DNA of 64,000 bases from contig MKVT01000008.1 in assembly GCA_001898935.1 (NCBI GenBank), positions 1 through 64,000 on the forward strand. The letters run 5' to 3'. The notes under the pieces are model-generated. The model was given only the letters and a program-made list of their open reading frames with translations. It ran no database searches and was not told where the DNA came from. The DNA comes from Paludibacter sp. 47-17 (lineage in GTDB: Bacteria > Bacteroidota > Bacteroidia > Bacteroidales > Paludibacteraceae). Shown here piece by piece: positions 1-64,000 of this stretch; positions within the stretch are counted from its first letter, which is position 1; every line of letters starts with the position of its first letter. The translations under genes and the position numbers were made by a program.

Positions 1-118
1 TGTTTTACACCAGAGGGGTCAATATCTGCCGGAATGACAGAGTAAACACTAAATACCCGGAGGAATTCCGGGGGTCAGTATCACCGGAATTGGGGGTCAG
101 TATGCTCCGGAATATCCA
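1..118. mobile_element. End of an IS21-family-like insertion sequence (partial)
   Basis: Three imperfect copies of a 21-22 bp unit of the form GGGGTCA(A/G)TAT-N3/4-CCGGAAT lie at 15-35, 70-90 and 92-113, all in the same orientation. Multiple short terminal repeats of this kind are the transposase-binding ends of IS21-family elements, and the repeat block closes with a CA at 117-118, as IS21 ends do. No istA or istB coding sequence is inside the window, so the body of the element must lie to the left. The family assignment rests on pattern recognition only. Confidence 0.6.
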
Positions 119-150
119 ACTAGATAAAATTAATCTCCCTGAAGCATTAA

Positions 151-384
151 CAGAAACACCTTATTTGGGTTTATAATCCCATTGATTCTGTTTACTGTAA
201 ACTGGACGCATATGATTTTAGTTCTATTGATGGTAATTTAACCGTACAAAGAACTGATTTAAAAATCGATGTGTTTCAATACATTTATAGCACAAAAATA
301 AATGAAACCCTAACGATTAAAACGACCAAAAACACGCACCTCACAGACAGAATATTGAATTTAAAGCGAGCCAACTTTCACTAA
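151..384 (+). pseudogene. AT-rich 3' gene remnant next to the IS end
   Basis: A reading frame without a start codon runs from about 151 to a TAA at 382-384. It encodes about 77 residues with protein-like composition (for example YCKLDAYDFSSIDGNL). It is much more AT-rich than the surrounding housekeeping genes. A second frame just upstream (about 130-175) may be its continuation after a frameshift. The simplest reading is the 3' end of a gene truncated by the neighbouring insertion element. I do not recognise the family. Positions 385-634 hold no convincing gene: a 61-codon plus-strand frame and a Met-less minus-strand frame are both unsupported. Confidence 0.35.
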
Positions 385-634
385 ATATGTATATTCAACC
401 AGCGCCAATAGCAGTACGGGTTAAAAAAGTCCACCGGACAGATATGAAACGTGGCGGCTGTGTGGAGCGGCCTTATCCATGCTTCATACTGCCAGCCAAC
501 AAGTTGCTTTGTGGGAAGGTTGAGCGAATTATCGTGAATACGGAGTTTGTAGGTGACTTGTTTGCAATGTAATGCGGTGAAGATGCGAACTTTCGCCCTG
601 TTTTACAAGAACAATATTTATAGTCGAACTCAGG

Positions 635-1531
635 TTATTGCAAGTTATTCAACACAACTGTTTTGTCATCTTTTAATTGAAGAATCAGGGCATCCAGCGA
701 GTCGAATTTTTTTTCATCCCTGATTTTATACAGGAACCGGATTTTGAGTTGCTGGTGGTAGATATCTTCCTGGAAATCGAATATGTGCACCTCGACACTC
801 AGTTGGTGTGCATTGTCGAGTGTGGGGCGGTAGCCAATATTCATCATGCCGGTAAAGCGCCGGTACTGCCATTCCACTTCAACGGCATACACTCCGGTTC
901 CCGGAATCAGCTTTTCGGCAGGCTCTACTTGCAGGTTAGCGGTCGGGAAGCCGATTTTCCGTCCCACCTGATAACCGCTAACTACTTTACCTGTAAAGGT
1001 GTAATCGTAGCCCAGCAATTCGCCGGCTTCTTTCATCCGGCCGTTTTCAATCAGTTTTCGAATCACTGACGAACTGATGTGGTTTTGATGTCCGGTACTG
1101 AACCGTGTAGCCTGTATTACTTCCATGCCGGTTTGTTGTCCGTAGGCTTTATATTCAGGAAATCCGTCTTCACGATTACGGCCGAACCGGTGGTCGTGAC
1201 CCACCAGCAGGAGTTTGACGTTGAGGCGTTCGGCTAATACGTCACTGATGAATTCCTGAGCAGTCATGCGGGCCATTTCGAGGGTGAAGTCGAGTACTTC
1301 CACGCGATCGACCCCCGACGATTTCAAAAGTCTTAGTTTTTCGTCGTAGGACGTAAGCAGCTGCGGCTGAAAACTATCGTGTAGCACTTTGCGGGGGTGG
1401 GTGCCGAAGGTGATCAACATGGTTTTCAAACCTCTCGGGGCTGCTTCGGTCTTCAATTGATCGATCAGAAAGCGGTGACCGATGTGTACGCCGTCGAAAA
1501 AGCCAACGGTAGCTGCATACAGTGAGTTCAT
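635..1531 (-). CDS. ribF: Bifunctional riboflavin kinase / FAD synthetase
   Basis: Converts riboflavin to FMN and FMN to FAD in the cytoplasm. The 298-residue length fits RibF. The N-terminal FAD synthetase (nucleotidyltransferase) domain shows the family motif GFFDGVHIGHRFL near residues 11-23, GHDHRFGRNREDG around 111-123 and SSVIRKLI. The C-terminal flavokinase domain begins near residue 180 with GYQVGRKIGFPTANLQV, which holds the phosphate- and Mg-binding residues. The start ATG directly follows the TAA of the upstream HAD gene with no intervening base, so translational coupling within a two-gene operon is likely. Identification is firm. Confidence 0.95.
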   Translation of the reverse strand: MNSLYAATVGFFDGVHIGHRFLIDQLKTEAAPRGLKTMLITFGTHPRKVLHDSFQPQLLTSYDEKLRLLKSSGVDRVEVLDFTLEMARMTAQEFISDVLAERLNVKLLLVGHDHRFGRNREDGFPEYKAYGQQTGMEVIQATRFSTGHQNHISSSVIRKLIENGRMKEAGELLGYDYTFTGKVVSGYQVGRKIGFPTANLQVEPAEKLIPGTGVYAVEVEWQYRRFTGMMNIGYRPTLDNAHQLSVEVHIFDFQEDIYHQQLKIRFLYKIRDEKKFDSLDALILQLKDDKTVVLNNLQ

Positions 1532-2173
1532 TTACCGATTGTTTCCGTGTGAAAGATCCGATAAAAAATCGAGCGATTCGCCCTGTTTCACCAGTCGCGT
1601 GGCAAAACCCATGGCAGCAGCCGTATCGATGTTTTTTTGTCCGTCGTCGATAAAGAGGCATTCGCCGGGTTGAACGCCGGCATCGGCGAGCAGGTATTCG
1701 AAAATGGCCTTATCGGGTTTGGTGAGGCCGATCTCGTACGAGAGATAGCATTTGTCGAAGAGTTGATTCATGGTGGTTCCATGAGCTTCGAAGGCGATCC
1801 GGGCACTTTGCTCGATATGAAGCGGGTTAGTGTTGCTCAGCATTAAAATACGGTAGCGGGAGCGTAATTTTCGCAGCAGTTCGATTTTTTCGGCAGGAAT
1901 ATCTTGCAGAAAAGCCATCCATGCGGTATCGATGGCTTCGTCGGAGGGATTTCCTGAGCAGACGGATCGCAGTTGCCGGCGGAACTCGTCGAGCCCGATT
2001 TCGCCTTTTTCCCATTGCAGGAAGAAGCCCGATTGGCCGAAGTTACTCAGGTATTTTTCGACATCGACCGCCCCGATCGATTTGAGTCTGCTGATACACA
2101 AGGGTAAATCGAGGTTGATGATTACACCTCCAAAATCGAAAATAAGTGTCGTGAGTGGTACTTGTATGTTCAT
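1532..2173 (-). CDS. HAD-superfamily phosphatase (YihX-like)
   Basis: A 213-residue haloacid-dehalogenase-type hydrolase. Motif I is IFDFGGVI with the nucleophile Asp13; the usual second Asp of DxD is Gly15, as in the glucose-1-phosphatase/epoxide-hydrolase N-terminal branch of the family. Motif II is MLSNTNPLH, motif III is the Lys in LTKPDKAIFEYL, and motif IV is LFIDDGQKNID. It probably dephosphorylates a small phosphometabolite; the substrate cannot be told from sequence. It is the first gene of an operon with ribF, suggesting but not proving a role in flavin or nucleotide phosphate turnover. A possible minus-strand -7 box reads CAAAAATA on the plus strand at 2252-2259. Confidence 0.85.
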   Translation of the reverse strand: MNIQVPLTTLIFDFGGVIINLDLPLCISRLKSIGAVDVEKYLSNFGQSGFFLQWEKGEIGLDEFRRQLRSVCSGNPSDEAIDTAWMAFLQDIPAEKIELLRKLRSRYRILMLSNTNPLHIEQSARIAFEAHGTTMNQLFDKCYLSYEIGLTKPDKAIFEYLLADAGVQPGECLFIDDGQKNIDTAAAMGFATRLVKQGESLDFLSDLSHGNNR

Positions 2174-2209
2174 TTAACAAATTTCAGTATTATTTTTTTA
2201 CTGTATCTA

Positions 2210-2240
2210 TTTGCAGAAACGGTAAAAAGGATTACTTTTG
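2210..2240 (+). promoter_or_regulatory. Bacteroidota housekeeping promoter for the tRNA gene
   Basis: TTTG at 2210-2213 and TACTTTTG at 2233-2240 are separated by exactly 19 bp, which matches the published Bacteroides consensus TTTG-N19-TAnnTTTG perfectly. The tRNA begins 38 bp after the -7 box. The best promoter match in the window. Confidence 0.8.
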
Positions 2241-2278
2241 CATTCGCTTTGCAAAAATACAAAAAAAATTGCAATGTC

Positions 2279-2353
2279 GGGCCTATAGCTCAGTTGGTTA
2301 GTAGCACCTGACTCATAATCAGGGGGTCACTGGTTCAAGCCCAGTTGGGCCCA
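2279..2353 (+). tRNA. tRNA with CAU anticodon, probably tRNA-Ile2 (lysidine type)
   Basis: A 75-nt cloverleaf: acceptor stem GGGCCTA/TGGGCCC with discriminator A2353, anticodon stem CCTGA/TCAGG around loop CTCATAA (anticodon CAT), five-base variable loop, and T stem ACTGG/CCAGT around TTCAAGC. The anticodon arm resembles the E. coli AUA-decoding tRNA-Ile2, whose C34 is modified by TilS, rather than elongator or initiator tRNA-Met. CCA is not encoded. Odd feature: the 3' half of the D stem reads GTAGC where GAGC would pair perfectly with GCTC, so there is one extra T. Confidence 0.85.
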
Positions 2354-2358
2354 CCCCG

Positions 2359-2398
2359 AAGCACCGGAAATTGATTTTTTTCAATTACCGGTGCTTTT
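2359..2398 (+). terminator. Rho-independent terminator of the tRNA gene
   Basis: AAGCACCGG at 2359-2367 pairs with CCGGTGCTT at 2388-2396, and the stem continues after one A-A mismatch with AATTGA/TCAATT. The loop is T-rich and a short T run follows the stem. Confidence 0.8.
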
Positions 2399-2542
2399 GT
2401 TTTGGTGGTCAGCGGTTTAGCAGGGTGTCTGGCGCCGGAGACGGCCGGTTGTTGATTTGTTGCGGGGTTGTGCACAGTACCGCTTGCACAAAAGTCTATG
2501 TTAATTGTACGATATTACTATTCAGGCTGCCTTATTTTATTC

Positions 2543-2550
2543 TATTTTTG
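2543..2550 (+). promoter_or_regulatory. Putative -7 box of the Gfo/Idh/MocA gene
   Basis: TATTTTTG fits TAnnTTTG and lies about 75 bp upstream of the ATG at 2625. No good TTTG box is found at the -33 distance, so the call is tentative. Confidence 0.4.
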
Positions 2551-2624
2551 TGAACGTAAATTCAATAAAAAGATATATAAACGAGTTATATACTTTAAAA
2601 CGGCCATTAATACACTAAAAACAC

Positions 2625-3980
2625 ATGAAAAACAAGGTAAACCGTAGAGATTTTTTAGCAACAAGTGCAGTCGGAGCAGTGGGTGCATTACTGAGTGGAG
2701 TGCCGGGCGTAGCTTCGGCACAAGGTAAAAAGCAGGCTACAGGCGGGAAGAAGCGGGTAGCCCTGGTAGGTACCGGATCGCGGGGCGCCGGTTTCTGGGG
2801 GCGTAACGTACTTCGTAATTATTCGGATCAGGTTGAATATGTCGGGTTGTGCGATTTAAATCCGGGCAGGCTGGAGGCAGCCAGGAAGTACATGGGTGCC
2901 AGCTGTAAAACCTATACCGATTTCGATCTGATGCTCAAGGAGCAAAAGCCCGACATTGTAATTGTTTGTACTACCGATTCGTCGCACGATACCCTTATCA
3001 TAAAAGGGCTGGAAGCTGGTTGCGATGTGATTACCGAAAAGCCGCTCACAACCGATGAGGTGAAATGCCAGGCCATATTGGATGCACAGAAGCGTACCGG
3101 TAAGCAGGTGATAGTGACCTTCAACTACCGGTATTCGCCGCACCGGGCAAAAATGTGGGAGCTTATCAACAGCGGCGAGATTGGCGAACTTACCTCCATC
3201 GATTTTCATTGGTACCTCGATACGAGTCACGGAGCCGATTATTTCCGTCGTTGGCATCGCCGGCGCGAATTTGGAGGTTCGCTGTGGGTTCATAAGGCTA
3301 CTCATCATTTCGATTTGCTGGGTTGGTGGACCAATTCGGAGCCCGAAGAGGTGTTTGCTTACGGAGCGCTCGAATTTTATGGGAAGAATGGTAAGCAGCG
3401 CGGCGTTAACTGCCGTACCTGCCCACATGCTCAATCCTGCGATTTTTACTGGGATATGAACAAAAATGAATACTACAAGATGTTGTATTCCGATAACGAA
3501 AAGCACGATGGATATTTGCGCGACGGTTGCGTGTTCCGCGAGGATATTGATATTTTCGATAAGATGTGCGCGTCGATCAAGTATGCCAACGGTGTTCAGG
3601 TTTCTTATTCTCTTACCGCTTATTCGCCCTACGAAGGGTATCGTATCGCTTTTAACGGAACAAAGGGGCGTATTGACGCATGGATTCAGGAGAGCAATCC
3701 GGTACACGACGGCGAGTACGACGAGATCATGATCACGCGTAATTTCGGCAAACGCAATTACATCCGTATTCCACATGCTCCGGGTCATGGAGGCGGCGAT
3801 GCCTTGTTGCACGACAAAATATGGAAGGGGGTCGTTGCCGATCCTATGAAGCAGAGTGCGGGGGTTCGTGATGGCGCCTTTTCAATACTGACCGGTGTTG
3901 CAGCCCGGATAAGCTGCGATACGGGTAAGCCTGTAAAAATTGCCAGCCTCACCGATCTGGTGCCAAAGGCAAAAAAATAA
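2625..3980 (+). CDS. Tat-exported Gfo/Idh/MocA family oxidoreductase
   Basis: A 451-residue NAD(P)-dependent oxidoreductase-like protein. The N-terminus has a twin-arginine signal (NRRDFLATS followed by a hydrophobic stretch ending VASA, residues 6-32), so the folded, cofactor-loaded enzyme is probably moved to the periplasm. The Rossmann fold begins near residue 45 (VALVGTGSRGAGFWG), and the family's EKPL motif follows near residue 138. This group includes sugar dehydrogenases and NAD-dependent glycosidases of family GH109; the substrate is unknown but is likely a carbohydrate. An internal C-x2-C-x5-C cluster (NCRTCPHAQSC) may bind a metal. The gene stands alone, with its own putative promoter. 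Confidence 0.85.
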   Translation: MKNKVNRRDFLATSAVGAVGALLSGVPGVASAQGKKQATGGKKRVALVGTGSRGAGFWGRNVLRNYSDQVEYVGLCDLNPGRLEAARKYMGASCKTYTDFDLMLKEQKPDIVIVCTTDSSHDTLIIKGLEAGCDVITEKPLTTDEVKCQAILDAQKRTGKQVIVTFNYRYSPHRAKMWELINSGEIGELTSIDFHWYLDTSHGADYFRRWHRRREFGGSLWVHKATHHFDLLGWWTNSEPEEVFAYGALEFYGKNGKQRGVNCRTCPHAQSCDFYWDMNKNEYYKMLYSDNEKHDGYLRDGCVFREDIDIFDKMCASIKYANGVQVSYSLTAYSPYEGYRIAFNGTKGRIDAWIQESNPVHDGEYDEIMITRNFGKRNYIRIPHAPGHGGGDALLHDKIWKGVVADPMKQSAGVRDGAFSILTGVAARISCDTGKPVKIASLTDLVPKAKK

Positions 3981-4004
3981 GTGTTCTAAAATAAATTGAT
4001 TCCT

Positions 4005-5711
4005 ATGCAAGCTTCATTTGTTAAACGCCTTGGGGCACGTTTTGCGGCTGCTTTGGTTCGTTTTCCGCTGGCTATTGCCGGTATAGTTGTATGTACTGTG
4101 CTGCTGATACTGGAAGAGCTCCAGCCATCGTTCGACCTGTCGACGCGCTGGTGGGTGTTTTATTCGCTGGCTGCGGCGGTTTCGCTGGCAGTGGTCATGG
4201 CAGTAGAGCAGGTTTTGTCGCGTTGGTTGAGCTTGGTAATTCAGTTGGCGCTGGCCGCTATAGTGTTTTGGTACAGTTCCACCATTCCCGATCATCCTGT
4301 TACGGCACAAGTGGTCCAACTTGTTGTTTTGTATGGGGTTTCGATTTTGTCGGCCTATGTACTGGCGTACCTGAAACCTCATTCGGACGGTGCATTTCGC
4401 ACGTTTGCCGTGGAGGTAACACTTCAGGGAGTGGTTGCTTATGTGTTTGCGGGTGTGTTAATGGGTGGTTTAAGTCTGGCAGTGTTTTCGGTCGAATCGT
4501 TGTTTGGTGTCGATGTGCCTGGTCATGTGTACGACATCCTGGCCATTTTGTGCATGGTCGGTTTCGGGCCGCTTTATTTGTTGTCGAATATACCCTTGCC
4601 CCAGGAAATGAGCGATAAAGAAACGACTTTGCCCCAGGTGATGAAGATTTTAGGAATGTATATTTTACTTCCTATTCTGGCCTTGTATTTAGTGATATTA
4701 TACGTGTATCTGATCACGATTATCGTGCAATGGCAATTGCCCGACGGATGGGTGAGTACGCTGGTCTCGGTACTGGCTCTGGGCGGTTTCGTAACGATGG
4801 CTATCGTATATCCGCTGGCGCTACAGAAAGACAGAGTCGTAAACTGGCTGTTCCGTTTTTTCCCGTTGCTGCTTCTGCCTTTGTTGGTACTGATGTCGGT
4901 GGGGATCGCCCGTAGGCTGGGCGATTACGGCTTGACCATCAACCGGGGATTTGTGCTTATTTTAAACGGATGGTTGTACGGAATCTCCATTTATCTGTTG
5001 CTGACTCAATCGCGCCATCTGAAGTGGATAGTCGTATCGTTTGCCGTGGTAGCTTTTTTGTCGGTGACCGGGCCGTGGAGTGTGTCTTCGATCACCGAAC
5101 AACGATTGAAGAGCGAATTGCGTACCGAACTGCAGCTGGCCGGATACCTGCAGGAAAAGCCGCAGGAGCTGCAGTTGACCGATGAACGCCGGGAGCGGAT
5201 CAGCGAGTTGTCGGAGTATTTATCGTCGACATTCGGTAAAGAAGTGTTTGCGTCCCTCGAAGCCGATCCGCATTATACCGTCGCAGTCGATTCCTTGCTG
5301 GCCAATCGTTTCAGAACAGCGCCTTCGCGACGATTAATAGATGTCTGGCTGGAATCGAAGCATGAGCAGTTGCAACTCACCGGAACCGATCTGGTGTATT
5401 TTTTCGATTACCCGTTCACGCCAGTCAAAAGGAAAACAGCCGAAGCATCGGACGTTGAGGTAGATTATGCCGAAGGAATGTTGATTTTCAAGCATCGGGC
5501 GTTGTCGAAAGAAGTAAAAGTTCCTGTCGATCTCGAATTAGGAAAGATAGCCGAGCGGCACGATCGGGGGGAATACACGCTGAAGGAGGCAGTAGTGGAA
5601 GGAAACGGATACAGGCTGCTGGTGTCGCGGCTGTACGGATGGTACGACCAAAAGAAAGACCGTTTTGAAATTCAGGAGGCAGAGGGAAGCGTATACATCG
5701 ATTTTCAGTAA
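4005..5711 (+). CDS. DUF4153 multi-pass membrane protein
   Basis: An integral membrane protein of about 568 residues with roughly ten hydrophobic segments in its first 370 residues. A soluble C-terminal part (about 375-568) contains helical and beta-rich stretches such as LSEYLSSTFGKEVF. It resembles the DUF4153 family, whose function is not known. The frame opens with TTG at 3996, but ATG at 4005 (MQASFVKRL) is the more likely start. The gene follows the oxidoreductase after about 25 bp and may be co-transcribed, although no functional link is evident. Confidence 0.75.
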   Translation: MQASFVKRLGARFAAALVRFPLAIAGIVVCTVLLILEELQPSFDLSTRWWVFYSLAAAVSLAVVMAVEQVLSRWLSLVIQLALAAIVFWYSSTIPDHPVTAQVVQLVVLYGVSILSAYVLAYLKPHSDGAFRTFAVEVTLQGVVAYVFAGVLMGGLSLAVFSVESLFGVDVPGHVYDILAILCMVGFGPLYLLSNIPLPQEMSDKETTLPQVMKILGMYILLPILALYLVILYVYLITIIVQWQLPDGWVSTLVSVLALGGFVTMAIVYPLALQKDRVVNWLFRFFPLLLLPLLVLMSVGIARRLGDYGLTINRGFVLILNGWLYGISIYLLLTQSRHLKWIVVSFAVVAFLSVTGPWSVSSITEQRLKSELRTELQLAGYLQEKPQELQLTDERRERISELSEYLSSTFGKEVFASLEADPHYTVAVDSLLANRFRTAPSRRLIDVWLESKHEQLQLTGTDLVYFFDYPFTPVKRKTAEASDVEVDYAEGMLIFKHRALSKEVKVPVDLELGKIAERHDRGEYTLKEAVVEGNGYRLLVSRLYGWYDQKKDRFEIQEAEGSVYIDFQ

Positions 5712-5857
5712 TTCCCCCGGGTATTCGTGCCGTGAGGTTCCCTTGTGGGTCAGGAGGAAGCTGCGCAGGGGATCGAGCAGGAAAGCAACACCATAAACTG
5801 AAGGAGGCAGGGGAGATACAGCGTATTTTCCGACAGCAATAAGCAAGGTGTTTTGTG

Positions 5858-5898
5858 TTACCCGCCGTGGGCCGGGTAAAAAAACTTGTGTATCTTTG
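5858..5898 (+). promoter_or_regulatory. Putative promoter with an inverted repeat, upstream of the ABC exporter operon
   Basis: TATCTTTG at 5891-5898 fits the TAnnTTTG -7 box. A perfect 7-bp inverted repeat, TTACCCG (5858-5864) and CGGGTAA (5873-5879), lies just upstream and covers where the -33 box would be, as expected of an operator. No TTTG is present at -33. The rest of the 256-bp gap (5712-5967) shows nothing else. Confidence 0.45.
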
Positions 5899-5967
5899 GT
5901 TCTTTTTTGCAAAGGAGCTAAACATACCTGCTTATTTGCTGTTTAAATCAGAAAAAATGTTGTAACG

Positions 5968-7695
5968 TTGAAGAAGAAAGAACCCAGATCACCCTCGGTA
6001 TTCGAGGTGCTGAAACCCTATCGGTTGCTGATTTTTGTACTTGTGAGTCTTGCCTTGCTGAGCAACGGAATAAACCTGGTCATCCCCCGGCTCATTTCCT
6101 CGGCAATTGATTCGGTGACAAGTCCCGGTTTTTCGCTTTCCACGGTGGTGATGCAATTTCTCGGCGCGTCGCTGGCCATTTTTATATTCCAGTTGCTGCA
6201 GGGATTTATGCAAACCTATGTGTCGGAGCGGGTAGCACGCGACATACGAACCGAGCTTAACCAGCGTATTTCGCGTCAACGGTACCAGTTTATTCTGGAT
6301 GCCGATCCTTCGAAGCTGCTTACCAACCTCACTACCGATGTGGATGCCCTGAAAAGTTTTGTGGCCATCGGCGTGGTGGCCATGGTTTCGTCGGTATTTG
6401 TGATTATCGGTGCCAGTGCATTATTGCTGAGTATCGACTGGAAGTTGGCTTTGAACGTTCTGGTGGTGATCCCGGTCATTGCCGGAGCTTTCGGGATTGT
6501 ATTCAGCAAATTGCGGGTGCTGTTCAAGAAAAACCGCGAAGTAATCGACAGGCTCAATAAAATTATCAACGAGAATATTCTGGGCGCCGCCCTCATCCGT
6601 GTGTTGAGTTCGCAAACCGCCGAATACGATAAGTTTGTGGTTTTCAACGAACGGGCACGCACCATTGGCATGTCGATTTTGCGATATTTTGCTACCCTGA
6701 TTCCCATTGTAGTATTCGTGGGCAATATGGCTTCGCTGGCCATTCTGGTACTGGGAGGGCGTTTTGTGATCGACGGTGCGATGTCGTTGGGCGATTTTGC
6801 GGCATTTACTTCGTATTTGTCGATTCTTTTGTTTCCGATTATGGTGCTGGGTTTTGTGGGGAATTTTATTGCCCAGGCATCGGTTTCGTACCGTCGTATC
6901 CGGGAGGTTACCGACGCCCCCGATCAGCCCGAGACAGGCACCCGCGAGTTGCAGCTCAGCGGTGCGATCCGGTGCGAGGGTGTTACGCTCTCGATTGGTG
7001 GTAAGCCGGTGTTGAAGTCGGTAAGTTTCGAAATCAGTCCGGGAAGTAAGACGGCGATAATTGGCCCTACGGCAGCCGGGAAAACGCAATTGTTGTATGT
7101 ACTTATAGGATTAATTGAGCCACAGGCAGGGCAAGTGCTTTTTGATGGCGTGCCGATGCACGACATTCACAAATCGACCTTTCGCTATCAGGTCGGATTT
7201 GTTTTTCAGGACAGTATTATTTTTAATCTGTCGTTGCGCGATAACATCGCCTTCAACACCCGGGTCGACGAGGCAATGCTTCAGAAGGCCATCAGGGTTG
7301 CCGAACTTCAGGATTTTGTCGACGGATTACCCGAAGGACTCGAAACGCTGATCGGCGAACGAGGTTCCAATTTGTCGGGCGGGCAGCGGCAGCGGTTGAT
7401 GCTGGCCCGAGCACTGGCTCTGCAGCCCCGTATTTTGTTGCTCGACGATTTTACGGCAAGAGTCGATACGCTCACCGAACGGAAAATCCTGGATAATATT
7501 CAACGGGAATATCCTGGTATTACCCTGGTGTCGGTAACGCAAAAAATTGCACCCGTGATACAGTACGACCGTATTTTATTGCTCGAAGAAGGGGAGTTGC
7601 TGGCCGGCGGAACGCACGAACAGCTTCTGGGAAGCAGTCCGGAATACGTACAGATTTTTAATTCGCAACGGAGTACCAATCATTACGAATCATGA
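5968..7695 (+). CDS. ABC exporter half-transporter with degenerate ATPase site (subunit A)
   Basis: A 575-residue type IV ABC exporter half: six membrane helices in residues 15-310 and an ATP-binding domain from about 335. Walker A is GPTAAGKT and the signature is a canonical LSGGQ. The Walker B segment ends LLLDDFTA, with Asp replacing the catalytic Glu, and the switch His is Gln (SVTQKI). These losses mark the non-catalytic partner of a heterodimer. The start is TTG at 5968, because the next in-frame ATG (residue 64) would remove the first helix. The stop overlaps the next gene by 4 bp (ATGA). The substrate cannot be predicted; drugs or lipids are usual for the family. Confidence 0.9.
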   Translation: MKKKEPRSPSVFEVLKPYRLLIFVLVSLALLSNGINLVIPRLISSAIDSVTSPGFSLSTVVMQFLGASLAIFIFQLLQGFMQTYVSERVARDIRTELNQRISRQRYQFILDADPSKLLTNLTTDVDALKSFVAIGVVAMVSSVFVIIGASALLLSIDWKLALNVLVVIPVIAGAFGIVFSKLRVLFKKNREVIDRLNKIINENILGAALIRVLSSQTAEYDKFVVFNERARTIGMSILRYFATLIPIVVFVGNMASLAILVLGGRFVIDGAMSLGDFAAFTSYLSILLFPIMVLGFVGNFIAQASVSYRRIREVTDAPDQPETGTRELQLSGAIRCEGVTLSIGGKPVLKSVSFEISPGSKTAIIGPTAAGKTQLLYVLIGLIEPQAGQVLFDGVPMHDIHKSTFRYQVGFVFQDSIIFNLSLRDNIAFNTRVDEAMLQKAIRVAELQDFVDGLPEGLETLIGERGSNLSGGQRQRLMLARALALQPRILLLDDFTARVDTLTERKILDNIQREYPGITLVSVTQKIAPVIQYDRILLLEEGELLAGGTHEQLLGSSPEYVQIFNSQRSTNHYES

Positions 7696-9455
7696 AGACG
7701 AACTACAATCTCAATTTTGATACCAGCACCGACAGTTCCATGTCGACGCCCGAAATGTTTCGTAAGCTCTGGCAATTGGTGGGGAACGAAAAGTCAAGTT
7801 TGCTGATCGCTTTGTTTGTAATTATTGTGAATTCACTGTTGAATCTGATCGCGCCATTTCTGATTGGAGATGCTGTGGATAAATTTGTACAAACGCGCGA
7901 ATATTCCGGAGTAATCCGCTATGCAGTTATCCTGTTCGCGATTTTTGCGACAGTGCTGGTATCGGGTTATTTTCAGACACAACTGATGGGGAAAGTAGGG
8001 CAACGCATGTTGTACAATCTTCGCAATGCGGTGTTCACCAAGTTGCAGGAACTTCCGTTTGCCTTCTTCAATCAGAACAAATCGGGCGATCTTATCTCCC
8101 GTATCAATAGCGATACCGAGAAAATCAACCAGTTTTTTTCCCATTCGCTCATTCAGTTTGCCGGCAGTTTGGTGTCGATGCTGGGAGCTGCGGTATTTTT
8201 ACTGTCCATCAATTTCCAACTCGGGTTAGCTGCGCTTATTCCCGGTGTGGTTTTGTGGATCTTTACCCGGTCGGTATCGCCCTATGTGAAAAAGAAGAAT
8301 GCCGTGAGTTTGCGCAGTGGCGGCCAGTTGAGCGCCGAAATTCAGGAAAGCCTTTCGAATTTCAAGGTAGTGGTGGCGTTTAACCGGCGCGATTATTTCC
8401 GCGAGAAATTCGAAGAAGCCAATGCCGACAATTACCAAAAGGCCTTGAAGGCCGGTTTCGTGAATACTTCGCTGGCACCCGTTTATAGTTTGCTGGCCAA
8501 TATCGGGCAGCTCATCGTGCTTTCATTTGGAATTTATCTGATCTTAAACGGGTTGTTTACAGTAGGTTTGCTTATCAGTTTTTTGTCGTACATCGTATTG
8601 TTCTACAACCCCTTGCGGCAGATTGCCGGGTTGTGGGCCAATTTTCAGGTAGCGTTGGCCTGTTGGGATCGTATCGCGATGATTATTTCGCTTCGTAACG
8701 ATTTGGAGGTGGTACACGAAGAGCCCCGGCCCGACCGGTCGGTGCTTCGTTTTCAAAACGTAAGTTTCGCATATACACCCGGCCATGATATTCTTACCAA
8801 CATCAGTTTCGAGCTCGAGCAGGGCAAGACCTATGCATTTGTGGGTCCTACCGGAGGAGGGAAAACCACCACGGCTTCGCTGATCTCGCGCTTATTTGAT
8901 CCTGGTTCGGGCAGTATCCGGTTGCACGGGCGCGATTTGCGTTCGTATTCGCACGAAGAACGGGCGCAACGTATCGGCTTTATTTTGCAGGAGCCGGTTT
9001 TGTTTTCGGGTACTTTACGCGATAATATCGTGTACGGCAACCCGGCTTATGCGCAGTTGACCGATGATGAATTGATGCAATTGCTGCGGCAAGAGGGCTT
9101 GGATAGCCTGATGAACCGGTTTGGAAGCGGGTTGAATATGGAGATTAATGCTTCGGGCGAAGGGGTCAGTCTGGGGCAGCGGCAGCTGATTGCTTTTATA
9201 CGTGCGGTACTGCGTCGTCCCGATGTACTTATTCTCGACGAGGCCACGGCCAATATCGATACCGTTACCGAGCAGTTGCTGGGCGAAGTGCTGGCTAAAT
9301 TACCGGGCACCACTACCCGCATCGTGATTGCCCACCGGCTGAATACCATCGAGAATGCCGATGAAATTTTCTTTGTCAATTCGGGCCGGGTGATTCGTGC
9401 GGGATCGATGGAACAGGCTGTAGAGCTGTTGTTGCACGGGAAAAGAGTAAGCTAA
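7692..9455 (+). CDS. ABC exporter half-transporter with catalytic ATPase site (subunit B)
   Basis: A 587-residue partner of the preceding subunit: six membrane helices in roughly residues 30-320 and a C-terminal ATP-binding domain. Walker A is GPTGGGKTT, Walker B is LILDEATA with the catalytic Glu, and the switch His is present in IAHRL. The signature is altered to VSLGQ instead of LSGGQ. The pattern is the exact complement of subunit A: the good Walker residues of B face the good signature of A, giving one active and one degenerate site. The ATG overlaps subunit A's stop, which supports equimolar translation of a heterodimer in the inner membrane. Confidence 0.9.
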   Translation: MKTNYNLNFDTSTDSSMSTPEMFRKLWQLVGNEKSSLLIALFVIIVNSLLNLIAPFLIGDAVDKFVQTREYSGVIRYAVILFAIFATVLVSGYFQTQLMGKVGQRMLYNLRNAVFTKLQELPFAFFNQNKSGDLISRINSDTEKINQFFSHSLIQFAGSLVSMLGAAVFLLSINFQLGLAALIPGVVLWIFTRSVSPYVKKKNAVSLRSGGQLSAEIQESLSNFKVVVAFNRRDYFREKFEEANADNYQKALKAGFVNTSLAPVYSLLANIGQLIVLSFGIYLILNGLFTVGLLISFLSYIVLFYNPLRQIAGLWANFQVALACWDRIAMIISLRNDLEVVHEEPRPDRSVLRFQNVSFAYTPGHDILTNISFELEQGKTYAFVGPTGGGKTTTASLISRLFDPGSGSIRLHGRDLRSYSHEERAQRIGFILQEPVLFSGTLRDNIVYGNPAYAQLTDDELMQLLRQEGLDSLMNRFGSGLNMEINASGEGVSLGQRQLIAFIRAVLRRPDVLILDEATANIDTVTEQLLGEVLAKLPGTTTRIVIAHRLNTIENADEIFFVNSGRVIRAGSMEQAVELLLHGKRVS

Positions 9456-9482
9456 GGAGCAGTGCATCGTTTTTTGCCGGAC

Positions 9483-9515
9483 TTTGGGTGTTTGTGATTA
9501 ATTTTTGTAATTTTG
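9483..9515 (+). promoter_or_regulatory. Putative promoter of the MlrC-like gene
   Basis: TAATTTTG at 9508-9515 fits TAnnTTTG, with TTTG at 9483-9486 (21 bp spacing instead of 19). The start codon follows at 9550. Confidence 0.5.
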
Positions 9516-9549
9516 TTGACTAACTTAATCTATTATCAGCAAAAACACC

Positions 9550-11079
9550 ATGAAGAGAACACTCCTGATCGTAACCCTTGCCGCTGTGTTGGCGGCCTGT
9601 ACTCAAACAACGCCTGTTCAACCCCGCATCGCCATCGCGGGCATCGCCATCGAATCGAGTACTTTTTCGCCGGCTGTATCGCTAATGCATGATTTCCGGA
9701 TCCGAGAAACCGATTCGCTCCTGAGCGATTATCCTTTTCTGCACCCCGATTCGGGGGTGGTCGACCGTGCCGTATGGCTGCCGGCACTGAAAGCGAGGGC
9801 TATGCCCGGCGGCATTGTGAAGCGGGAGGTATACGAAGAGCTGACTGCGCGGATTCTCGAAATGCTGAAAGCTTCGTTGCCGCTCGATGGCTTTTTCTTC
9901 GACATTCACGGAGCCATGAGTGTGGAAGGGTTGTCCGATCCCGAAGGCGATCTGATCGGGCGCATTCGTAAGGTGATCGGACCCGATGTATTGGTATCGT
10001 CGTGTATGGATTTACATGGAAGCGTGTCGCACCGGCTGGCCAAAAATGTGGATATGATTACCTGTTACCGGATGGCTCCGCACGACGATGCGATGAACTC
10101 GCGCCGGCGGGCGGTGGTCAATCTGCTCGAACGGCTGGAGTCGGGCAAGGGTAAGCCGGCCTACAAAGCCTGGATCAAAGTACCTGTTTTGCTTCCCGGC
10201 GAGAAAACCAGCACCAGGGTGGAGCCGGCTAAAAGTTTATATGCGTTGATTCCGCGGCTCATCGATGGCGAAAAGGTGATCGATGCATCGATCTGGATGT
10301 CGTATCCCTGGGCCGACGAACCGCGCAACCATGCGGTGGTGATGGCGTATGGCGACGATAAGAAGGCGGTGGCGGCAGCAGCCGGGAAGCTGGCAGAGCA
10401 GTTTTGGTCGGTGCGCAGGGAGTTTGCCTTTGTTGCCCCTACCGATTATCTGGACGCTTGCCTGGCAGATGCTTTAGCGTCGGAAGTGAAGCCTTATGTG
10501 ATCAGCGATATGGGCGATAATCCGACGGCCGGCGGTGCGGGCGATGTTACCTGGACACTGACCGAATTGTTGAAACGCCCCGAATTTAAGCATCCCGATG
10601 GTAAAAGTCTTATTTATGCATCTATTCCCGATGCCGATTTTGTAAGCCGCGCCGTTGCTACCGGCGTGAACGGTATCATCGATGCCGAGGCCGGAGCCCG
10701 GGTCGATTCGCGCTATGCTCCGCCGGTGCGCCTCAACGGTCGTATTACCGCCATTTACAAAGACGATAGGGACGGCGACGTGGTAGTGGTGAAAATCGGG
10801 AGTATTTCGGTGATTGTAACCCAAAAACGCAAGGCCTACCATTACGAACATTATTTTACCCAACTCGGGCTTCATCCGCGCGAAACCGATATTCTGGTCG
10901 TGAAAATAGGATATCTGGTGCCCGAGCTTTACGAGCTGCAGAAAGGATGGATGATGGCTCTTACTCCCGGCGGAGTGGATCAGGATTTAATGCGGATTCC
11001 CTACAAAAACATTATCCGCCCCATTTTTCCGCTCGATGCGGATATGGAAGATCCGGAACTGAAAGCGGAATGGATGTGA
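9550..11079 (+). CDS. MlrC-like M81 family metallopeptidase, predicted lipoprotein
   Basis: A 509-residue protein of the MlrC/M81 family, named for the enzyme of microcystin breakdown; most members have unknown substrates. The N-terminus is a lipoprotein signal (LAAVLAACTQ, lipidated Cys near residue 17), so it is anchored in the envelope rather than cytoplasmic. Family blocks are GIAIESSTFSP, FFFDIHGAMSVEG and SSCMDLHGSVS, whose Asp and His residues are likely zinc ligands. The C-terminal half carries the typical SDMGDNPTAGGAGD stretch. The gene has its own likely promoter and no obvious functional partner. The family call is strong; the catalytic role here is inferred. Confidence 0.85.
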   Translation: MKRTLLIVTLAAVLAACTQTTPVQPRIAIAGIAIESSTFSPAVSLMHDFRIRETDSLLSDYPFLHPDSGVVDRAVWLPALKARAMPGGIVKREVYEELTARILEMLKASLPLDGFFFDIHGAMSVEGLSDPEGDLIGRIRKVIGPDVLVSSCMDLHGSVSHRLAKNVDMITCYRMAPHDDAMNSRRRAVVNLLERLESGKGKPAYKAWIKVPVLLPGEKTSTRVEPAKSLYALIPRLIDGEKVIDASIWMSYPWADEPRNHAVVMAYGDDKKAVAAAAGKLAEQFWSVRREFAFVAPTDYLDACLADALASEVKPYVISDMGDNPTAGGAGDVTWTLTELLKRPEFKHPDGKSLIYASIPDADFVSRAVATGVNGIIDAEAGARVDSRYAPPVRLNGRITAIYKDDRDGDVVVVKIGSISVIVTQKRKAYHYEHYFTQLGLHPRETDILVVKIGYLVPELYELQKGWMMALTPGGVDQDLMRIPYKNIIRPIFPLDADMEDPELKAEWM

Positions 11080-11107
11080 CCCGATTTTCGCAACGCCTTA
11101 CTATCGG

Positions 11108-11854
11108 TTATGATGTTGTCAGTTGTCCGATGGTGTGTTTTACATTGTCGGCCGTGGTGAACGGCTGTCGGTATTCGTCGATAGTGACGGTACCGCCCAT
11201 GGAGACCTGCCGATTGCGGAAAAGCATTCCGCTTTCGTGAAGCGAGCGCGCCGAGAAATGGAACTCGGTAATGCCTGTCTGCTCGTGGATACTCCGGATG
11301 TTGGACGGATTCACTCCGCTCCCGGCCAGCAGAATAATGCGGCCGGCAGCTTGCTGTTGAAGCTCACTTAGCAGCTGCATTCCTTCATAGGCGGTAGGCT
11401 GCTGTCCCGACGTTAAAATACGGTCGCATCCCAGTCCGATGATGTCTTCCAACGCTTTCCGCGGATCGCAGGTCATATCGAAGGCTCGGTGGAAAGTTAC
11501 CGAAAGTCCCTCCGATGCATCCATGAGCCGGCGCATCAGGGGCATATCGATGTCGCCGCCGGGAGTCAAACAGCCAAACACAACACCATCGACTCCGGCT
11601 TTGCGACAGAGCTCGATATCGTGGAGCATGGAGCGGATTTCCAGCTGTGAGTACAGGAAATCGCCGGCCCGGGGACGGATAATTACATGCAGGCGGGTGG
11701 TAGTCAACAACTCACGGGCCTGAATAATCTCGCCATACGAAGGGGTGGTGCCTCCTTCGGGTAGTGCGGCGCATAATTCCACGCGGTGCGCTCCGCCTTC
11801 CTGTGCCGCCAGGCAGCTCCGCACCGAGTTGGCGCAAATTTCGAATAAAAACAT
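11108..11854 (-). CDS. cutC: CutC family protein
   Basis: A 248-residue TIM-barrel protein matching CutC, with the hallmark N-terminal LFEICANSV and the segments GGAHRVELCAAL and IIRPRAGDFLYS. CutC is called a copper-homeostasis protein, but the copper role is poorly supported and the biochemical activity is uncertain. It is encoded 46 bp downstream of the acyl-CoA synthetase on the same strand and has no clear promoter of its own, so it may be the last gene of that operon. A 16-bp perfect palindrome lies in the gap. Confidence 0.85.
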   Translation of the reverse strand: MFLFEICANSVRSCLAAQEGGAHRVELCAALPEGGTTPSYGEIIQARELLTTTRLHVIIRPRAGDFLYSQLEIRSMLHDIELCRKAGVDGVVFGCLTPGGDIDMPLMRRLMDASEGLSVTFHRAFDMTCDPRKALEDIIGLGCDRILTSGQQPTAYEGMQLLSELQQQAAGRIILLAGSGVNPSNIRSIHEQTGITEFHFSARSLHESGMLFRNRQVSMGGTVTIDEYRQPFTTADNVKHTIGQLTTS

Positions 11855-11873
11855 GTTTGTATTGGTTGGCGCT

Positions 11874-11889
11874 TAGTGGTTAACCACTA
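11874..11889. repeat. Perfect 16-bp palindrome upstream of cutC
   Basis: TAGTGGTTAACCACTA reads the same on both strands and sits between the stop of the acyl-CoA synthetase and the start of cutC. It could be an operator or a small hairpin that affects downstream expression; there is no T run for a classical terminator. Confidence 0.5.
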
Positions 11890-11900
11890 GCGATTAAACG

Positions 11901-13544
11901 TTAACTGTTGTTTCGTATCTCGACCCTCCTGATTTTCCCGCTGATCGTTTTGGGCAATTCGTCGACAAATTCAATCATCCGCGGATATTTGTAAGGAGCG
12001 GTTACTTTTTTTACATGTTCCTGGATTTCAGCAGCCAGCTCATCGCTGGCAGTGTATTCCTTAGCTAAAATAATAGTAGCCTTTACCAGCTGTCCGCGCA
12101 GTTCGTCGGGCACTCCGGTCACAGCACATTCCACCACCGCCGGATGCGTCATCAACGCACTTTCCACCTCAAAAGGACCGATCCGGTAGCCGGAACTTTT
12201 TATCACATCGTCGGTGCGGCCTACGAACCAAAAATAGCCGTCCTCGTCGCGCCAGGCCACATCGCCCGTATGGTACAGTCCGTCGTGAATCACTTCGTTG
12301 GTAAGCGTTTCGTTGCGATAGTAGCCCTTGAACAATCCGATCGGATATCCTTTGTTCAGCCGGAGTACGATTTCGCCCTGTTCGCCGACTTCGGCAACTC
12401 GCCCGTCGGGCATCACCAGATCGACCTCGTAATGCGGATTCGGTTTGCCCATCGAACCCGGCTTCGGCTCCATCCAGGGCGCCGTGATCACCGTTGCCGT
12501 AGTTTCACTCTGGCCGTATCCCTCCTTCAGCTTGATCCCCGTCAGTTTCAAAAACTGCTCGTACACCGCCGGGTTCAATGCTTCGCCGGCAATGGTGCAA
12601 TACTCCAGCGAACTCAGGTCGTACTTGCTGATGTCCTCCCGGATTAAAAAACGGAAAATAGTAGGAGGAGCACAAAGAGAAGTAATACGGTATTTCTGAA
12701 TCATTTCCAGCATATCGGTGGGAGCGAACTTTTCGTGATCGTATACAAAAACGCAGGCCCCCACGATCCACTGCCCGTAAAGCTTTCCCCATACCGCCTT
12801 GAGCCAGCCGGTATCGGCAATGGTAAGGTGTAAGCTGTCTTCGTGCAGGTTGTGCCAGTATTTCGCCGTGACAATGTGCGCCAGCGGATACAGATGATCG
12901 AGCATCACCATCTTCGGATTGCCGGTAGTGCCCGAAGTAAAACTGATAATCAGCGGGTCGATATTGATCGTACAGCCTTTACCACATTCAAACCCGGGAG
13001 CGGCAGGCATTTCCTGCTGAAAATCGTGCCAGCCTTCAGGTACCGCGGGACCGACCGAGATCAGCGTTTCCAGTTCGGGCGAAGCACTCCGGGAGGCTTC
13101 AATGCTGCTCAACAGCGGTTCTTCGCCCACCGCAATAATAGCCTTGATTCCCGCCGCATTGTTGCGGTACACAATATCTTTTTCGGTAAGCAGGTGTGTT
13201 GCCGGAATTATTACCGCCCCGATCTTGTGAAGCGCAATAATCGTAAACCAGAACTCATAGCGGCGCTTCAGGATGGCCATTACTTTATCGCCCTTACCGA
13301 TGCCCAGCTGCCGGAAGTAAGAAGCCGTACGGTCGGAAAAGGTTTTTATTTCGCCGAAGGTGAATTCGCGGCATTCGCCTTTGTCGTTGGTCCACAACAA
13401 GGCTTTTTTTCCGGGCGCTATACGGGCCCACTCGTCCACTACGTCGTAGGCAAAATTAAACTGATCGGGTATCAGCAGCCGGTAATTGGCCGCGAAATCG
13501 TCGAAATCGTGAAACGAGGTCTGTTTTAAAAAACGTTCAATCAT
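11901..13544 (-). CDS. Acyl-CoA synthetase (AMP-forming, AMP-binding superfamily)
   Basis: A 547-residue enzyme that activates a carboxylic acid to its acyl-CoA through an acyl-adenylate. Motifs in order are the P-loop-like SFTSGTTGNPKMV, the adenine-contact GYGQSETT, YHTGDVAWRDEDGYFWFVGR with the hinge region, and the C-terminal PKTISGKIRR with the catalytic Lys. It resembles acetyl- to medium-chain (ACSM-like) acyl-CoA synthetases; the acid cannot be fixed from sequence. The gene lies 51 bp downstream of an XRE-cupin regulator on the same strand, a pairing common in Bacteroidales, which suggests ligand-controlled expression. cutC follows. Confidence 0.85.
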   Translation of the reverse strand: MIERFLKQTSFHDFDDFAANYRLLIPDQFNFAYDVVDEWARIAPGKKALLWTNDKGECREFTFGEIKTFSDRTASYFRQLGIGKGDKVMAILKRRYEFWFTIIALHKIGAVIIPATHLLTEKDIVYRNNAAGIKAIIAVGEEPLLSSIEASRSASPELETLISVGPAVPEGWHDFQQEMPAAPGFECGKGCTINIDPLIISFTSGTTGNPKMVMLDHLYPLAHIVTAKYWHNLHEDSLHLTIADTGWLKAVWGKLYGQWIVGACVFVYDHEKFAPTDMLEMIQKYRITSLCAPPTIFRFLIREDISKYDLSSLEYCTIAGEALNPAVYEQFLKLTGIKLKEGYGQSETTATVITAPWMEPKPGSMGKPNPHYEVDLVMPDGRVAEVGEQGEIVLRLNKGYPIGLFKGYYRNETLTNEVIHDGLYHTGDVAWRDEDGYFWFVGRTDDVIKSSGYRIGPFEVESALMTHPAVVECAVTGVPDELRGQLVKATIILAKEYTASDELAAEIQEHVKKVTAPYKYPRMIEFVDELPKTISGKIRRVEIRNNS

Positions 13545-13595
13545 ATGTTTACTTCTAAAATCGTTCTAATGGTGAATGTGCAAAACCGGCCGGAA

Positions 13596-14144
13596 CTAAA
13601 TAATCATGGCCAGGAACCGCACTTTTTTACCGTTCAGGGCTTTCATCCCGTGAGGCCGTGAAGCGTCGAAATAAATACAATCGCCTTCGTGTAAGATAAG
13701 ATCGTTGTCGCCGATCTGCAATTGCATGCTGCCTTCCAGTATCATTGCAAACTCCTGTCCGGGATGCGTGTTGAGGGTGATCGGTTTGTTGCTTGCCGCA
13801 ACCGTCACCTCGAACGGTTCGGCCTTCGCATTTTTAAAACCGTACGCCAGCGAGCGGTATTTGTAGGCTTTATTGCGTTCTATGCCGATACCTGCACCTT
13901 TGCGGGTGATGAAAAATGCCGTGGCATGCGGCTCTTCACCGCTGATGAGCGTTGTTGTTTCGACTCCGAACACCTCGGCAGCTTCGCAGAGGAAGCTCAT
14001 GGGGATGTCGGATGTGCCCGATTCAAACACTTCGTATTCCTCGGGGCTGATACCACACTTGTGCGCGGCTTCACTGATAGTAAGGTTTATTGCTTCCCGC
14101 AATCCGCGAAGTCGCAAAGCAATCTGGGTGATTTGTGTATTCAT
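13596..14144 (-). CDS. XRE-family transcriptional regulator with C-terminal cupin domain
   Basis: A 182-residue regulator: a helix-turn-helix domain in about residues 5-60 (LRGLREAINLTISEAAHKCG) and a cupin sensor domain in about 105-180 (HPGQEFAMILEGSMQL, then DASRPHGMKALNG). The cupin probably binds a small ligand or metal. The frame extends upstream, but the ATG at 14142-14144 (MNTQITQIALRLRG) fits the family start. It is the first gene of the operon with the acyl-CoA synthetase, so that operon is its likely target. A minus-strand -7 box is visible at 14168-14175. Confidence 0.85.
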   Translation of the reverse strand: MNTQITQIALRLRGLREAINLTISEAAHKCGISPEEYEVFESGTSDIPMSFLCEAAEVFGVETTTLISGEEPHATAFFITRKGAGIGIERNKAYKYRSLAYGFKNAKAEPFEVTVAASNKPITLNTHPGQEFAMILEGSMQLQIGDNDLILHEGDCIYFDASRPHGMKALNGKKVRFLAMII

Positions 14145-14167
14145 ACGATAAATATTTTTAAGCCGGA

Positions 14168-14175
14168 CAAATTTA
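14168..14175 (-). promoter_or_regulatory. Putative -7 box of the XRE-cupin operon
   Basis: CAAATTTA on the plus strand is TAAATTTG on the minus strand and fits TAnnTTTG. It lies 24 bp upstream of the chosen ATG. No -33 TTTG at the consensus distance. Confidence 0.4.
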
Positions 14176-14361
14176 CACGAAAAATCGAGATATGCCATAG
14201 CTCGGTGTTTTTTTTGATAATTATCATCCGGCGCTGATACTTTGTTATATAATACTTTTAAGTAGTGTATTAAAAATAATTAACAGTTTTTGAGGCCTTT
14301 ATGCAGAACTATATCCAATGTAGGTTGTTAATACGTGTACAAACATCAACTATTATTTATA

Positions 14362-17034
14362 ATGAATTCAGATAAGAAGATTCCGAGGGAAATCGAAGAA
14401 CTTGAAAATGAAGAGTGGTTATACTCATTGGACTACGTACTACAGCAATGGGGACCCGACCGGGTGGTGGAGTTGTTGAAACAGCTTCAGATACGCGCCC
14501 ACAAAGCAGGTGTTGAGCTTCCGTTTACGGCCAACACTCCCTACATCAATACAATTGCGAGAGCAAAACAGCCGCCTTATCCGGGAAATCGTGAGATTGA
14601 GCGTATGATTAAGAGTCTGATCCGCTGGAACGCGATGGCGATGGTGGTAAAGGCCAATAAGAATGAGAACGGGATTGGGGGGCATATTTCCACCTACGCG
14701 TCGGTAGCTACCTTGCTGGAGGTTGCCTTCAATCACTTTTTCAGGGGCAATGGCGACAACCACGATGGGGATATGATTTATTTTCAGGGACATGCGGCCC
14801 CGGGTATCTACGCCCGTGCTTTCCTCGAAGGTCGTCTGACGGTTGATCAGTTGAATAATTTCCGCCGCGAACTCCATCCCAAGGGAGGTCTTTCGTCGTA
14901 TCCTCATCCCTGGCTGATGCCCGATTTCTGGCAGTTTTCTACCGTTTCGATGGGGTTGGGTCCTATCACCGCTATTTATCAGGCACGTTTCAACCGTTAC
15001 CTGGAAGATCGCGGCCTTAAAAACACATCCAATCAAAAAGTATGGGCGTTTTTAGGCGATGGTGAAACCGACGAGCCCGAAACCCTGGGCGCGATCACCC
15101 TTGCTTCGCGCGAAAAGCTCGATAATCTGATTTTTGTTATCAATTGTAACCTGCAGCGGCTCGATGGTCCGGTGCGTGGCAACGGAAAAATTGTTCAGGA
15201 GCTGGAAGCGGTGTTCCGCGGTGCCGGCTGGAACGTAATTAAAGTACTTTGGGGTGGCGAATGGGACGAAATCCTTGAAAAAGATACCAAAGGTAAGCTC
15301 GTGAAACGTATGGGCGAAATTGTTGACGGGCAGTCGCAGAAATTTTCGATTGCTTCGGGCGATTATGTTCGCAAGGAGTTTTTCGGTGCCGACCCCGAAC
15401 TCCAGGCGATGGTAAGTCACCTCACCGACGATCAGATCCGCAAGATGAAGCGCGGCGGACACGATCCCGAGAAGGTGTTTGCCGCCTACAATGCTGCGGT
15501 GAATCACAAGGGGCAGCCCACCGTCATTCTGGCCAATACCATTAAAGGTTACGGGCTGGGCGAAAGCGGAGAAGGGAAGAACATTACCCACTCGCAGAAA
15601 AAACTGAACGAAGACGAATTGAAAGAATTCCGCACCCGTTTCGGCATTCCTATTTCCGACGATGAAGTTGCGAAGGCTCCTTTTTATAAACTTCCCGAAG
15701 ATTCGGCCGAGATGCAATACCTCCGCAAGCGTCGCGAAGAGTTGGGAGGGTATGTGCCGCAGCGCTGCGAGGATGTGCGTCCTATTAAAACTCCGCCCGA
15801 AGATATTTTCGCCGAGTTTTACACCGGTTCCGACGGTCGCGAACTGTCGTCGACCATGGCTTTTGTGCGGATATTTACTAAATTATTGAAAGATAAAGAG
15901 ATAGGTAAACTTATTGTGCCGATTATTCCCGACGAGGCCCGTACGTTCGGTATGGAGTCCTTGTTCCGTCAGCATGGAATTTACTCGCACGTGGGGCAGC
16001 TGTACGAGCCGGTCGACCGGGAGCTGCTGCTGTATTATAAAGAAGCGAAAGACGGTCAGATTCTGGAAGAAGGGATTACCGAAGCCGGGGCTATGTCGTC
16101 GTTTATCGCAGCCGGAACTGCCTATGCCAATCACGGGATCAACATGATGCCTTTCTTTGTGTATTATTCGATGTTTGGACTTCAACGGGTGGGGGACCTG
16201 GTATGGGCGGCTGCCGACATGAAGGCTAAAGGATTCATGGTGGGCGGTACGGCCGGGCGTACGACGCTGGCGGGCGAAGGCTTGCAGCACCAGGATGGGC
16301 ACAGTCACCTGCAGGCGATGACCGTTCCGAATATGGTGGCCTACGATCCGGCTTTTGCTTACGAGCTGGCGGTGATTATCCGCGACGGAATCCGCCGGAT
16401 GTACGAAGAGCAGGAAGATGTATTCTACTACGTAACGATCATGAACGAAAACTACGCGATGCCGGCCATGCCCGAAGGTGTCAAGGAGGGAATTCTGAAA
16501 GGGATGTACCGTTTCAAAGCCGGGTCGGACAATTCGAAACCCCTGGTGGCCAACTTGTTGGGTAGTGGTACTATTCTGAATGAAGTAATTCGCGCGGCCG
16601 AAATGCTGGAAGAGAAATACGGGGTGTCGTCGAACGTGTACAGTGTTACCAGCTATAAGCAGTTGCGTCAGGATGCGTTGGAAGCCGAGCGTTACAACAT
16701 GCTTCATCCCGATAAGAAAGAAAAGGTGCCTTATGTATCCACTCAGATTGAAAACGAAGGAGTGATTGTTGCAGCGTCGGACTATATGAAAGCCATTCCC
16801 GATTCGATTTCGAAATGGTTGCCCAAACGCTTGTATGCCCTGGGAACCGACGGATTCGGACGCAGTGAAGCGCGCGCCGAGTTACGCGATTTCTTTGAAG
16901 TAGATACCAAACATATCGTGTTTGCTTCGTTGTATGCCTTATTTAAAGAAGGCAAATTCAAGGCAGCCGATTTGAAGAAAGCGATGAAAGACCTGGATAT
17001 CAATCCGGATAAGTTAAACCCGATGATTTCGTAA
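14362..17034 (+). CDS. aceE: Pyruvate dehydrogenase E1 component, homodimeric type
   Basis: A protein of about 890 residues that decarboxylates pyruvate with thiamine diphosphate and passes the acetyl group to the lipoyl domain of E2. It is the single-chain AceE type known from E. coli (887 residues), not the alpha/beta type. The thiamine-diphosphate/Mg motif starts with GDGETDEPE at about residues 232-240 and ends with INCN. The frame opens at GTG 14335, but the ATG at 14362 (MNSDKKIPREIE) is the better start. It is followed by aceF after 62 bp and lpd, making a complete complex. A purely anaerobic Bacteroidales would be expected to use pyruvate:ferredoxin oxidoreductase, so its presence is informative. 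Confidence 0.95.
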   Translation: MNSDKKIPREIEELENEEWLYSLDYVLQQWGPDRVVELLKQLQIRAHKAGVELPFTANTPYINTIARAKQPPYPGNREIERMIKSLIRWNAMAMVVKANKNENGIGGHISTYASVATLLEVAFNHFFRGNGDNHDGDMIYFQGHAAPGIYARAFLEGRLTVDQLNNFRRELHPKGGLSSYPHPWLMPDFWQFSTVSMGLGPITAIYQARFNRYLEDRGLKNTSNQKVWAFLGDGETDEPETLGAITLASREKLDNLIFVINCNLQRLDGPVRGNGKIVQELEAVFRGAGWNVIKVLWGGEWDEILEKDTKGKLVKRMGEIVDGQSQKFSIASGDYVRKEFFGADPELQAMVSHLTDDQIRKMKRGGHDPEKVFAAYNAAVNHKGQPTVILANTIKGYGLGESGEGKNITHSQKKLNEDELKEFRTRFGIPISDDEVAKAPFYKLPEDSAEMQYLRKRREELGGYVPQRCEDVRPIKTPPEDIFAEFYTGSDGRELSSTMAFVRIFTKLLKDKEIGKLIVPIIPDEARTFGMESLFRQHGIYSHVGQLYEPVDRELLLYYKEAKDGQILEEGITEAGAMSSFIAAGTAYANHGINMMPFFVYYSMFGLQRVGDLVWAAADMKAKGFMVGGTAGRTTLAGEGLQHQDGHSHLQAMTVPNMVAYDPAFAYELAVIIRDGIRRMYEEQEDVFYYVTIMNENYAMPAMPEGVKEGILKGMYRFKAGSDNSKPLVANLLGSGTILNEVIRAAEMLEEKYGVSSNVYSVTSYKQLRQDALEAERYNMLHPDKKEKVPYVSTQIENEGVIVAASDYMKAIPDSISKWLPKRLYALGTDGFGRSEARAELRDFFEVDTKHIVFASLYALFKEGKFKAADLKKAMKDLDINPDKLNPMIS

Positions 17035-17096
17035 AAAAAAGTACTCCGGGGAAGGCCTGTCCGGTTTTCCCTGAGTTGTAAAACCATAAGATTCGT

Positions 17097-18494
17097 ATGA
17101 AACAATTTAAAATACCCGAACTGGGAGAAAATATCAGCTCGGCCGTGATTGTCGGGGTACTGGTAAAAGTCGGCGATGAAGTATCGGTCGACCAGCCGGT
17201 ACTGGAGCTTGAAACCGACAAGGCAACCATCGAAGTGCCTTCTGATGTGAGTGGGCTGATTGTATCGCTCAACGTGAGTGAAGGCGATAAAGTAACCATC
17301 GGTCAGGTGGTGTTTGAAGTGAACGAAGCTGCGGGTGCTCCCGCCGCCGCACCTCCTGCCGCAGCGGTCGAAGCACCTGCACCCGTGGCCGACAAGGACG
17401 CAACTCCGGCGGCACCGCCCGCGCCCTCGGTTCCCGAAGCAGTTGCAGCCACTCCTTCGGCTCCGGCTGCAACGACCTCGACCGCCTCGGCCATTCATGC
17501 CGTGCCACCCGCCTCTCCGGCGGCGGTCGATGGGCCCTCGCATGCCGTGGTGCTGGTCGAAAATCAGCCTCCTATGTTGCAGAATTCGGCTCCGGCGGCT
17601 CCGTCGGTACGTCGCTTGGCACGTGAGATCGGTGTCAACATCAACGACATCAAAGGAACAGGTCCGGGCGGACGTATTTCGCTGGATGATGTGAAAGCCT
17701 ACAGTAAGCTGTTGCACGAAACCCGGGCCCAACAAACGGTGGCGGTAGCTGGCGCAGCACATTACGAACCCTTGCCCGATTTCTCGAAATACGGTACGGT
17801 GGTGGCTCAACCCATGTCGAATATCCGGTTGAAGACGGCACAGCACCTGAGCAATGCCTGGCAGACGATTCCCCACGTAACGCAATTCGACAAGGCGGAT
17901 ATTACAGAACTCGAGAAATTCCGGAAGAGCTATGCCAAACAGGCCGAGAAACAGGGAGTTAAACTTACCGTTACGGCGATCCTGGTAAAAATAATCACTT
18001 CGGCTCTGAAGCGTTTCCCGCAATTCAACTCGAGCGTGGATATGACCAATCAATCGATTATCTACAAAAATTACTATAATATCGGAATTGCTGTGGATAC
18101 CGAATTCGGGCTTATCGTGCCGGTGATTAAAAATGCCGACCAGATGAATGTGATTGAGATTTCGAAAGAAATGAACGCGCTGGCCGAAAAGGCGCGTAAC
18201 AAGAAAGTGAGTGTTGCCGATTTGCAGGGAGGATGTTTTACCATCACCAACCTGGGGGGCATTGGCGGAACTGCCTTTACTCCGATCGTGAATGCGCCCG
18301 AAGTGGCCATCCTGGGAGTTTCGCGCGGAGCGATCGAGCCGGTGTGGATCGATGGTAAATTCGAACCGCGCATGATGCTGCCGTTCTCGCTGTCGTACGA
18401 TCACCGTGTGATTGACGGGGCCGATGGAATCCGCTTCCTGAGATGGATAATAGATGCAATTGAAAATCCGTATAATTTAATTGTAAATGGTTAA
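17097..18494 (+). CDS. aceF: Dihydrolipoamide acetyltransferase (E2) of pyruvate dehydrogenase
   Basis: A 465-residue E2 core subunit that accepts the acetyl group and transfers it to CoA. Domains in order are one lipoyl domain (residues 1-78, lipoylated Lys42 in ETDKATIEV), a long Ala/Pro linker (about 80-155), a peripheral-subunit-binding domain (about 165-202, VRRLAREIGVNINDIKGTG), and the catalytic domain (about 230-465) ending with the active-site motif H436-x3-D440-G441 in SYDHRVIDG. E. coli AceF has three lipoyl domains; this one has one. It lies between aceE and lpd, in the same orientation. Confidence 0.95.
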   Translation: MKQFKIPELGENISSAVIVGVLVKVGDEVSVDQPVLELETDKATIEVPSDVSGLIVSLNVSEGDKVTIGQVVFEVNEAAGAPAAAPPAAAVEAPAPVADKDATPAAPPAPSVPEAVAATPSAPAATTSTASAIHAVPPASPAAVDGPSHAVVLVENQPPMLQNSAPAAPSVRRLAREIGVNINDIKGTGPGGRISLDDVKAYSKLLHETRAQQTVAVAGAAHYEPLPDFSKYGTVVAQPMSNIRLKTAQHLSNAWQTIPHVTQFDKADITELEKFRKSYAKQAEKQGVKLTVTAILVKIITSALKRFPQFNSSVDMTNQSIIYKNYYNIGIAVDTEFGLIVPVIKNADQMNVIEISKEMNALAEKARNKKVSVADLQGGCFTITNLGGIGGTAFTPIVNAPEVAILGVSRGAIEPVWIDGKFEPRMMLPFSLSYDHRVIDGADGIRFLRWIIDAIENPYNLIVNG

Positions 18495-18603
18495 TGATTA
18501 ATTGTTAATGGGGGGAGAGGAGGATGATCCGTATCGGGATTGTTTTCTCAACTCCCCGGCAACGATTGATAATTGATCCGTAACAATTATAATATTATTG
18601 TTT

Positions 18604-20007
18604 ATGAAAGTAGTAGTAATTGGTGGAGGGCCCGGCGGATATGCGGCTGCGTTTTATGCAGCCGACCTGGGCATGGAAGTAACGCTGATCGATAAGAATA
18701 CCAATCCCGGTGGGGTGTGCCTTTACAAAGGTTGTATTCCTTCGAAGGCCTTGTTGCATGTTGCCAAATTGATTAATGAGACCAAAGAAGCCAGGCACTG
18801 GGGGCTCGAGTTCGGGGAGCCGAAAATCGATATCGCCCAGTTGCGGGCGTTTAAAAATAAGGTAGTCAACAAACTTACCGGTGGGTTGGGTGTATTGTCG
18901 AAGCAGCGCAAAATCAATTTTGTGCAGGGAACGGCGGCATTTTCGTCGTCGACTTCGGTAGTGGTGACCAGGGCCGACGGCAGTTCCGAGACCATCACCT
19001 ACGATAAAGCCATTATAGCCACCGGTTCGGTGATTGCCACTATCCCGTCGCTGATGATCGATAGTCCGCGGCTGTTGAATTCCACCACGGCTCTGGATCT
19101 GCCGGCCATTCCTAAATCGCTGCTCGTAGTGGGGGGCGGATATATCGGTCTGGAACTGGGTTCGGTGTATGCTGCGCTGGGTTCAAAGGTTTCGGTGGTC
19201 GAATTTATGGACCGGATTCTTCCCGGGGCCGATCGCGATTTGGTGTCGCACCTCGAAAAGCGCCTGAAGGAATCGTTCGGAACAATTATGCTTCAGTCGA
19301 AAGTGGTGGGTATCGGCGAGTCGAAAGATGGTTTGCTGGTGAAAATCGAGAACAAAGAAGGCAAGGTGGAAGAACAGGAGTACGATTATGTGCTGATGTC
19401 GATCGGCCGTAAGCCGAAAACCGACGGATTGGGCCTGGAATATACCCAGGTGCGCGTGAACGAGCGCGGTTGGATCGTTGCCGACAAGAGCCTGAAAACC
19501 CACGATGAGCATATTTATGCCATTGGCGATATCGTGGGCGAGCCGATGTTGGCTCACAAGGCCTCGCACGAAGCCCGCGTTGCGGTCGACTCCATCAATG
19601 GGAAGCGGGTAGCTTTCGAGCCGCTGGCTATTCCGGCAGTAGTGTTTACCGATCCGGAGATTGCATGGGCGGGTATGACCGAAAATCAGGCAAAAGAAAA
19701 GGGAGTTCGTCACGAAGTGGTGAAATTCCCCTGGGCGGCCAGCGGGCGCGCCACCACACTCGATCGCAGCGATGGCCTGACCAAGATCATTGTTGATCCC
19801 GAAACCGAACGTATTCTGGGAGTAGGCTTGTGCGGCCCGGGTGCGGGTGAGATGATCGCCGAAGGCGTACTGGCCATCGAGATGGGAGCGACGGTAAAAG
19901 ATTTAGCGCTGACGATACATCCGCACCCGACGCTGTCGGAGACGGTGATGGAAGCGGCCGAATTGTTTTACGGACATTCGTCGCATCTCTACAAGCCTAA
20001 AAAATAA
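18604..20007 (+). CDS. lpdA: Dihydrolipoamide dehydrogenase (E3)
   Basis: A 467-residue flavoprotein that reoxidises the lipoyl group and makes NADH. The FAD-binding motif IGGGPGGYAAAFYA is at residues 6-19, the redox-active disulfide is Cys39 and Cys44 in VCLYKGCIPSK, and the NAD-binding motif is VVGGGYIGLELGSV. The C-terminal His-Glu pair is in TIHPHPTLSE, followed by the dimerisation end. The start chosen is ATG 18604; the frame also has TTG six bases earlier. The gene follows aceF by 109 bp without a clear promoter, so it is probably co-transcribed. Its stop lies 3 bp from the convergent ogt stop. Confidence 0.95.
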   Translation: MKVVVIGGGPGGYAAAFYAADLGMEVTLIDKNTNPGGVCLYKGCIPSKALLHVAKLINETKEARHWGLEFGEPKIDIAQLRAFKNKVVNKLTGGLGVLSKQRKINFVQGTAAFSSSTSVVVTRADGSSETITYDKAIIATGSVIATIPSLMIDSPRLLNSTTALDLPAIPKSLLVVGGGYIGLELGSVYAALGSKVSVVEFMDRILPGADRDLVSHLEKRLKESFGTIMLQSKVVGIGESKDGLLVKIENKEGKVEEQEYDYVLMSIGRKPKTDGLGLEYTQVRVNERGWIVADKSLKTHDEHIYAIGDIVGEPMLAHKASHEARVAVDSINGKRVAFEPLAIPAVVFTDPEIAWAGMTENQAKEKGVRHEVVKFPWAASGRATTLDRSDGLTKIIVDPETERILGVGLCGPGAGEMIAEGVLAIEMGATVKDLALTIHPHPTLSETVMEAAELFYGHSSHLYKPKK

Positions 20008-20010
20008 GGG

Positions 20011-20502
20011 TTAACTCAATTTCTCCCTCTCTACTAAGAGCGCTTTCATCGCCGTGCCCCACCGGTATCCGCCTAATTTTCCGGATGAGGTGAGCACCCG
20101 GTGGCAGGGGACGAAAACAGCCACAGGATTTTGGCCAATAGCGGTTCCGGTAGCGCGAACGGCTGTTGGCCTTCCTGTTTTCTGAGCAATATTTTTATAC
20201 GTACTAAGTTCGCCCGGTTTCAACTGTAATAGAGCTTGCCATACCGCAACCTGGAATTCGGTTCCCATCAGGTGCAAGGGCAAGGCGGCGGCTTTATCCG
20301 CCGATGCCGGCCATTCGTCGAGGAGTTCGACTACCTTACGGTGCAGTGGCTCTTCCTGCTTTATCAGTTCTGCCGGTCGAAACCGCCGTGTTAATTCTGA
20401 TACGGCATCTGTATCGAACAACACGCAACAGATCCCCTGTTCGGTGGTGCCCACCGTCGCTGCACCAAAGCGGGTTTTCAAAACGCTGTATTTTATTTTC
20501 AT
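20011..20502 (-). CDS. ogt: Methylated-DNA--protein-cysteine methyltransferase
   Basis: A 163-residue suicide repair protein that moves the alkyl group from O6-methylguanine (or O4-methylthymine) to its own Cys133 in the motif PCHRV. The helix-turn-helix DNA-binding part precedes it (residues 85-125, including the conserved RATGTAIGQNP). No Ada-type N-terminal domain is present. It lies 15 bp downstream of an AlkD-like DNA glycosylase on the same strand, making a two-gene alkylation-repair operon. Confidence 0.93.
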   Translation of the reverse strand: MKIKYSVLKTRFGAATVGTTEQGICCVLFDTDAVSELTRRFRPAELIKQEEPLHRKVVELLDEWPASADKAAALPLHLMGTEFQVAVWQALLQLKPGELSTYKNIAQKTGRPTAVRATGTAIGQNPVAVFVPCHRVLTSSGKLGGYRWGTAMKALLVEREKLS

Positions 20503-20517
20503 TTTAGGTATTAATTG

Positions 20518-21255
20518 TTAATTATGTGAGGACGGGTCATCAACCCTTATTTTTTCCATTGCGATCAATTTCAGGTCTTTCGGCATCTTTTCGATGGCAT
20601 ACCTGAGTGCTGTGCGGGGCATAGTGGCTCTCCGGGCTACCACAAAATTCAGAATTACCTGCTGGTGTTTCTGCGAAGCCACTTTGAGCATCCAGCCATA
20701 CCCTTTTTGTACAAGGTCGTCGCGATCGTGGAGGAGCGAGTCGGCAATCTCCAGAATATCCTGAAGAAACAATCCTTTGCGTGCCGGAACGATCAGCGAA
20801 ACAGCAGCTGCCCGGCGCATCCAACGGTTGGGCGATTTGGTAAATCGTTTTAATTGAGCAAGAAAAGAAGGGTACATTTCAATGAAATTCCCCATGGTAT
20901 GATTGCAAAATACATCGCAGGTAGCCCAATTGCTGACGTAGGTGTCGATCCATCGTTTGAAAAGTTCAAAGTCGCCGGGAGTAAAATACTTGCTCTGCGA
21001 TTCGGCCCAATTGCAGGCGATAATCGATTCTTCAAAATAGCCGGTTTGAAATAATTCTTCACATAAACCGAAAATTTCTTCCTTGGAGTCAGCTTTCACC
21101 AACTTCAGATATTCCTTACAGATAGAAGATACGGATGCGGATTTTACTCCGTGTAAACGAATTTCTTCTTTGAAAAAACGGCGGCCGCTCAGTCGCGTTT
21201 TCTCATCGGAACTGGCTTCCAGCTCCGCACTGATTTGTTCAATAAGTGCATTCAT
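20518..21255 (-). CDS. DNA alkylation repair protein, AlkD-like HEAT-repeat glycosylase
   Basis: A 245-residue all-helical protein of the AlkD/AlkC family. AlkD-type enzymes remove positively charged N3- and N7-alkylpurines without base flipping. Recognisable segments are WIDTYVSNWATCDVFC (about residues 105-120, holding conserved Trp and Asp residues of the active cleft), KSPNRWMRRAAAVSLIVPAR, and the later LVQKGYGWMLKVA. It precedes ogt in a likely operon, so the pair covers both N- and O-alkylation damage. Confidence 0.88.
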   Translation of the reverse strand: MNALIEQISAELEASSDEKTRLSGRRFFKEEIRLHGVKSASVSSICKEYLKLVKADSKEEIFGLCEELFQTGYFEESIIACNWAESQSKYFTPGDFELFKRWIDTYVSNWATCDVFCNHTMGNFIEMYPSFLAQLKRFTKSPNRWMRRAAAVSLIVPARKGLFLQDILEIADSLLHDRDDLVQKGYGWMLKVASQKHQQVILNFVVARRATMPRTALRYAIEKMPKDLKLIAMEKIRVDDPSSHN

Positions 21256-21364
21256 TGCGTGATTTTTTGACTAACAGGGGTCAAATGTATAAATTTTTTT
21301 TGAAAATCACATCCAGCCGCCACATTGTTTTCGTCTAACATACAAACAATTAAATTTCACATCA

Positions 21365-21718
21365 ATGAAAACAACAACAACACTTCTGATGGCGCTTCTG
21401 ATTTCCGCAGCAACTGTATCGAAGGTTTCGGCCGCTGCAATGACTTTTACCGCCAAGGTAACCGACGAATACAACCAACCGGTCGAAAATGCCGAAGCCG
21501 TACTGGTAAGTCCCGAAACCCGGCAGGTAATCAAGGCCAAAGCATCGGCCAACAAAGGCGAATACCTCTTCGAAAATGTATGCTGCGGCAATTACATCCT
21601 TTCGGTTAGCACTGCCGATAAAAAACACCTCGAAACTGAAAAGGTGGAGCTGAAAGGTAAACCGCAACATAAGGATGTAAAGGTAAAAGCTGCCGAAGAG
21701 CTCAGTTCTAAACTTTAA
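21365..21718 (+). CDS. Small secreted protein with a carboxypeptidase-regulatory-like beta-sandwich
   Basis: A 117-residue protein with an N-terminal signal peptide (hydrophobic residues 6-24, cleavage near VSA-AA). The mature part resembles the CarboxypepD_reg/SpaA-type fold seen at the start of many Bacteroidota outer-membrane proteins: TAKVTDEYNQPVENAEAVLV, then ANKGEYLFENVCCGNYILSV. Here it stands alone, so it is probably a periplasmic or surface accessory protein. Function unknown. A strong terminator follows. Confidence 0.6.
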   Translation: MKTTTTLLMALLISAATVSKVSAAAMTFTAKVTDEYNQPVENAEAVLVSPETRQVIKAKASANKGEYLFENVCCGNYILSVSTADKKHLETEKVELKGKPQHKDVKVKAAEELSSKL

Positions 21719-21753
21719 TTTTCTGCTTCCTGTTTCACGTTAATGGATCGGTT

Positions 21754-21789
21754 GCCCGGATAGAGAAATCTGTCCGGGTGCTTTTTTTT
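21754..21789 (+). terminator. Rho-independent terminator
   Basis: GCCCGGATAGA and TCTGTCCGGGT (within 21754-21780) form a stem around GAAA, followed by an eight-T run at 21782-21789. It separates the small secreted protein from the large permease fusion. Confidence 0.85.
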
Positions 21790-21852
21790 GTGGGACAGGA
21801 GTGAATTTCAATTCAATTTTTTATCTTTGTAGGGATTGTAAAACAACGAACT

Positions 21853-24800
21853 ATGGCAAAGGCGAAAAAATTCGGAGCATTCGGAGGAGTGTTTACACCT
21901 TCCATTCTTACTATATTAGGGGTTATTATGTATTTGCGCCTTCCGTGGATAGTAGGACAGGCGGGTTTGTTCGCTACCCTGGGAATCATCGTCGTGGCCC
22001 ATATTATTTCGGCCAGCACCGGGCTGAGCGTAGCTTCGATTGCAACCGATAAAAAAGTGGAAAGCGGAGGTACCTATTACATCATCTCCCGGAGTCTGGG
22101 ATTGCCCATCGGCGGTACCCTGGGCTGGGCTTTGTTTGTCGGGCTTTCGTTTAGCGTGAGTTTGTATCTGATCGGATTTGCCGAAGTGTTTCTTGGTTAT
22201 TTCGGTTTTGAGGTTACGCTTAACAACATCAGGATAGCCGGTGTGATTATCTTGCTGCTGGTAACCATTCTCACCTTTATCAGTACATCGCTGGCCATCA
22301 AGACGCAGTACATAATTATGACGGCGATGGTATTGTCGTTGATTTCGGTATTTCTCGGAAAGCATAACTTTGTTCCTGCGGCCCTGCAAACCGATACCTT
22401 ACCCGATTCGCTTCCCTGGATCGCTCTTTTTGCCATTTTCTTTCCGGCAGTAACCGGTTTTGAAGCAGGAGTGTCGATGTCGGGCGACCTGAAAGATCCG
22501 AAACGAGCCATTCCGGGCGGTACGATAGCCGCTATCGTGGTTGGTTTTGTGATCTATATCGGATTGGCCTATTATTTCAGCGCCACCGTCGATCGCCGGG
22601 TGCTGGTCGACGACCCGAATGTGTTGTTTGCTATCTCGTGGGTTCCGCAGCTGGTGATTGCCGGAATTTTGGGTGCGACGTTTTCGTCGGCTCTCGGAAG
22701 TATCCTGAGTGCCCCGCGCATTTTACAGGCGGTTGCCAAGGACCGCATTGCACCCCGGTTTTTTAGTAAAGGTCACGGTCCGTCGAACGAACCGCGCAAT
22801 GCCATTTTGCTTACCTTCGTGATCGCTCTGGGCGGAATTTTAATTGGCGAGTTGAATGTGATTGCCCGGGTAGTCACCACTTTTTTCATTATCACCTACG
22901 GATTTCTGAACATCACCTATACCGTTGAAAGCTGGGCCAGCAGCGATTTCCGGCCTTCGTTCCGCATTCCCCGGTTCGTAAGCATCGTAGGGGCCGTTGC
23001 CTCCATAGTGGTCATGATCCAGCTCGATATTCTGGCTATGATTGCAGCGTCGATCATCCTGCTGACCTTGTTTTTAGTCCTGCGCCGTCAGGAGCTCAAT
23101 CTGCAGTCGGGTGACACATGGACCAGCGTATGGATGTCGATCGTGAAACATGGATTGAAGAAACTGACCCGCAGCGAACTGCATACCCGCAACTGGCGAC
23201 CGAATGTGATTTTGATGAGCGGAGGAGTCACTGCGCGACCGCACCTCATTGAAATGGGCCTGGCACTGGTCGGACATCAGGGGGTGTTTACTAATTTCGA
23301 ACTCGAGCACGACGCCGGTTCTGCTCCCCGTCCTTCGGAAAAGGTGAAGGTGGAAAAGCTGAAGGATTATCCTGAGATTATTACCCGTAAATACCAGTGC
23401 AGTTCCATTTACGAAGGCATCGACATGATCAGCCGTGTATATGGTTTTTCGGGATTTGAACCCGATACCATTCTGATGGGCTGGCCGAAGGCTACGGCAG
23501 ATCCACTGCGTATGACTCAGCTCCTGGATAGCTTGCAACAGCGGGATTTTAACCTGGCTTTGCTCGATTACGACGAGGTACGTGGATTCGGCGCTTATGC
23601 GTCGGTCGATTTCTGGTGGAAGGGAAGTGGACGGGAGCTTTCGTTGGCGCTGCATTTGATGCGGTTTATAAGTTCCAGAAAGTCGTGGCGGAAGGCTCGT
23701 CTGCGCTTGTTGATCCTCAATGAGGATGCGACACTTACCGAGCGTTACTACGGCGTACTGAAGCAAATGGCCGACGATTACCGGCTTCCTGCCGAAGTGA
23801 AAGTGGTAATGAACCTGGAAAAGAAAGCTGCCGTCGAATGTATTGCCGTCGAGTCGGAGTCGGCGGATCTTACCCTCCTGGCGCTACCCGACAGGGAGGA
23901 GGAGCACAGTGTGCGTTTTATCGAACATGCCGACGCTTTGTCGTCGAAATTGCACAGTTGTTTATGGATACGTGCTTCGAACCGGTTCGAAACCATCGAA
24001 GTGCTGCCCGAAACGCAGCCCGAGCCAAGCCGGATGATGGAGGAGGCTGCCGGCGAGAAGGTGTGCACCTTGCTGGATGTAACCAATGCCCGGCGGGATG
24101 CCAGGGAGCTTACCGAATTTGCAGAAAAGATGGATGCGGATCTGGAGCAGTTGAAGTCCGGACTGTTTACCGTGCTGGAACACCGGCGATGGGCGGTGGC
24201 CGATGCATTGCACGCCGGAGTGGGATCGCCGCAACAATGGCTACAATTGATCGATCGTCAGCTGAAAGAAGAGCTTGCTTTTGAGGAGGCACTTGCCGGC
24301 CGCATGGTGGGAGCATTTCTGAACGCTGTAAAAACCACGGTCGACAACCTGGTTCAACAGCTGGCCCTCAAGCCCGGCCGCAACCATACGAAAGCGATGG
24401 AGGTGGCGGTGCGCTATTATTTATACGCACGGAGAGTGGATTCGGTCGAGCGTTTCTATAATAGTTTTTTACTTCGTACGCTGCACTATACGGTTTCGTT
24501 GCGCGAAATGCTTACGCAAGCACAGGATGAGGACCGGTTAGAGGCATTGAAGCTAGCTGCACAAGCGCATCTCAGAGCGATGCATTTCGACCTGGTTACC
24601 GATATGCGGAAAGATATCATTCTGCTTTCGCAACTGCTCGACAGTGCCAAACTGAGCGAAATGTATCCCGGAATGAAGAAACTCGTTGCGCAGAAGGAAG
24701 CCAGGCTGATCGAGCTGGAGGAGGCGCCGGGCCGTATGCGGAGGTTTATTCAGCTGCAGTGGAATAAAGCGATACTCGATGGATTGTGTCTGGATACCCG

Positions 24801-26682
24801 CGATAAGGTTTCCGCAGCTATCGGGCAGTTGACGGGAGAGGTGAATAGGGTGTTAAAGGCCGGTTTGTATCACTCTCTTTCGGGGTTGCAGGTTCGGCTG
24901 AGCGATCCTCAGCACAGGCCGGTAGAAGCCGCAGAGGGCGGAATGCCTTTGGTGGATTTGCTTTTTGTTCAGCTGAACGATCGATTACGCGATATTGTGG
25001 CAGACCTGCCCGAATTGATTACGGTACCCGGCAACCGTCTGCCCGAAGACTTGTCGATTGATAAGGCCGGCGATAGCGAGGAGCTGGAAATCAACATCCG
25101 TACTACGGTGGATTATTATATCAGCAACGAGCTGGTCGATCAGATCAATAAGCAGGCTCAGTTGTTCGGCAAGGGTGTACAGCGTGTGGCTGTGGCTGTT
25201 TCGAATATTACAAAATTGGCCACTTACCATCGATCGCAGTTTCAGGCTGCCGCTTCGGCCGATACGCGGGTATTCGACGATTTGAGGCAGAATGTCGAAA
25301 AAGAAACGGCAGATCTGGAAGCGATTGAAGCCACCCTGAAACAGGAGATGGAAGGGGCGTTAAAAAGGGCATTCGAATCATTGAGCGCTGTTGAGATTGT
25401 GAATGCTGCCGGCCGTCCCGGGGCGCGTATCGTGCCCCGTTATCAGCAGCGCAAGGCCCAGCGCCGGTTGGTACAGGCCATTGGCGACTACCGCCGTCGA
25501 TTGATACAGGCGCTGGTGGCCCTGTTTTATCATCAAAGCAAGGGCGTGTTGTGGACCAAGCGGCAAGAACTGACCGGAGAGCGGTCGTTGTTGTACCCGG
25601 GCGATGTTGTAAAGCAATACGCCGGGCGTCATCGACTCCATTCGAAAGTGATCGATCAATTGCCTTATTATTACGTCAATTTATTCACCGATGATGCGGG
25701 GGCATCGCAGGAATTCAGGGTGGTGATGCAGGAAGAGACCGCGCGGGGCAACCGGGCTATTGAACGGTTTAAGGAAGGTAATGCCGGGATGGTGATAGTG
25801 ACCGGCGACCGGGGGTCGGGCAAAAGTTCGATGGCCAGGTACCTGGTCGAGACGCATTTCGAAAAGCAGGATATCTGGCGGGTCCGGCCGCCTCTCGAAT
25901 GCAGTTCGGATGTGAAGAATTTCGACGATCAGCTGAAAGCGTTTGCCGGGGGCCGGGGTTCGCTGGAGCGCCGGCTGGACGAACTTTCGGGGAAAAAGGT
26001 GGTGTTGATCGACGATCTGGAGTTGTGGTGGGAGCGGCGCAGGCAGGGTACACAGGTGATCGACCGGATCGTGGAGCTGATGGGCATGTATGGTTCGCGC
26101 TTGCTGGTCGTGGCTACGGTGAACCGGTATGCACTCCGGGTGCTGGAACAACTGACGCCACTTACTTCGTGGGTTGGGGAGCTGATTTATTGTCAGCCTT
26201 TTAATGCCGGCGAACTGAAGGAGATGATTTTAACCCGGCATCAGGCAGGAGGGATGCGTTTTGTGCTTGACGACCAGGAAGAAGACGATTTTTCGGATTG
26301 GGCCTATGCACGTTATTTCAATCACCTGTTTAATTGTACCGGTGGCAATCCGGGTGCGGCAGCACATTGCTGGCTCGGCGGTATCCGTTCGGTGGAGGGG
26401 ATGCGTATTCGTATTGAGCGTCCGGTGCAGGAGGAGTTGCATGCGGTAGGATATCTGACGGATAGCGAGTGGATGGTGATTTTGCAGTTGGTGATGCATC
26501 GCAGGGTGTCGGTGGGCGGTTTAGCCCGTTCGTTGAACCGGGATTCCGAAAGAGTAGGAGCGGTCGTACGGCAGTTGCTTCACAATGGCGTATTGCATGA
26601 AACAACTACAGGGGTTTATATGCTGGAACCCTTTATGGAACAGGCATTAATTTCGAATCTGAAAAAATTGACATACCTATGA
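21853..26682 (+). CDS. SLC12-like cation-chloride cotransporter fused to a P-loop ATPase and winged-helix-like end
   Basis: An exceptional 1609-residue protein. Residues 1-410 are a 12-helix APC-superfamily permease of the cation-chloride cotransporter (SLC12) type, starting FGAFGGVFTPSILTILGVI. Residues about 445-720 match the SLC12 cytosolic domain (NWRPNVILMSGG at 447, VDFWW at 585-589). Residues 720-1280 are helical with no family I recognise. A P-loop NTPase follows: Walker A GDRGSGKSS at 1318-1326 and Walker B VVLIDD at 1383-1388, with an AAA/STAND-like look. About 1534-1590 looks like a winged helix. The stop overlaps an MscS-type gene by 4 bp. Ion substrate and ATPase role are unknown; ATP- or ligand-gated transport control is an inference. 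Confidence 0.8.
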   Translation: MAKAKKFGAFGGVFTPSILTILGVIMYLRLPWIVGQAGLFATLGIIVVAHIISASTGLSVASIATDKKVESGGTYYIISRSLGLPIGGTLGWALFVGLSFSVSLYLIGFAEVFLGYFGFEVTLNNIRIAGVIILLLVTILTFISTSLAIKTQYIIMTAMVLSLISVFLGKHNFVPAALQTDTLPDSLPWIALFAIFFPAVTGFEAGVSMSGDLKDPKRAIPGGTIAAIVVGFVIYIGLAYYFSATVDRRVLVDDPNVLFAISWVPQLVIAGILGATFSSALGSILSAPRILQAVAKDRIAPRFFSKGHGPSNEPRNAILLTFVIALGGILIGELNVIARVVTTFFIITYGFLNITYTVESWASSDFRPSFRIPRFVSIVGAVASIVVMIQLDILAMIAASIILLTLFLVLRRQELNLQSGDTWTSVWMSIVKHGLKKLTRSELHTRNWRPNVILMSGGVTARPHLIEMGLALVGHQGVFTNFELEHDAGSAPRPSEKVKVEKLKDYPEIITRKYQCSSIYEGIDMISRVYGFSGFEPDTILMGWPKATADPLRMTQLLDSLQQRDFNLALLDYDEVRGFGAYASVDFWWKGSGRELSLALHLMRFISSRKSWRKARLRLLILNEDATLTERYYGVLKQMADDYRLPAEVKVVMNLEKKAAVECIAVESESADLTLLALPDREEEHSVRFIEHADALSSKLHSCLWIRASNRFETIEVLPETQPEPSRMMEEAAGEKVCTLLDVTNARRDARELTEFAEKMDADLEQLKSGLFTVLEHRRWAVADALHAGVGSPQQWLQLIDRQLKEELAFEEALAGRMVGAFLNAVKTTVDNLVQQLALKPGRNHTKAMEVAVRYYLYARRVDSVERFYNSFLLRTLHYTVSLREMLTQAQDEDRLEALKLAAQAHLRAMHFDLVTDMRKDIILLSQLLDSAKLSEMYPGMKKLVAQKEARLIELEEAPGRMRRFIQLQWNKAILDGLCLDTRDKVSAAIGQLTGEVNRVLKAGLYHSLSGLQVRLSDPQHRPVEAAEGGMPLVDLLFVQLNDRLRDIVADLPELITVPGNRLPEDLSIDKAGDSEELEINIRTTVDYYISNELVDQINKQAQLFGKGVQRVAVAVSNITKLATYHRSQFQAAASADTRVFDDLRQNVEKETADLEAIEATLKQEMEGALKRAFESLSAVEIVNAAGRPGARIVPRYQQRKAQRRLVQAIGDYRRRLIQALVALFYHQSKGVLWTKRQELTGERSLLYPGDVVKQYAGRHRLHSKVIDQLPYYYVNLFTDDAGASQEFRVVMQEETARGNRAIERFKEGNAGMVIVTGDRGSGKSSMARYLVETHFEKQDIWRVRPPLECSSDVKNFDDQLKAFAGGRGSLERRLDELSGKKVVLIDDLELWWERRRQGTQVIDRIVELMGMYGSRLLVVATVNRYALRVLEQLTPLTSWVGELIYCQPFNAGELKEMILTRHQAGGMRFVLDDQEEDDFSDWAYARYFNHLFNCTGGNPGAAAHCWLGGIRSVEGMRIRIERPVQEELHAVGYLTDSEWMVILQLVMHRRVSVGGLARSLNRDSERVGAVVRQLLHNGVLHETTTGVYMLEPFMEQALISNLKKLTYL

Positions 26683-27383
26683 TTTTCATTCAAGTGCCAG
26701 CACTGGCTATAGTGCTTTTTATCGTGTTGCGCAGTGTTCAGCATCTGTATCTGAAGGTGGTGGTTTCGCAGCGGTACCGGAGGTTGTTTGCGCGATGGTT
26801 TCCTTTACTGGAGATTGGATTGTGGGTTGTGTATGCTTTCTGGTCGGTAGTGGGACTATCGTCTGAAATGCAGCTGAATTTTATAACCGAGGTATTTGTT
26901 GTGGTGGTGCTTGCGGTGTCGGGCTGGTATTTCCTGCGCGATTTTTTTGCCGGTTTTATGCTGCGGTCCGAAAATGCATTCGAACCGGGCCGCAGGTTGA
27001 AGGTGGGCGATAGTGAAGGCGTGATTTCGCATATTGGTTACCGGTCGTTACAGCTTACTACCGACGAGGGTGTGCTGGTTAAGTTGCCGTACAGCATGTT
27101 ATCGGGTCGGTTGCTGATGCAGCCGGCTGATATGGGCCGGTTGAATCGCCAACCTGTTGTACTTGGGTTTTCATCGCGGTTACCGGCCGATGAAGTAAAG
27201 CTGCGTCTGTTCCGGCGACTGCTTGAGATGCCTTGGGTATTGCCCTCTTTTACACCTGAAATCAAGCTCCGGTTGCAATCCGACGGAGTATACCGGGCCG
27301 AAATTCAATTGCGGGTTGTCGACGAAGAATCGCTGATGAAAACCCAATCGGAACTGTTGGAATTTGCCGTGAAAGAATTATAA
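26679..27383 (+). CDS. MscS-type mechanosensitive channel
   Basis: A 234-residue membrane protein with three hydrophobic segments (about residues 1-20, 42-62 and 68-90) followed by an MscS-like beta domain: FFAGFMLRSENAFEPGRRL, then VISHIGYRSLQLTTDEGVLV and LPYSMLSG. Such channels release ions and osmolytes when membrane tension rises. It starts inside the stop codon of the SLC12-ATPase fusion gene (ATGA overlap), so the two are translated together and probably act together in ion or volume balance. It is slightly shorter than E. coli MscS (286 residues), mainly at the C-terminus. Its end overlaps the convergent hydrolase gene by 6 bp. Confidence 0.8.
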   Translation: MIFIQVPALAIVLFIVLRSVQHLYLKVVVSQRYRRLFARWFPLLEIGLWVVYAFWSVVGLSSEMQLNFITEVFVVVVLAVSGWYFLRDFFAGFMLRSENAFEPGRRLKVGDSEGVISHIGYRSLQLTTDEGVLVKLPYSMLSGRLLMQPADMGRLNRQPVVLGFSSRLPADEVKLRLFRRLLEMPWVLPSFTPEIKLRLQSDGVYRAEIQLRVVDEESLMKTQSELLEFAVKEL

Positions 27384-29000
27384 TACTATGGGCGGGAGTT
27401 TGCGTACAATGCGATTGCGGCCCTGGCTGAGTTCAATAATAAATGTATCATCGGGCAACCGGTGATGAACCGTGCCCCTTCCGGGGTTGAAGCTGATCAC
27501 TTGAAGCTGGCGGCCCGCAACATCCAACATTCTGAGGCGGGCCGGTTCGTGATTCGTGCCGGCCGGTGTAAACCGGATGCTGATATGCCTGTCGATGGTC
27601 GAAAATTGCAAATCAAATGCAGGCGGTATCGCTGGATTGGCATGGATAGCCGTAATGTCGATGGTGTCGAGCGAAGGGGGAGTCAGGTAGTTGCGATAAA
27701 ATGCATACATGCTGCTTAATGCTGCTGCTGTTTTAGGAATGGAATGGCCGTTCCCGTAATCCACCAGCGTTGAGGTAGCTACACCCAGCAAATCGAGTTT
27801 GGATTTGAAAAATCCGATTTGTTCCTTGTAATAGTGGGCATCGTCGGTATTGTAGAAAAATAATACCGGAGCGGTGGCGGCTGTTTGTGCCAGGTAGGCC
27901 GATCCTTGTTTTTCCCAGGTAGAATAGTTTGTTTCGAGGGCTCCCCATGCCCAGGGGCAACGAGTTTCCAGGTTATTGTCGCCGTCGCCGGTGGTTTTGT
28001 AGATTTTAGTAAAATCGAACACTCCTGAACCCAGGGCTGCTGCCTGTACGGCATCGTCGATTTCCTGGTGAAATCCGGCGTTTTCAAATTCGGCTACCGT
28101 GCGATCGCCTACGGCCATGGAACCCGCATCCGATCCTCTCGAAAAACCATAAATGCCTATTTTATCCGATAATCCGAGTTCGGCGCCCAACTTCCGGAGT
28201 GTACGAACGGCCGATTTTACCTTCTGAGCCGCATCGGGATTCACCTGGTACGATTTATACGTATCGTTGGCTCCGCCTGCCGGTTTGCCGTTTCCCCACG
28301 GGCAATACTTGGGATGATCGGCAATAGCCCAGGCCATTCCATGGGCAGGTGCGCCCTCCAGCACCGAGTCGTCGAACCCGGCGAGGGTATTTCCCAGATT
28401 GAGGCGCTGATTCATGTTGGCCGACCCGTACGAACTGTTACTGTACGAAAACGAAAGTATCACCGGAGTTGTTTCGGCGGCATTGGCCGGATAAATAATA
28501 TCCATACGCAAACTGTCGCCCACGGTATAGGCTGCCGGGTAGTTGTAGGTAAGCGGATTATCCTTGAAGTAAGGAATGTCGCGGGCAATGCGGTATCCTT
28601 CGAAAAGCACATACGATCGGTATTTCGAACAGTTGGTGCTTCCGCAGAAGTTTCCTGCGAACAGAGCATCGTTGATGGCAATGATATCCGCGTTGAGGCG
28701 CAGGGCCGAGGCATCAGGATGCTTTGCATAATCGAGTTCGATAACCCGGTAACCCTTGCCGAGTAACCAGTTCACATCGTCGGCCAGCGTGTTTTGACCC
28801 AGTTTTTTCAATGCGAGATTCTCGAGGTATACCACTGTGAGGTAAGCGCCGGTAGCATCTTTGGCCGGCGCCGGCGATTCGGAAATTGTGTAGTTGATAC
28901 CCGATCCTGTCGCCGGGCTGTTCCATGTGCCCGAAAGTTGGGCCGGAAGCATAGTACTGCATAGGATGCAGCAAGTCGTAAAAAAGAGAATGCGTCTCAT
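27378..29000 (-). CDS. Secreted alpha/beta hydrolase with C-terminal T9SS sorting domain
   Basis: A protein of about 540 residues. The start is the ATG at 28998-29000 (MRRILFFTTC), which begins a signal peptide ending near LPAQ; the longer frame upstream lacks support. The central region is an alpha/beta hydrolase with the nucleophile elbow GFSRG (GIYGFSRGSDAG) and a likely late His in DYGNGHSIP. The last 80 residues look like a type A T9SS sorting domain (LRMLDVAGRQLQV, then TFIIELSQGRNRIVRK), so the enzyme is probably exported to the cell surface. Esterase or peptidase activity is possible; the substrate is unknown. Confidence 0.75.
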   Translation of the reverse strand: MRRILFFTTCCILCSTMLPAQLSGTWNSPATGSGINYTISESPAPAKDATGAYLTVVYLENLALKKLGQNTLADDVNWLLGKGYRVIELDYAKHPDASALRLNADIIAINDALFAGNFCGSTNCSKYRSYVLFEGYRIARDIPYFKDNPLTYNYPAAYTVGDSLRMDIIYPANAAETTPVILSFSYSNSSYGSANMNQRLNLGNTLAGFDDSVLEGAPAHGMAWAIADHPKYCPWGNGKPAGGANDTYKSYQVNPDAAQKVKSAVRTLRKLGAELGLSDKIGIYGFSRGSDAGSMAVGDRTVAEFENAGFHQEIDDAVQAAALGSGVFDFTKIYKTTGDGDNNLETRCPWAWGALETNYSTWEKQGSAYLAQTAATAPVLFFYNTDDAHYYKEQIGFFKSKLDLLGVATSTLVDYGNGHSIPKTAAALSSMYAFYRNYLTPPSLDTIDITAIHANPAIPPAFDLQFSTIDRHISIRFTPAGTNHEPARLRMLDVAGRQLQVISFNPGRGTVHHRLPDDTFIIELSQGRNRIVRKLPPIVL

Positions 29001-29061
29001 AAGCCGGAAATTTCCAATAAGACGCACCGGCCGGCTGGATGTACTTTCGTTCGCTTTTTTT

Positions 29062-30183
29062 TTATCCGACGAAGGTAAGCAGGTAGCCGGCCAGCGATCC
29101 TCCCACCACGATAAAGGCGCTGTTGAGTTTCCTGAAACCAAAAACGGCCAGGAAGCTCAGCAGGGTTATGGTTACCGTGCGCCAGTCGGTAATGGTTGCC
29201 ATTCCCATTTCGATACAGATGACGGCGATAACAGCTACCGATGCCACATTAACCGCATCGAGAAAAGCAGCAAAGATTTTCGAGTTACGTATCTTTTTTA
29301 CCAGTGGATTGAGCAGGGCTACGAATACAAACGATGGAATGAAAATGCCCAGGGTTGCTACCAGCGCTCCCTGAAAATTGTCGATTTGATAGCCGATGAA
29401 GGTAACCGACGAAAATACGGGCCCGGGAGTGAATTGTCCGACTGCTATAGCGTCGATCAGTTGTTGTTGCGAGAGCAGTCCGGTGGCTACCAGCTCGGTG
29501 TCGAGGAAAGCAAACAGTACGTATCCGCTTCCGTAGAGTATAGCCCCCACTTTGAGGAAGGTAAGAAACAGGCCCAGCGATCCGCTGGCTGCCAGTCCGG
29601 TGCCGGTGATGTGCAGCAACGGAAGCGGTAGCAGGGCGCTTAGCTTACCCGCGTTTTTGGTTTGCATGGCCTTCAGAGCCATAGCCAGGAACCCGGCTCC
29701 GAAAAGTACGATAATTTCGCCGACCCCTGCAAAATTGAGCGCCATAGCCGCGATGCCGATGATCCACAGCTGGGTGGATTTGAGCGATTTCTTTGCCAGC
29801 GGATACACGGCTGCTGCAATAATGGCGATAATGGCCGGAGTGATGCCGTAAACGAAGGGTTGAAGCTCGGGGAGTTGTCCGTAGTTTTTGTACAATATGG
29901 CAAATACGGCCGTAATGAGCACCGCCGGCACAATAAAACACAGTCCGGCCACGATTAGTCCTTTCCAGCCTCCCCGGTCGTAACCGATATGAATGGCCAT
30001 TTCGGTGCTGTTGGGGCCCGGGATGAGATTGGTAGCGCCCATCAGATCGAGGAAATGCTGCTCGTCCATCCATTTTCGTTTGCGTACCACCTCGTCCTGC
30101 ATCATTGCGATATGCGCTGCCGGCCCTCCAAACCCGATAATTCCGAGTTTTAGAAATAACTTAGCAATTTCTTTTAACATCAT
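29062..30183 (-). CDS. chrA: Chromate transporter (CHR family)
   Basis: An inner-membrane protein of about 373 residues with two homologous CHR halves. The first half has FGGPAAHIAMMQDEVV and NLIPGPNSTEMAIHIGY; the second has FLKVGAILYGSGYVL and QFTPGPVFSSVTFIGY. Members export chromate in exchange for protons or sulfate. The start is placed at one of two adjacent ATGs (30183 or 30180). It lies downstream of the arsenic cluster and an AraC regulator, on the same strand. A -7 box at 30204-30211 suggests it can be transcribed on its own with a very short leader. Confidence 0.85.
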   Translation of the reverse strand: MMLKEIAKLFLKLGIIGFGGPAAHIAMMQDEVVRKRKWMDEQHFLDLMGATNLIPGPNSTEMAIHIGYDRGGWKGLIVAGLCFIVPAVLITAVFAILYKNYGQLPELQPFVYGITPAIIAIIAAAVYPLAKKSLKSTQLWIIGIAAMALNFAGVGEIIVLFGAGFLAMALKAMQTKNAGKLSALLPLPLLHITGTGLAASGSLGLFLTFLKVGAILYGSGYVLFAFLDTELVATGLLSQQQLIDAIAVGQFTPGPVFSSVTFIGYQIDNFQGALVATLGIFIPSFVFVALLNPLVKKIRNSKIFAAFLDAVNVASVAVIAVICIEMGMATITDWRTVTITLLSFLAVFGFRKLNSAFIVVGGSLAGYLLTFVG

Positions 30184-30203
30184 GCACGTATTTATAAGTA
30201 GCA

Positions 30204-30211
30204 CAAAGATA
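30204..30211 (-). promoter_or_regulatory. Putative -7 box of chrA
   Basis: CAAAGATA on the plus strand is TATCTTTG on the minus strand. It lies 21 bp upstream of the chrA ATG, between the AraC gene and chrA. Confidence 0.4.
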
Positions 30212-30259
30212 AGGCTTATCGGTCGGATGGATGTGGTGGCTACGGACGGAAAAATGGTA

Positions 30260-31090
30260 TTATTGAAAATATTTTCTGCGGAATTGCAGCGGAGTGACTT
30301 GTTCGTATCGTTTGAAGAATTTTACAAAATTGGAAGTGTCGGTAAACGCTAATATTTCAGCGATTTGGTTGATGGTATTGTCGGTATGCAGGATATAACG
30401 TTTGGCTTCGAGCAAGAGTTGATGGGCGATGAGTTCGCCGGCACTTTTCCCCGATTGTTTCCTGCAGAGGGAGTTGAGGTTTTGAGGAGTAGTGTTGACC
30501 AGTTCTGCGAATTCGTTTACCCGGTGCAAACGAGGACATTCTTTAGTAAGAAGGACGATGAACCGTTCGTAGACCGACTGTGGCCGGGTACTTTCGGGAG
30601 CTGTTGCGGCATTCAACCGCAACAGGCTTCCTACCAGCGATTTTAACAGCCCGTGAATGATGTCGTTCGAATATGGAGCATTGAGCTGGTATTCGGCGAA
30701 GATGGCTTCCAGCAGCCTCAGGGGGAACCGGTCCCTTGTCAGCCTGAGGCGTGTCATCGCTTGCAATTCGCGGAGCATGTCCAATAATCGCTTTTCGTTT
30801 ACCGGATCGAATTCGTTTTCGCGGTAAATAATCACAAATCCTTTGGGGATGGATGTAAATTGCCAGAAATGGAGTTGTCCGGGTTTCAGCAAATAAACCT
30901 CGGGCGACGAAATAAGATATTTCTCCGATTCGATGCTATGAAAACCCTGTCCTTCGGCTAAGAATATTAATTCGTAATATTCGTCATGCTTATGCGGTCT
31001 GGTCTTTTTAATTTGCTCTTTAAATCGTGAAATTTTAAATGTATGTCCCTCGCCGAGTTTATTTTTTGTTCCTATGTGTTTTTGTTCCAT
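30260..31090 (-). CDS. AraC-family transcriptional regulator
   Basis: A 276-residue regulator. Residues 20-100 form a cupin-like sensor domain (HKHDEYYELIFLAEGQGFHSI). Residues about 175-276 form the double helix-turn-helix domain (VNEFAELVNTTPQNLNSLCR, then ILAFTDTSNFVKFFKRYEQVTPLQFRRKYF). It sits directly after acr3 (4 bp gap) and before chrA, so it may control the chromate transporter or the end of the arsenic operon. The inducer is not known. Confidence 0.88.
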   Translation of the reverse strand: MEQKHIGTKNKLGEGHTFKISRFKEQIKKTRPHKHDEYYELIFLAEGQGFHSIESEKYLISSPEVYLLKPGQLHFWQFTSIPKGFVIIYRENEFDPVNEKRLLDMLRELQAMTRLRLTRDRFPLRLLEAIFAEYQLNAPYSNDIIHGLLKSLVGSLLRLNAATAPESTRPQSVYERFIVLLTKECPRLHRVNEFAELVNTTPQNLNSLCRKQSGKSAGELIAHQLLLEAKRYILHTDNTINQIAEILAFTDTSNFVKFFKRYEQVTPLQFRRKYFQ

Positions 31091-31094
31091 CTTC

Positions 31095-32126
31095 TTAATA
31101 TCTAGTCCGGTTGGCGTATCTTACCAGAGCCAGCATTACAGGTACTTCCACCAGCACTCCGACCACCGTGGCCAGGGTGGCACCCGAGTTTAAGCCGAAT
31201 AAGATGATTGCCACAGCCACCGATAATTCGAAGAAATTACTGGCGCCGATGAGCGAAGCAGGTGCTGCGATGTTGTGGGGCAATTTCCATTTTCGGGCCC
31301 ATCGGTAGGCCAGGAAAAAGATTACAACGGTTTGCAGGATGAGCGGAACGGCAATCAGCACGATATTGAACGGATTTTTCAATATAACATCTCCCTGGAA
31401 CGAAAAGATCAGGATCAGTGTTAATAGCAGCCCGCCGATGGTGATTCCGGTGAACTTCTTCAGGAAAACATTTTCGAAGAAAACCTTTCCTTTTTTCGAA
31501 ATGACTGCGTTACGGGTGACAACGGCCAGTAGCAATGGGATTACGACAAACAGCACCACCGACATCAGCAGAGTGTTCCAGGGGATGGCGATTCCCGAAA
31601 CGCCCAGCAGCAGACTCACGATGGGCACGAAGGCTACAATGATGATCAGGTCGTTGATGGCTACCTGCACCAGGGTGTAGGCAGCATTGCCTTTGGTGAG
31701 GTGACTCCACACGAACACCATGGCGGTACAAGGTGCGGCGCCGAGCAATACCGCACCGGCCAGGTATTCGCGGGCGAGTGCTTCGGGCAGGAAGGTTTTG
31801 AAGATGACGAAGAAGAACAGCCAGGCAATTCCAAACATGGTGAAGGGTTTAATGAGCCAGTTGGTTACCAGTGTGATAGTAAGCCCTTTGGGCATTTTTA
31901 CAGCATCCACCACACTGCGGAAATCAATCTTCAGCATCATGGGGAAAATCATGATCCAGATCAGCACTGCAATAGGGATGGAAACATTGGCATACTCGAG
32001 TTTGCCGAGTGTTTCGGGGATCGATGGAATGTACCTGCCGAGTACAATACCGGTAACAATACAGAGCGCCACCCAAAGGCTCAGGTAGCGATCGAAAAAC
32101 GACATTTGTCTGGATTCGTTACTCAT
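31095..32126 (-). CDS. acr3: Arsenite efflux transporter, ACR3 family
   Basis: A 343-residue, ten-helix inner-membrane protein that pumps arsenite out of the cell. Family features are MSFFDRYLSLWVALCIVTGI at the N-terminus and LLGAAPCTAMVFVWSHLTKG, which holds the conserved Cys essential in ACR3 proteins, followed by IGASNFFELSVAVAI. The start is ATG 32126; it overlaps the end of arsM by 8 bp, which supports co-translation. It is the terminal arsenic step of the cluster. Confidence 0.93.
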   Translation of the reverse strand: MSNESRQMSFFDRYLSLWVALCIVTGIVLGRYIPSIPETLGKLEYANVSIPIAVLIWIMIFPMMLKIDFRSVVDAVKMPKGLTITLVTNWLIKPFTMFGIAWLFFFVIFKTFLPEALAREYLAGAVLLGAAPCTAMVFVWSHLTKGNAAYTLVQVAINDLIIIVAFVPIVSLLLGVSGIAIPWNTLLMSVVLFVVIPLLLAVVTRNAVISKKGKVFFENVFLKKFTGITIGGLLLTLILIFSFQGDVILKNPFNIVLIAVPLILQTVVIFFLAYRWARKWKLPHNIAAPASLIGASNFFELSVAVAIILFGLNSGATLATVVGVLVEVPVMLALVRYANRTRY

Positions 32127-32916
32127 AACGCGATTTATAAGCTGAAATGGTGATACTGTAAACTCCAAAATCGTTGGTAGTGTTGGAGTTCAAATTATAT
32201 TTTTGTACGATTGAAGCCGGAAGATCGATGGCTTTCTTTTTATGCAGGATAAGGGAGGTAAATCCTGTGTCTTCAATTAATTGCAGGTAGTGTTCGAGTT
32301 CGAGCGCACCTGTCACACAACCCACATAAAGCATAGCGTCCTTTAGCAGTTCATCCGGTAAATGGCCCGAAATGACCACATCGGAAATGCAAAAATGGCC
32401 ACCAGGTTTTAAAGTCCGCCAAATTTCCGAAAAAGCTTTAGCTTTGTCGGGGACCAAATTGAGTACACAGTTGGAAAGAACTACATCAAATTGAAGATCT
32501 TCAAAAGGCATAGCTTCGATATCGCCCAATATAAAATCGACATTGGTAAATCCCAGTTTTTGAGTATTTAACCGGGCTTTTTCAACCATTTCCTTTGTGA
32601 AATCAAGCCCTGTTACGTGCCCTGTGTCTCCGGTGAGATGTCGTGCGACAAAGCAGTCGTTGCCTGCACCACTACCCAGATCGAGTAGTCGGTCGCCGGG
32701 CTTTATTGCTGCGAATTGGGTTGGGATGCCACACCCCAAGCCCATATCGGCATCGTTTATATGGCCTTCGATACCGCTGTATTCATCGCCTATCATGCTG
32801 TATTCCAGCGAATCGCAACACGAAGAACCACTGCCGCAGCAGCTGTTCAGTAAGCTTCCTCGGGCAATATTTCCGTATTTTTCCTGAACAACCAGTTTCA
32901 TGTTTTTCGGGTCCAT
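32119..32916 (-). CDS. arsM: Arsenite S-adenosylmethionine methyltransferase
   Basis: A 265-residue enzyme that methylates As(III) stepwise using SAM. The SAM site is LLDLGSGAGNDCFVA (residues 77-91). The three arsenic-binding Cys are present: Cys62 in LGCGIP, Cys150 in LSNCVLNLVPD and Cys200 in YVGCVTGAL. An N-terminal stretch holds two further Cys pairs (NSCCGSGSSCC, residues 25-34). The frame runs upstream into arsC; the start is placed at ATG 32916 (MDPKNMKLVV), although ATG 32901 is also possible. It lies between arsC and acr3 with small gaps or overlaps. Confidence 0.93.
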   Translation of the reverse strand: MDPKNMKLVVQEKYGNIARGSLLNSCCGSGSSCCDSLEYSMIGDEYSGIEGHINDADMGLGCGIPTQFAAIKPGDRLLDLGSGAGNDCFVARHLTGDTGHVTGLDFTKEMVEKARLNTQKLGFTNVDFILGDIEAMPFEDLQFDVVLSNCVLNLVPDKAKAFSEIWRTLKPGGHFCISDVVISGHLPDELLKDAMLYVGCVTGALELEHYLQLIEDTGFTSLILHKKKAIDLPASIVQKYNLNSNTTNDFGVYSITISAYKSRYE

Positions 32917-32920
32917 AAAC

Positions 32921-33346
32921 TTACAATTGAGGTTTAATTTGTTCTTCGTACAAAGTATAGAACCCAGCCTTAATTTCGTCACGCACGCGGATAAATTCGC
33001 TTTGGATGAACTCCGGGCTACCTAGGGCATGGCTCGGATCGTCGAAGCCTATGTGGAGGCGGTGTTTGACCTTGCCGAGGAAAGCCGGGCAGTTTTCGTT
33101 GGCACCGCCGCAAACTGTTATTACATAATCCCATTCGTCGTTGATATAGGTATCGACCTGGTCGGAAGTGTGGTGACTGATGTCGATTCCGATTTCTTTC
33201 ATCACTTCCACCGCTTTCTGGTTCAGTTTTCCCGAAGCTTCGGTACCAGCAGAGCATACGGTAATACGATTGTCGAACGATTGCAGAAAGCCGTGAGCCA
33301 TCTGACTGCGGCAAGAGTTGCCGGTGCATAGAATAAGTACTTTCAT
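32921..33346 (-). CDS. arsC: Arsenate reductase, low-molecular-weight phosphatase type
   Basis: A 141-residue thioredoxin-linked ArsC of the pI258 type. The phosphatase loop is C7-TGNSC12-R, and the redox pair is Cys79 and Cys86 in VCGGANENCPAF. It reduces As(V) to As(III) for methylation or export. Only four bases separate its stop from the arsM start. Confidence 0.93.
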   Translation of the reverse strand: MKVLILCTGNSCRSQMAHGFLQSFDNRITVCSAGTEASGKLNQKAVEVMKEIGIDISHHTSDQVDTYINDEWDYVITVCGGANENCPAFLGKVKHRLHIGFDDPSHALGSPEFIQSEFIRVRDEIKAGFYTLYEEQIKPQL

Positions 33347-33439
33347 TGTTGTTTTGTTTTTTGATGGTCGTGTTCTGGTTGCTGGAAAACGTAAATGCCG
33401 GTTTTTGAATACATCCGTTACACGTCCGATCGTAGTGTA

Positions 33440-34762
33440 TCAGAAAAATGTGCCGAAAATCACTCCGGCCAGGGTGGAAAGCGAAACCACCAAAATTACG
33501 TATACTATTGTTTTTTGTGTTCCCAACACTCCTCTTATAACCAGTATGTTGGGCAGCGAAAGGGAGGGTCCGGCCAATAATAAGGCGAGAGCAGGTCCTT
33601 TTCCCATTCCCGAAGCCAGCAAGCCCTGTATAATAGGAACTTCGGTGAGTGTTGCAAAATACATAAACGCACCTACAATGGATGCCAGTAGATTGGAAAG
33701 CAGAGAATTACCGCCCACAGCCCAGGCGATCCAATGATTGGGAATCACTCCCGGAATGGAGGTGTCGTCGTGTGTAGAGCCCAGTAAAAAACCCGCAATG
33801 ACAACCCCCATGGCCAGTAAGGGCATTATTTGTTTGGCAAACCCCCAGCTGGAGACGATCCAGTCGCGGTTTTCGCCTTGTGCGTGTTTGTCGGTAAGTC
33901 CAAGTATGCTGATTACTGCAATTCCGGTGGTCACGCTGAGGATCGGACTGTTGGTGAGCAAGGCCACCCATGCGATGAGGAAGGTACCCAGGGCCACTTT
34001 CCACCATTTGATTTTCAGAATGGCGATAAGCGAATACATCAATCCTAAGGAGAGTGCGGCCGTAATCAGCCATTTATAATTCCAGATGGTAAACCAGAGT
34101 CCGGAAGTTATATCTGCAGATGGTTTCCCCCAGTTGGCAAACACCAGAATGAGTACCAGCAGGAAAAAATGAATTGAAGTTTGCCACAAAGGCCTTGTTT
34201 CGGGAATGTCGGGGAAGTTTAACTGTTCGGCAGCCCTTATTTTTTCTTCTTTCCGGTAGATAAAAGCCATAGTCATTCCGATCAGAATGCTAAACGATAC
34301 AGCTCCGATAAACCGGGCAATTCCTAATTCAATTCCCAGAATGCGGGCCGTTAATATGATAGCCAGGATGTTGATGGCCGGGCCAGAGTATAAGAACGCC
34401 ACTGCCGGACCGAGTCCTGCACCCCGTTTGTGAATACTCGAGAACAGAGGCAGGATGGTACAGGAGCAAACAGCGAGGACAGTTCCGGAAACAGATGCCA
34501 TCAGGTAGGCAGCCCATTTCCGGGCTTTGGCTCCGAAATATTTGATCACCGAGGCCTGGCTTACAAATACCGATATAACGCCGGCGATGAGAAAAGCCGG
34601 AAGCAGGCAAAGGATGACATGTTCCCGTGCATACCAGCGGGCCAGATCGAAGGTAGCGGCTACCGCTGAGGTAAATACGACGCTTTCGACCGGAAGAAAA
34701 TAGACGGCCAGAAAAACGACAAGGATGCCAGTCAGGATTTTAAGTTCGTTCTTGAGTTCCAT
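33440..34762 (-). CDS. ArsP/DUF318-type permease in the arsenic cluster
   Basis: A 440-residue membrane protein with about ten helices of the DUF318 (ArsP_1) permease family. The conserved motif CSCTILPLFSSIHKRGAG has a C-x-C pair. A second family motif, LLAGPSLSLPNILVIR, lies near the C-terminus. ArsP proteins export trivalent methylated or aromatic arsenicals, while some relatives move other metals. Its position between arsG and arsC supports an arsenical substrate. arsG lies 6 bp upstream; a 93-bp gap to arsC shows no clear promoter. Confidence 0.8.
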   Translation of the reverse strand: MELKNELKILTGILVVFLAVYFLPVESVVFTSAVAATFDLARWYAREHVILCLLPAFLIAGVISVFVSQASVIKYFGAKARKWAAYLMASVSGTVLAVCSCTILPLFSSIHKRGAGLGPAVAFLYSGPAINILAIILTARILGIELGIARFIGAVSFSILIGMTMAFIYRKEEKIRAAEQLNFPDIPETRPLWQTSIHFFLLVLILVFANWGKPSADITSGLWFTIWNYKWLITAALSLGLMYSLIAILKIKWWKVALGTFLIAWVALLTNSPILSVTTGIAVISILGLTDKHAQGENRDWIVSSWGFAKQIMPLLAMGVVIAGFLLGSTHDDTSIPGVIPNHWIAWAVGGNSLLSNLLASIVGAFMYFATLTEVPIIQGLLASGMGKGPALALLLAGPSLSLPNILVIRGVLGTQKTIVYVILVVSLSTLAGVIFGTFF

Positions 34763-34768
34763 TTCCGG

Positions 34769-35482
34769 TTAAAAATAAAAGGTAATTATATAGTAAACAC
34801 CTACACCAATAAATACAACAGCCACCACCCGTCGGAACCAATACTCGAAGCTTTTCAGTTTATTGTAGAAATTTCCCACGCTCGAAACGCTGTAGGCAAC
34901 AAACCATGCGAAAATAAAGACGGGTAGTCCGGTTGCAGCTGCAAACACGAGCGGAAAGAAAATTCCACCCGTGCTCGCCAGCGATAAAGGAAGTAATCCT
35001 CCGAAATATAAAATGCCGCTGTAGGGACAAAATGCCAGGGCAAAAATAACCCCGATCGCGAATGAGCTGAAGAGTGTTCCTTTACGAGCTGATTGTTCGA
35101 GCTTAGCGCGGTTGCGTCCGGCTGTTCTGAAGTCGATTTTGATGAAATCGAACATGAAAATACCGATCACTACCAGTAAAGGTCCCAAAACGTACCCTCC
35201 GTAGGTGCTCAGTCCCCGTTGAATGTTGAAAATGCTTCCGCCTTGTTCGAGTATCACAATCAACACTACTCCCAACACAGTATAGCTGAAAGCCCTACCC
35301 AAGGTGTAAAATATTCCATTGAGAAATAGTTTTCGTTTGTCGTTCAGATCTTTACCGATAAATCCGATGGCGGTAATATTGGTTGCCAGCGGACAGGGAC
35401 TGATGGCCGTCATGATACCCAGCAGAAATGCCGAAAGTACCGGCAATTGAGAGGAGTCGATGAGTTGTTGTAGCGCATCCAT
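34769..35482 (-). CDS. arsG: ArsG-like aromatic arsenical efflux permease (CcdA-type membrane protein)
   Basis: A 237-residue protein with six to seven helices of the DsbD/CcdA-like fold. The two conserved Cys-Pro elements are ISPCPLATNITAIGFIG near residue 27 and AFCPYSGILYFGGLLPL near 150. Proteins of this type next to ArsE- and ArsF-like thioredoxins are annotated as ArsG, proposed to export aromatic amino-arsenicals made by ArsEF. The sequence alone would also fit a thiol-disulfide electron carrier serving ArsF. It overlaps no gene, but only 2 bp separate it from arsF. Confidence 0.7.
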   Translation of the reverse strand: MDALQQLIDSSQLPVLSAFLLGIMTAISPCPLATNITAIGFIGKDLNDKRKLFLNGIFYTLGRAFSYTVLGVVLIVILEQGGSIFNIQRGLSTYGGYVLGPLLVVIGIFMFDFIKIDFRTAGRNRAKLEQSARKGTLFSSFAIGVIFALAFCPYSGILYFGGLLPLSLASTGGIFFPLVFAAATGLPVFIFAWFVAYSVSSVGNFYNKLKSFEYWFRRVVAVVFIGVGVYYIITFYF

Positions 35483-35484
35483 GC

Positions 35485-35892
35485 TTAGTCGGCGAGGTAA
35501 CGGTTAATCTCGGTTGTAATCGCTTGTTGCAAACCTTCCGGATCCGATAATGCCATCGCAAAACCTTTTTCGGTCATATTGGTATAGAGCACGCCCTTTT
35601 CGATTATCAGGCTGCTCCATGCAACTTCATATTTTTCGATTTGTTCTTCAAAGTTTTTATCGTCGAGATTAACTTCCACGAATTGTACCTTTTCAGGATT
35701 GTTGAAATTTTCAGCAATCGCCTTACGGGCAGCCTCCTCGATTGCCAGACAGCTTTTGCAACGCTGTGGACCGTGGAAATAATACACTACTACTTCGGCA
35801 GTAAGCGCTTCTGACGAATGGTTTCCGCCTGCCCGTTGGTTACAACTGCTGAATATAACCAATGTAAGTGCTAAGAGAATGATTTTGTTCAT
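35485..35892 (-). CDS. arsF: ArsF-like lipoprotein with a CxxC site
   Basis: A 135-residue protein starting at ATG 35892 (the longer upstream frame lies inside arsE and is discarded). It has a lipoprotein signal (LVIFSSC, Cys17), so it is likely an envelope-anchored thioredoxin-like protein, with C45-K-S-C48 in FHGPQRCKSC. It matches proteins annotated as the nitrophenyl-compound nitroreductase subunit ArsF. In that scheme ArsE and ArsF reduce nitro-aromatic arsenicals such as roxarsone. The assignment leans on genomic context as much as on sequence. Confidence 0.7.
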   Translation of the reverse strand: MNKIILLALTLVIFSSCNQRAGGNHSSEALTAEVVVYYFHGPQRCKSCLAIEEAARKAIAENFNNPEKVQFVEVNLDDKNFEEQIEKYEVAWSSLIIEKGVLYTNMTEKGFAMALSDPEGLQQAITTEINRYLAD

Positions 35893-35933
35893 GGGATTGT
35901 TTTTTTTACAGCGTGTATGATTCGTTAGGATGA

Positions 35934-36173
35934 TCAGCGTTTTAAGGTAAGCAGGCTTTTGATTTCCGTCAGATTGGGAACAAAGCCTTTTGCAACTACT
36001 TTTCCGTCGATAACCAGTGCCGGTGTAGTTATAATATTGTAGCCCATGATTTCCATAATATCGTCGACCTTGGTGATGGAGGCATCGATACCTAACTCTT
36101 TCACCGCCGTTTCGACATTCTGATAAAGGGTTTTGCATTTTGGGCAACCCGGTCCCAATACTTTAATTTCCAT
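35934..36173 (-). CDS. arsE: ArsE-like small thioredoxin-fold protein
   Basis: A 79-residue redox protein with the active site C10-P-K-C13 in GPGCPKCKTL and the cis-Pro loop ITTPALVIDGKVV. It belongs to the small CxxC thioredoxin-like proteins (redox-active disulfide protein 2 type). It is encoded 10 bp after arsR and 41 bp before arsF, the order expected of arsEFG. It probably provides electrons for arsenical reduction. Confidence 0.72.
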   Translation of the reverse strand: MEIKVLGPGCPKCKTLYQNVETAVKELGIDASITKVDDIMEIMGYNIITTPALVIDGKVVAKGFVPNLTEIKSLLTLKR

Positions 36174-36183
36174 AGGATGCGTA

Positions 36184-36516
36184 TTAGTCGACGGTGGTGC
36201 AGCACACTTCCTTCAGGTGAATACTGTTGAAAAATTCGTTGAAATACACTTTCGCAAGCTCCCAATTGGCCTGGTTGATGCAATATTTTACCTTGGGTGT
36301 TTCAATTTCACCCTGTATGAGCCCGGCGTCCTTAAGTTCTTTAAGATGCTGCGATACAGTAGCTTTGGCGATGGGTAGCTCGTTGTGGATGTCGCCAAAA
36401 TAGCAACAATCGAGCGAGGCAAGAAATTGTAAGATGGTAATGCGGGCCGGATGCCCCATAGCTTTGGCGAAGCGGGCCAGCTGTTCGTTGTCGAGGCTGT
36501 AGTTTTTAGTGTTCAT
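36184..36516 (-). CDS. arsR: ArsR-family arsenic-responsive repressor
   Basis: A 110-residue winged-helix repressor with the DNA-recognition segment IAKATVSQHLKELKDAGLI (residues 49-67). Possible As(III)-binding thiols are Cys37-Cys38 (SLDCCYFG), Cys79 and Cys105-Cys106 (KEVCCTT), so the site is probably made from cysteines of the DNA-binding core and the C-terminal tail. It is the first gene of the cluster and its promoter overlaps an inverted repeat, so autoregulation is likely. Confidence 0.93.
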   Translation of the reverse strand: MNTKNYSLDNEQLARFAKAMGHPARITILQFLASLDCCYFGDIHNELPIAKATVSQHLKELKDAGLIQGEIETPKVKYCINQANWELAKVYFNEFFNSIHLKEVCCTTVD

Positions 36517-36537
36517 GTCCTGTTTATTTTATATCAT

Positions 36538-36562
36538 GTTCGTAGTTCGCAAAATTACGAAC
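36538..36562 (-). promoter_or_regulatory. ars operator and promoter
   Basis: A perfect 7-bp inverted repeat, GTTCGTA (36538-36544) and TACGAAC (36556-36562), lies 22 bp upstream of the arsR start. A minus-strand -7 box (CAAAATTA on the plus strand, 36550-36557) sits inside it, so a repressor bound here would block transcription. Confidence 0.6.
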
Positions 36563-36591
36563 AATTTTTGAACAAAACAAGCATGAAGCAT

Positions 36592-36651
36592 AAAAAAGTA
36601 AAGAATCAAGATTCGGGATACTTTCGCATCGCCGGAACCTTGATTCTTTAC
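36592..36651 (-). terminator. Rho-independent terminator after the PL11 gene
   Basis: A perfect 13-bp inverted repeat, GTAAAGAATCAAG (36598-36610) and CTTGATTCTTTAC (36639-36651), is followed on the minus strand by six Ts (36597-36592). It ends transcription of the large lyase gene before the ars promoter. Confidence 0.8.
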
Positions 36652-36659
36652 GCTTGAAA

Positions 36660-39600
36660 TTAAATTTTTACCACTTTCAAGGTTTGTTGGATTTCTTTCC
36701 CGGTTACACGCACGAAATACATTCCTGCCTCGAGGGAGTCCAACTCTAAACGATGTTGATAGGCATTGTTAACCGGTTCTGCAAAAATAAGTTTTCCCGT
36801 AGCATCAATCAGTTCAATTTTTTGCGCTTCGATAGTTCCGTCGAAGCTCAGCATACAATAACCGGAGGCGGGTTGTGGATACAGTTGTATGGTGTGAGAT
36901 TCCGGCTGACGAACGTTACTGGCTACATCCACCGAAATAATACCCTCGCTCATCCGGCTGGTGTTCCACTCCAATCCTTCTCCGGGAGTTGCCGGAACAA
37001 TAGCATCGAAGGTTCCGGTAATGGTAGGAGCCGTAATGATTTTGTACGAAGTTCCTGCTGTATAAGTGCTTCCTTTGTTTACCATTTCAAGGGTGCCTTT
37101 CAACGAAGCGGTGCTCCCGACGCTCAGCCGGTCGAGCTGCGCTCCGAAAAGTTCGATACGGGTAGTGGATCCGGTCAGCAAGGAAAGCACGCCGTTGATG
37201 GTAAGGGTGCCGAAACCGTTGTTTCCGGGCGATACGATAGCTCCCGACTGAACCAGCACACTTCCACCTACAATGCCGGTGCCGGCCAGTGTAGCTCCAT
37301 CGCGCACGTATACCGCATTAGTTCCGGTAGCACTTCCGGTGGTGTTTCTCACTTCCAGCGTACCACCGTTAATGTTGACGATTGCCGTGGAAGCCGAAGT
37401 GCCGGTCAGGGTCCATTTTCCGGTTCCCACCTTCGTAATGGTAGCGGTGGCGCTGGTCGTGCCATTGAACACAGCATCGGCATTGTTGTAACCAATTTCC
37501 CAGCGTCCTCCTCCAATACTTGAACCGGCAACACCTTCGAGCGCTCCGATTTTCACCAGCGAACCGGTATTCGGGCTCGAGGCTCCGACGGATGAATAAG
37601 CCCCCATATCTACTTTGTCGCCCAGCGAAATAGTGGCGTTCGGAAAACCGGTCGAATTATTGGTGATGCGGAACGTGCCACCGTCGCTATCGGAAGTTAC
37701 ATTCAGTTTCCCATAAAAATTCAGGCTGTTGGCCACCCAGTCGGCACGAACGTAAGGAGTCACGAAGTTCAGGGTGCCGTCGCCGCTCAACGAGCCTTCA
37801 ATATTACACCTGCCCGAGGCAACGAGCGTGCCGCTTTGTCCGGACGGCACCTCCATCTTCCAGTTGGGAGCCTGACCGTAGGCGGTGGAATAAAACATAG
37901 TCAGCCGGCCGCCATTACGGAACGTGATTGCATTTAGCCCGCTGTTGTTCATCAGAATCGAACCCAATGCCACCCGGGCTTTGTCGATTACCGTTCCACC
38001 ACTGTGAGTGTTAGCTGCCGATGCCGACAGGTTGATTTGTCCGTCGCCGGCAAGTACCAGCTGTCCGGTGCCGGAGATCGTCCCGCTGAGCGACAATACT
38101 CCGTTGGATCGGGGTACGCTGATGGTATCGACGCCCGTTAGCCGGATGCCGCGGTTGGTATTTGTTCCGATTGCATTTACGATTAGTGTGCTGTTGTGCA
38201 GCTGGATAGCATCGGCGGCCGTGTTGCCTGCTCCCAATGAACCGGGGGCGCCGGCGTCGGAAAGGGCTGCAACCTGTACCCGGGCATTGTTTAAAATTGT
38301 TTTTCCGGTATACGTATTATTTACCGTTTGTATATCGAGCAAGCCATAACCCGTTTTCTCCAGATTACCTTCTCCCGCAATTCCGCCGGTTCCTTTTAAT
38401 ATATAATTCGTAGCCGTATTGAACCTGGCGGTCGAAACTGCGAATTGATCGGTAAGGGTAATGGTTTTCCGGCCGGCCTGATCGTTGAACTCCACCGCAT
38501 CGCCGCTCACAAAAGCCGTAGGCGTACCCTCAATGCTGAAATTATTGGACAGAAAATCCCAGGTTTCGCTGGTCTGGCCGGTCCAAACCACCGCGCCGGC
38601 CGAACGCGACGAACTGACAACCAGTTGTAAGGTATTATCGGCAATAACCAGTACAGCCGGCAGCCCCGAGATCCCTTTCAGTACGAAATTACTTGCCGAG
38701 CCGGTCAAGGTGCCGCTCCATTTCATCAGGCCGTACGTTCCGGGCTCTACATTGCCATCAGGGGTGTTTACAACTACCGCAGTAATCCCCTTCGCATTTA
38801 CATCGCCATTAACGATGAGCGAATCGTTCCGGTAGCTATTGCCCGTTGCGAGGTCGAAGTGCAAATTAGTTTTTCCGGGCAATTCCAGTTGACCGTTTAT
38901 TACGATGGTGCCGAGTTCGCTGAGTCCTTTACCCGGCGCGAGCCGTCCGCCTTCTGCATGCAGCGAGGGGTGGAGGGTGAGTGGTCCGTTGAGTGTAGCA
39001 TTGCCCGATAACGTACCGTTGGCATCCACCTGAACAGGGCCTGTCAGTGAACCATTCAGCTCCAGGGTGCCTTCCGAAACCCGGGTCGGTCCCGTGTAAT
39101 CGTGCCGGCCGTTCAATACGAAGGTACCCTGCATCGATTTTACAAATTCCATCGAGCCGCTCAATTTGCCGCTTCCTCCCAGGGTATAGTCGTGCCCTTT
39201 CGGATTCATGGCCCATATTTTTGAAGGAAACACCGTTCCCGCAAGTTGAATTACGGCACTGTTGTCGCCCGACAAATCGAACATGATATCGTCGCCGGCC
39301 GTAAAATTACCGGTGCTGTTATCTCCGGTGGTGTATAGCCCCGTTTCCAGCGAAGTTCCCGATTTCCAACTGAGCTTTGCTTCCTGCACCGGAGCAATGG
39401 GAGGGGCAGGCATCTGGTAACCTAAGTAAAAATCGGGATAGGCCGATTGATAATAACCCTTGGTAGTAGCTTGCATGCGGTAGGCCGGATTTTGCATCAG
39501 GCAGTAAATACGGTGATTGGTAGGATAGTCGGTGGTATAGCCAACAAAACCCTGCACCGATTCAACTGTATTTCCATCGACCACCACCGAAATTCTTTTT

Positions 39601-41303
39601 TTAAGAATTATTTCTTCGCGCCAGTCTCCGGCTATATCGCCAAAAAATGCCGGGCGCACTCCATAAGCGGCATTTACCTGCCAGTTGGTCATTTTTGCAA
39701 ATTCGATCAACCGGTTGCCTATTGTTTTCGAGCCATGGTCGTATTTTCGTATATCGGCGTTAAATCCATTTCCATCGGGCGCTGCGAGCTGCTCGCGATC
39801 GAGCGCTCCATCCCACCAAACACCTTCGTAAGGCCAGGGCGCTCCGCCTTCGTGCAATACGTTTCCCCTGGCATCGTATATATTCGGCATTGTCGACCAG
39901 AACTCATAGCCCAGCCGGGTAGAGTCGATATCGATACATTCGCCGCGCCCCACATCCCCCACCGCCGGTAAGTAAAAACGTTTCAGGTGTTCGCCGGTAG
40001 CCGCGTCGTACACCACCATCCCCAATAAACTGGGAGCATTCTGCTGAATGGCAAATGTTTCGAGACCGGGCCGTTCGGGGTCGATGTCGCCTACCCTGAA
40101 GCGGTCACCGTGGCTCAGGTTGGCACTGAAAGCCATCGTTCCGTCCCCTTTCAGCCCAAATCCGATATTCAATAATTCATCTTTTCCATCCCCGTCGACA
40201 TCGGCAGCCCGTATACTATGCGCTTCGGCCGCATTCTGACTGCCCCGTTCCCAGTTGAAAATATTCACCCACTGTTTCGCTTCGTTGTATCCCCAGGCCG
40301 ATCCGAAATAATAATGCGCCTGATTCTGCACCGTTCGCACTTTGTAGATAAATCCGACGGCCGGACGCTTGCCATCGGCATAAAAAATAGACATATGTCC
40401 GTTCAGGTTGTTGTATTCGTCCCCCATGAAGATGGCTTTGTTGGTCCGGGTGTAAATCGAAGGGTAATTCATCTCGATACTGTTTTTCTCCCTGCCGGTC
40501 ATGCCATCGATCACCGTAATATATTGCGGAGAGTTGCGTACATTCTGTGTGTTGTAGTCGATAATGCCATCGTTGTCGGTATCGAGCGAAGCGGAACCGA
40601 ATACGCCTTTGCCATCGGCAAACTTCGTTCCGTCGCTGCTCTTCACCACCACTTCGGCTTTTCCGTCCTGATCCATGTCGTAGGCAATCACCATGTCGTC
40701 CTGTCCCTGACTGATGGTCACATTCGGTCCCATGTCGATGGTCCAGAGCAAAGTGCCGTCGCGCAGGTAAGCCTGCACCTTATGACTTTTTCCGGTAGTT
40801 GAAAGGCGGTCGACCACGAAATCGTATTCGCCGTCGCCGTCGAGGTCGGCCGGCCACACGAATTTAGTATTGTACTGGGTGAGTTCCAGGCCGTCGGCTG
40901 CCGGATTAAAGGCGATGTCGAGATAAGTACTCCGCATGGTGGTGAATCCGTGGGAAGGTACCGTGTACATTCCGCTGGGCGAACTCTCGACTCCCTTATT
41001 CACAGCAGTAACATACAGTTGGGTACCTATGCCGATGCTGCCTTGAGGCGCCTGGAAATTGGTAACTTGCAAGGGCTTGCTGTTGAGTCTGGTAAACGAC
41101 GATCCAACAGGGCTTTTAGCATAGAGGTTGAAGGTGATATCGTCGGGGTCGGTCGCAAAAAACCTCCAGCTCACAAAGTAAGCTCCACCCGAATTGCGTA
41201 CAGCTACCACACCACGGTCGAGTTTTTCCATTTTGCGCTGAGCTGACAGGGGGAAAGAGGCCAGCAGTATTCCTACTAAAATTAACGGGAAGAAGTGTTT
41301 CAT
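36660..41303 (-). CDS. PL11 rhamnogalacturonan lyase fused to beta-strand repeats and a T9SS sorting domain
   Basis: A 1547-residue secreted protein. A signal peptide (residues 1-21) is followed by a polysaccharide lyase family 11 catalytic region, about 22-625 (VVAVRNSGGAYFVSWRF, several Ca-binding-like loops such as DLDGDGEYDF and DVDGDGKDELL, and AFFGDIAGDWREEIILKK). It probably cleaves the rhamnogalacturonan-I backbone of pectin. Residues about 630-1465 hold Gly/Thr/Asn-rich beta-solenoid repeats of the autotransporter-associated type (for example DYTGPTRVSEGTLELNG and INGGTLEVRN). The last 75 residues resemble a type A T9SS domain (KIELIDATGKLIF, then EAGMYFVRV). Ordinary PL11 enzymes are near 600 residues, so the tail is remarkable. 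No SusC/SusD pair is adjacent. Confidence 0.85.
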   Translation of the reverse strand: MKHFFPLILVGILLASFPLSAQRKMEKLDRGVVAVRNSGGAYFVSWRFFATDPDDITFNLYAKSPVGSSFTRLNSKPLQVTNFQAPQGSIGIGTQLYVTAVNKGVESSPSGMYTVPSHGFTTMRSTYLDIAFNPAADGLELTQYNTKFVWPADLDGDGEYDFVVDRLSTTGKSHKVQAYLRDGTLLWTIDMGPNVTISQGQDDMVIAYDMDQDGKAEVVVKSSDGTKFADGKGVFGSASLDTDNDGIIDYNTQNVRNSPQYITVIDGMTGREKNSIEMNYPSIYTRTNKAIFMGDEYNNLNGHMSIFYADGKRPAVGFIYKVRTVQNQAHYYFGSAWGYNEAKQWVNIFNWERGSQNAAEAHSIRAADVDGDGKDELLNIGFGLKGDGTMAFSANLSHGDRFRVGDIDPERPGLETFAIQQNAPSLLGMVVYDAATGEHLKRFYLPAVGDVGRGECIDIDSTRLGYEFWSTMPNIYDARGNVLHEGGAPWPYEGVWWDGALDREQLAAPDGNGFNADIRKYDHGSKTIGNRLIEFAKMTNWQVNAAYGVRPAFFGDIAGDWREEIILKKRISVVVDGNTVESVQGFVGYTTDYPTNHRIYCLMQNPAYRMQATTKGYYQSAYPDFYLGYQMPAPPIAPVQEAKLSWKSGTSLETGLYTTGDNSTGNFTAGDDIMFDLSGDNSAVIQLAGTVFPSKIWAMNPKGHDYTLGGSGKLSGSMEFVKSMQGTFVLNGRHDYTGPTRVSEGTLELNGSLTGPVQVDANGTLSGNATLNGPLTLHPSLHAEGGRLAPGKGLSELGTIVINGQLELPGKTNLHFDLATGNSYRNDSLIVNGDVNAKGITAVVVNTPDGNVEPGTYGLMKWSGTLTGSASNFVLKGISGLPAVLVIADNTLQLVVSSSRSAGAVVWTGQTSETWDFLSNNFSIEGTPTAFVSGDAVEFNDQAGRKTITLTDQFAVSTARFNTATNYILKGTGGIAGEGNLEKTGYGLLDIQTVNNTYTGKTILNNARVQVAALSDAGAPGSLGAGNTAADAIQLHNSTLIVNAIGTNTNRGIRLTGVDTISVPRSNGVLSLSGTISGTGQLVLAGDGQINLSASAANTHSGGTVIDKARVALGSILMNNSGLNAITFRNGGRLTMFYSTAYGQAPNWKMEVPSGQSGTLVASGRCNIEGSLSGDGTLNFVTPYVRADWVANSLNFYGKLNVTSDSDGGTFRITNNSTGFPNATISLGDKVDMGAYSSVGASSPNTGSLVKIGALEGVAGSSIGGGRWEIGYNNADAVFNGTTSATATITKVGTGKWTLTGTSASTAIVNINGGTLEVRNTTGSATGTNAVYVRDGATLAGTGIVGGSVLVQSGAIVSPGNNGFGTLTINGVLSLLTGSTTRIELFGAQLDRLSVGSTASLKGTLEMVNKGSTYTAGTSYKIITAPTITGTFDAIVPATPGEGLEWNTSRMSEGIISVDVASNVRQPESHTIQLYPQPASGYCMLSFDGTIEAQKIELIDATGKLIFAEPVNNAYQHRLELDSLEAGMYFVRVTGKEIQQTLKVVKI

Positions 41304-41330
41304 GACAATATTTTAAATGTAAATCAGTTG

Positions 41331-41338
41331 CAAAAATA
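41331..41338 (-). promoter_or_regulatory. Putative -7 box of the PL11 gene
   Basis: CAAAAATA on the plus strand is TATTTTTG on the minus strand, 28 bp upstream of the ATG. No consensus -33 box. Confidence 0.4.
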
Positions 41339-41410
41339 CGATCTTCTGTTCAGTAAGAAATGGAATCGCGTGTTAATACCTGTTTTATTTGTGCAACAAT
41401 GAGTATATAA

Positions 41411-41449
41411 CATGGGCTGTCGATCGGGTTGAGGATGCGACAGCCCATG
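41411..41449 (-). terminator. Perfect 12-bp hairpin after the 943-residue gene
   Basis: CATGGGCTGTCG (41411-41422) and CGACAGCCCATG (41438-41449) form a strong stem with a 15-nt loop, just past the stop at 41457. There is no T run on either side, so it may be an mRNA 3'-end stabiliser or a weak terminator. Confidence 0.5.
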
Positions 41450-41456
41450 ATGAAAA

Positions 41457-44288
41457 TTAGTGAACAGTCACTTTATAAGTGCTGGTCGTTCCGTCGGTTT
41501 GGTCTACTGTGAGTAAGTAGAGACCTTTGGCAAACTGCCCCATATTCAGCCGATTAGTGTTACCTGTGTTGTGCGATAGCCATACTTGCTGTCCGGCCAG
41601 GTTAGTAACCCTGATCGAACGGATATTATTTCCCTCAACAGTAACATAATCGTTGGTCGTGGTAGGAAATACGGTCAATTGTTTCTCTGAATCGTTCACG
41701 CCAGTAGTGACGGAGCTATAGCTAAGGTATCCGGTGGCATCGTCGAAGCTATATCCTGCCGGAAGGTCTTTCAGGGCAAAGGTTCCGGTTCGGATGGCCG
41801 CATTAATCAGTTGAATGCTGGTATTGTCGGCAGGTGCATCGGCCGTTACCACCACCTTAAGCGAACCTCCGATAGCCAGCGAATCGCCCACCGTAAGCCG
41901 GTCGTATTCACCATCGTTAAATCCTGCAACCGTTAAAACCACCGAATCGGTAAGTACCAGGTCTTTGTTGAAAGTCAAACCACCGCTCAGTATTCCCTGT
42001 ACCGTTGAATATCCGTCAATTATACCTGAACCCTTCAAAACAGCTCCGGGCGATGTGGTGAGAGTGGTAGCCGACAAGTGTCCGGTTACGTTCAAAACAG
42101 CTCCGCTATCTACTTTTACAACATTGGCGGTGCTCGCGGGCGTACCTGTGTTTCCCCGCCAGGTGCCACTAATCAGCATTTCTCCGGCAGATACGGTCAA
42201 ATTTCCGTTGAATGCATCCGAAACCCCCGACAGAGTCAGTTTGCCGCTACCTACTTTGACAAGGTTGGTTTTTAATCCGTTGTAGCTCGCGCCACTTCCT
42301 GAGTATCCACCCAGGTTGGTAAAGCTTCCCGCATATTCGCTGTCGAGGTTCAATCCTCCTACACTCCAGGTTATATCACGTTCGAGGGCGATAGATCGTC
42401 CCCAGCCCAGTTGCGCTCCCGGTTCGCCGCTCAACGATCCTACATTAATTACTGCCGGGCCGCCCTGGTTGGCATTGATATAAAGCAGGGCATTTCCTTT
42501 CAGGTTCAATTTTGCATCGGCAAGGTAGGTCGGCGAAGCCGACGTCATTCCAAAGCGGTTGTCGGTACCGGTGCCATTCAGTTCCAGCTCGGCACCCTCG
42601 CTCAGCACGCCCGATGCTGCAAAATCGAACGCACGGCTGTTGTCGTTGCTGGCATGGTCTTTTTGTGCGTTGACGGTGATTTTTACTCCACTGCCGGCTG
42701 TCATTCCCAGGATGAGCGACGAACTGAAATCGCCTGCGTTGATGGTAGCCGGAGCATTGAAGGTGGTGGCCGGAAGCGTGATGGCGTTGGCCTCCAGTGT
42801 AATCTCTGTTGCCCCTGTGACGGTTACAGCCGTTCCCAATACACCCGTTTTTTTCAACGCGATGGCTCCTCCTGTAATTTGCGTCGTCCCCGTCAGGTTG
42901 TTCGCGAGGTCGAGGGTGAGGGCTTGCGAACCGCTCAGGTTGATATTCATTTTACCGCTACCCAGAAGAGTTCCGGCTCCCTGTAAGGTGTAACCGGCTC
43001 CGCTGACGGTAAGGTCGCCGGTACCCAGGTTGAAATTGCTGTTGGAGGTTACCACTTTAGTGGAAGCAGCTTCGGGGAATTCGACGGCGTTGCCCGGTTG
43101 ATACACCTGGGCGTTGGTTCCATCCGAGAAATTGGCTGTAGCTTCGTTCCAGTTGCCATCCACGGCGCCGGTCCAGTGGAACACTCCAGTATGTAGGGGG
43201 TATTTTTTCATATAAATATCCACATGACCCAGTCCGTCGGCCGTTACCAGGGCATTGTCGGCAGCCACGCTCGCGAATATATAGTAAAAAGCCCCGGCGG
43301 CAAATGCACTTTTATCGGCTCCCGAGGCGGTGTAGGTTGAATTAAGGGCCAGGTTGGGACGAACTTCCGATTTGATAAGGCTGGTCGTATTATCGGCATC
43401 GTAATAGTTGACGGTTACACTGCCAAGCGCCGACGCTTCTTCCCAGGTGTACAGGATGTAATTGTCGAGTGTCATATTGAGGACACTGTTTCCGGCATTA
43501 CCGCTGTTGGTCAGATTTCGGCCCCTTGCCGCCATCGCGCTTATTTTATCGGCATTGGTGGCGCTGGCACTTAAAAACGGGATATTCGCAGCCATGTATT
43601 GCTTGCCGGGATCGTCGGTACGGATGATCCAGACAGAGTCGATCACATGGGTTGCAAAGTCGAGTTTTGCTTTCACCGTATAGGTTGTAGCGTTAGGGAA
43701 GTCGGCCCCGAGCCACGATCCTGCAAAAAAGGAGGCACAATCGGCTTTATAGTCGGATGTTCCCGAATAGGTGGCCGGTTGGAGCGTCCAGGTTGTTGTG
43801 AGGTGGGTAGCCGTAGGCGTAAGGTTCATCAGGTGGATTCCCGAACTACCGCTCACCCAGCTTTCGGCTATCAGCACGAAAATCGGATTTTTGGCATTGT
43901 CCGATATTCCCAGGGCGTTGTAAGCCATTGCATCACCGTTGGTGGAAAGCGGCGCCCAGTCGAACTGCACCACTACTTTTTTGTCGGTTGGCAGTGCCGT
44001 ATTGGCATTCAGGTTGTAGATTGCCGAACCACGTACTCCGGATCCGCCTCCACTGAATAAGACATTGGAGCTGGCATTGAGTGCAGCCGCACCATTAGCT
44101 ATGGCAAACATGCTGGTGCCGGTGGATGTTCCGCCGTACAATACGGCATCGATAGCGGGAGATGCCGGGATGGTCGACGACAAAACTCCGTTGAATTCGA
44201 ACTTATATAAATCGGAGGTTACGAATCCTGCATGAGCCTGACTCATCGACAGGAAAAACAGGGCAAGAAGGAATGTGATTTTTCTCAT
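41457..44288 (-). CDS. Large secreted repeat protein with a T9SS sorting domain
   Basis: A 943-residue surface protein. A signal peptide (residues 1-20, ending SQAHA) is followed by a lectin-like beta-sandwich region (about 25-290, YKFEFNGVL, then VVVQFDWAPLS) and a short MucBP-like stretch (VTVNYYDADNTTSLIKSEVR). Gly/Thr/Ser-rich beta-strand repeats (about 360-840) include GSGKLTLSGVSDAFNGNLTV, and a C-terminal T9SS type A domain follows (about 865-943; IRVTNLAGQQVWL, then FAKGLYLLTV). It has the same tail architecture as the neighbouring PL11 protein. The function is unknown; carbohydrate or matrix binding at the cell surface is a reasonable inference. Confidence 0.75.
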   Translation of the reverse strand: MRKITFLLALFFLSMSQAHAGFVTSDLYKFEFNGVLSSTIPASPAIDAVLYGGTSTGTSMFAIANGAAALNASSNVLFSGGGSGVRGSAIYNLNANTALPTDKKVVVQFDWAPLSTNGDAMAYNALGISDNAKNPIFVLIAESWVSGSSGIHLMNLTPTATHLTTTWTLQPATYSGTSDYKADCASFFAGSWLGADFPNATTYTVKAKLDFATHVIDSVWIIRTDDPGKQYMAANIPFLSASATNADKISAMAARGRNLTNSGNAGNSVLNMTLDNYILYTWEEASALGSVTVNYYDADNTTSLIKSEVRPNLALNSTYTASGADKSAFAAGAFYYIFASVAADNALVTADGLGHVDIYMKKYPLHTGVFHWTGAVDGNWNEATANFSDGTNAQVYQPGNAVEFPEAASTKVVTSNSNFNLGTGDLTVSGAGYTLQGAGTLLGSGKMNINLSGSQALTLDLANNLTGTTQITGGAIALKKTGVLGTAVTVTGATEITLEANAITLPATTFNAPATINAGDFSSSLILGMTAGSGVKITVNAQKDHASNDNSRAFDFAASGVLSEGAELELNGTGTDNRFGMTSASPTYLADAKLNLKGNALLYINANQGGPAVINVGSLSGEPGAQLGWGRSIALERDITWSVGGLNLDSEYAGSFTNLGGYSGSGASYNGLKTNLVKVGSGKLTLSGVSDAFNGNLTVSAGEMLISGTWRGNTGTPASTANVVKVDSGAVLNVTGHLSATTLTTSPGAVLKGSGIIDGYSTVQGILSGGLTFNKDLVLTDSVVLTVAGFNDGEYDRLTVGDSLAIGGSLKVVVTADAPADNTSIQLINAAIRTGTFALKDLPAGYSFDDATGYLSYSSVTTGVNDSEKQLTVFPTTTNDYVTVEGNNIRSIRVTNLAGQQVWLSHNTGNTNRLNMGQFAKGLYLLTVDQTDGTTSTYKVTVH

Positions 44289-44336
44289 GATATAAAAGCA
44301 TTTAAAAAGGTTGATTTTTATTTAAAATACCGCGGA

Positions 44337-44344
44337 CAAAGATA
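44337..44344 (-). promoter_or_regulatory. Putative -7 box of the 943-residue gene
   Basis: CAAAGATA on the plus strand is TATCTTTG on the minus strand, 49 bp upstream of the ATG. The rest of the divergent gap 44289-44576 is AT-rich and otherwise shows only a plus-strand TAAATTTG box at 44522-44529. Confidence 0.45.
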
Positions 44345-44576
44345 AATGGATGATTTACAATGCATGATGGAAATTTATGCACATCAATGGATTTTTGTGT
44401 AGTGGTGAAATATTTAACAGGATAAAGAGGAGCCGGAATTGCGAAACTCATTAATTATCAGTCTGTTCAATATTTTATTAAGATTTTTAGCCGATGCATA
44501 CAATTATTGGATTAATTTTGATAAATTTGTATACTGTTTTGTTTCTATTGACTAACTCTTAATTTTAGAATGTATT

Positions 44577-45608
44577 ATGAAAAAGTTTGTTCTCCTTTTG
44601 TCAGCGGCAGTAAGCCTGTATTCCTGTATGCCTCCGGCAGTCAACCGAGTGATTATGAAGACTTATCCTCCCCGGAGTCAGGATTCGTCGGTGGTGGTGT
44701 ACTTCTCTAAATCGGAAATCCCGGTTCATGCCGAGAACCTGGGCATAGTAAGTGTTTACGATTCGGGTGCCTCTTCCAGGTGCGATTCGGTATCGGTAGT
44801 CAACATTATCAAAGAGGAAGCACGTAAAGCAGGAGGTAATGGGGCTTATGTGTCCGAATACATCAAACCTTCGTTCTGGGGAAGTTCCTGTCACCAGATG
44901 ACGGCTTCGTTGTTGTGGATCGGCGATTTCCGGGCAGCCGCCGATACGGGCATACATCCTGTCGCCCAGCTTTCGGAATTGAAGAGAATTAAACCCGAAC
45001 GCACCTTGTCGCAGGTACAGTTGAGCCTGAATGCCGGATATGGATTCCGGACGGCAAAAATCAGCGATCAGTTGACGCAGGTTCAGCAGCAATTGCTGCG
45101 TGAATTAAAGTCGGGCATAGCGCTGGGCGCTTCCGGCTACTATTTTTTTAATGATTGGACCGGACTGGGCCTGCTTTTTTCGCAATTTAATTCGCAAGCC
45201 AATGCATTAGCCAGCACAGCTTCGGGAGCGCAAGGCATTTACAATATCCGTGAGGCCATTCGTTTTGTAGGTCCTTCTTATGCTTATCGTTTTAAGTCGG
45301 GAGAATCGTGGTTGGTTGGCATGCAATTGGCAATCGGCTACGTGGGCTTTGAACACCGGGAGACCTTGTTGAATGAGTTGTATACAGTGGAAGGAGCTAC
45401 CGCCGGCACCATGGTAGGGTTCGATGTAGAGTATAAATTTGCCCGCCGAATGGGCGCCTTTGCATCGCTTGGGCTCACTTCGGGTACGTTGACTTCGTAT
45501 ACTGAGAACAAGAATGGTGTGGTGCAGAAGGTCGAACTCGATAAAGACCGGTGGGAGGGACTGGGTACCGCCAATGTAATGCTGGGAGTTCGTTTCCATC
45601 TGAAATAA
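44577..45608 (+). CDS. Lipoprotein with a C-terminal outer-membrane beta-barrel-like region
   Basis: A 343-residue protein not assigned to a named family. The N-terminus is a lipoprotein signal (LLLSAAVSLYSC, Cys near residue 17). Residues 30-125 form a small domain with paired Cys (SSRCDSV and SSCHQM). Residues about 145-343 have alternating hydrophobic strands of an outer-membrane barrel (LSLNAGYGFRTAKI, ALGASGYYFFNDWTGLGLLF, VGPSYAYRF) and end in LGVRFHLK, with hydrophobic residues at the end as in many outer-membrane proteins. A lipoprotein/barrel combination is unusual. Its likely -7 box is TAAATTTG at 44522-44529. Confidence 0.6.
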   Translation: MKKFVLLLSAAVSLYSCMPPAVNRVIMKTYPPRSQDSSVVVYFSKSEIPVHAENLGIVSVYDSGASSRCDSVSVVNIIKEEARKAGGNGAYVSEYIKPSFWGSSCHQMTASLLWIGDFRAAADTGIHPVAQLSELKRIKPERTLSQVQLSLNAGYGFRTAKISDQLTQVQQQLLRELKSGIALGASGYYFFNDWTGLGLLFSQFNSQANALASTASGAQGIYNIREAIRFVGPSYAYRFKSGESWLVGMQLAIGYVGFEHRETLLNELYTVEGATAGTMVGFDVEYKFARRMGAFASLGLTSGTLTSYTENKNGVVQKVELDKDRWEGLGTANVMLGVRFHLK

Positions 45609-45660
45609 ACCGTCGATGCCCGTGCCGGGAGAGCGACAGCTTCCGCCGGAAGGCCACCGG

Positions 45661-48549
45661 TTATCGCACTGCTGCTGCCAGTATTTCCACCGGATGAACC
45701 GGCTTTCGTCCGGTTCCGTCGAGGATCTGGTGGCGGCAGCTCGTGCCCGGGGCGGCAAGCAGGGTCGAGCCGGGAGTGTTCCGTACTTCAGGAAAAAGAA
45801 TCAGTTCTCCGATCTTCATCGAAAGCGGGTGATGTTTTTTTTCGTACCCGAAGGATCCGGCCATCCCGCAGCAGCCCGATGGTATTTCGCTGGCGGTGTA
45901 GTTGACCGGTATGGTGAGCATGGCGAGTGTGGAGGCGGTACCGGCAAGCGCTTTCTGGTGGCAATGCCCGTGGAGGCGGATGTTGCGTGGTTCGCTGGTA
46001 AATTGCGAGCTGCTGATGCGTCCCGCCTGGTATTCGCGAACGATAAATTCGTCGATCAGCAGGGAATGACGTGCGAGCTGCGCTGCTTTATCGTGAAAAG
46101 GTTTCCGGACCAGCGCCGGGTATTCGTCGCGGAAACTCAGCAAGGCCGATGGTTCGATGCCGATCAGCGGTGTTTGTTCGTTGACTGATCCGTGCAGCAT
46201 TTCTACATTCAACTCGGCGATGCGGCGGGCCTGTTTGAGCAATCCTTTCGACAGCCAGCTCCGGCCGCTTTCCTTGTGGCGGGGCAGCAGCACGTGGTAG
46301 CCCAGCCGTACCAACAGTGTGATGGCAGCAATACCGGTTTGTACATCGGTATGATTGGTAAATTCGTCGTTGAATAAATATACCGTTTGCCGGGGGCGTA
46401 CCGGCTGTTCGGCTACCAGTTGCAGGTAGTGTTTCCGGTACCAGCGGTCGAGGGTTTGGGGTGCCAGTAGGGGCAGTATGCGTTCGGTGCTGAATCCGGC
46501 CAGCTGTTTGCTGATTTTCAGGCTTAATATTGCATTGGAGAGGCCCGGTAAAAGCGAACCCAACCGGTAGAGCCGTGCAATGGAGCCCACCAGCCATGTA
46601 CGCAGCGGCACTCCCCTGGCATCGTAGTACTGTTGCTGAAACTCCGCCTTCAGCCGGGTGATATCCACGTTCGACGGACATTCGGCCCGGCAGCCTTTGC
46701 ACGACAGGCACAATTCCATCACCCGGCGGATTTCCTCGTGGTCGAACGGATTTTTTTTAGTCGAGCGTGTCAGGTATTCGCGCAGGATATTGGCGCGAGC
46801 GCGGGTCGTGTCTTTTTCGTCGCGGGTAGCCATATAGCTCGGGCACATCAGTCCGCCGGTGATTTCTGTTTTACGACAGTCGCCCGATCCATTGCATTTT
46901 TCGGTGGCCCGCACGATTCCCTGGTCGGCCGAAAAATCGAAATAGCTGGTTATTTCTCTCACTGCTTCGCCCGGCGTATACCGTAGCTGGCTGTTCATGG
47001 GCGGAGTAGCGGTAATTTTGCCGGGATTAAAAATTCCCTGCGGATCCCAGCATTGTTTGATCGCTTCGAGCAGCCGGTAGTTGTGATCGCCTATCATGAG
47101 GGGAATGAATTCGCCGCGCAGCCGGCCGTCGCCATGTTCGCCGCTGAGCGAGCCGCGGTATTTTTTTACGAGCAGCGCCACTTCACGGCCGATGGTACGG
47201 AACAATTCCACATGTGCTTTGTTTTTGAGGTTCAAAACCGGGCGCAGATGCAGTTCGCCCGAACCGATATGGGCATGATATACGCAATCGAGCTGGTATT
47301 TTTGGATGAGTTGCCGGAAGTCGGTTATATAGGCTTCCATGCTTTTTACCGGCACTGCTGTGTCCTCGATGAGACTCACCGGCTTGGCGTCGCCCACCAT
47401 ATTGGAGAGCACTCCCAGTCCCGATTTTCGGAGGTTCCATATTTTGTTGATCTCGCTGCCGAAGATGAGGGGGAAGTGGTAGCCGAAGCCGGCCGCGCGC
47501 ATTTCCTGTTCCATGGCGTCGGCCAGTCGCCGGATTTCTTCGCGGCTGTGGCGGGCAAATTCCACGATCAGCAGTGCTGCCGGATCGCCCTGGATAAAGG
47601 CGCGGTTTTTTTGCTGTGCCAGGTTGCCTTTGGTGAGTTCGAGTATGGTGTGGTCCATGAGTTCCACGGCTCCGGGCTGGTACTTCAGTGCAATGAGGTT
47701 GGCGGCAAAGACCTGTTCGAGCCTGTTGAAGTGAATGGCCACAACGCCTTTTTCGGCTGGTGGCAGTGGCACCAGGTTGAGTTTGATTTCGGTGGTAATG
47801 GCGAGGGTTCCTTCGGAGCCGGCCAGGAGTTTACAGAGGTTGAACGGTATACCGTTGCCGGTAAAGGGGTCGGTTTCGAGGAGGAGATCGATGGCATAGC
47901 CGGTATTGCGGCGGTGCAGGGCCGGATCGGGGAACTGACTGCGGATTTCCTTCCGGTTGGTTGCATCGGAGAGCAGTTCGCGGAGGTGCCGGTAAATGCG
48001 ATTCTCGAGTGCTGTGCCCTCACATTTCATCCGGAATTCCTCTGTTGTAAGCGCCTTCAATTCCACCTCGCTGCCATCGCTGAGCAAGACTTTCACCGCC
48101 AGCAAGTGATCGCGGGTGCTCCCGTACAGTATCGAATGGGCTCCGCAGGAATTATTGCCTACCATTCCACCCATCATGCAGCGGTTGGAAGTAGAGGTTT
48201 CGGGTCCGAAAAACAGCCCGTGCGGAGCCAGAAATTTATTCAGTTCGTCGAGAATCACACCGGGTTGCACCCGTACCCAGCGTTCTGCCGTATTCAGTTC
48301 CAGTATCCTGGTGAAATGCCGCGAAAGGTCGACCACTATTCCTTTTCCCACCACCTGGCCGGCCAACGAAGTACCGGCAGTTCTCGGTATCAGGGCCGTC
48401 TTTTTTGCGTGGGCATAACGAATCAATGCTTTTAAATCGCCGGTTGAAGCAGGATAGCTCACGGCCTCGGGAATTTCGCGGTAGGCCGAGGCATCGGTGG
48501 CATAGAGCGTACGGTGCAGGATATCGGTATGTAAAGGGGGCAGGTTCAT
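45661..48549 (-). CDS. FAD-binding and iron-sulfur oxidoreductase (D-lactate/2-hydroxyacid dehydrogenase type)
   Basis: A 962-residue fusion of a GlcD-like FAD-linked dehydrogenase (residues 1-510) and a GlcF-like iron-sulfur part. The FAD domain has PRTAGTSLAGQVVGKGIVVD and GPETSTSNRCMMGGMVGNNS. The C-terminal part has a cluster motif CLSCKGCRAECPSNVD (about 625-640) and Cys-rich segments HGHCHQKAL and PSGCCGMAGSFG. It resembles the YdiJ/D-2-hydroxyglutarate and D-lactate dehydrogenase group and would pass electrons to quinone or another acceptor at the membrane. The precise 2-hydroxyacid cannot be read. It is convergent with the preceding gene. Confidence 0.88.
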   Translation of the reverse strand: MNLPPLHTDILHRTLYATDASAYREIPEAVSYPASTGDLKALIRYAHAKKTALIPRTAGTSLAGQVVGKGIVVDLSRHFTRILELNTAERWVRVQPGVILDELNKFLAPHGLFFGPETSTSNRCMMGGMVGNNSCGAHSILYGSTRDHLLAVKVLLSDGSEVELKALTTEEFRMKCEGTALENRIYRHLRELLSDATNRKEIRSQFPDPALHRRNTGYAIDLLLETDPFTGNGIPFNLCKLLAGSEGTLAITTEIKLNLVPLPPAEKGVVAIHFNRLEQVFAANLIALKYQPGAVELMDHTILELTKGNLAQQKNRAFIQGDPAALLIVEFARHSREEIRRLADAMEQEMRAAGFGYHFPLIFGSEINKIWNLRKSGLGVLSNMVGDAKPVSLIEDTAVPVKSMEAYITDFRQLIQKYQLDCVYHAHIGSGELHLRPVLNLKNKAHVELFRTIGREVALLVKKYRGSLSGEHGDGRLRGEFIPLMIGDHNYRLLEAIKQCWDPQGIFNPGKITATPPMNSQLRYTPGEAVREITSYFDFSADQGIVRATEKCNGSGDCRKTEITGGLMCPSYMATRDEKDTTRARANILREYLTRSTKKNPFDHEEIRRVMELCLSCKGCRAECPSNVDITRLKAEFQQQYYDARGVPLRTWLVGSIARLYRLGSLLPGLSNAILSLKISKQLAGFSTERILPLLAPQTLDRWYRKHYLQLVAEQPVRPRQTVYLFNDEFTNHTDVQTGIAAITLLVRLGYHVLLPRHKESGRSWLSKGLLKQARRIAELNVEMLHGSVNEQTPLIGIEPSALLSFRDEYPALVRKPFHDKAAQLARHSLLIDEFIVREYQAGRISSSQFTSEPRNIRLHGHCHQKALAGTASTLAMLTIPVNYTASEIPSGCCGMAGSFGYEKKHHPLSMKIGELILFPEVRNTPGSTLLAAPGTSCRHQILDGTGRKPVHPVEILAAAVR

Positions 48550-48561
48550 GATTGCAGGCGC

Positions 48562-49257
48562 TTACAACCAATTTCGCAATTCACTCAGATGGTTGATGAT
48601 ATAGGTTGCAGGTTGATTGTCGTTCGCTTTTCCTTCGAGAGGGAAATACACCTGGTCGATCCGGGCATTGATGGCCCCCTGTATGTCCGCTGCGTACGAA
48701 TCGCCGATCATAATACATTCTTCGGGCCGGGCGCCATTGAGCTGCATGGCATATTCAAAAATCTTGGGGTCGGGTTTTAAGGCTCCGGCTTCTTCCGACA
48801 GTACAATATGAGTGAAATAGCTGCCGATCCCCGCACTGGCGATTTTCCGGTGCTGGGTCTCTTTAAATCCATTGGAGATGAGCGTAAGCGGATAGTTGGC
48901 CGATAAATAGCCGAGTATTTCCATCGCCCCGGGCATTAATACTTTCTGAGTAGGCAGGATATCGAGGTACTGGTGGCCTATTTCCTCGGCCAATGCAGCA
49001 TCGTCGACTCCCATTTTGGATAAAGGGTAGCGAAAACGTTCGGCTTTCAGGTACTCCTGGGTTATTTCGCCTTTGCCATACGCCTCCCACAATTCGATAT
49101 TCCGCTTGGCATAGATACGGAAAAATTCGTCGAAATCCGTAAAATAACGATCAAGCCCGCGATCGTCGAACATCAGTTCGAGCGAAATGCGGGCGTTGGT
49201 ATGAAAATCCCAAAGGGTATCGTCGAGATCGATAAATACAAACCGGTACTGCTTCAT
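48562..49257 (-). CDS. yjjG: YjjG-family pyrimidine nucleotidase (HAD)
   Basis: A 231-residue HAD phosphatase of the YjjG group, which removes phosphate from non-canonical pyrimidine nucleotides and protects DNA from them. Motif I is FIDLDDTLWD with Asp10 and Asp12, motif II is TLISNGFKETQ, and motif IV is CIMIGDSYAADIQGA. It lies 12 bp upstream of the FAD-FeS oxidoreductase on the same strand. Confidence 0.88.
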   Translation of the reverse strand: MKQYRFVFIDLDDTLWDFHTNARISLELMFDDRGLDRYFTDFDEFFRIYAKRNIELWEAYGKGEITQEYLKAERFRYPLSKMGVDDAALAEEIGHQYLDILPTQKVLMPGAMEILGYLSANYPLTLISNGFKETQHRKIASAGIGSYFTHIVLSEEAGALKPDPKIFEYAMQLNGARPEECIMIGDSYAADIQGAINARIDQVYFPLEGKANDNQPATYIINHLSELRNWL

Positions 49258-49259
49258 TG

Positions 49260-50132
49260 TTAATCCACTTCAATTACTAAATATTTGCTGACGCTCCAGA
49301 ATTTTTCGGTGTCGGTTATCAGTAATGTGAAGCTATCGTTTTCTTTTTCGAGCGAATACGATGATTTGGGATGAGTACTTAAGATTTTTGCACGCGACGA
49401 ATACAGGGGAATCGATTTGGTTTTACGGGCATCGATACGTACGAAATAGTTTTTGTTGAAGTCGCTTTCCAATACGCGGCTCGGGCGGAACCAGCCATCG
49501 GAAGTTACAATCCGTTGTTCTTTCAGTTCGCTTTTAGTTCCGAATACGTACCATGCCGTATGTATGGCTTCGTCTTGCTCCTTGATTTTAGTCGTTTTAA
49601 CCTCGTTTTCCTCTTTCAGATTTTCAACATTTGCACTGATGGTTTCAATCTCGTCGCTTAATTCATAGATAAGCGCGTCTTTTTCTTCCAGCCGGGCTTC
49701 CAGCTCTTTCACCTTCAGTGTTTCTTCTTCCAGGGCTTTTGTAAGCCGGGTGATCGTACGTTCGAGTTCCGACGACTGGATGGTGCTCCGTTTGAGTTTC
49801 CGTTTGAGTTGTTCGATTTCCTCCCGGTTTACCTTCAGCATTTCGTTGATGTAGGCCAAATCGTCGGTGAGTTTGTTTCGGGTGTCCATGTCGGTATCTT
49901 CGCCAATGGGCTGCAACGAAATTATTTTTTCGGCATTTTTGATTTTTTCAATATTGGCTTCGATTTGATTCATGGTGGCAAAATAGCTGTCGATTTCTTC
50001 CTGCATCTTTTGCTGAACACGTTCGAGCGAGTCCCTTTCGGCCTGCAGGGCTTCATAATCGCCCGATTTTGAGTGACAACCCGTTAAAATCGAGGAAAAA
50101 ACGACCAGTAAAAGAAGATATGTTGACTTCAT
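49260..50132 (-). CDS. Coiled-coil lipoprotein
   Basis: A 290-residue protein starting at ATG 50132 (MKSTYLLLLVV). A lipoprotein signal ends in SILTGC (Cys about 18). A long coiled coil follows, about residues 30-200 (heptads such as EEIEQLKRKLKRSTIQ and VKELEARLEEKDALIYELSDE), then a C-terminal beta-rich domain (AWYVFGTKSELKEQRIV, SDFNKNYFVRIDARKTKSI). It is probably an envelope-anchored structural or scaffold protein; no named function is recognised. It ends 2 bp from yjjG and may be in its operon. Confidence 0.7.
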   Translation of the reverse strand: MKSTYLLLLVVFSSILTGCHSKSGDYEALQAERDSLERVQQKMQEEIDSYFATMNQIEANIEKIKNAEKIISLQPIGEDTDMDTRNKLTDDLAYINEMLKVNREEIEQLKRKLKRSTIQSSELERTITRLTKALEEETLKVKELEARLEEKDALIYELSDEIETISANVENLKEENEVKTTKIKEQDEAIHTAWYVFGTKSELKEQRIVTSDGWFRPSRVLESDFNKNYFVRIDARKTKSIPLYSSRAKILSTHPKSSYSLEKENDSFTLLITDTEKFWSVSKYLVIEVD

Positions 50133-50216
50133 AGGACAAACGCAAAACATAGATGTTAAATAATTGCTATCAATATACGAAAAACAGCGCAAAAATCCGG
50201 TACAAAATTACTCTTA

Positions 50217-50885
50217 TTATTCTAATCCTGCAACAATTAACACAATTTCACCTTTAGGCGGGTGTTGGGTATACCAGGCGCTCAGTCCGGCAAGGGTATC
50301 GCGGCGCACTTCTTCGTGCAGCTTCGATATTTCACGGGCCACTGAGGCCCGGCGCTCGCCGCCCATCACCTCGGCCAACTGGTCGAGGGTCTTTACCAAC
50401 CGGAATGGCGATTCGTAGAAAATCATCGTTCTCGATTCTTCGGCCAGGTTGCGTAAACGAGTCTGGCGACCTTTTTTCTGCGGCAGAAATCCTTCAAAGC
50501 AGAAGCGGTCGTTGGGCAAACCAGAGCTCACCAGTGCCGGTACAAAGGCGGTAGCACCCGGAAGGCACTCGACTTCGATCTCGTTTTCGACACAGGTTCG
50601 TACCACTAAAAAACCAGGGTCGGATATTGCCGGCGTACCGGCATCGGAAATCAAGGCAACGGTTTGTCCGGCTTTAATACGCTGGACGATGCTTTCCACC
50701 GTTTTGTGTTCGTTGAATTTATGATGCGAAATCATCGGAGTGCCGATTTCGAAATGCTTGAGCAGGAAGCCGCTGGTACGGGTGTCTTCGGCCAGGATCA
50801 AATCGGCCTCGCGAAGAATCCGTATCGCCCTGAACGTCATATCTTCCAGATTTCCTACCGGAGTGGGAACGATGTACAGTTTCAT
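50217..50885 (-). CDS. rsmI: 16S rRNA (cytidine1402-2'-O)-methyltransferase
   Basis: A 222-residue SAM-dependent tetrapyrrole-methylase-fold enzyme that 2'-O-methylates C1402 in the decoding centre of 16S rRNA. Hallmarks are the N-terminal LYIVPTPVGNLEDMT, LAEDTRTSGFLLKHF and ISDAGTPAISDPGFLVV, and the C-terminal PKGEIVLIVAG. Confidence 0.95.
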   Translation of the reverse strand: MKLYIVPTPVGNLEDMTFRAIRILREADLILAEDTRTSGFLLKHFEIGTPMISHHKFNEHKTVESIVQRIKAGQTVALISDAGTPAISDPGFLVVRTCVENEIEVECLPGATAFVPALVSSGLPNDRFCFEGFLPQKKGRQTRLRNLAEESRTMIFYESPFRLVKTLDQLAEVMGGERRASVAREISKLHEEVRRDTLAGLSAWYTQHPPKGEIVLIVAGLE

Positions 50886-50894
50886 ACCTGGTGT

Positions 50895-51830
50895 TTATAA
50901 AAACTTGCGACGAACGATGGCATAGAGGTCGCGTGCGGCTTCATTGTCGTCGGACCACCCGTATTTTTTTTGTAAAAAAGCTTCAATTTCCTGGTAACTT
51001 GCCAATAAGTTGATGTAGTTGAGCATCTTGTTCATCTCTTCGCCATTGTTGCGGAATAGTTCCCGCTGAAAGCGGAACCGGTCGCCGATACTGATGGCCT
51101 GACGTATATCGTCAATTTTTTTGTTAGCCAGCGAATTGCTCCATCGGTCGGTTTCGCCCGTCGAATGCATTTCGTTGCGGGTCATTCCCGAGGCCAGACG
51201 TTCGCCCAGCGTAGATTTTTTGTCGTCGGACGCAGGAGCAGCACTGTACGGAGTATCGACTGCAGGGCTGGCAACAGGCTTTGGTTCCAGGGCAGGAGCC
51301 GTACTTTCCGGAGTTTCCTCTTCCGGTTCGGTCATGGCGGCCCCCCCGACACGATTTTCAACCGTTGCGGCTTCCCGGACGGGTTCGGACAGGTCGTCTC
51401 CGGTTCCGTTGTCAGTTTCTATCAGCTCAGGACCCTGTTCTTCTACTTCGTCTTCCTCTGTTTCGGGTTCTTCTTTTTCCTTGTCCTCCGGTTCCTCCTC
51501 CATCTCCGTTGCTTCTTCTTCCTCTTCGTCTTCTTCCGGTCGGATCTGTTCTTCCTCCGCCTCCTGTGTTATATCCGGTTGAATTTCAATTACTTCCGCC
51601 TCTTCTTCGAATGTTTCGGTAGTCATTTCCGTTCCGGCCGGAACGACCACAGGCTCATCCTGTTTCCATTCGCTCAGTTCATACAAATACTCTTTTATGT
51701 CGTTGGTTTTTAACTGGGCAAGGTGGATCAACGCCCGTGGATAGGAGGTCATTTCCTCAAATCCGTCGGTAAGTAAAATAAGGTCGTCGATATTTTTTTT
51801 TAATAGTTTGACTATCAGTTCTCTGTTCAT
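50895..51830 (-). CDS. Acidic protein of unknown function with a Glu-rich linker
   Basis: A 311-residue cytoplasmic protein without a recognised family. Residues 1-60 are a small helical domain (LIVKLLKKNIDDLILLTDGF). Residues about 70-155 are extremely acidic (runs such as EEDEEEEEATEMEEEPED). A Pro/Ala-rich linker reaches about 205. A compact helical C-terminal domain (about 210-311) contains LGERLASGMTRNEMHS, ISIGDRFRFQRELF and FLQKKYGWSDDNEAA. The acidic linker suggests a long flexible tether between two ordered modules. It is transcribed away from tdk and sits 9 bp upstream of rsmI, so ribosome- or nucleotide-related roles are guesses only. Confidence 0.75.
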   Translation of the reverse strand: MNRELIVKLLKKNIDDLILLTDGFEEMTSYPRALIHLAQLKTNDIKEYLYELSEWKQDEPVVVPAGTEMTTETFEEEAEVIEIQPDITQEAEEEQIRPEEDEEEEEATEMEEEPEDKEKEEPETEEDEVEEQGPELIETDNGTGDDLSEPVREAATVENRVGGAAMTEPEEETPESTAPALEPKPVASPAVDTPYSAAPASDDKKSTLGERLASGMTRNEMHSTGETDRWSNSLANKKIDDIRQAISIGDRFRFQRELFRNNGEEMNKMLNYINLLASYQEIEAFLQKKYGWSDDNEAARDLYAIVRRKFL

Positions 51831-51869
51831 ATCTTTTCAAATTTTGCTTTTTTCAACACTATTTTTTTA

Positions 51870-51877
51870 TATTTTTG
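51870..51877 (+). promoter_or_regulatory. Putative -7 box of tdk
   Basis: TATTTTTG fits TAnnTTTG, 92 bp upstream of the tdk ATG. A 6-bp stem, GCACGG/CCGTGC, lies just downstream in the leader. Confidence 0.45.
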
Positions 51878-51968
51878 CACGGTAAACCCCGCCCGTGCAA
51901 AAGCGGTGTAAAGTTAGTGATTTCACGTTGATTACAGAATAAAAATAAGCTAAAATTCAGAAAATATC

Positions 51969-52550
51969 ATGATCTATTCAGAGCAGAACAGTTTGTCGGC
52001 CCAAAAACGGGGCAGTATTGAGGTTATATGCGGCTCCATGTTTTCGGGCAAAACCGAAGAACTGATTCGCAGGCTCAAAAGGGCTCAGTTTGCCAAGCAA
52101 ACGGTTGAAATTTTTAAACCCAAAATCGATACGCGTTACTCCGACGATGAAGTTGTTTCGCACGACCGGAATTCAATTCGTTCCACTCCGGTCGATTCGT
52201 CGGGAAGTATCTTGCTCATGACCAACGATGTAGATGTGGTAGGAATCGATGAAGCGCAATTTTTCGACGAAGGACTGGTGGAGGTCTGTAACCGGTTGGC
52301 CGAGCAGGGAATACGTGTTATAATTGCCGGCCTGGATATGGATTACAAAGGGATTCCTTTCGGGCCGATGCCGGCCTTAATGGCCATTGCCGAAGATGTA
52401 TATAAAGTCCATGCCATTTGCGTTCGCTGCGGTTCGCTGGCGTATGTATCGCACCGCCTGGTTGAAAGCGATAAGCGGGTATTGCTGGGCGAAACGCAGG
52501 AGTACGAGCCTATCTGCAGGGAATGTTTCCGAAAAACCCGACTGGCATAA
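51969..52550 (+). CDS. tdk: Thymidine kinase
   Basis: A 193-residue type II thymidine kinase that phosphorylates thymidine for salvage. The Walker A motif is [15 protein letters not shown], the lid and catalytic base region is DEAQFFDEG, and the Zn-binding Cys pairs are CVRCGSLA and CREC near the C-terminus. It is divergent from the acidic protein gene. Confidence 0.95.
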
Positions 52551-52618
52551 AATTCAGTTTCAGTACATTTTTAATGTATTTTTATAAAATGCAAGCTTAT
52601 AATTTGTAAATATTTATG

Positions 52619-52626
52619 TATGTTTG
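52619..52626 (+). promoter_or_regulatory. Putative -7 box of the peptide transporter gene
   Basis: TATGTTTG fits TAnnTTTG, 50 bp upstream of the start at 52677. No consensus -33 box. Confidence 0.4.
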
Positions 52627-52676
52627 CCGACTGAAATTGTAAATTAAATCAAGTCAAAACGTAAAAAAGGATTCTT

Positions 52677-54176
52677 ATGTTCAAAAATCATCCTAAGGGC
52701 CTCATCCCGGCAGCACTTGCCAATATGGGAGAACGATTCGGGTTTTATACCATGATGGCCATCCTTACTTTGTTCCTGATGTCGAAATTCAACATCTCGG
52801 GAACCGAAGCCGGTTCACTTTATTCCATCTTTTACGGCGCCATTTATATTCTGGCATTGGTGGGTGGTATCATTGCCGACCGTCTTCGCAATTATAAGGG
52901 CACTATTATCACCGGACTTATTATTATGTCGGTCGGATATGTGCTGTTGGCCATGCCGGCGCTCATCACCACCCAGTACATTGCACTGGCTGCCTTACTG
53001 GTGATTGCTTTTGGTAACGGATTGTTCAAAGGCAACCTTCAGGCTCTGGTGGGACAGATGTACGATAACGAACAGTACCGCGATAAACGTGATTCGGGAT
53101 TTCAGATTTTCTATATGTTTATTAATATCGGCGCCATGTTCGCTCCTTTCCTGGCCACCTGGGTGCGCAATACTTTTGTTAAAATGCAGGGGTATGCCTA
53201 CAATGCCGATCTCCCGGGGCTTTGCCATCAGTACCTGGATGGCAAGATGAGCGAAGAGGTGATTGGCGGCCGTTTTACCGAACTGGCAACGACGGTTTCG
53301 GGCGGGGTTACACCGGTCGATTTTTCGGCGTTTGCAGTAAGCTATCTCGATGCATTTAACACCGGTTTCCATTATGCGTTTCTGACTGCTGTGGCTGCCA
53401 TGCTCGTGTCGCTGGTTATTTTCCTGGCCACCAAACGTCATCTTCCGACTCCCCGCGCCAAAGAAAAAGTGAAACCCAATATCTCTGCCGAAGAAATCAG
53501 AGCGAATGCCCACGAAATCCGTCAGCGTATTTATGCCTTACTGGCGGTGTTCGGTATTGTTATTTTCTTCTGGTTCTCGTTCCATCAGAACGGACTTACG
53601 CTTACTTATTTTGCCAAGGACTATACTTTATTGGGCGGTATTTTCCCATCGGCGGAGATTTTCCAGTCCATCAACCCGATTCTGGTTGTATTGCTTACAC
53701 CCATCGTGATCGGTGTGTTCGGACGGATGGCGAAAAAAGGCAAAGAACCTTCGACTCCGAAGAAGATTGCGATCGGGATGGGTATTGCCGCTTCAGCGTT
53801 TGTTCTGATGGCCGCCGGATCGATTGGTTTGCCCTTGTTGAGCGACGTAACTGCACAGGGAGGACTGACCGACGAACTGCGTGTAACTCCCTGGTTGCTG
53901 TTCTTCACGTATTTTATTCTTACTGTGGCCGAACTGTTTATTTCTCCCCTCGGACTTTCGTTTGTGTCGAAAGTAGCTCCTCCTCACATGCAGGGACTCA
54001 TGCAGGGAGGATGGCTCACCGCTACGGCCGTAGGTAACTTTTCGTTGTTCCTCGGTGCAATGATGTATGAAAACATTTCCATTTCCATTACCTGGACGGT
54101 GTTCGTGGCGGTGTGCCTGGTGTCGATGTTTGTAATGCTCGGAATGGTGAAATGGCTCGAAAAAGTGGCTAAGTAA
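52677..54176 (+). CDS. Proton-coupled oligopeptide transporter (POT/PTR family)
   Basis: A 499-residue, 12- to 14-helix inner-membrane transporter that takes up di- and tripeptides with protons. The family motif is NMGERFGFYTMMAI (ExxERFxYY type, residues 17-30), with GGIIADRLRNYKG and an FYMFINIGAMFAPF motif. A long cytosolic loop near residue 260 is rich in basic and acidic residues. Its 3' end overlaps the convergent phosphatase gene by 8 bp. Confidence 0.93.
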   Translation: MFKNHPKGLIPAALANMGERFGFYTMMAILTLFLMSKFNISGTEAGSLYSIFYGAIYILALVGGIIADRLRNYKGTIITGLIIMSVGYVLLAMPALITTQYIALAALLVIAFGNGLFKGNLQALVGQMYDNEQYRDKRDSGFQIFYMFINIGAMFAPFLATWVRNTFVKMQGYAYNADLPGLCHQYLDGKMSEEVIGGRFTELATTVSGGVTPVDFSAFAVSYLDAFNTGFHYAFLTAVAAMLVSLVIFLATKRHLPTPRAKEKVKPNISAEEIRANAHEIRQRIYALLAVFGIVIFFWFSFHQNGLTLTYFAKDYTLLGGIFPSAEIFQSINPILVVLLTPIVIGVFGRMAKKGKEPSTPKKIAIGMGIAASAFVLMAAGSIGLPLLSDVTAQGGLTDELRVTPWLLFFTYFILTVAELFISPLGLSFVSKVAPPHMQGLMQGGWLTATAVGNFSLFLGAMMYENISISITWTVFVAVCLVSMFVMLGMVKWLEKVAK

Positions 54177-54636
54177 GTTGCTCCAGTAAGCCTTCGCAGG
54201 CATCTTCGAGCAAATCGATCACATATTCAAATCCGGAATCCCCGCCGTAATACGGATCGGGGATTTCTTTTGCCCCATGATGCCGGCAGTAGTCGGTCAT
54301 TCGTTTAATTTTCGCCTGCTGTTCGGGGGTACGGGCCATACCATATAGTCGTTCCACATTGTGGTCGTCCATCCCGATTACTAAGTCGAACTGCTCCAGA
54401 TCTTCCTGTTGCACCCGCCGCGACAGGTGGGTGAGGTGGTATCCCCGGCGCGAAGCGTGCGACCGCATCCGGGCATCGGGTAATTCACCCTGGTGATAAC
54501 CCGAAGTTCCTGCCGAATCGATGGCAAACTCTTTGTCGCGACCCGCTTCGGCCACCATTTTGCGAAATACGCCTTCGGCCATGGGCGAACGGCAAATGTT
54601 GCCCAGGCATACGAATAAAATTTTTTTTGGAATCAT
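54169..54636 (-). CDS. Low-molecular-weight protein tyrosine phosphatase
   Basis: A 155-residue phosphatase with the P-loop C10-LGNIC-R16-S in FVCLGNICRSPMAEG and the general-acid Asp in IPDPYYGG. It differs from the arsenate reductase type because it has the DPYY loop. Protein-tyrosine phosphatases of this group often act on exopolysaccharide kinases, but no such gene is nearby. Confidence 0.9.
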   Translation of the reverse strand: MIPKKILFVCLGNICRSPMAEGVFRKMVAEAGRDKEFAIDSAGTSGYHQGELPDARMRSHASRRGYHLTHLSRRVQQEDLEQFDLVIGMDDHNVERLYGMARTPEQQAKIKRMTDYCRHHGAKEIPDPYYGGDSGFEYVIDLLEDACEGLLEQLT

Positions 54637-54647
54637 ACTTGAAAAAA

Positions 54648-55787
54648 TCAGCTTTCCGGTTCAGGCCGTTCATGCTCGTTGGCGGCCATCGCCATGGTTA
54701 CATCGGGTTTTTCGTCTCTTATTACCCACCGGTTATAGTACGACATGATGAGGGTGGTCATCGGCAATGCGATAATCATTCCTATAATACCCATCAAGGC
54801 GCCCCATATCGAGAGCGACAGGAGGATGACAGCCGGGCGCATACCCGTGACTTTACCCATTATTTTGGGAACTAATACCATATCCTGAAAACCCTGCACA
54901 ATAACAAATACAACCGCTACACCCAGTAGGGCCGAACCTATGCTTCCGCCCGGTTCGGCCGCTTTAATAAGCAGGAGAAAAAAACCGGGGATTACTGCAA
55001 TGGTTTGCAGGTAGGGGACCAGGTTGAGCAGCCCGACAAACAGTCCGAATATAATAGCCATCGGCAGGTCGATAATCACGAATCCGATTGTGAAAAGTAT
55101 TCCTACGATCAGGGCAATGAGCGCCTGCCCGCGAAAATAGCGATTCATGTTGGCTTCGATATCGCCCGTGATTTCCATTACGATAGGACGGTACTTCGGG
55201 GGGATAATACGAGGCCATCCGGCGTTGATTTTTTCGTAGTCCATCAGGATGAAGATAAGGTAAAGTACTACGATTATAAGTGCGACGGTGCTGACAATAA
55301 AGCCGATAGAACTTCCGATGATGCTCCAGAGCTGAGGTGCTACTTTTTTGACTACGTCGATTGTATTGGGGTTCCGCAACAGCGCCAGCACATCGATATC
55401 GCTGATGTATCCGACCAGAGCATGTTGCCAGGCTATCGGTAAAAAGCTGTCGAAGGTGAAGTCGGCTGTGAAATTCTGAAGCAGCACCGACATATTTTTC
55501 ATTTCGCCGGCTATCATGGGGATCAGCAGGAGGAACAGCCCCACAATGCTGCCGAAAAACAGGGTCAGGGTGACGACGATGGACAATACCCGGCTTTTCA
55601 ACTTTAACTTGTACTGAAAAAAACTCACGATAGGATGAAGCAGGTAAGCCAGCAGCCAGCCCACGAAAAAAGGTGTGAGTACCCCACCCAGTTTGCGGAC
55701 CAGCAAGAATAAGAGGGTTAGTACTGCGAGTCCGATGACGATTCTGACAACCCTGTCGAAAGTATAAGGAGTTTTCCAAGCCATCAT
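54648..55787 (-). CDS. AI-2E family membrane transporter
   Basis: A 379-residue membrane protein of the AI-2 exporter/UPF0118 family, with about eight helices (VRIVIGLAVLTLLFLLVRKL and FFVGWLLAYLLHPIVSFFQY at the N-terminus; GQALIALIVGILFTIGFVI; GALMGIIGMIIALPMTT near the end). Members export autoinducer-2 or act as Na+/H+ antiporters; the substrate is open. The start is one of two adjacent ATGs (55787 or 55784); the longer frame runs into aroE and was discarded. Confidence 0.85.
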   Translation of the reverse strand: MMAWKTPYTFDRVVRIVIGLAVLTLLFLLVRKLGGVLTPFFVGWLLAYLLHPIVSFFQYKLKLKSRVLSIVVTLTLFFGSIVGLFLLLIPMIAGEMKNMSVLLQNFTADFTFDSFLPIAWQHALVGYISDIDVLALLRNPNTIDVVKKVAPQLWSIIGSSIGFIVSTVALIIVVLYLIFILMDYEKINAGWPRIIPPKYRPIVMEITGDIEANMNRYFRGQALIALIVGILFTIGFVIIDLPMAIIFGLFVGLLNLVPYLQTIAVIPGFFLLLIKAAEPGGSIGSALLGVAVVFVIVQGFQDMVLVPKIMGKVTGMRPAVILLSLSIWGALMGIIGMIIALPMTTLIMSYYNRWVIRDEKPDVTMAMAANEHERPEPES

Positions 55788-55800
55788 AACCGTATGTTTT

Positions 55801-56538
55801 TTATTGATTCCAAATTTTCCAGGCTGCTTCGGCCTGTCCCCATAGCATTTCCAATCCGTTGATCGTGGTTGCGCCCTGTTCTTTCCCTTTCCGGAGAAAA
55901 ACGGTTTCTTCCGGTTTGTACACCACATCGTAGAGCAAATGACCGGAGCCGATAGCGGCATAAGGAATTGCCGGATATCCTTCAATGGCCGGGTCCATCC
56001 CCAAAGGAGTACAGTTGACTATAACCGGAAAATCCTTCATCATTTCGTGGGTTAAGTCGCCGTAGGCCAGTTGATTGGCACTTCCCGAACGTGAGACGAA
56101 TGTGGTGTCGATCCCATTTTTACGGAGAGCATAATCGATTGCTTTGGAAGCGCCGCCGGTGCCGAGAATAAGAGCCTTGCGATAGTGGGGCTTCAGCAGG
56201 GGTTTGATCGAATTTTCAAAGCCGATGGCATCGGTGTTGTATCCTTTGAGCTTCAACCCGCCCTGGTCCCTACCGAATTTGATTACATTTACCGCGCCTA
56301 TTTCGGCAGCAGTAGCATCCAGCTCATCCAGAAAGGGGATGACGGTTTGTTTGTGCGGGATGGTAACGTTCAGCCCGGTGAGCGTTTGCGAAGCAATCAG
56401 CTCCTTAAACAATTCGATTCGTTCCAACGGGTATAAATCATACACCGCGTCGATGCCTTCTTTTTCAAATTTTTCGGTGAAATATTTTTTCGAAAAAGAG
56501 TGTACGACAGGATAGCCAATTAATCCGAATTTCATCAT
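55801..56538 (-). CDS. aroE: Shikimate dehydrogenase
   Basis: A 245-residue NADP-dependent enzyme that converts 3-dehydroshikimate to shikimate in aromatic amino acid synthesis. Shikimate-binding motifs are GYPVVHSFSKKYF and LNVTIPHKQTVIPFL (with the catalytic Lys); the NADP motif is LILGTGGASKAIDYALRK. Length is slightly short for the family (about 270). The start overlaps the end of the DedA gene by 4 bp. Confidence 0.93.
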   Translation of the reverse strand: MMKFGLIGYPVVHSFSKKYFTEKFEKEGIDAVYDLYPLERIELFKELIASQTLTGLNVTIPHKQTVIPFLDELDATAAEIGAVNVIKFGRDQGGLKLKGYNTDAIGFENSIKPLLKPHYRKALILGTGGASKAIDYALRKNGIDTTFVSRSGSANQLAYGDLTHEMMKDFPVIVNCTPLGMDPAIEGYPAIPYAAIGSGHLLYDVVYKPEETVFLRKGKEQGATTINGLEMLWGQAEAAWKIWNQ

Positions 56539-57245
56539 ACCGTTTTCTTTTTTAAAAGCTTTTTAAGAAGGTAAACAAAGCCTGCAACCACCACGAGGCC
56601 CATGATGATATAGCCGATTTCGTGCGAATACTTATCAATCAAATCGGCCTGTCCGTGAGCCAGGTAGCCTAATAATGCAAGTACCACATTCCAGATGCCC
56701 GCTCCGAGAAACGTAAACAGGGTGAACGGAATAAGATTCATCTTGGCCAGACCCGCCGGAATCGAGATGAGCTGTCGGATCCCGGGTATCAGCCGGCCTA
56801 CGAAAGTCGACGTTTTTCCATGCGTCTGAAAATAATCCTCCGCCTTTTGAATTTTTTCGGAACTCAGCAAGAAGAGATGCCCCAGCTTACTGTCGGCAAA
56901 TTTATGCAGGATGGGCCGGCCCAGGTACAATGCGAGAAAATAATTGATATACGCTCCCAGCAGGGCTCCCAGGGTGCCAAAAAGTACCACGAGGTAAATA
57001 TTCAGGTGGCTGCCGTCTTTGCTGGCAATGTAAGCCGCGGGCGGGATAACCACTTCCGAAGGAAACGGAATAAACGAACTTTCGACCGTCATCAACAAAG
57101 TGATGGTGCCGTAGTTCATATTTTTCTCGTACCACTGTTCCACTTTTTTGACGATCGATACATTTTCTTCGGCCGGGTTGGTTTCGGCTGCCCTTACAGG
57201 CAGCAGCAACAAACTAAGGATAAGTACAGCAAGCGTTTTTTTCAT
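56535..57245 (-). CDS. DedA-family membrane protein
   Basis: A 236-residue protein of the DedA/VTT family with a cleavable or uncleaved N-terminal hydrophobic segment and five to six helices. Motifs are ESSFIPFPSEVVIPPAAYIA (with the family acidic residue) and FVGRLIPGIRQLISIPAGLAKM. DedA proteins are flippases or scaffolds for polyprenyl-phosphate and phospholipids and support membrane energisation. It overlaps aroE by 4 bp. Confidence 0.92.
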   Translation of the reverse strand: MKKTLAVLILSLLLLPVRAAETNPAEENVSIVKKVEQWYEKNMNYGTITLLMTVESSFIPFPSEVVIPPAAYIASKDGSHLNIYLVVLFGTLGALLGAYINYFLALYLGRPILHKFADSKLGHLFLLSSEKIQKAEDYFQTHGKTSTFVGRLIPGIRQLISIPAGLAKMNLIPFTLFTFLGAGIWNVVLALLGYLAHGQADLIDKYSHEIGYIIMGLVVVAGFVYLLKKLLKKKTV

Positions 57246-57270
57246 TGATCAATTGTTGATGTAGAGGGAA

Positions 57271-58641
57271 TTAAAAATCGGATTCGGGACAAATTTCGCG
57301 AAAAACCTTCAGTGCATCAAGACTTTCTTCCATGGCTTTATCCAAGGCAAAAAAGGCTTCTTCGCGCCGGCCGGTTTTATAATAAGCAACAGCCATGAAG
57401 AGGTGAATGTTCTGCAGGTCGCTTTCATCGTTCAGCGCCAGGGCCTGGCGGTAGTATTCGAGTGCCAGGTTGTATTCACCCTTGTCCATGCAGATATTGG
57501 CGATTGCCATGTAGGTCTCGGGTTGATTCGGGTCGAGCCGGATGGATTTAATATAAGCCTGCAACGCTTCTTCGGGCCGGTCGAGTCCCACCAGTCCTTC
57601 GGCAAGGTATACCCAGCCATCGGCGGCATCGGGATTGATTTCGATGGCGCGCCGACTGAAGGCGATACTGTCGTCGAATTTATCCTGTTCCATCAGGCAG
57701 ATGGCGATACCCGTGAGCGCTTCGTAATTATCGGAGTGCATTTTCAGCGATTTCGAGTAATACTGGATTGCTTCGGCGAATTGCTCCAGCCTTTCGTAGC
57801 ATTCACCAATAAAGAGCCAGATTTGCCAGGTGTCGGGCACCATCGACGCATACACCTCATAATCGTCGATAGCTTCCCGGTATTGCTGCAGTTGGAAATG
57901 CGAATGGGCTTTCTGAAGATAGGTGAGCGAATCGTCGGGCCGTATTACCAGAGCGTACTCGTAGGCCATGATCGCCTTGGTATAATCAGGTATCAGAAAA
58001 TAAACCTGGCCCAGATTAAACCAGGTCTCGGCCGAATAAGGATCAATTTTCAGAATCTTTTCGTAAATGGCGATCGAAGCCTCATTATCTTCCCGGGTAT
58101 CGTAACAGAAAGCCAGTTCAAACAGAATATCGGTGTTCTTCGGGTTGGCCTTTTCGCCCAATTGAAGAAAATACATGGCATTCTCGATATCGTAATTACT
58201 GAGGTAGAGGTAGGCGAGGTCGAGGCAGGTGGTATCGGTCTCCAGACTCTGGTCGGCAAGCAGCTCTTCGGCCAGGGCCCGTGCTTCGCTGTGTCGCTCC
58301 AGCGCGGAAAGCACATTGATTTTCAACAATAGCACATCGTATTCGAACCGGATTACACTGCTTTCGAGCAATTGAAGTGCCTTTTGAGCCTGCCCCGAAG
58401 CCAGGAAGATTTTCGCCCTTTGCACCAGCAATACCGGGCTGCCGGGATGCAGCCTGAAGCCGAATTCAAGTGCAACCGAACTCTCACGGGTACGACCCCA
58501 ACGGAGGTAATAATCCACAATCTGTTCCATTTCATACACATCGAAATAACCGGCTTCGGTTTTCTGCGACAGAAATGCTTCATAGCGACGGATCAGGTCT
58601 TCGGGTTCTTCTTCAGGAAGATGGGTTAATTTTCGTTTCAT
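57271..58641 (-). CDS. Tetratricopeptide repeat protein
   Basis: A 456-residue cytoplasmic protein (start at ATG 58641, MKRKLTHLPEEEPED) made almost entirely of TPR helices: about ten to twelve repeats, for example TWFNLGQVYFLIPDYTKAI and AWVYLAEGLVGLDRPEEAL-type units with the alternating W/L-G-Y-A pattern. It has no signal peptide. It is likely a protein-protein interaction scaffold; no specific partner is indicated. A minus-strand -7 box (CAAAAATA on the plus strand) lies at 58687-58694. Confidence 0.8.
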   Translation of the reverse strand: MKRKLTHLPEEEPEDLIRRYEAFLSQKTEAGYFDVYEMEQIVDYYLRWGRTRESSVALEFGFRLHPGSPVLLVQRAKIFLASGQAQKALQLLESSVIRFEYDVLLLKINVLSALERHSEARALAEELLADQSLETDTTCLDLAYLYLSNYDIENAMYFLQLGEKANPKNTDILFELAFCYDTREDNEASIAIYEKILKIDPYSAETWFNLGQVYFLIPDYTKAIMAYEYALVIRPDDSLTYLQKAHSHFQLQQYREAIDDYEVYASMVPDTWQIWLFIGECYERLEQFAEAIQYYSKSLKMHSDNYEALTGIAICLMEQDKFDDSIAFSRRAIEINPDAADGWVYLAEGLVGLDRPEEALQAYIKSIRLDPNQPETYMAIANICMDKGEYNLALEYYRQALALNDESDLQNIHLFMAVAYYKTGRREEAFFALDKAMEESLDALKVFREICPESDF

Positions 58642-58790
58642 ACGCGATTGTTTTTGGTACCGGGGTGCCGTTTCACCACGATGTTGCAAAAATACAGCAT
58701 TAATCGTAATTCCGTGAATTCTTTAGCTAAAAAGTTATTAACAGACTGATAAAAGCAACAGAATGGACGGATGAGCAGTTAAAAAAACAT

Positions 58791-58798
58791 TATCTTTG
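58791..58798 (+). promoter_or_regulatory. Putative -7 box of the Nudix gene
   Basis: TATCTTTG fits TAnnTTTG, 20 bp upstream of the start at 58818. Divergent from the TPR gene, whose own box is at 58687-58694. Confidence 0.45.
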
Positions 58799-58817
58799 CG
58801 GTAAAACACCCAAAACA

Positions 58818-59342
58818 ATGAAATTTAACGAGCTATTTCGGTATTGCCCGGTGTGCGGAAGCCGGGAGTTTGATCTGCACACGGTGAAATCGATGCATTG
58901 CCGGCAGTGCGACTTTTCGATGTACATCAATCCGTCGGCTGCTGTGGCCGCGTTTATCCTCAACGAAAACGATGAATTGCTGGTGACGGTCAGGGCCAAG
59001 GATCCGGCAAAGGGAACCTGCGATTTACCCGGAGGCTTCGTGGACGACGACGAATCGGCCGAGCTGGCGTTGATACGTGAACTGCACGAAGAACTGGGCA
59101 TAACGGTAGGGAAAGCGGAATACCTGTTCTCGCTTCCCAATCAATATTTGTACAGTGGCTGGACGCTTCCCACCCTGGATCTGTTTTACCGGGTAAAAAT
59201 CGGTACAAATATTGTTCCGGTTGCCGCCGACGATGTGGCGGATTTCGAATTCGTCCCGCTTCACCGGTTAAATCCACAGCAGTTCGGGTTACGTTCGATC
59301 CGGAATGCCGTCAGCCGTTTTATTGAAACCTATAAAAAATAA
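58818..59342 (+). CDS. Nudix hydrolase with N-terminal zinc ribbon
   Basis: A 174-residue hydrolase. The zinc ribbon is CPVCGSREF and CRQCDF (residues 12-36). The Nudix box GFVDDDE-SAELALI-REL-HEEL-GI (from about residue 73) contains all signature residues of GX5EX7REUXEEXGU. The ribbon resembles NudC/NADH pyrophosphatase-type and ADP-ribose-type hydrolases, so a dinucleotide substrate is plausible. The TPR gene 59346 follows after 3 bp. Confidence 0.88.
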   Translation: MKFNELFRYCPVCGSREFDLHTVKSMHCRQCDFSMYINPSAAVAAFILNENDELLVTVRAKDPAKGTCDLPGGFVDDDESAELALIRELHEELGITVGKAEYLFSLPNQYLYSGWTLPTLDLFYRVKIGTNIVPVAADDVADFEFVPLHRLNPQQFGLRSIRNAVSRFIETYKK

Positions 59343-59345
59343 TAG

Positions 59346-62300
59346 ATGATGAGAAAGCTTATATTCAGCCTGATGCTGCTGGGTATGCTGGTTGCCGCCC
59401 GGGCCCAGCAAAGCAGTGTCTATACCCATTCCGGCGTGTTGTTCGAACAAGGCAAGGATCTTTACCATCAAGGTAAATACGCAGCTTCGTACCGGCGTTT
59501 CGAGGAGTTGCTCAAGCAGGAATCCAACCTGCTCACGGCCGGCCAGCTCCACGATGCGCGTTATTTTATTATCGCCAATGCGTTCGAGTTGCGGCAGAAG
59601 AATACCGGTGTCCTCATCGACGATTTTCTGAAAAATCATCCGTACACGCCTTTTGCCGACGAACTGAAGTACATGCAGGGCATGCTGGTATACGAAGCGG
59701 GCGACTATCAGGAGGCTCTCCGCTTGTTCGACGATGTGAAAGCGAAGCGGTTTGGAAAGCGTCACCGTACCAGTTATGAATTTGCCCGGGGCTATTCGTT
59801 GATTAAAACCGAACAGTTTGCCCGTGCCGCCGAAGTTTTCCGGAAGCTCAAAGCGGAAGATTCATCGTTTCGCATACCGGCTACCTACTACTATGCATAC
59901 AGCGAGTATTACCTGAAAAACTACGAGGCTGCATTACCCGGGTTTCAGCAGGTGGAGCAGGTGGAGCAATACCGCGAGGATGTAACCTATTACCTGTTTC
60001 AGTTGTATTACCAGAGCGGAGCCACCGATTCGTTGCATGCCAAAGCCGATTACCTGCTTAACAACTACCCCGATCATCCGAATAATGCTGAAGTATATCG
60101 CATTAAGGGCGAAATTGCATACAACGAAGGCAAATATGACGAGGCCATTGATTTTCTGAAACGTTACGAAAGCCGCACGCCCCGCATGCTGCGCCATTCG
60201 TCGTACCTCATGGGGATGGCGCTGATGCGCACGGGCCGTCACAGCGCGGCAGTACCTTACCTGCAGCAGGTAACCACCGAAGAAGATGCGCTTACCGAAA
60301 ATGCTTACCTTCATCTGGGACATTGTTTTGTAAAGCTCAACGATAAGGTAAATGCCCGTCTGGCATTCGAGGCAGTGCTCCGTACGCAGTTTGATGCCGG
60401 GGTGAGGGAGGAGGCAATGCTTAATTATGCACTTACCACCTACGAAACTACTTCGGCATTCGGGGAGTCGATCAGTGCGCTGGAGCAGTTTCTGAACGAA
60501 TATCCCAATTCGAAGGGAGCCAATAATGTGAAGAGTTACCTGGCATCGGCCTATATGGCGTCGCGCAACTACGATGTTGCTTACGAGTCGATTAAAAAAA
60601 TCAAAAACCCGAACGATAAAATACTGGAAGCCCGGCAGTTTATTCTTTTTCAGCTCGGTTCCGAGGCATTTGCTCAAAACCGGTTCGAACAGGCAGTGGA
60701 ATATTTCAATCTGTCGATCAGGGAAAACCGCACGGCCCTGTATACGGCCGAAAGTTATTACTGGCGTTCGGAAAGTTATTACCGGCTGGGGAAATTAACC
60801 AACAGCATTTCCGATTTGAGATCGTTCCTGGCCAATCCGGATGCCCGTTCGAGTAAGAATTACGTAATGGCGCACTACAGCATGGGCTACGCACATTTCC
60901 GGAATCAGAATTTCAGGGAAGCCCGCCGGTTTTTCGAGTCGTACATGAACCTGGAGCGGAATAAAGCTTCCGATATTTTTGCCGATGCGATGAGCAGGGT
61001 AGGCGATTGCATGTTCTACGAACGCGATTTCTCAAGCGCCGAAATGATGTATTCGCGGGCAGCCAACCTGAGTCGGAACACCGGCGATTATGCCTTGTTT
61101 CAGAGTGGATATGTGGCCGGACTTCAGAAGAAATACAGCACCAAAATAGCGAGGTTGAATTCGCTGGTCGACACCTATCCGCACTCGGCTTACGTGGACG
61201 ATGCGCTCTACGAAATCGGTCGTGCTTACATTCTGATTAACAGCGAAGCCGAAGCTATGCGTGCTTACCGGCAATTGCTCACCCTTCAGCCCAATTCGGC
61301 TATCGCCCGGAAAGCAGCCCTGGAGATTGGTATGATTTACCTGAACCAGAATAAGCTGACCGAAGCGATAGTGGCTTATAAAGAAGTGATATCGAAATTC
61401 CCGGGTTCGGTGGAAGCTTTTACCGCCCTCGAAAGTCTCGAGAATATCTACATTGAAATCAACGATGTACCTGCTTATATCGATTATTCAAAATCGTTGA
61501 ATATGAGCCTTAGCGGGTTGAGTGCCAATCGTCAGGACTCGATCAGTTATATCGCTGCCGAGAAACAGTACATGAACGGCAATTATACGCAGGCGGTGAC
61601 GGGACTTCGCTCGTACCTGCAGAACTACTGTACGGGCGGCCGCTATTGTACCAGTGCGCAATATTACCTGGCCGACAGCTATTACCGTATGCGCGATACC
61701 GACAGGGCCCTTGAAGAGTTCGGCAAGCTGATGAATATTCCCGGAAATCAGTATATGGAAGAAGCCAGCATGCGGGCGGCCGAATTGTCGTACGCTAAAA
61801 AGGATTTCCGCAGCGCGTTGACTTATTTCCGGCAGTTCGAACAATTTGCACAATCGTCGGAACGTAAAAACATGGCACGTCTGGGCATCCTGCGGTCGGC
61901 TTATCAGATCCAGGACTATACCCTGACGGTTTCGGGAGCCGAGTCGGTAATCAACGATGCTCGTTCGACGCCGGAAATGAAAGCGGAGGCGCGTTACCTT
62001 CGGGCGAAAGCTTATGTGCTTTCGGGCAGGTCGAACCTGGCGATGGACGATTTAAAGCAGGTATCGGCCGATACCCGTACCGAACAGGGAGCTGAAGCGA
62101 AATACCTGTTGGCAAATCTGTATTTTGAACAGAAGAGTTATGCGATGGCCGACAAGGAGGTACAGGATTTTGCCCGCCTTGGTACGCCCTATCAGTATTG
62201 GCTGGCCCGTAGTTTTATTGTGCTGGCCGATGTACATATCGCACAGAAGAACGATTTTCAGGCTAAACAGTATTTGTTGAGTTTGCAGCGCAATTATAAA

Positions 62301-62381
62301 ACTCAGGACGATGTTCAGGGGATGATTGACGATAGGCTGGCTGCCATTTCGAAACGAGAGAAAGCAAAAGTGAGCAACTAA
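59346..62381 (+). CDS. Exported TPR-repeat protein (1011 residues)
   Basis: A large secreted or periplasmic protein. A signal peptide (residues 1-22, cleavage after ARA-Q) is followed by more than 20 TPR-like helical hairpins over the full length (for example EQGKDLYHQGKYAASYRRFE, AAEVFRKLKAEDSSFRI, and ADKEVQDFARLGTPYQYW near the end). It is encoded 3 bp downstream of the Nudix gene and 16 bp upstream of an outer-membrane barrel gene, so the TPR-barrel pair is probably an operon that builds a periplasmic-outer membrane complex. Specific function unknown. Confidence 0.82.
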   Translation: MMRKLIFSLMLLGMLVAARAQQSSVYTHSGVLFEQGKDLYHQGKYAASYRRFEELLKQESNLLTAGQLHDARYFIIANAFELRQKNTGVLIDDFLKNHPYTPFADELKYMQGMLVYEAGDYQEALRLFDDVKAKRFGKRHRTSYEFARGYSLIKTEQFARAAEVFRKLKAEDSSFRIPATYYYAYSEYYLKNYEAALPGFQQVEQVEQYREDVTYYLFQLYYQSGATDSLHAKADYLLNNYPDHPNNAEVYRIKGEIAYNEGKYDEAIDFLKRYESRTPRMLRHSSYLMGMALMRTGRHSAAVPYLQQVTTEEDALTENAYLHLGHCFVKLNDKVNARLAFEAVLRTQFDAGVREEAMLNYALTTYETTSAFGESISALEQFLNEYPNSKGANNVKSYLASAYMASRNYDVAYESIKKIKNPNDKILEARQFILFQLGSEAFAQNRFEQAVEYFNLSIRENRTALYTAESYYWRSESYYRLGKLTNSISDLRSFLANPDARSSKNYVMAHYSMGYAHFRNQNFREARRFFESYMNLERNKASDIFADAMSRVGDCMFYERDFSSAEMMYSRAANLSRNTGDYALFQSGYVAGLQKKYSTKIARLNSLVDTYPHSAYVDDALYEIGRAYILINSEAEAMRAYRQLLTLQPNSAIARKAALEIGMIYLNQNKLTEAIVAYKEVISKFPGSVEAFTALESLENIYIEINDVPAYIDYSKSLNMSLSGLSANRQDSISYIAAEKQYMNGNYTQAVTGLRSYLQNYCTGGRYCTSAQYYLADSYYRMRDTDRALEEFGKLMNIPGNQYMEEASMRAAELSYAKKDFRSALTYFRQFEQFAQSSERKNMARLGILRSAYQIQDYTLTVSGAESVINDARSTPEMKAEARYLRAKAYVLSGRSNLAMDDLKQVSADTRTEQGAEAKYLLANLYFEQKSYAMADKEVQDFARLGTPYQYWLARSFIVLADVHIAQKNDFQAKQYLLSLQRNYKTQDDVQGMIDDRLAAISKREKAKVSN

Positions 62382-62397
62382 ATTAAGGAGATAAGTT

Positions 62398-64000
62398 ATG
62401 AACAGAAAATGTATATACAGTGCCTTGCTGGCTGGTGTGTCGGTTGTGCTGATGGCGCAGGATCCTTCGATCGATCGTAATGTAACGGTTGAACGCGAAT
62501 ACCAGCCGGTGATCGAAGATGCAGGTAAAATAACCACATTACCCGAAATTCTGGAGCCTTCTGCTACCCGGTTGCGGGTCGATTATGGCGATGTGTTTCA
62601 GCCGCTGCCCCTGGGGCGTTTTCTTCAGAGCTTGCCCATGACCGCTTACCAGGCGGAGCAAGGCCGGCGTCAGGAAGCATTTATTCGCCTGGGTTTGGGA
62701 AATTACTGGAACACGATGGGTGAGCTCACCCTCCCGGTAATTAAGAAAGAAAAAGACCGGCTGGATGTCAATATAGAACATAGGGGTACGTTTGGCCGGC
62801 GTAAATTCTCGGAAACCCAGGGAAGTATCGATTATAACCATTTGTTTAAAACCATCGAACTGTTTGCGTCGGTGGGGGGGAATCACCGGTTTTTTAATTA
62901 TTTCGGGTCCCATTTTTCGCCTTCCGGCAACCGGCTTCCGGCCGATACGCTTACCGGTGTCGTGGCCGACGATTCACACATGGCCTATAATGGAACGATC
63001 GGTTTCCGTACGATTTCCGATCGGTCGAGATTTCGTCACAAAGGGGAGTTGAAATACGATGCATTATCGACCAACTCGGGTTGGAAAGAAAATATTGTGA
63101 ATGCCCGCTACGGTTTCAGTACTCCCTATAAGAAGGATCGTTATGGTATCGATTTCGACCTCCAAAACCTGACCTACGAGGCGCCGGCCCTGTCGTCCTA
63201 CGTACATCCCGACTATTCGGTACTGACCCTGAATCCCTATTACCTCATCGAACGGGAAAAAGCATCGGTGCGGCTCGGGCTTAGCTCCACCTTTTCGTTT
63301 GTTACCGGCAGGGCATTCAATCCCTCGCCCGATATTCACGGCGAATGGAAAGTGTTCCCTAAATTCCTGGCTGTATATGGCGGGGTAGGGGGCGATTTCG
63401 TCACCGTTACTTCGGCCCGGTTGTTCAACGAAAATCCCTGGGTCCGTCCTTCGTTGCGGGTGAAAGATACGTATACGCCCTTTAAACCCTACCTGGGTGT
63501 GAAACTAAAGCCGGCACATTTTTTATTACTCGATGGTTTTGTGGAATACAACAGCATTAAAGATCAGTATTTTTTCGTGAACGACCCGGCGATGGTTACC
63601 CGTCAGACAGGCGCTACTTTTCCGATACTGGCCAATTGGTTTGGCGTGGAATACAGCGACGCTTCGTTGGTGCGGTTCGGAGGACGGCTGGCTTTTCAGT
63701 ACAAAAACCAGATTAGTTCGAGCGTGAAACTTGTTGCCAATAAATGGACGACCGAATCGATTGCTCAGGCCTGGATGAAACCGGCATTGGAAGCCGATTG
63801 GAATATCGACGTAAAAGTAAATCCCAATCTGACCATCAGTTCGAACTTCTATTACGAAGGCGAGCGATTTGCCAGATTGGGATCACAGGTAGTTGAAATG
63901 AATCCGGTTGCCGATTTAAATCTGAGTGCGTCGTATTTCTTTAACCGGACTTTTTCATCGTTTGTTAAACTAAACAACATCCTGAACAGCAACTACGAAC
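62398..64000 (+). CDS. Outer-membrane beta-barrel protein, TonB-dependent-receptor-like (partial, runs off the right edge)
   Basis: The frame is open from ATG 62398 to the last base (534 residues seen, no stop). The start fits a signal peptide (MNRKCIYSALLAGVSVVLMAQ). After it comes the conserved-looking stretch DRNVTVEREYQPVIEDAGKI and then repeated amphipathic strands rich in aromatic residues (ELTLPVIKKEKDRLDVNIEH, NARYGFSTPYKKDRYGID, YLGVKLKPAHFLLLDGFVEY, FVKLNNILNSNYE). The barrel resembles the strands of TonB-dependent receptors but no clear plug domain is visible. Paired with the TPR protein upstream. Confidence 0.75.
   Translation, partial: MNRKCIYSALLAGVSVVLMAQDPSIDRNVTVEREYQPVIEDAGKITTLPEILEPSATRLRVDYGDVFQPLPLGRFLQSLPMTAYQAEQGRRQEAFIRLGLGNYWNTMGELTLPVIKKEKDRLDVNIEHRGTFGRRKFSETQGSIDYNHLFKTIELFASVGGNHRFFNYFGSHFSPSGNRLPADTLTGVVADDSHMAYNGTIGFRTISDRSRFRHKGELKYDALSTNSGWKENIVNARYGFSTPYKKDRYGIDFDLQNLTYEAPALSSYVHPDYSVLTLNPYYLIEREKASVRLGLSSTFSFVTGRAFNPSPDIHGEWKVFPKFLAVYGGVGGDFVTVTSARLFNENPWVRPSLRVKDTYTPFKPYLGVKLKPAHFLLLDGFVEYNSIKDQYFFVNDPAMVTRQTGATFPILANWFGVEYSDASLVRFGGRLAFQYKNQISSSVKLVANKWTTESIAQAWMKPALEADWNIDVKVNPNLTISSNFYYEGERFARLGSQVVEMNPVADLNLSASYFFNRTFSSFVKLNNILNSNYE

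Follow-up and report, generated by a model that had tools for sequence, protein, structure and literature searches.

Cation-chloride cotransporters (CCCs) of the SLC12 family are, in humans, salt carriers of kidney and nerve that are controlled by cell volume and serve as drug targets. For other ion carriers, TrkA/RCK proteins act as nucleotide-binding cytoplasmic regulators. A different group of nucleotide-binding proteins, the STAND NTPases, carries the motifs hhGRExE and GxP; STAND-like NTPases, as well as membrane effectors, are frequent in defence. For SLC12 proteins themselves, the accessible sections of PMC8280820 report ATP/ADP binding by the C-terminal domain of human KCC1 and stabilization of other CCCs by adenine nucleotides, while those same sections describe control via phosphorylation and do not mention a P-loop ATPase. 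Nucleotide effects on SLC12 proteins thus have a precedent. On the bacterial side, the accessible part of PMC3924187 includes a transporter table in which the CCC family has no number entered for Myxococcus xanthus. Our literature search, which covered openly accessible journal papers, returned no account of the fusion described here or of a pairing of an AAA+ protein with an MscS-like channel, and no study on the control of bacterial CCCs.

We analysed a 64,000-nucleotide stretch of contig MKVT01000008.1 from Paludibacter sp. 47-17 (hereafter the window), in which an uninterrupted ORF (21853-26682, plus strand, ATG start) encodes a protein of 1609 aa with the features given in Table 1. A sequence-only reading had proposed that an SLC12-type permease, a run of helices, a P-loop NTPase and a winged-helix end are joined in this protein, and the proposal was borne out, the arrangement being conserved across genera and phyla. 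The concern that two separate genes with an intervening stop had been taken for one can be dismissed: the frame is single and the fusion is kept in relatives. The further statement, that no module of this kind occurs in known SLC12 transporters, overlooks the binding of ATP/ADP to the C-terminal domain of KCC1; the accessible sections of PMC8280820 mention no P-loop ATPase. The terminator-like hairpin that precedes the fusion gene is a pattern match, with 14 such sites in the region against 7.6 in shuffles.

Table 1. Features of the fusion gene and its flanks, in window coordinates
Feature	Residues	Position	Strand	Basis
Terminator-like hairpin and T run, between fusion gene and upstream ORF		21753..21780	+	Consensus scan, 12 pairs
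SLC12 (cation-chloride cotransporter) transmembrane domain	~1-430	21853..23142	+	Pfam AA_permease, phmmer
SLC12 cytoplasmic C-terminal domain	~450-715	23200..23997	+	phmmer to KCC4/KCC1, NKCC1
Long all-helical domain	736-1264	24058..25644	+	AF2, Foldseek, hhalign
AAA+ NTPase domain	1265-1529	25645..26439	+	AF2 model, structure comparison
Walker A GDRGSGKSS	1318-1326	25804..25830	+	Sequence; G....GK[ST] in 57/58 rows
Walker-B-like strand and motif VVLIDDLELWWER	1383-1395	25999..26037	+	D-L-x-L-W-W-E in 58/58 rows
Winged-helix domain	1530-1609	26440..26679	+	AF2 secondary structure, weak Pfam, Orc1/Cdc6 alignments
MscS-like small channel gene, 234 aa		26679..27383	+	Pfam MS_channel_2nd, YnaI similarity, conserved neighbour

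A profile search of the window protein, which the sequence-only reading had recommended for the part beyond the permease, placed the SLC12 part above its Pfam cut-off and the AAA and winged-helix matches below theirs. AA_permease matches residues 13-422 (8.4e-51; 173.5 bits, cut-off 24.6), and the alignable APC-type transmembrane domain (Pfam, phmmer) places the protein in the SLC12/CCC family, with NKCC1 (7smp_B, 1.5e-74), KCC4 (8.4e-73) and NCC (5.3e-63) as the best solved relatives by phmmer. The cytoplasmic C-terminal domain is also of SLC12 type; KCC4 and KCC1 chains align over query residues 189-693, and the NKCC1 alignment reaches residue 546 with a further weak segment at 584-623 (phmmer). 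The NCBIfam model of K-Cl cotransporters, TIGR00930, gives 3.9e-108, yet the score of 362.9 bits falls below the curated cut-off of 953.4, and assignment to this subfamily was rejected. The SSAL stretch of TM8, which presumably has a role in Na+ binding, matches NKCC1 in the alignment and is present in 48 of 58 fused rows. The missed TIGR00930 cut-off and the sharing of this stretch with NKCC1 indicate a protein that is NKCC/NCC-like rather than KCC-like; Na+-(K+)-Cl- cotransport is the probable function of the SLC12 part. The carrier motifs SGDL (58/58) and FFPA[VA]TG (57/58) are kept in the fused rows, and the median identity to the window over residues 1-440 is 72% among 57 relatives. Likeness to NKCC1, NCC and KCC covers the transmembrane and C-terminal domains to about residue 690, whereas the window protein has some 890 extra residues comprising a helical arm, an AAA+ domain and a winged helix.

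These extra residues were modelled with AlphaFold2 (residues 721-1609, 54 sequences, single chain), giving a mean pLDDT of 83, with the NTPase and winged helix mostly at 84-95 per ten-residue block. The helical domain (736-1264, ~530 residues, mean pLDDT 84.2) is all-helical in the model and Foldseek did not find a known fold for it (best E 0.34). Beyond it lies a P-loop with an AAA+ core fold according to the predicted model and structure comparison, and hence the doubt as to whether residues 1300-1500 hold an NTPase fold at all is answered by AlphaFold2 and Foldseek together. The top Foldseek matches of the model are to ORC/Cdc6 (9.4e-8), with RuvB and TnsC lower in the list, and the Orc1/Cdc6 structural alignments continue into the winged helix. 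All matches to named Pfam AAA families lie below curated cut-offs (e.g. AAA_16, 1.8e-5), and the winged-helix matches are weak and also below cut-off (HVO_A0114 at 4.3e-4, TrmB, MarR). As modelled, the NTPase fold is closest to the Orc1/Cdc6/TnsC AAA+ proteins. These and RuvB share the AAA+ core and winged helix with the window module, but the module is fused to a membrane transporter or adjoins a channel gene, is 9-18% identical to the listed matches and has DLELWWER and RH motifs that are particular to it.

Conservation of these motifs across fused rows excludes their occurrence by chance. The G-(4)-G-K of Walker A, the W-W and the R-H are invariant or nearly so in 21 fused rows, and among 58 rows the Walker A pattern G....GK[ST] is found in 57 and both D-L-x-L-W-W-E and R-H in all. 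The two motifs named by the sequence-only reading, GDRGSGKSS as Walker A and VVLIDD (residues 1383-1388) as Walker B, are both present, but the conserved acid of the latter is the second D (58/58 rows) and the first acid position is variable (D 2, N 26, H 15, Q 9, E 6 in 58 rows). Because this first position is acidic in just 8/58 rows, the AAA+ part may hydrolyse ATP slowly or not at all. The suggestion of a nucleotide-controlled carrier with STAND-like sensing has fared unevenly: nucleotide control is carried forward below in conditional form, whereas the fold is nearest Orc1/Cdc6/TnsC and the STAND repeats are absent. The superstructure repeats that follow the winged helix of STAND NTPases at the C-terminus are lacking, as the window protein terminates in its winged helix. 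Both have an NTPase with a winged helix, and a GNPG stretch may correspond to the GxP motif, as may a VGRxxEL-like stretch in some relatives to a STAND motif; the extra domain of the window protein, however, is N-terminal and helical. The candidate STAND motifs of the window protein are degenerate (VVMQEE, GNPG), with a loose GR-E pattern in 10/58 rows.

A profile search of genome contigs with a 21-row NTPase alignment returned 162 relatives, the best 80 of which were kept. SLC12 and ATPase share one frame in 66 of these 80, namely 64 called frames (six truncated at the contig start, and L150, whose frame retains just the last portion of the transmembrane part) and two Myxococcota loci (L165, L169) by direct reading, their genes being read by frame and by six-frame hmmsearch. 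At eight loci the contig start cuts before SLC12, and at six the ATPase frame has its own start and no SLC12 in frame; SLC12 lies just upstream in a different frame at five of the six and was not found on the contig of the other (L156, 975 aa ATPase frame). With the fusion present in 66 of the best 80 relatives, an assembly artefact is ruled out. At L207, L211, L213, L215, L216, L218 and L221, where the fetched locus ends early, the open frames are 1687-1750 aa long and the loci were not scored as lacking the ATPase.

The survey within Bacteroidota proposed by the sequence-only reading found the fusion conserved across genera and reaching other phyla: among the best 80 of 162 it occurs in Bacteroidota, Ignavibacteriota, Delongbacteria and Myxococcota, with carriers including Marinilabiliaceae, Cyclobacteriaceae, Ignavibacteriaceae, Candidatus Delongbacteria, Enhygromyxa salina, Plesiocystis pacifica and Plebeiobacterium sediminum (L162). 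The nearest of the 80 is from Paludibacter sp. (L092; 63% over the NTPase). When whole genomes of the window's order were searched, a C-terminal match was found in 59 of 295, and 41 of the 64 C-terminal matches (the window's own counted) lay in frames of at least 1600 aa. Across the phylum, 69/395 genomes were matched by one sequence and 76/395 by profile at 1e-10, and of the 79 profile matches 49 lay in frames of 900-1160 aa and four in frames of at least 1600 aa. The window carries the only full fusion among 101 genomes of its family, eight other genomes of which have a ~740-aa SLC12 protein without the fusion, and the fusion is absent from the five other sampled members of the genus.

The fusion gene and the gene that follows share an ATGA, at which the former stops and the latter starts. 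Its 234-aa product has an MscS beta-domain (PF00924, MS_channel_2nd, 6.2e-7; 29.9 bits against 20.2), similarity to YnaI over residues 9-153 (4.3e-4) and three hydrophobic stretches. It shares the beta-domain and this similarity with the MscS and YnaI channels, but differs from them in being only 234 aa long, in its linkage to a partner and in a PW near the C-terminus that is invariant in 25 rows. A same-strand MscS-like gene follows the ATPase in 78 of the best 80 relatives, in 76 by called ORFs within 500 bases downstream (41 with a 4-base overlap, 66 within 50 bases) and in two more by six-frame search. It is the next gene at 18 of 20 loci in a second set of fused ATPase loci, a count that is not independent of the first because eight contigs are common to both sets. 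The gene is missing from L110, L164, L059 and L067 (two of the 80 and two of the 20 fused loci), and counts for loci L052-L089 are partly circular, as 24 neighbours from these loci served to build the MscS HMM. Pfam detected the beta-domain in seven of nine scanned small neighbours (window, L052, L057, L078, L087, L178, L180); the neighbour at L091 gave only a sub-threshold DUF2810 match in Pfam and 2e-10 with the MscS HMM, and that at L088 matched neither. SLC12 loci without the ATPase provide a control, with an MscS-like neighbour in 0/38. This set comprises 8 + 23 unfused loci (flanks of up to 1.5 kb), three close unfused relatives (L252-L254) and L255-L258; 34 of the 38 hold at least 700 bases downstream, while the remainder (L002, L006, L007, L255) could hardly reveal a neighbour. 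Thus, the MscS-like gene tracks the ATPase and not the carrier. At L113, L118, L122-L124, L130, L132, L134, L135, L137, L138 and L141 the fusion gene has a second, larger MscS-family gene of 547-621 aa upstream of it in divergent orientation.

The module of helical domain, ATPase and winged helix also occurs alone in ~1000-aa proteins that have no carrier. These standalone ATPases are the commonest form in the phylum sample, and apart from the MscS-like gene their neighbourhood varies (peptidase M49, amidase, CorA). In a third form, of ~1500 aa, the module is fused to a CPA-type antiporter (L087, L089, L173, L174, L175). Na_H_Exchanger matches L087 at 3.7e-21 and L173, L174 and L175 at about 1e-18; L089 has no Pfam antiporter match and is classed with them because 440 residues align to L087 at 31% identity (2.5e-48). 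All five CPA fusions have a TrkH gene and an MscS-like gene beside them, and TrkA adjoins the four scanned for it (L087, L089, L173, L174). The gene upstream at CPA-fusion loci (414-422 aa) has no Pfam match in L087 and L173, both of which were scanned. L091 and L184 combine a separate antiporter gene with an adjoining small MscS-like gene and an ATPase of ~800 aa. Overall, 39 loci carry the module alone, in short form or with an antiporter, and 35 of them have a same-strand MscS-like gene next to the ATPase, the exceptions being L076 (contig edge), L088, L185 and L187. CPA antiporters and Trk K+ systems offer a parallel as ion carriers under nucleotide-binding cytoplasmic control, but in the proteins described here the putative regulator is of AAA+ type and borne on a helical arm, with the CPA-type loci lying beside TrkH/TrkA.

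Comparison of helical domains by hhalign gave 98.6% for SLC12-fused against standalone, 98.4% for SLC12-fused against CPA-fused and 98.2% for standalone against CPA-fused proteins, with reversed or column-shuffled controls at 0-1.5% and the first profile against its own reverse at 45.8%. These profile comparisons show the three kinds of helical domain to be homologous, that of the SLC12 fusions corresponding to N-terminal or middle parts of the standalone and CPA-fused ATPases. The transporter is not a universal client because standalone ATPases have none of their own. It can also persist without the ATPase, since L255-L258 are four complete SLC12-plus-helical genes (1310-1345 aa) from which the ATPase is absent; small neighbours of about 166-182, 151 and 399 aa are common to these loci. 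Short ATPases of the same family, 298-413 aa in length, that have no helical domain (L083, L085, L086) have a directly adjoining MscS-like gene, and on a distant ATPase branch (L177-L179, L181-L183, L186, L188) the MscS-like gene is upstream, not downstream. At L190 a gene for a CorA-type Mg2+ transporter (4324-5436) adjoins the MscS-like gene of a standalone ATPase.

Both trees were built by a quick method with no bootstrap, and L205 (contig edge) and L226-L228 (duplicates of L252-L254) were left out. The 75-row NTPase tree places 36 SLC12-linked rows on one side of a branch (SH-aLRT 99; L156 counted among them, although SLC12 was not found on its contig) and five CPA-fused rows in one clade (SH-aLRT 99). 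In the SLC12 tree, which was flagged for long branches, one clade of 58 rows (support 100) unites the fused proteins with their closest relatives that lack the ATPase, and presence of the ATPase needs four changes. The two separate clades therefore point to two separate fusions to unrelated ion transporters, and we read the history as one joining of the module to SLC12, followed by losses, plus an independent joining to a CPA antiporter.

Gene linkage, fusion to two unrelated carriers and the presence of Trk beside the CPA type suggest a role in ion and turgor homeostasis. Building on the observed architecture, part folds, conservation and gene linkage, we judge it on balance probable that the fusion protein works together with the adjoining 234-aa protein as a two-gene unit for ion/turgor control, with an AAA+ switch and an exchangeable carrier. 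The ATPase and the MscS-like channel look like the core pair of this unit and the transporter like its exchangeable arm (SLC12, CPA antiporter or none). The helical domain would be a cytoplasmic arm bearing the Orc/Cdc6-like AAA+ switch, capped by the winged helix. Membrane tension or ion state would act on the MscS-like protein and/or the helical arm, and the AAA+ part would respond with an altered nucleotide state and possibly oligomerization, which would set the activity of the transporter and perhaps that of the channel too. As an outcome, salt movement by the carrier and release through the valve would be kept from opening at the wrong time. We infer for this unit the nucleotide-dependent regulation, the contact with the MscS-like protein, the sensed signal, the ion specificity and the direction of transport.

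An alternative is that the ATPase serves the MscS-like channel, in its assembly, gating or removal, and that the transporter is fused merely for co-location or shared expression. The tracking of the ATPase by MscS-like genes, which are lacking at all 38 SLC12 loci without it and kept at 35 of 39 ATPase loci without SLC12, fits this account, but the separate fusion to two unrelated carriers and the presence of TrkH/TrkA would be difficult to account for were the carrier of no importance, and we consider this alternative improbable. A membrane-tethered gene regulator, whose transporter or helical arm senses ions and whose putative DNA-binding AAA+-winged helix alters transcription, seems somewhat less probable again. 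Its case lies in the best structural matches, which are to the DNA-handling Orc1/Cdc6, TnsC and RuvB, and in the weak winged-helix matches to transcription-factor families; set against it are a winged-helix net charge near neutral (+1 in the window protein; between -4 and 7 across 58 rows, with a median of +1), the finding of no HTH family above the Pfam cut-off and a conserved neighbour that encodes an MscS-like membrane protein.

The presence of carrier and NTPase on one polypeptide might also denote a primary active salt pump in which AAA+ hydrolysis drives SLC12 transport. This is very improbable because the motifs of the carrier have been preserved and the NTPase is missing from some relatives (the four complete genes with carrier and arm), and the degenerate Walker B motif and the standalone occurrence of the same NTPase elsewhere likewise count against it. 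An anti-phage STAND-type defence protein with an ion-channel effector is harder still to credit: the frequency of STAND-like NTPases and of membrane effectors in defence systems and weak PADLOC mad8 matches in two relatives (L087, 6.1e-6; L078, 2.1e-4) speak for it, but PADLOC gives no match up to 0.01 for either window protein, the SLC12 core is conserved and Trk genes adjoin the CPA-type fusions.

The two-gene ion/turgor-control unit can be given a more specific form, which we hold tentatively: a volume-control machine of a new class, consisting of the Orc/STAND-like AAA+ protein on its helical arm and the MscS-like channel, would have been plugged separately into unrelated carriers, and an ATP-dependent switch would choose between carrier and valve. 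If true, bacteria would have in this machine a kinase-free counterpart to the way animal cells control NKCC/KCC osmotically. In four phyla, fusion and gene order bring together a carrier, a putative switch and a putative tension sensor, and two genes suffice to put the coupling of salt transport to turgor to a direct test. The module further contributes a helical domain whose search returned no known fold and an AAA+-MscS partnership previously undescribed in the literature searched. Elsewhere in the window, on the minus strand, a 6-O-methylguanine-DNA methyltransferase gene adjoins a DNA alkylation repair enzyme gene (20011-21255), and genes for a chromate transporter, an AraC-type regulator and an SBF-family transporter are consecutive (29062-32168).
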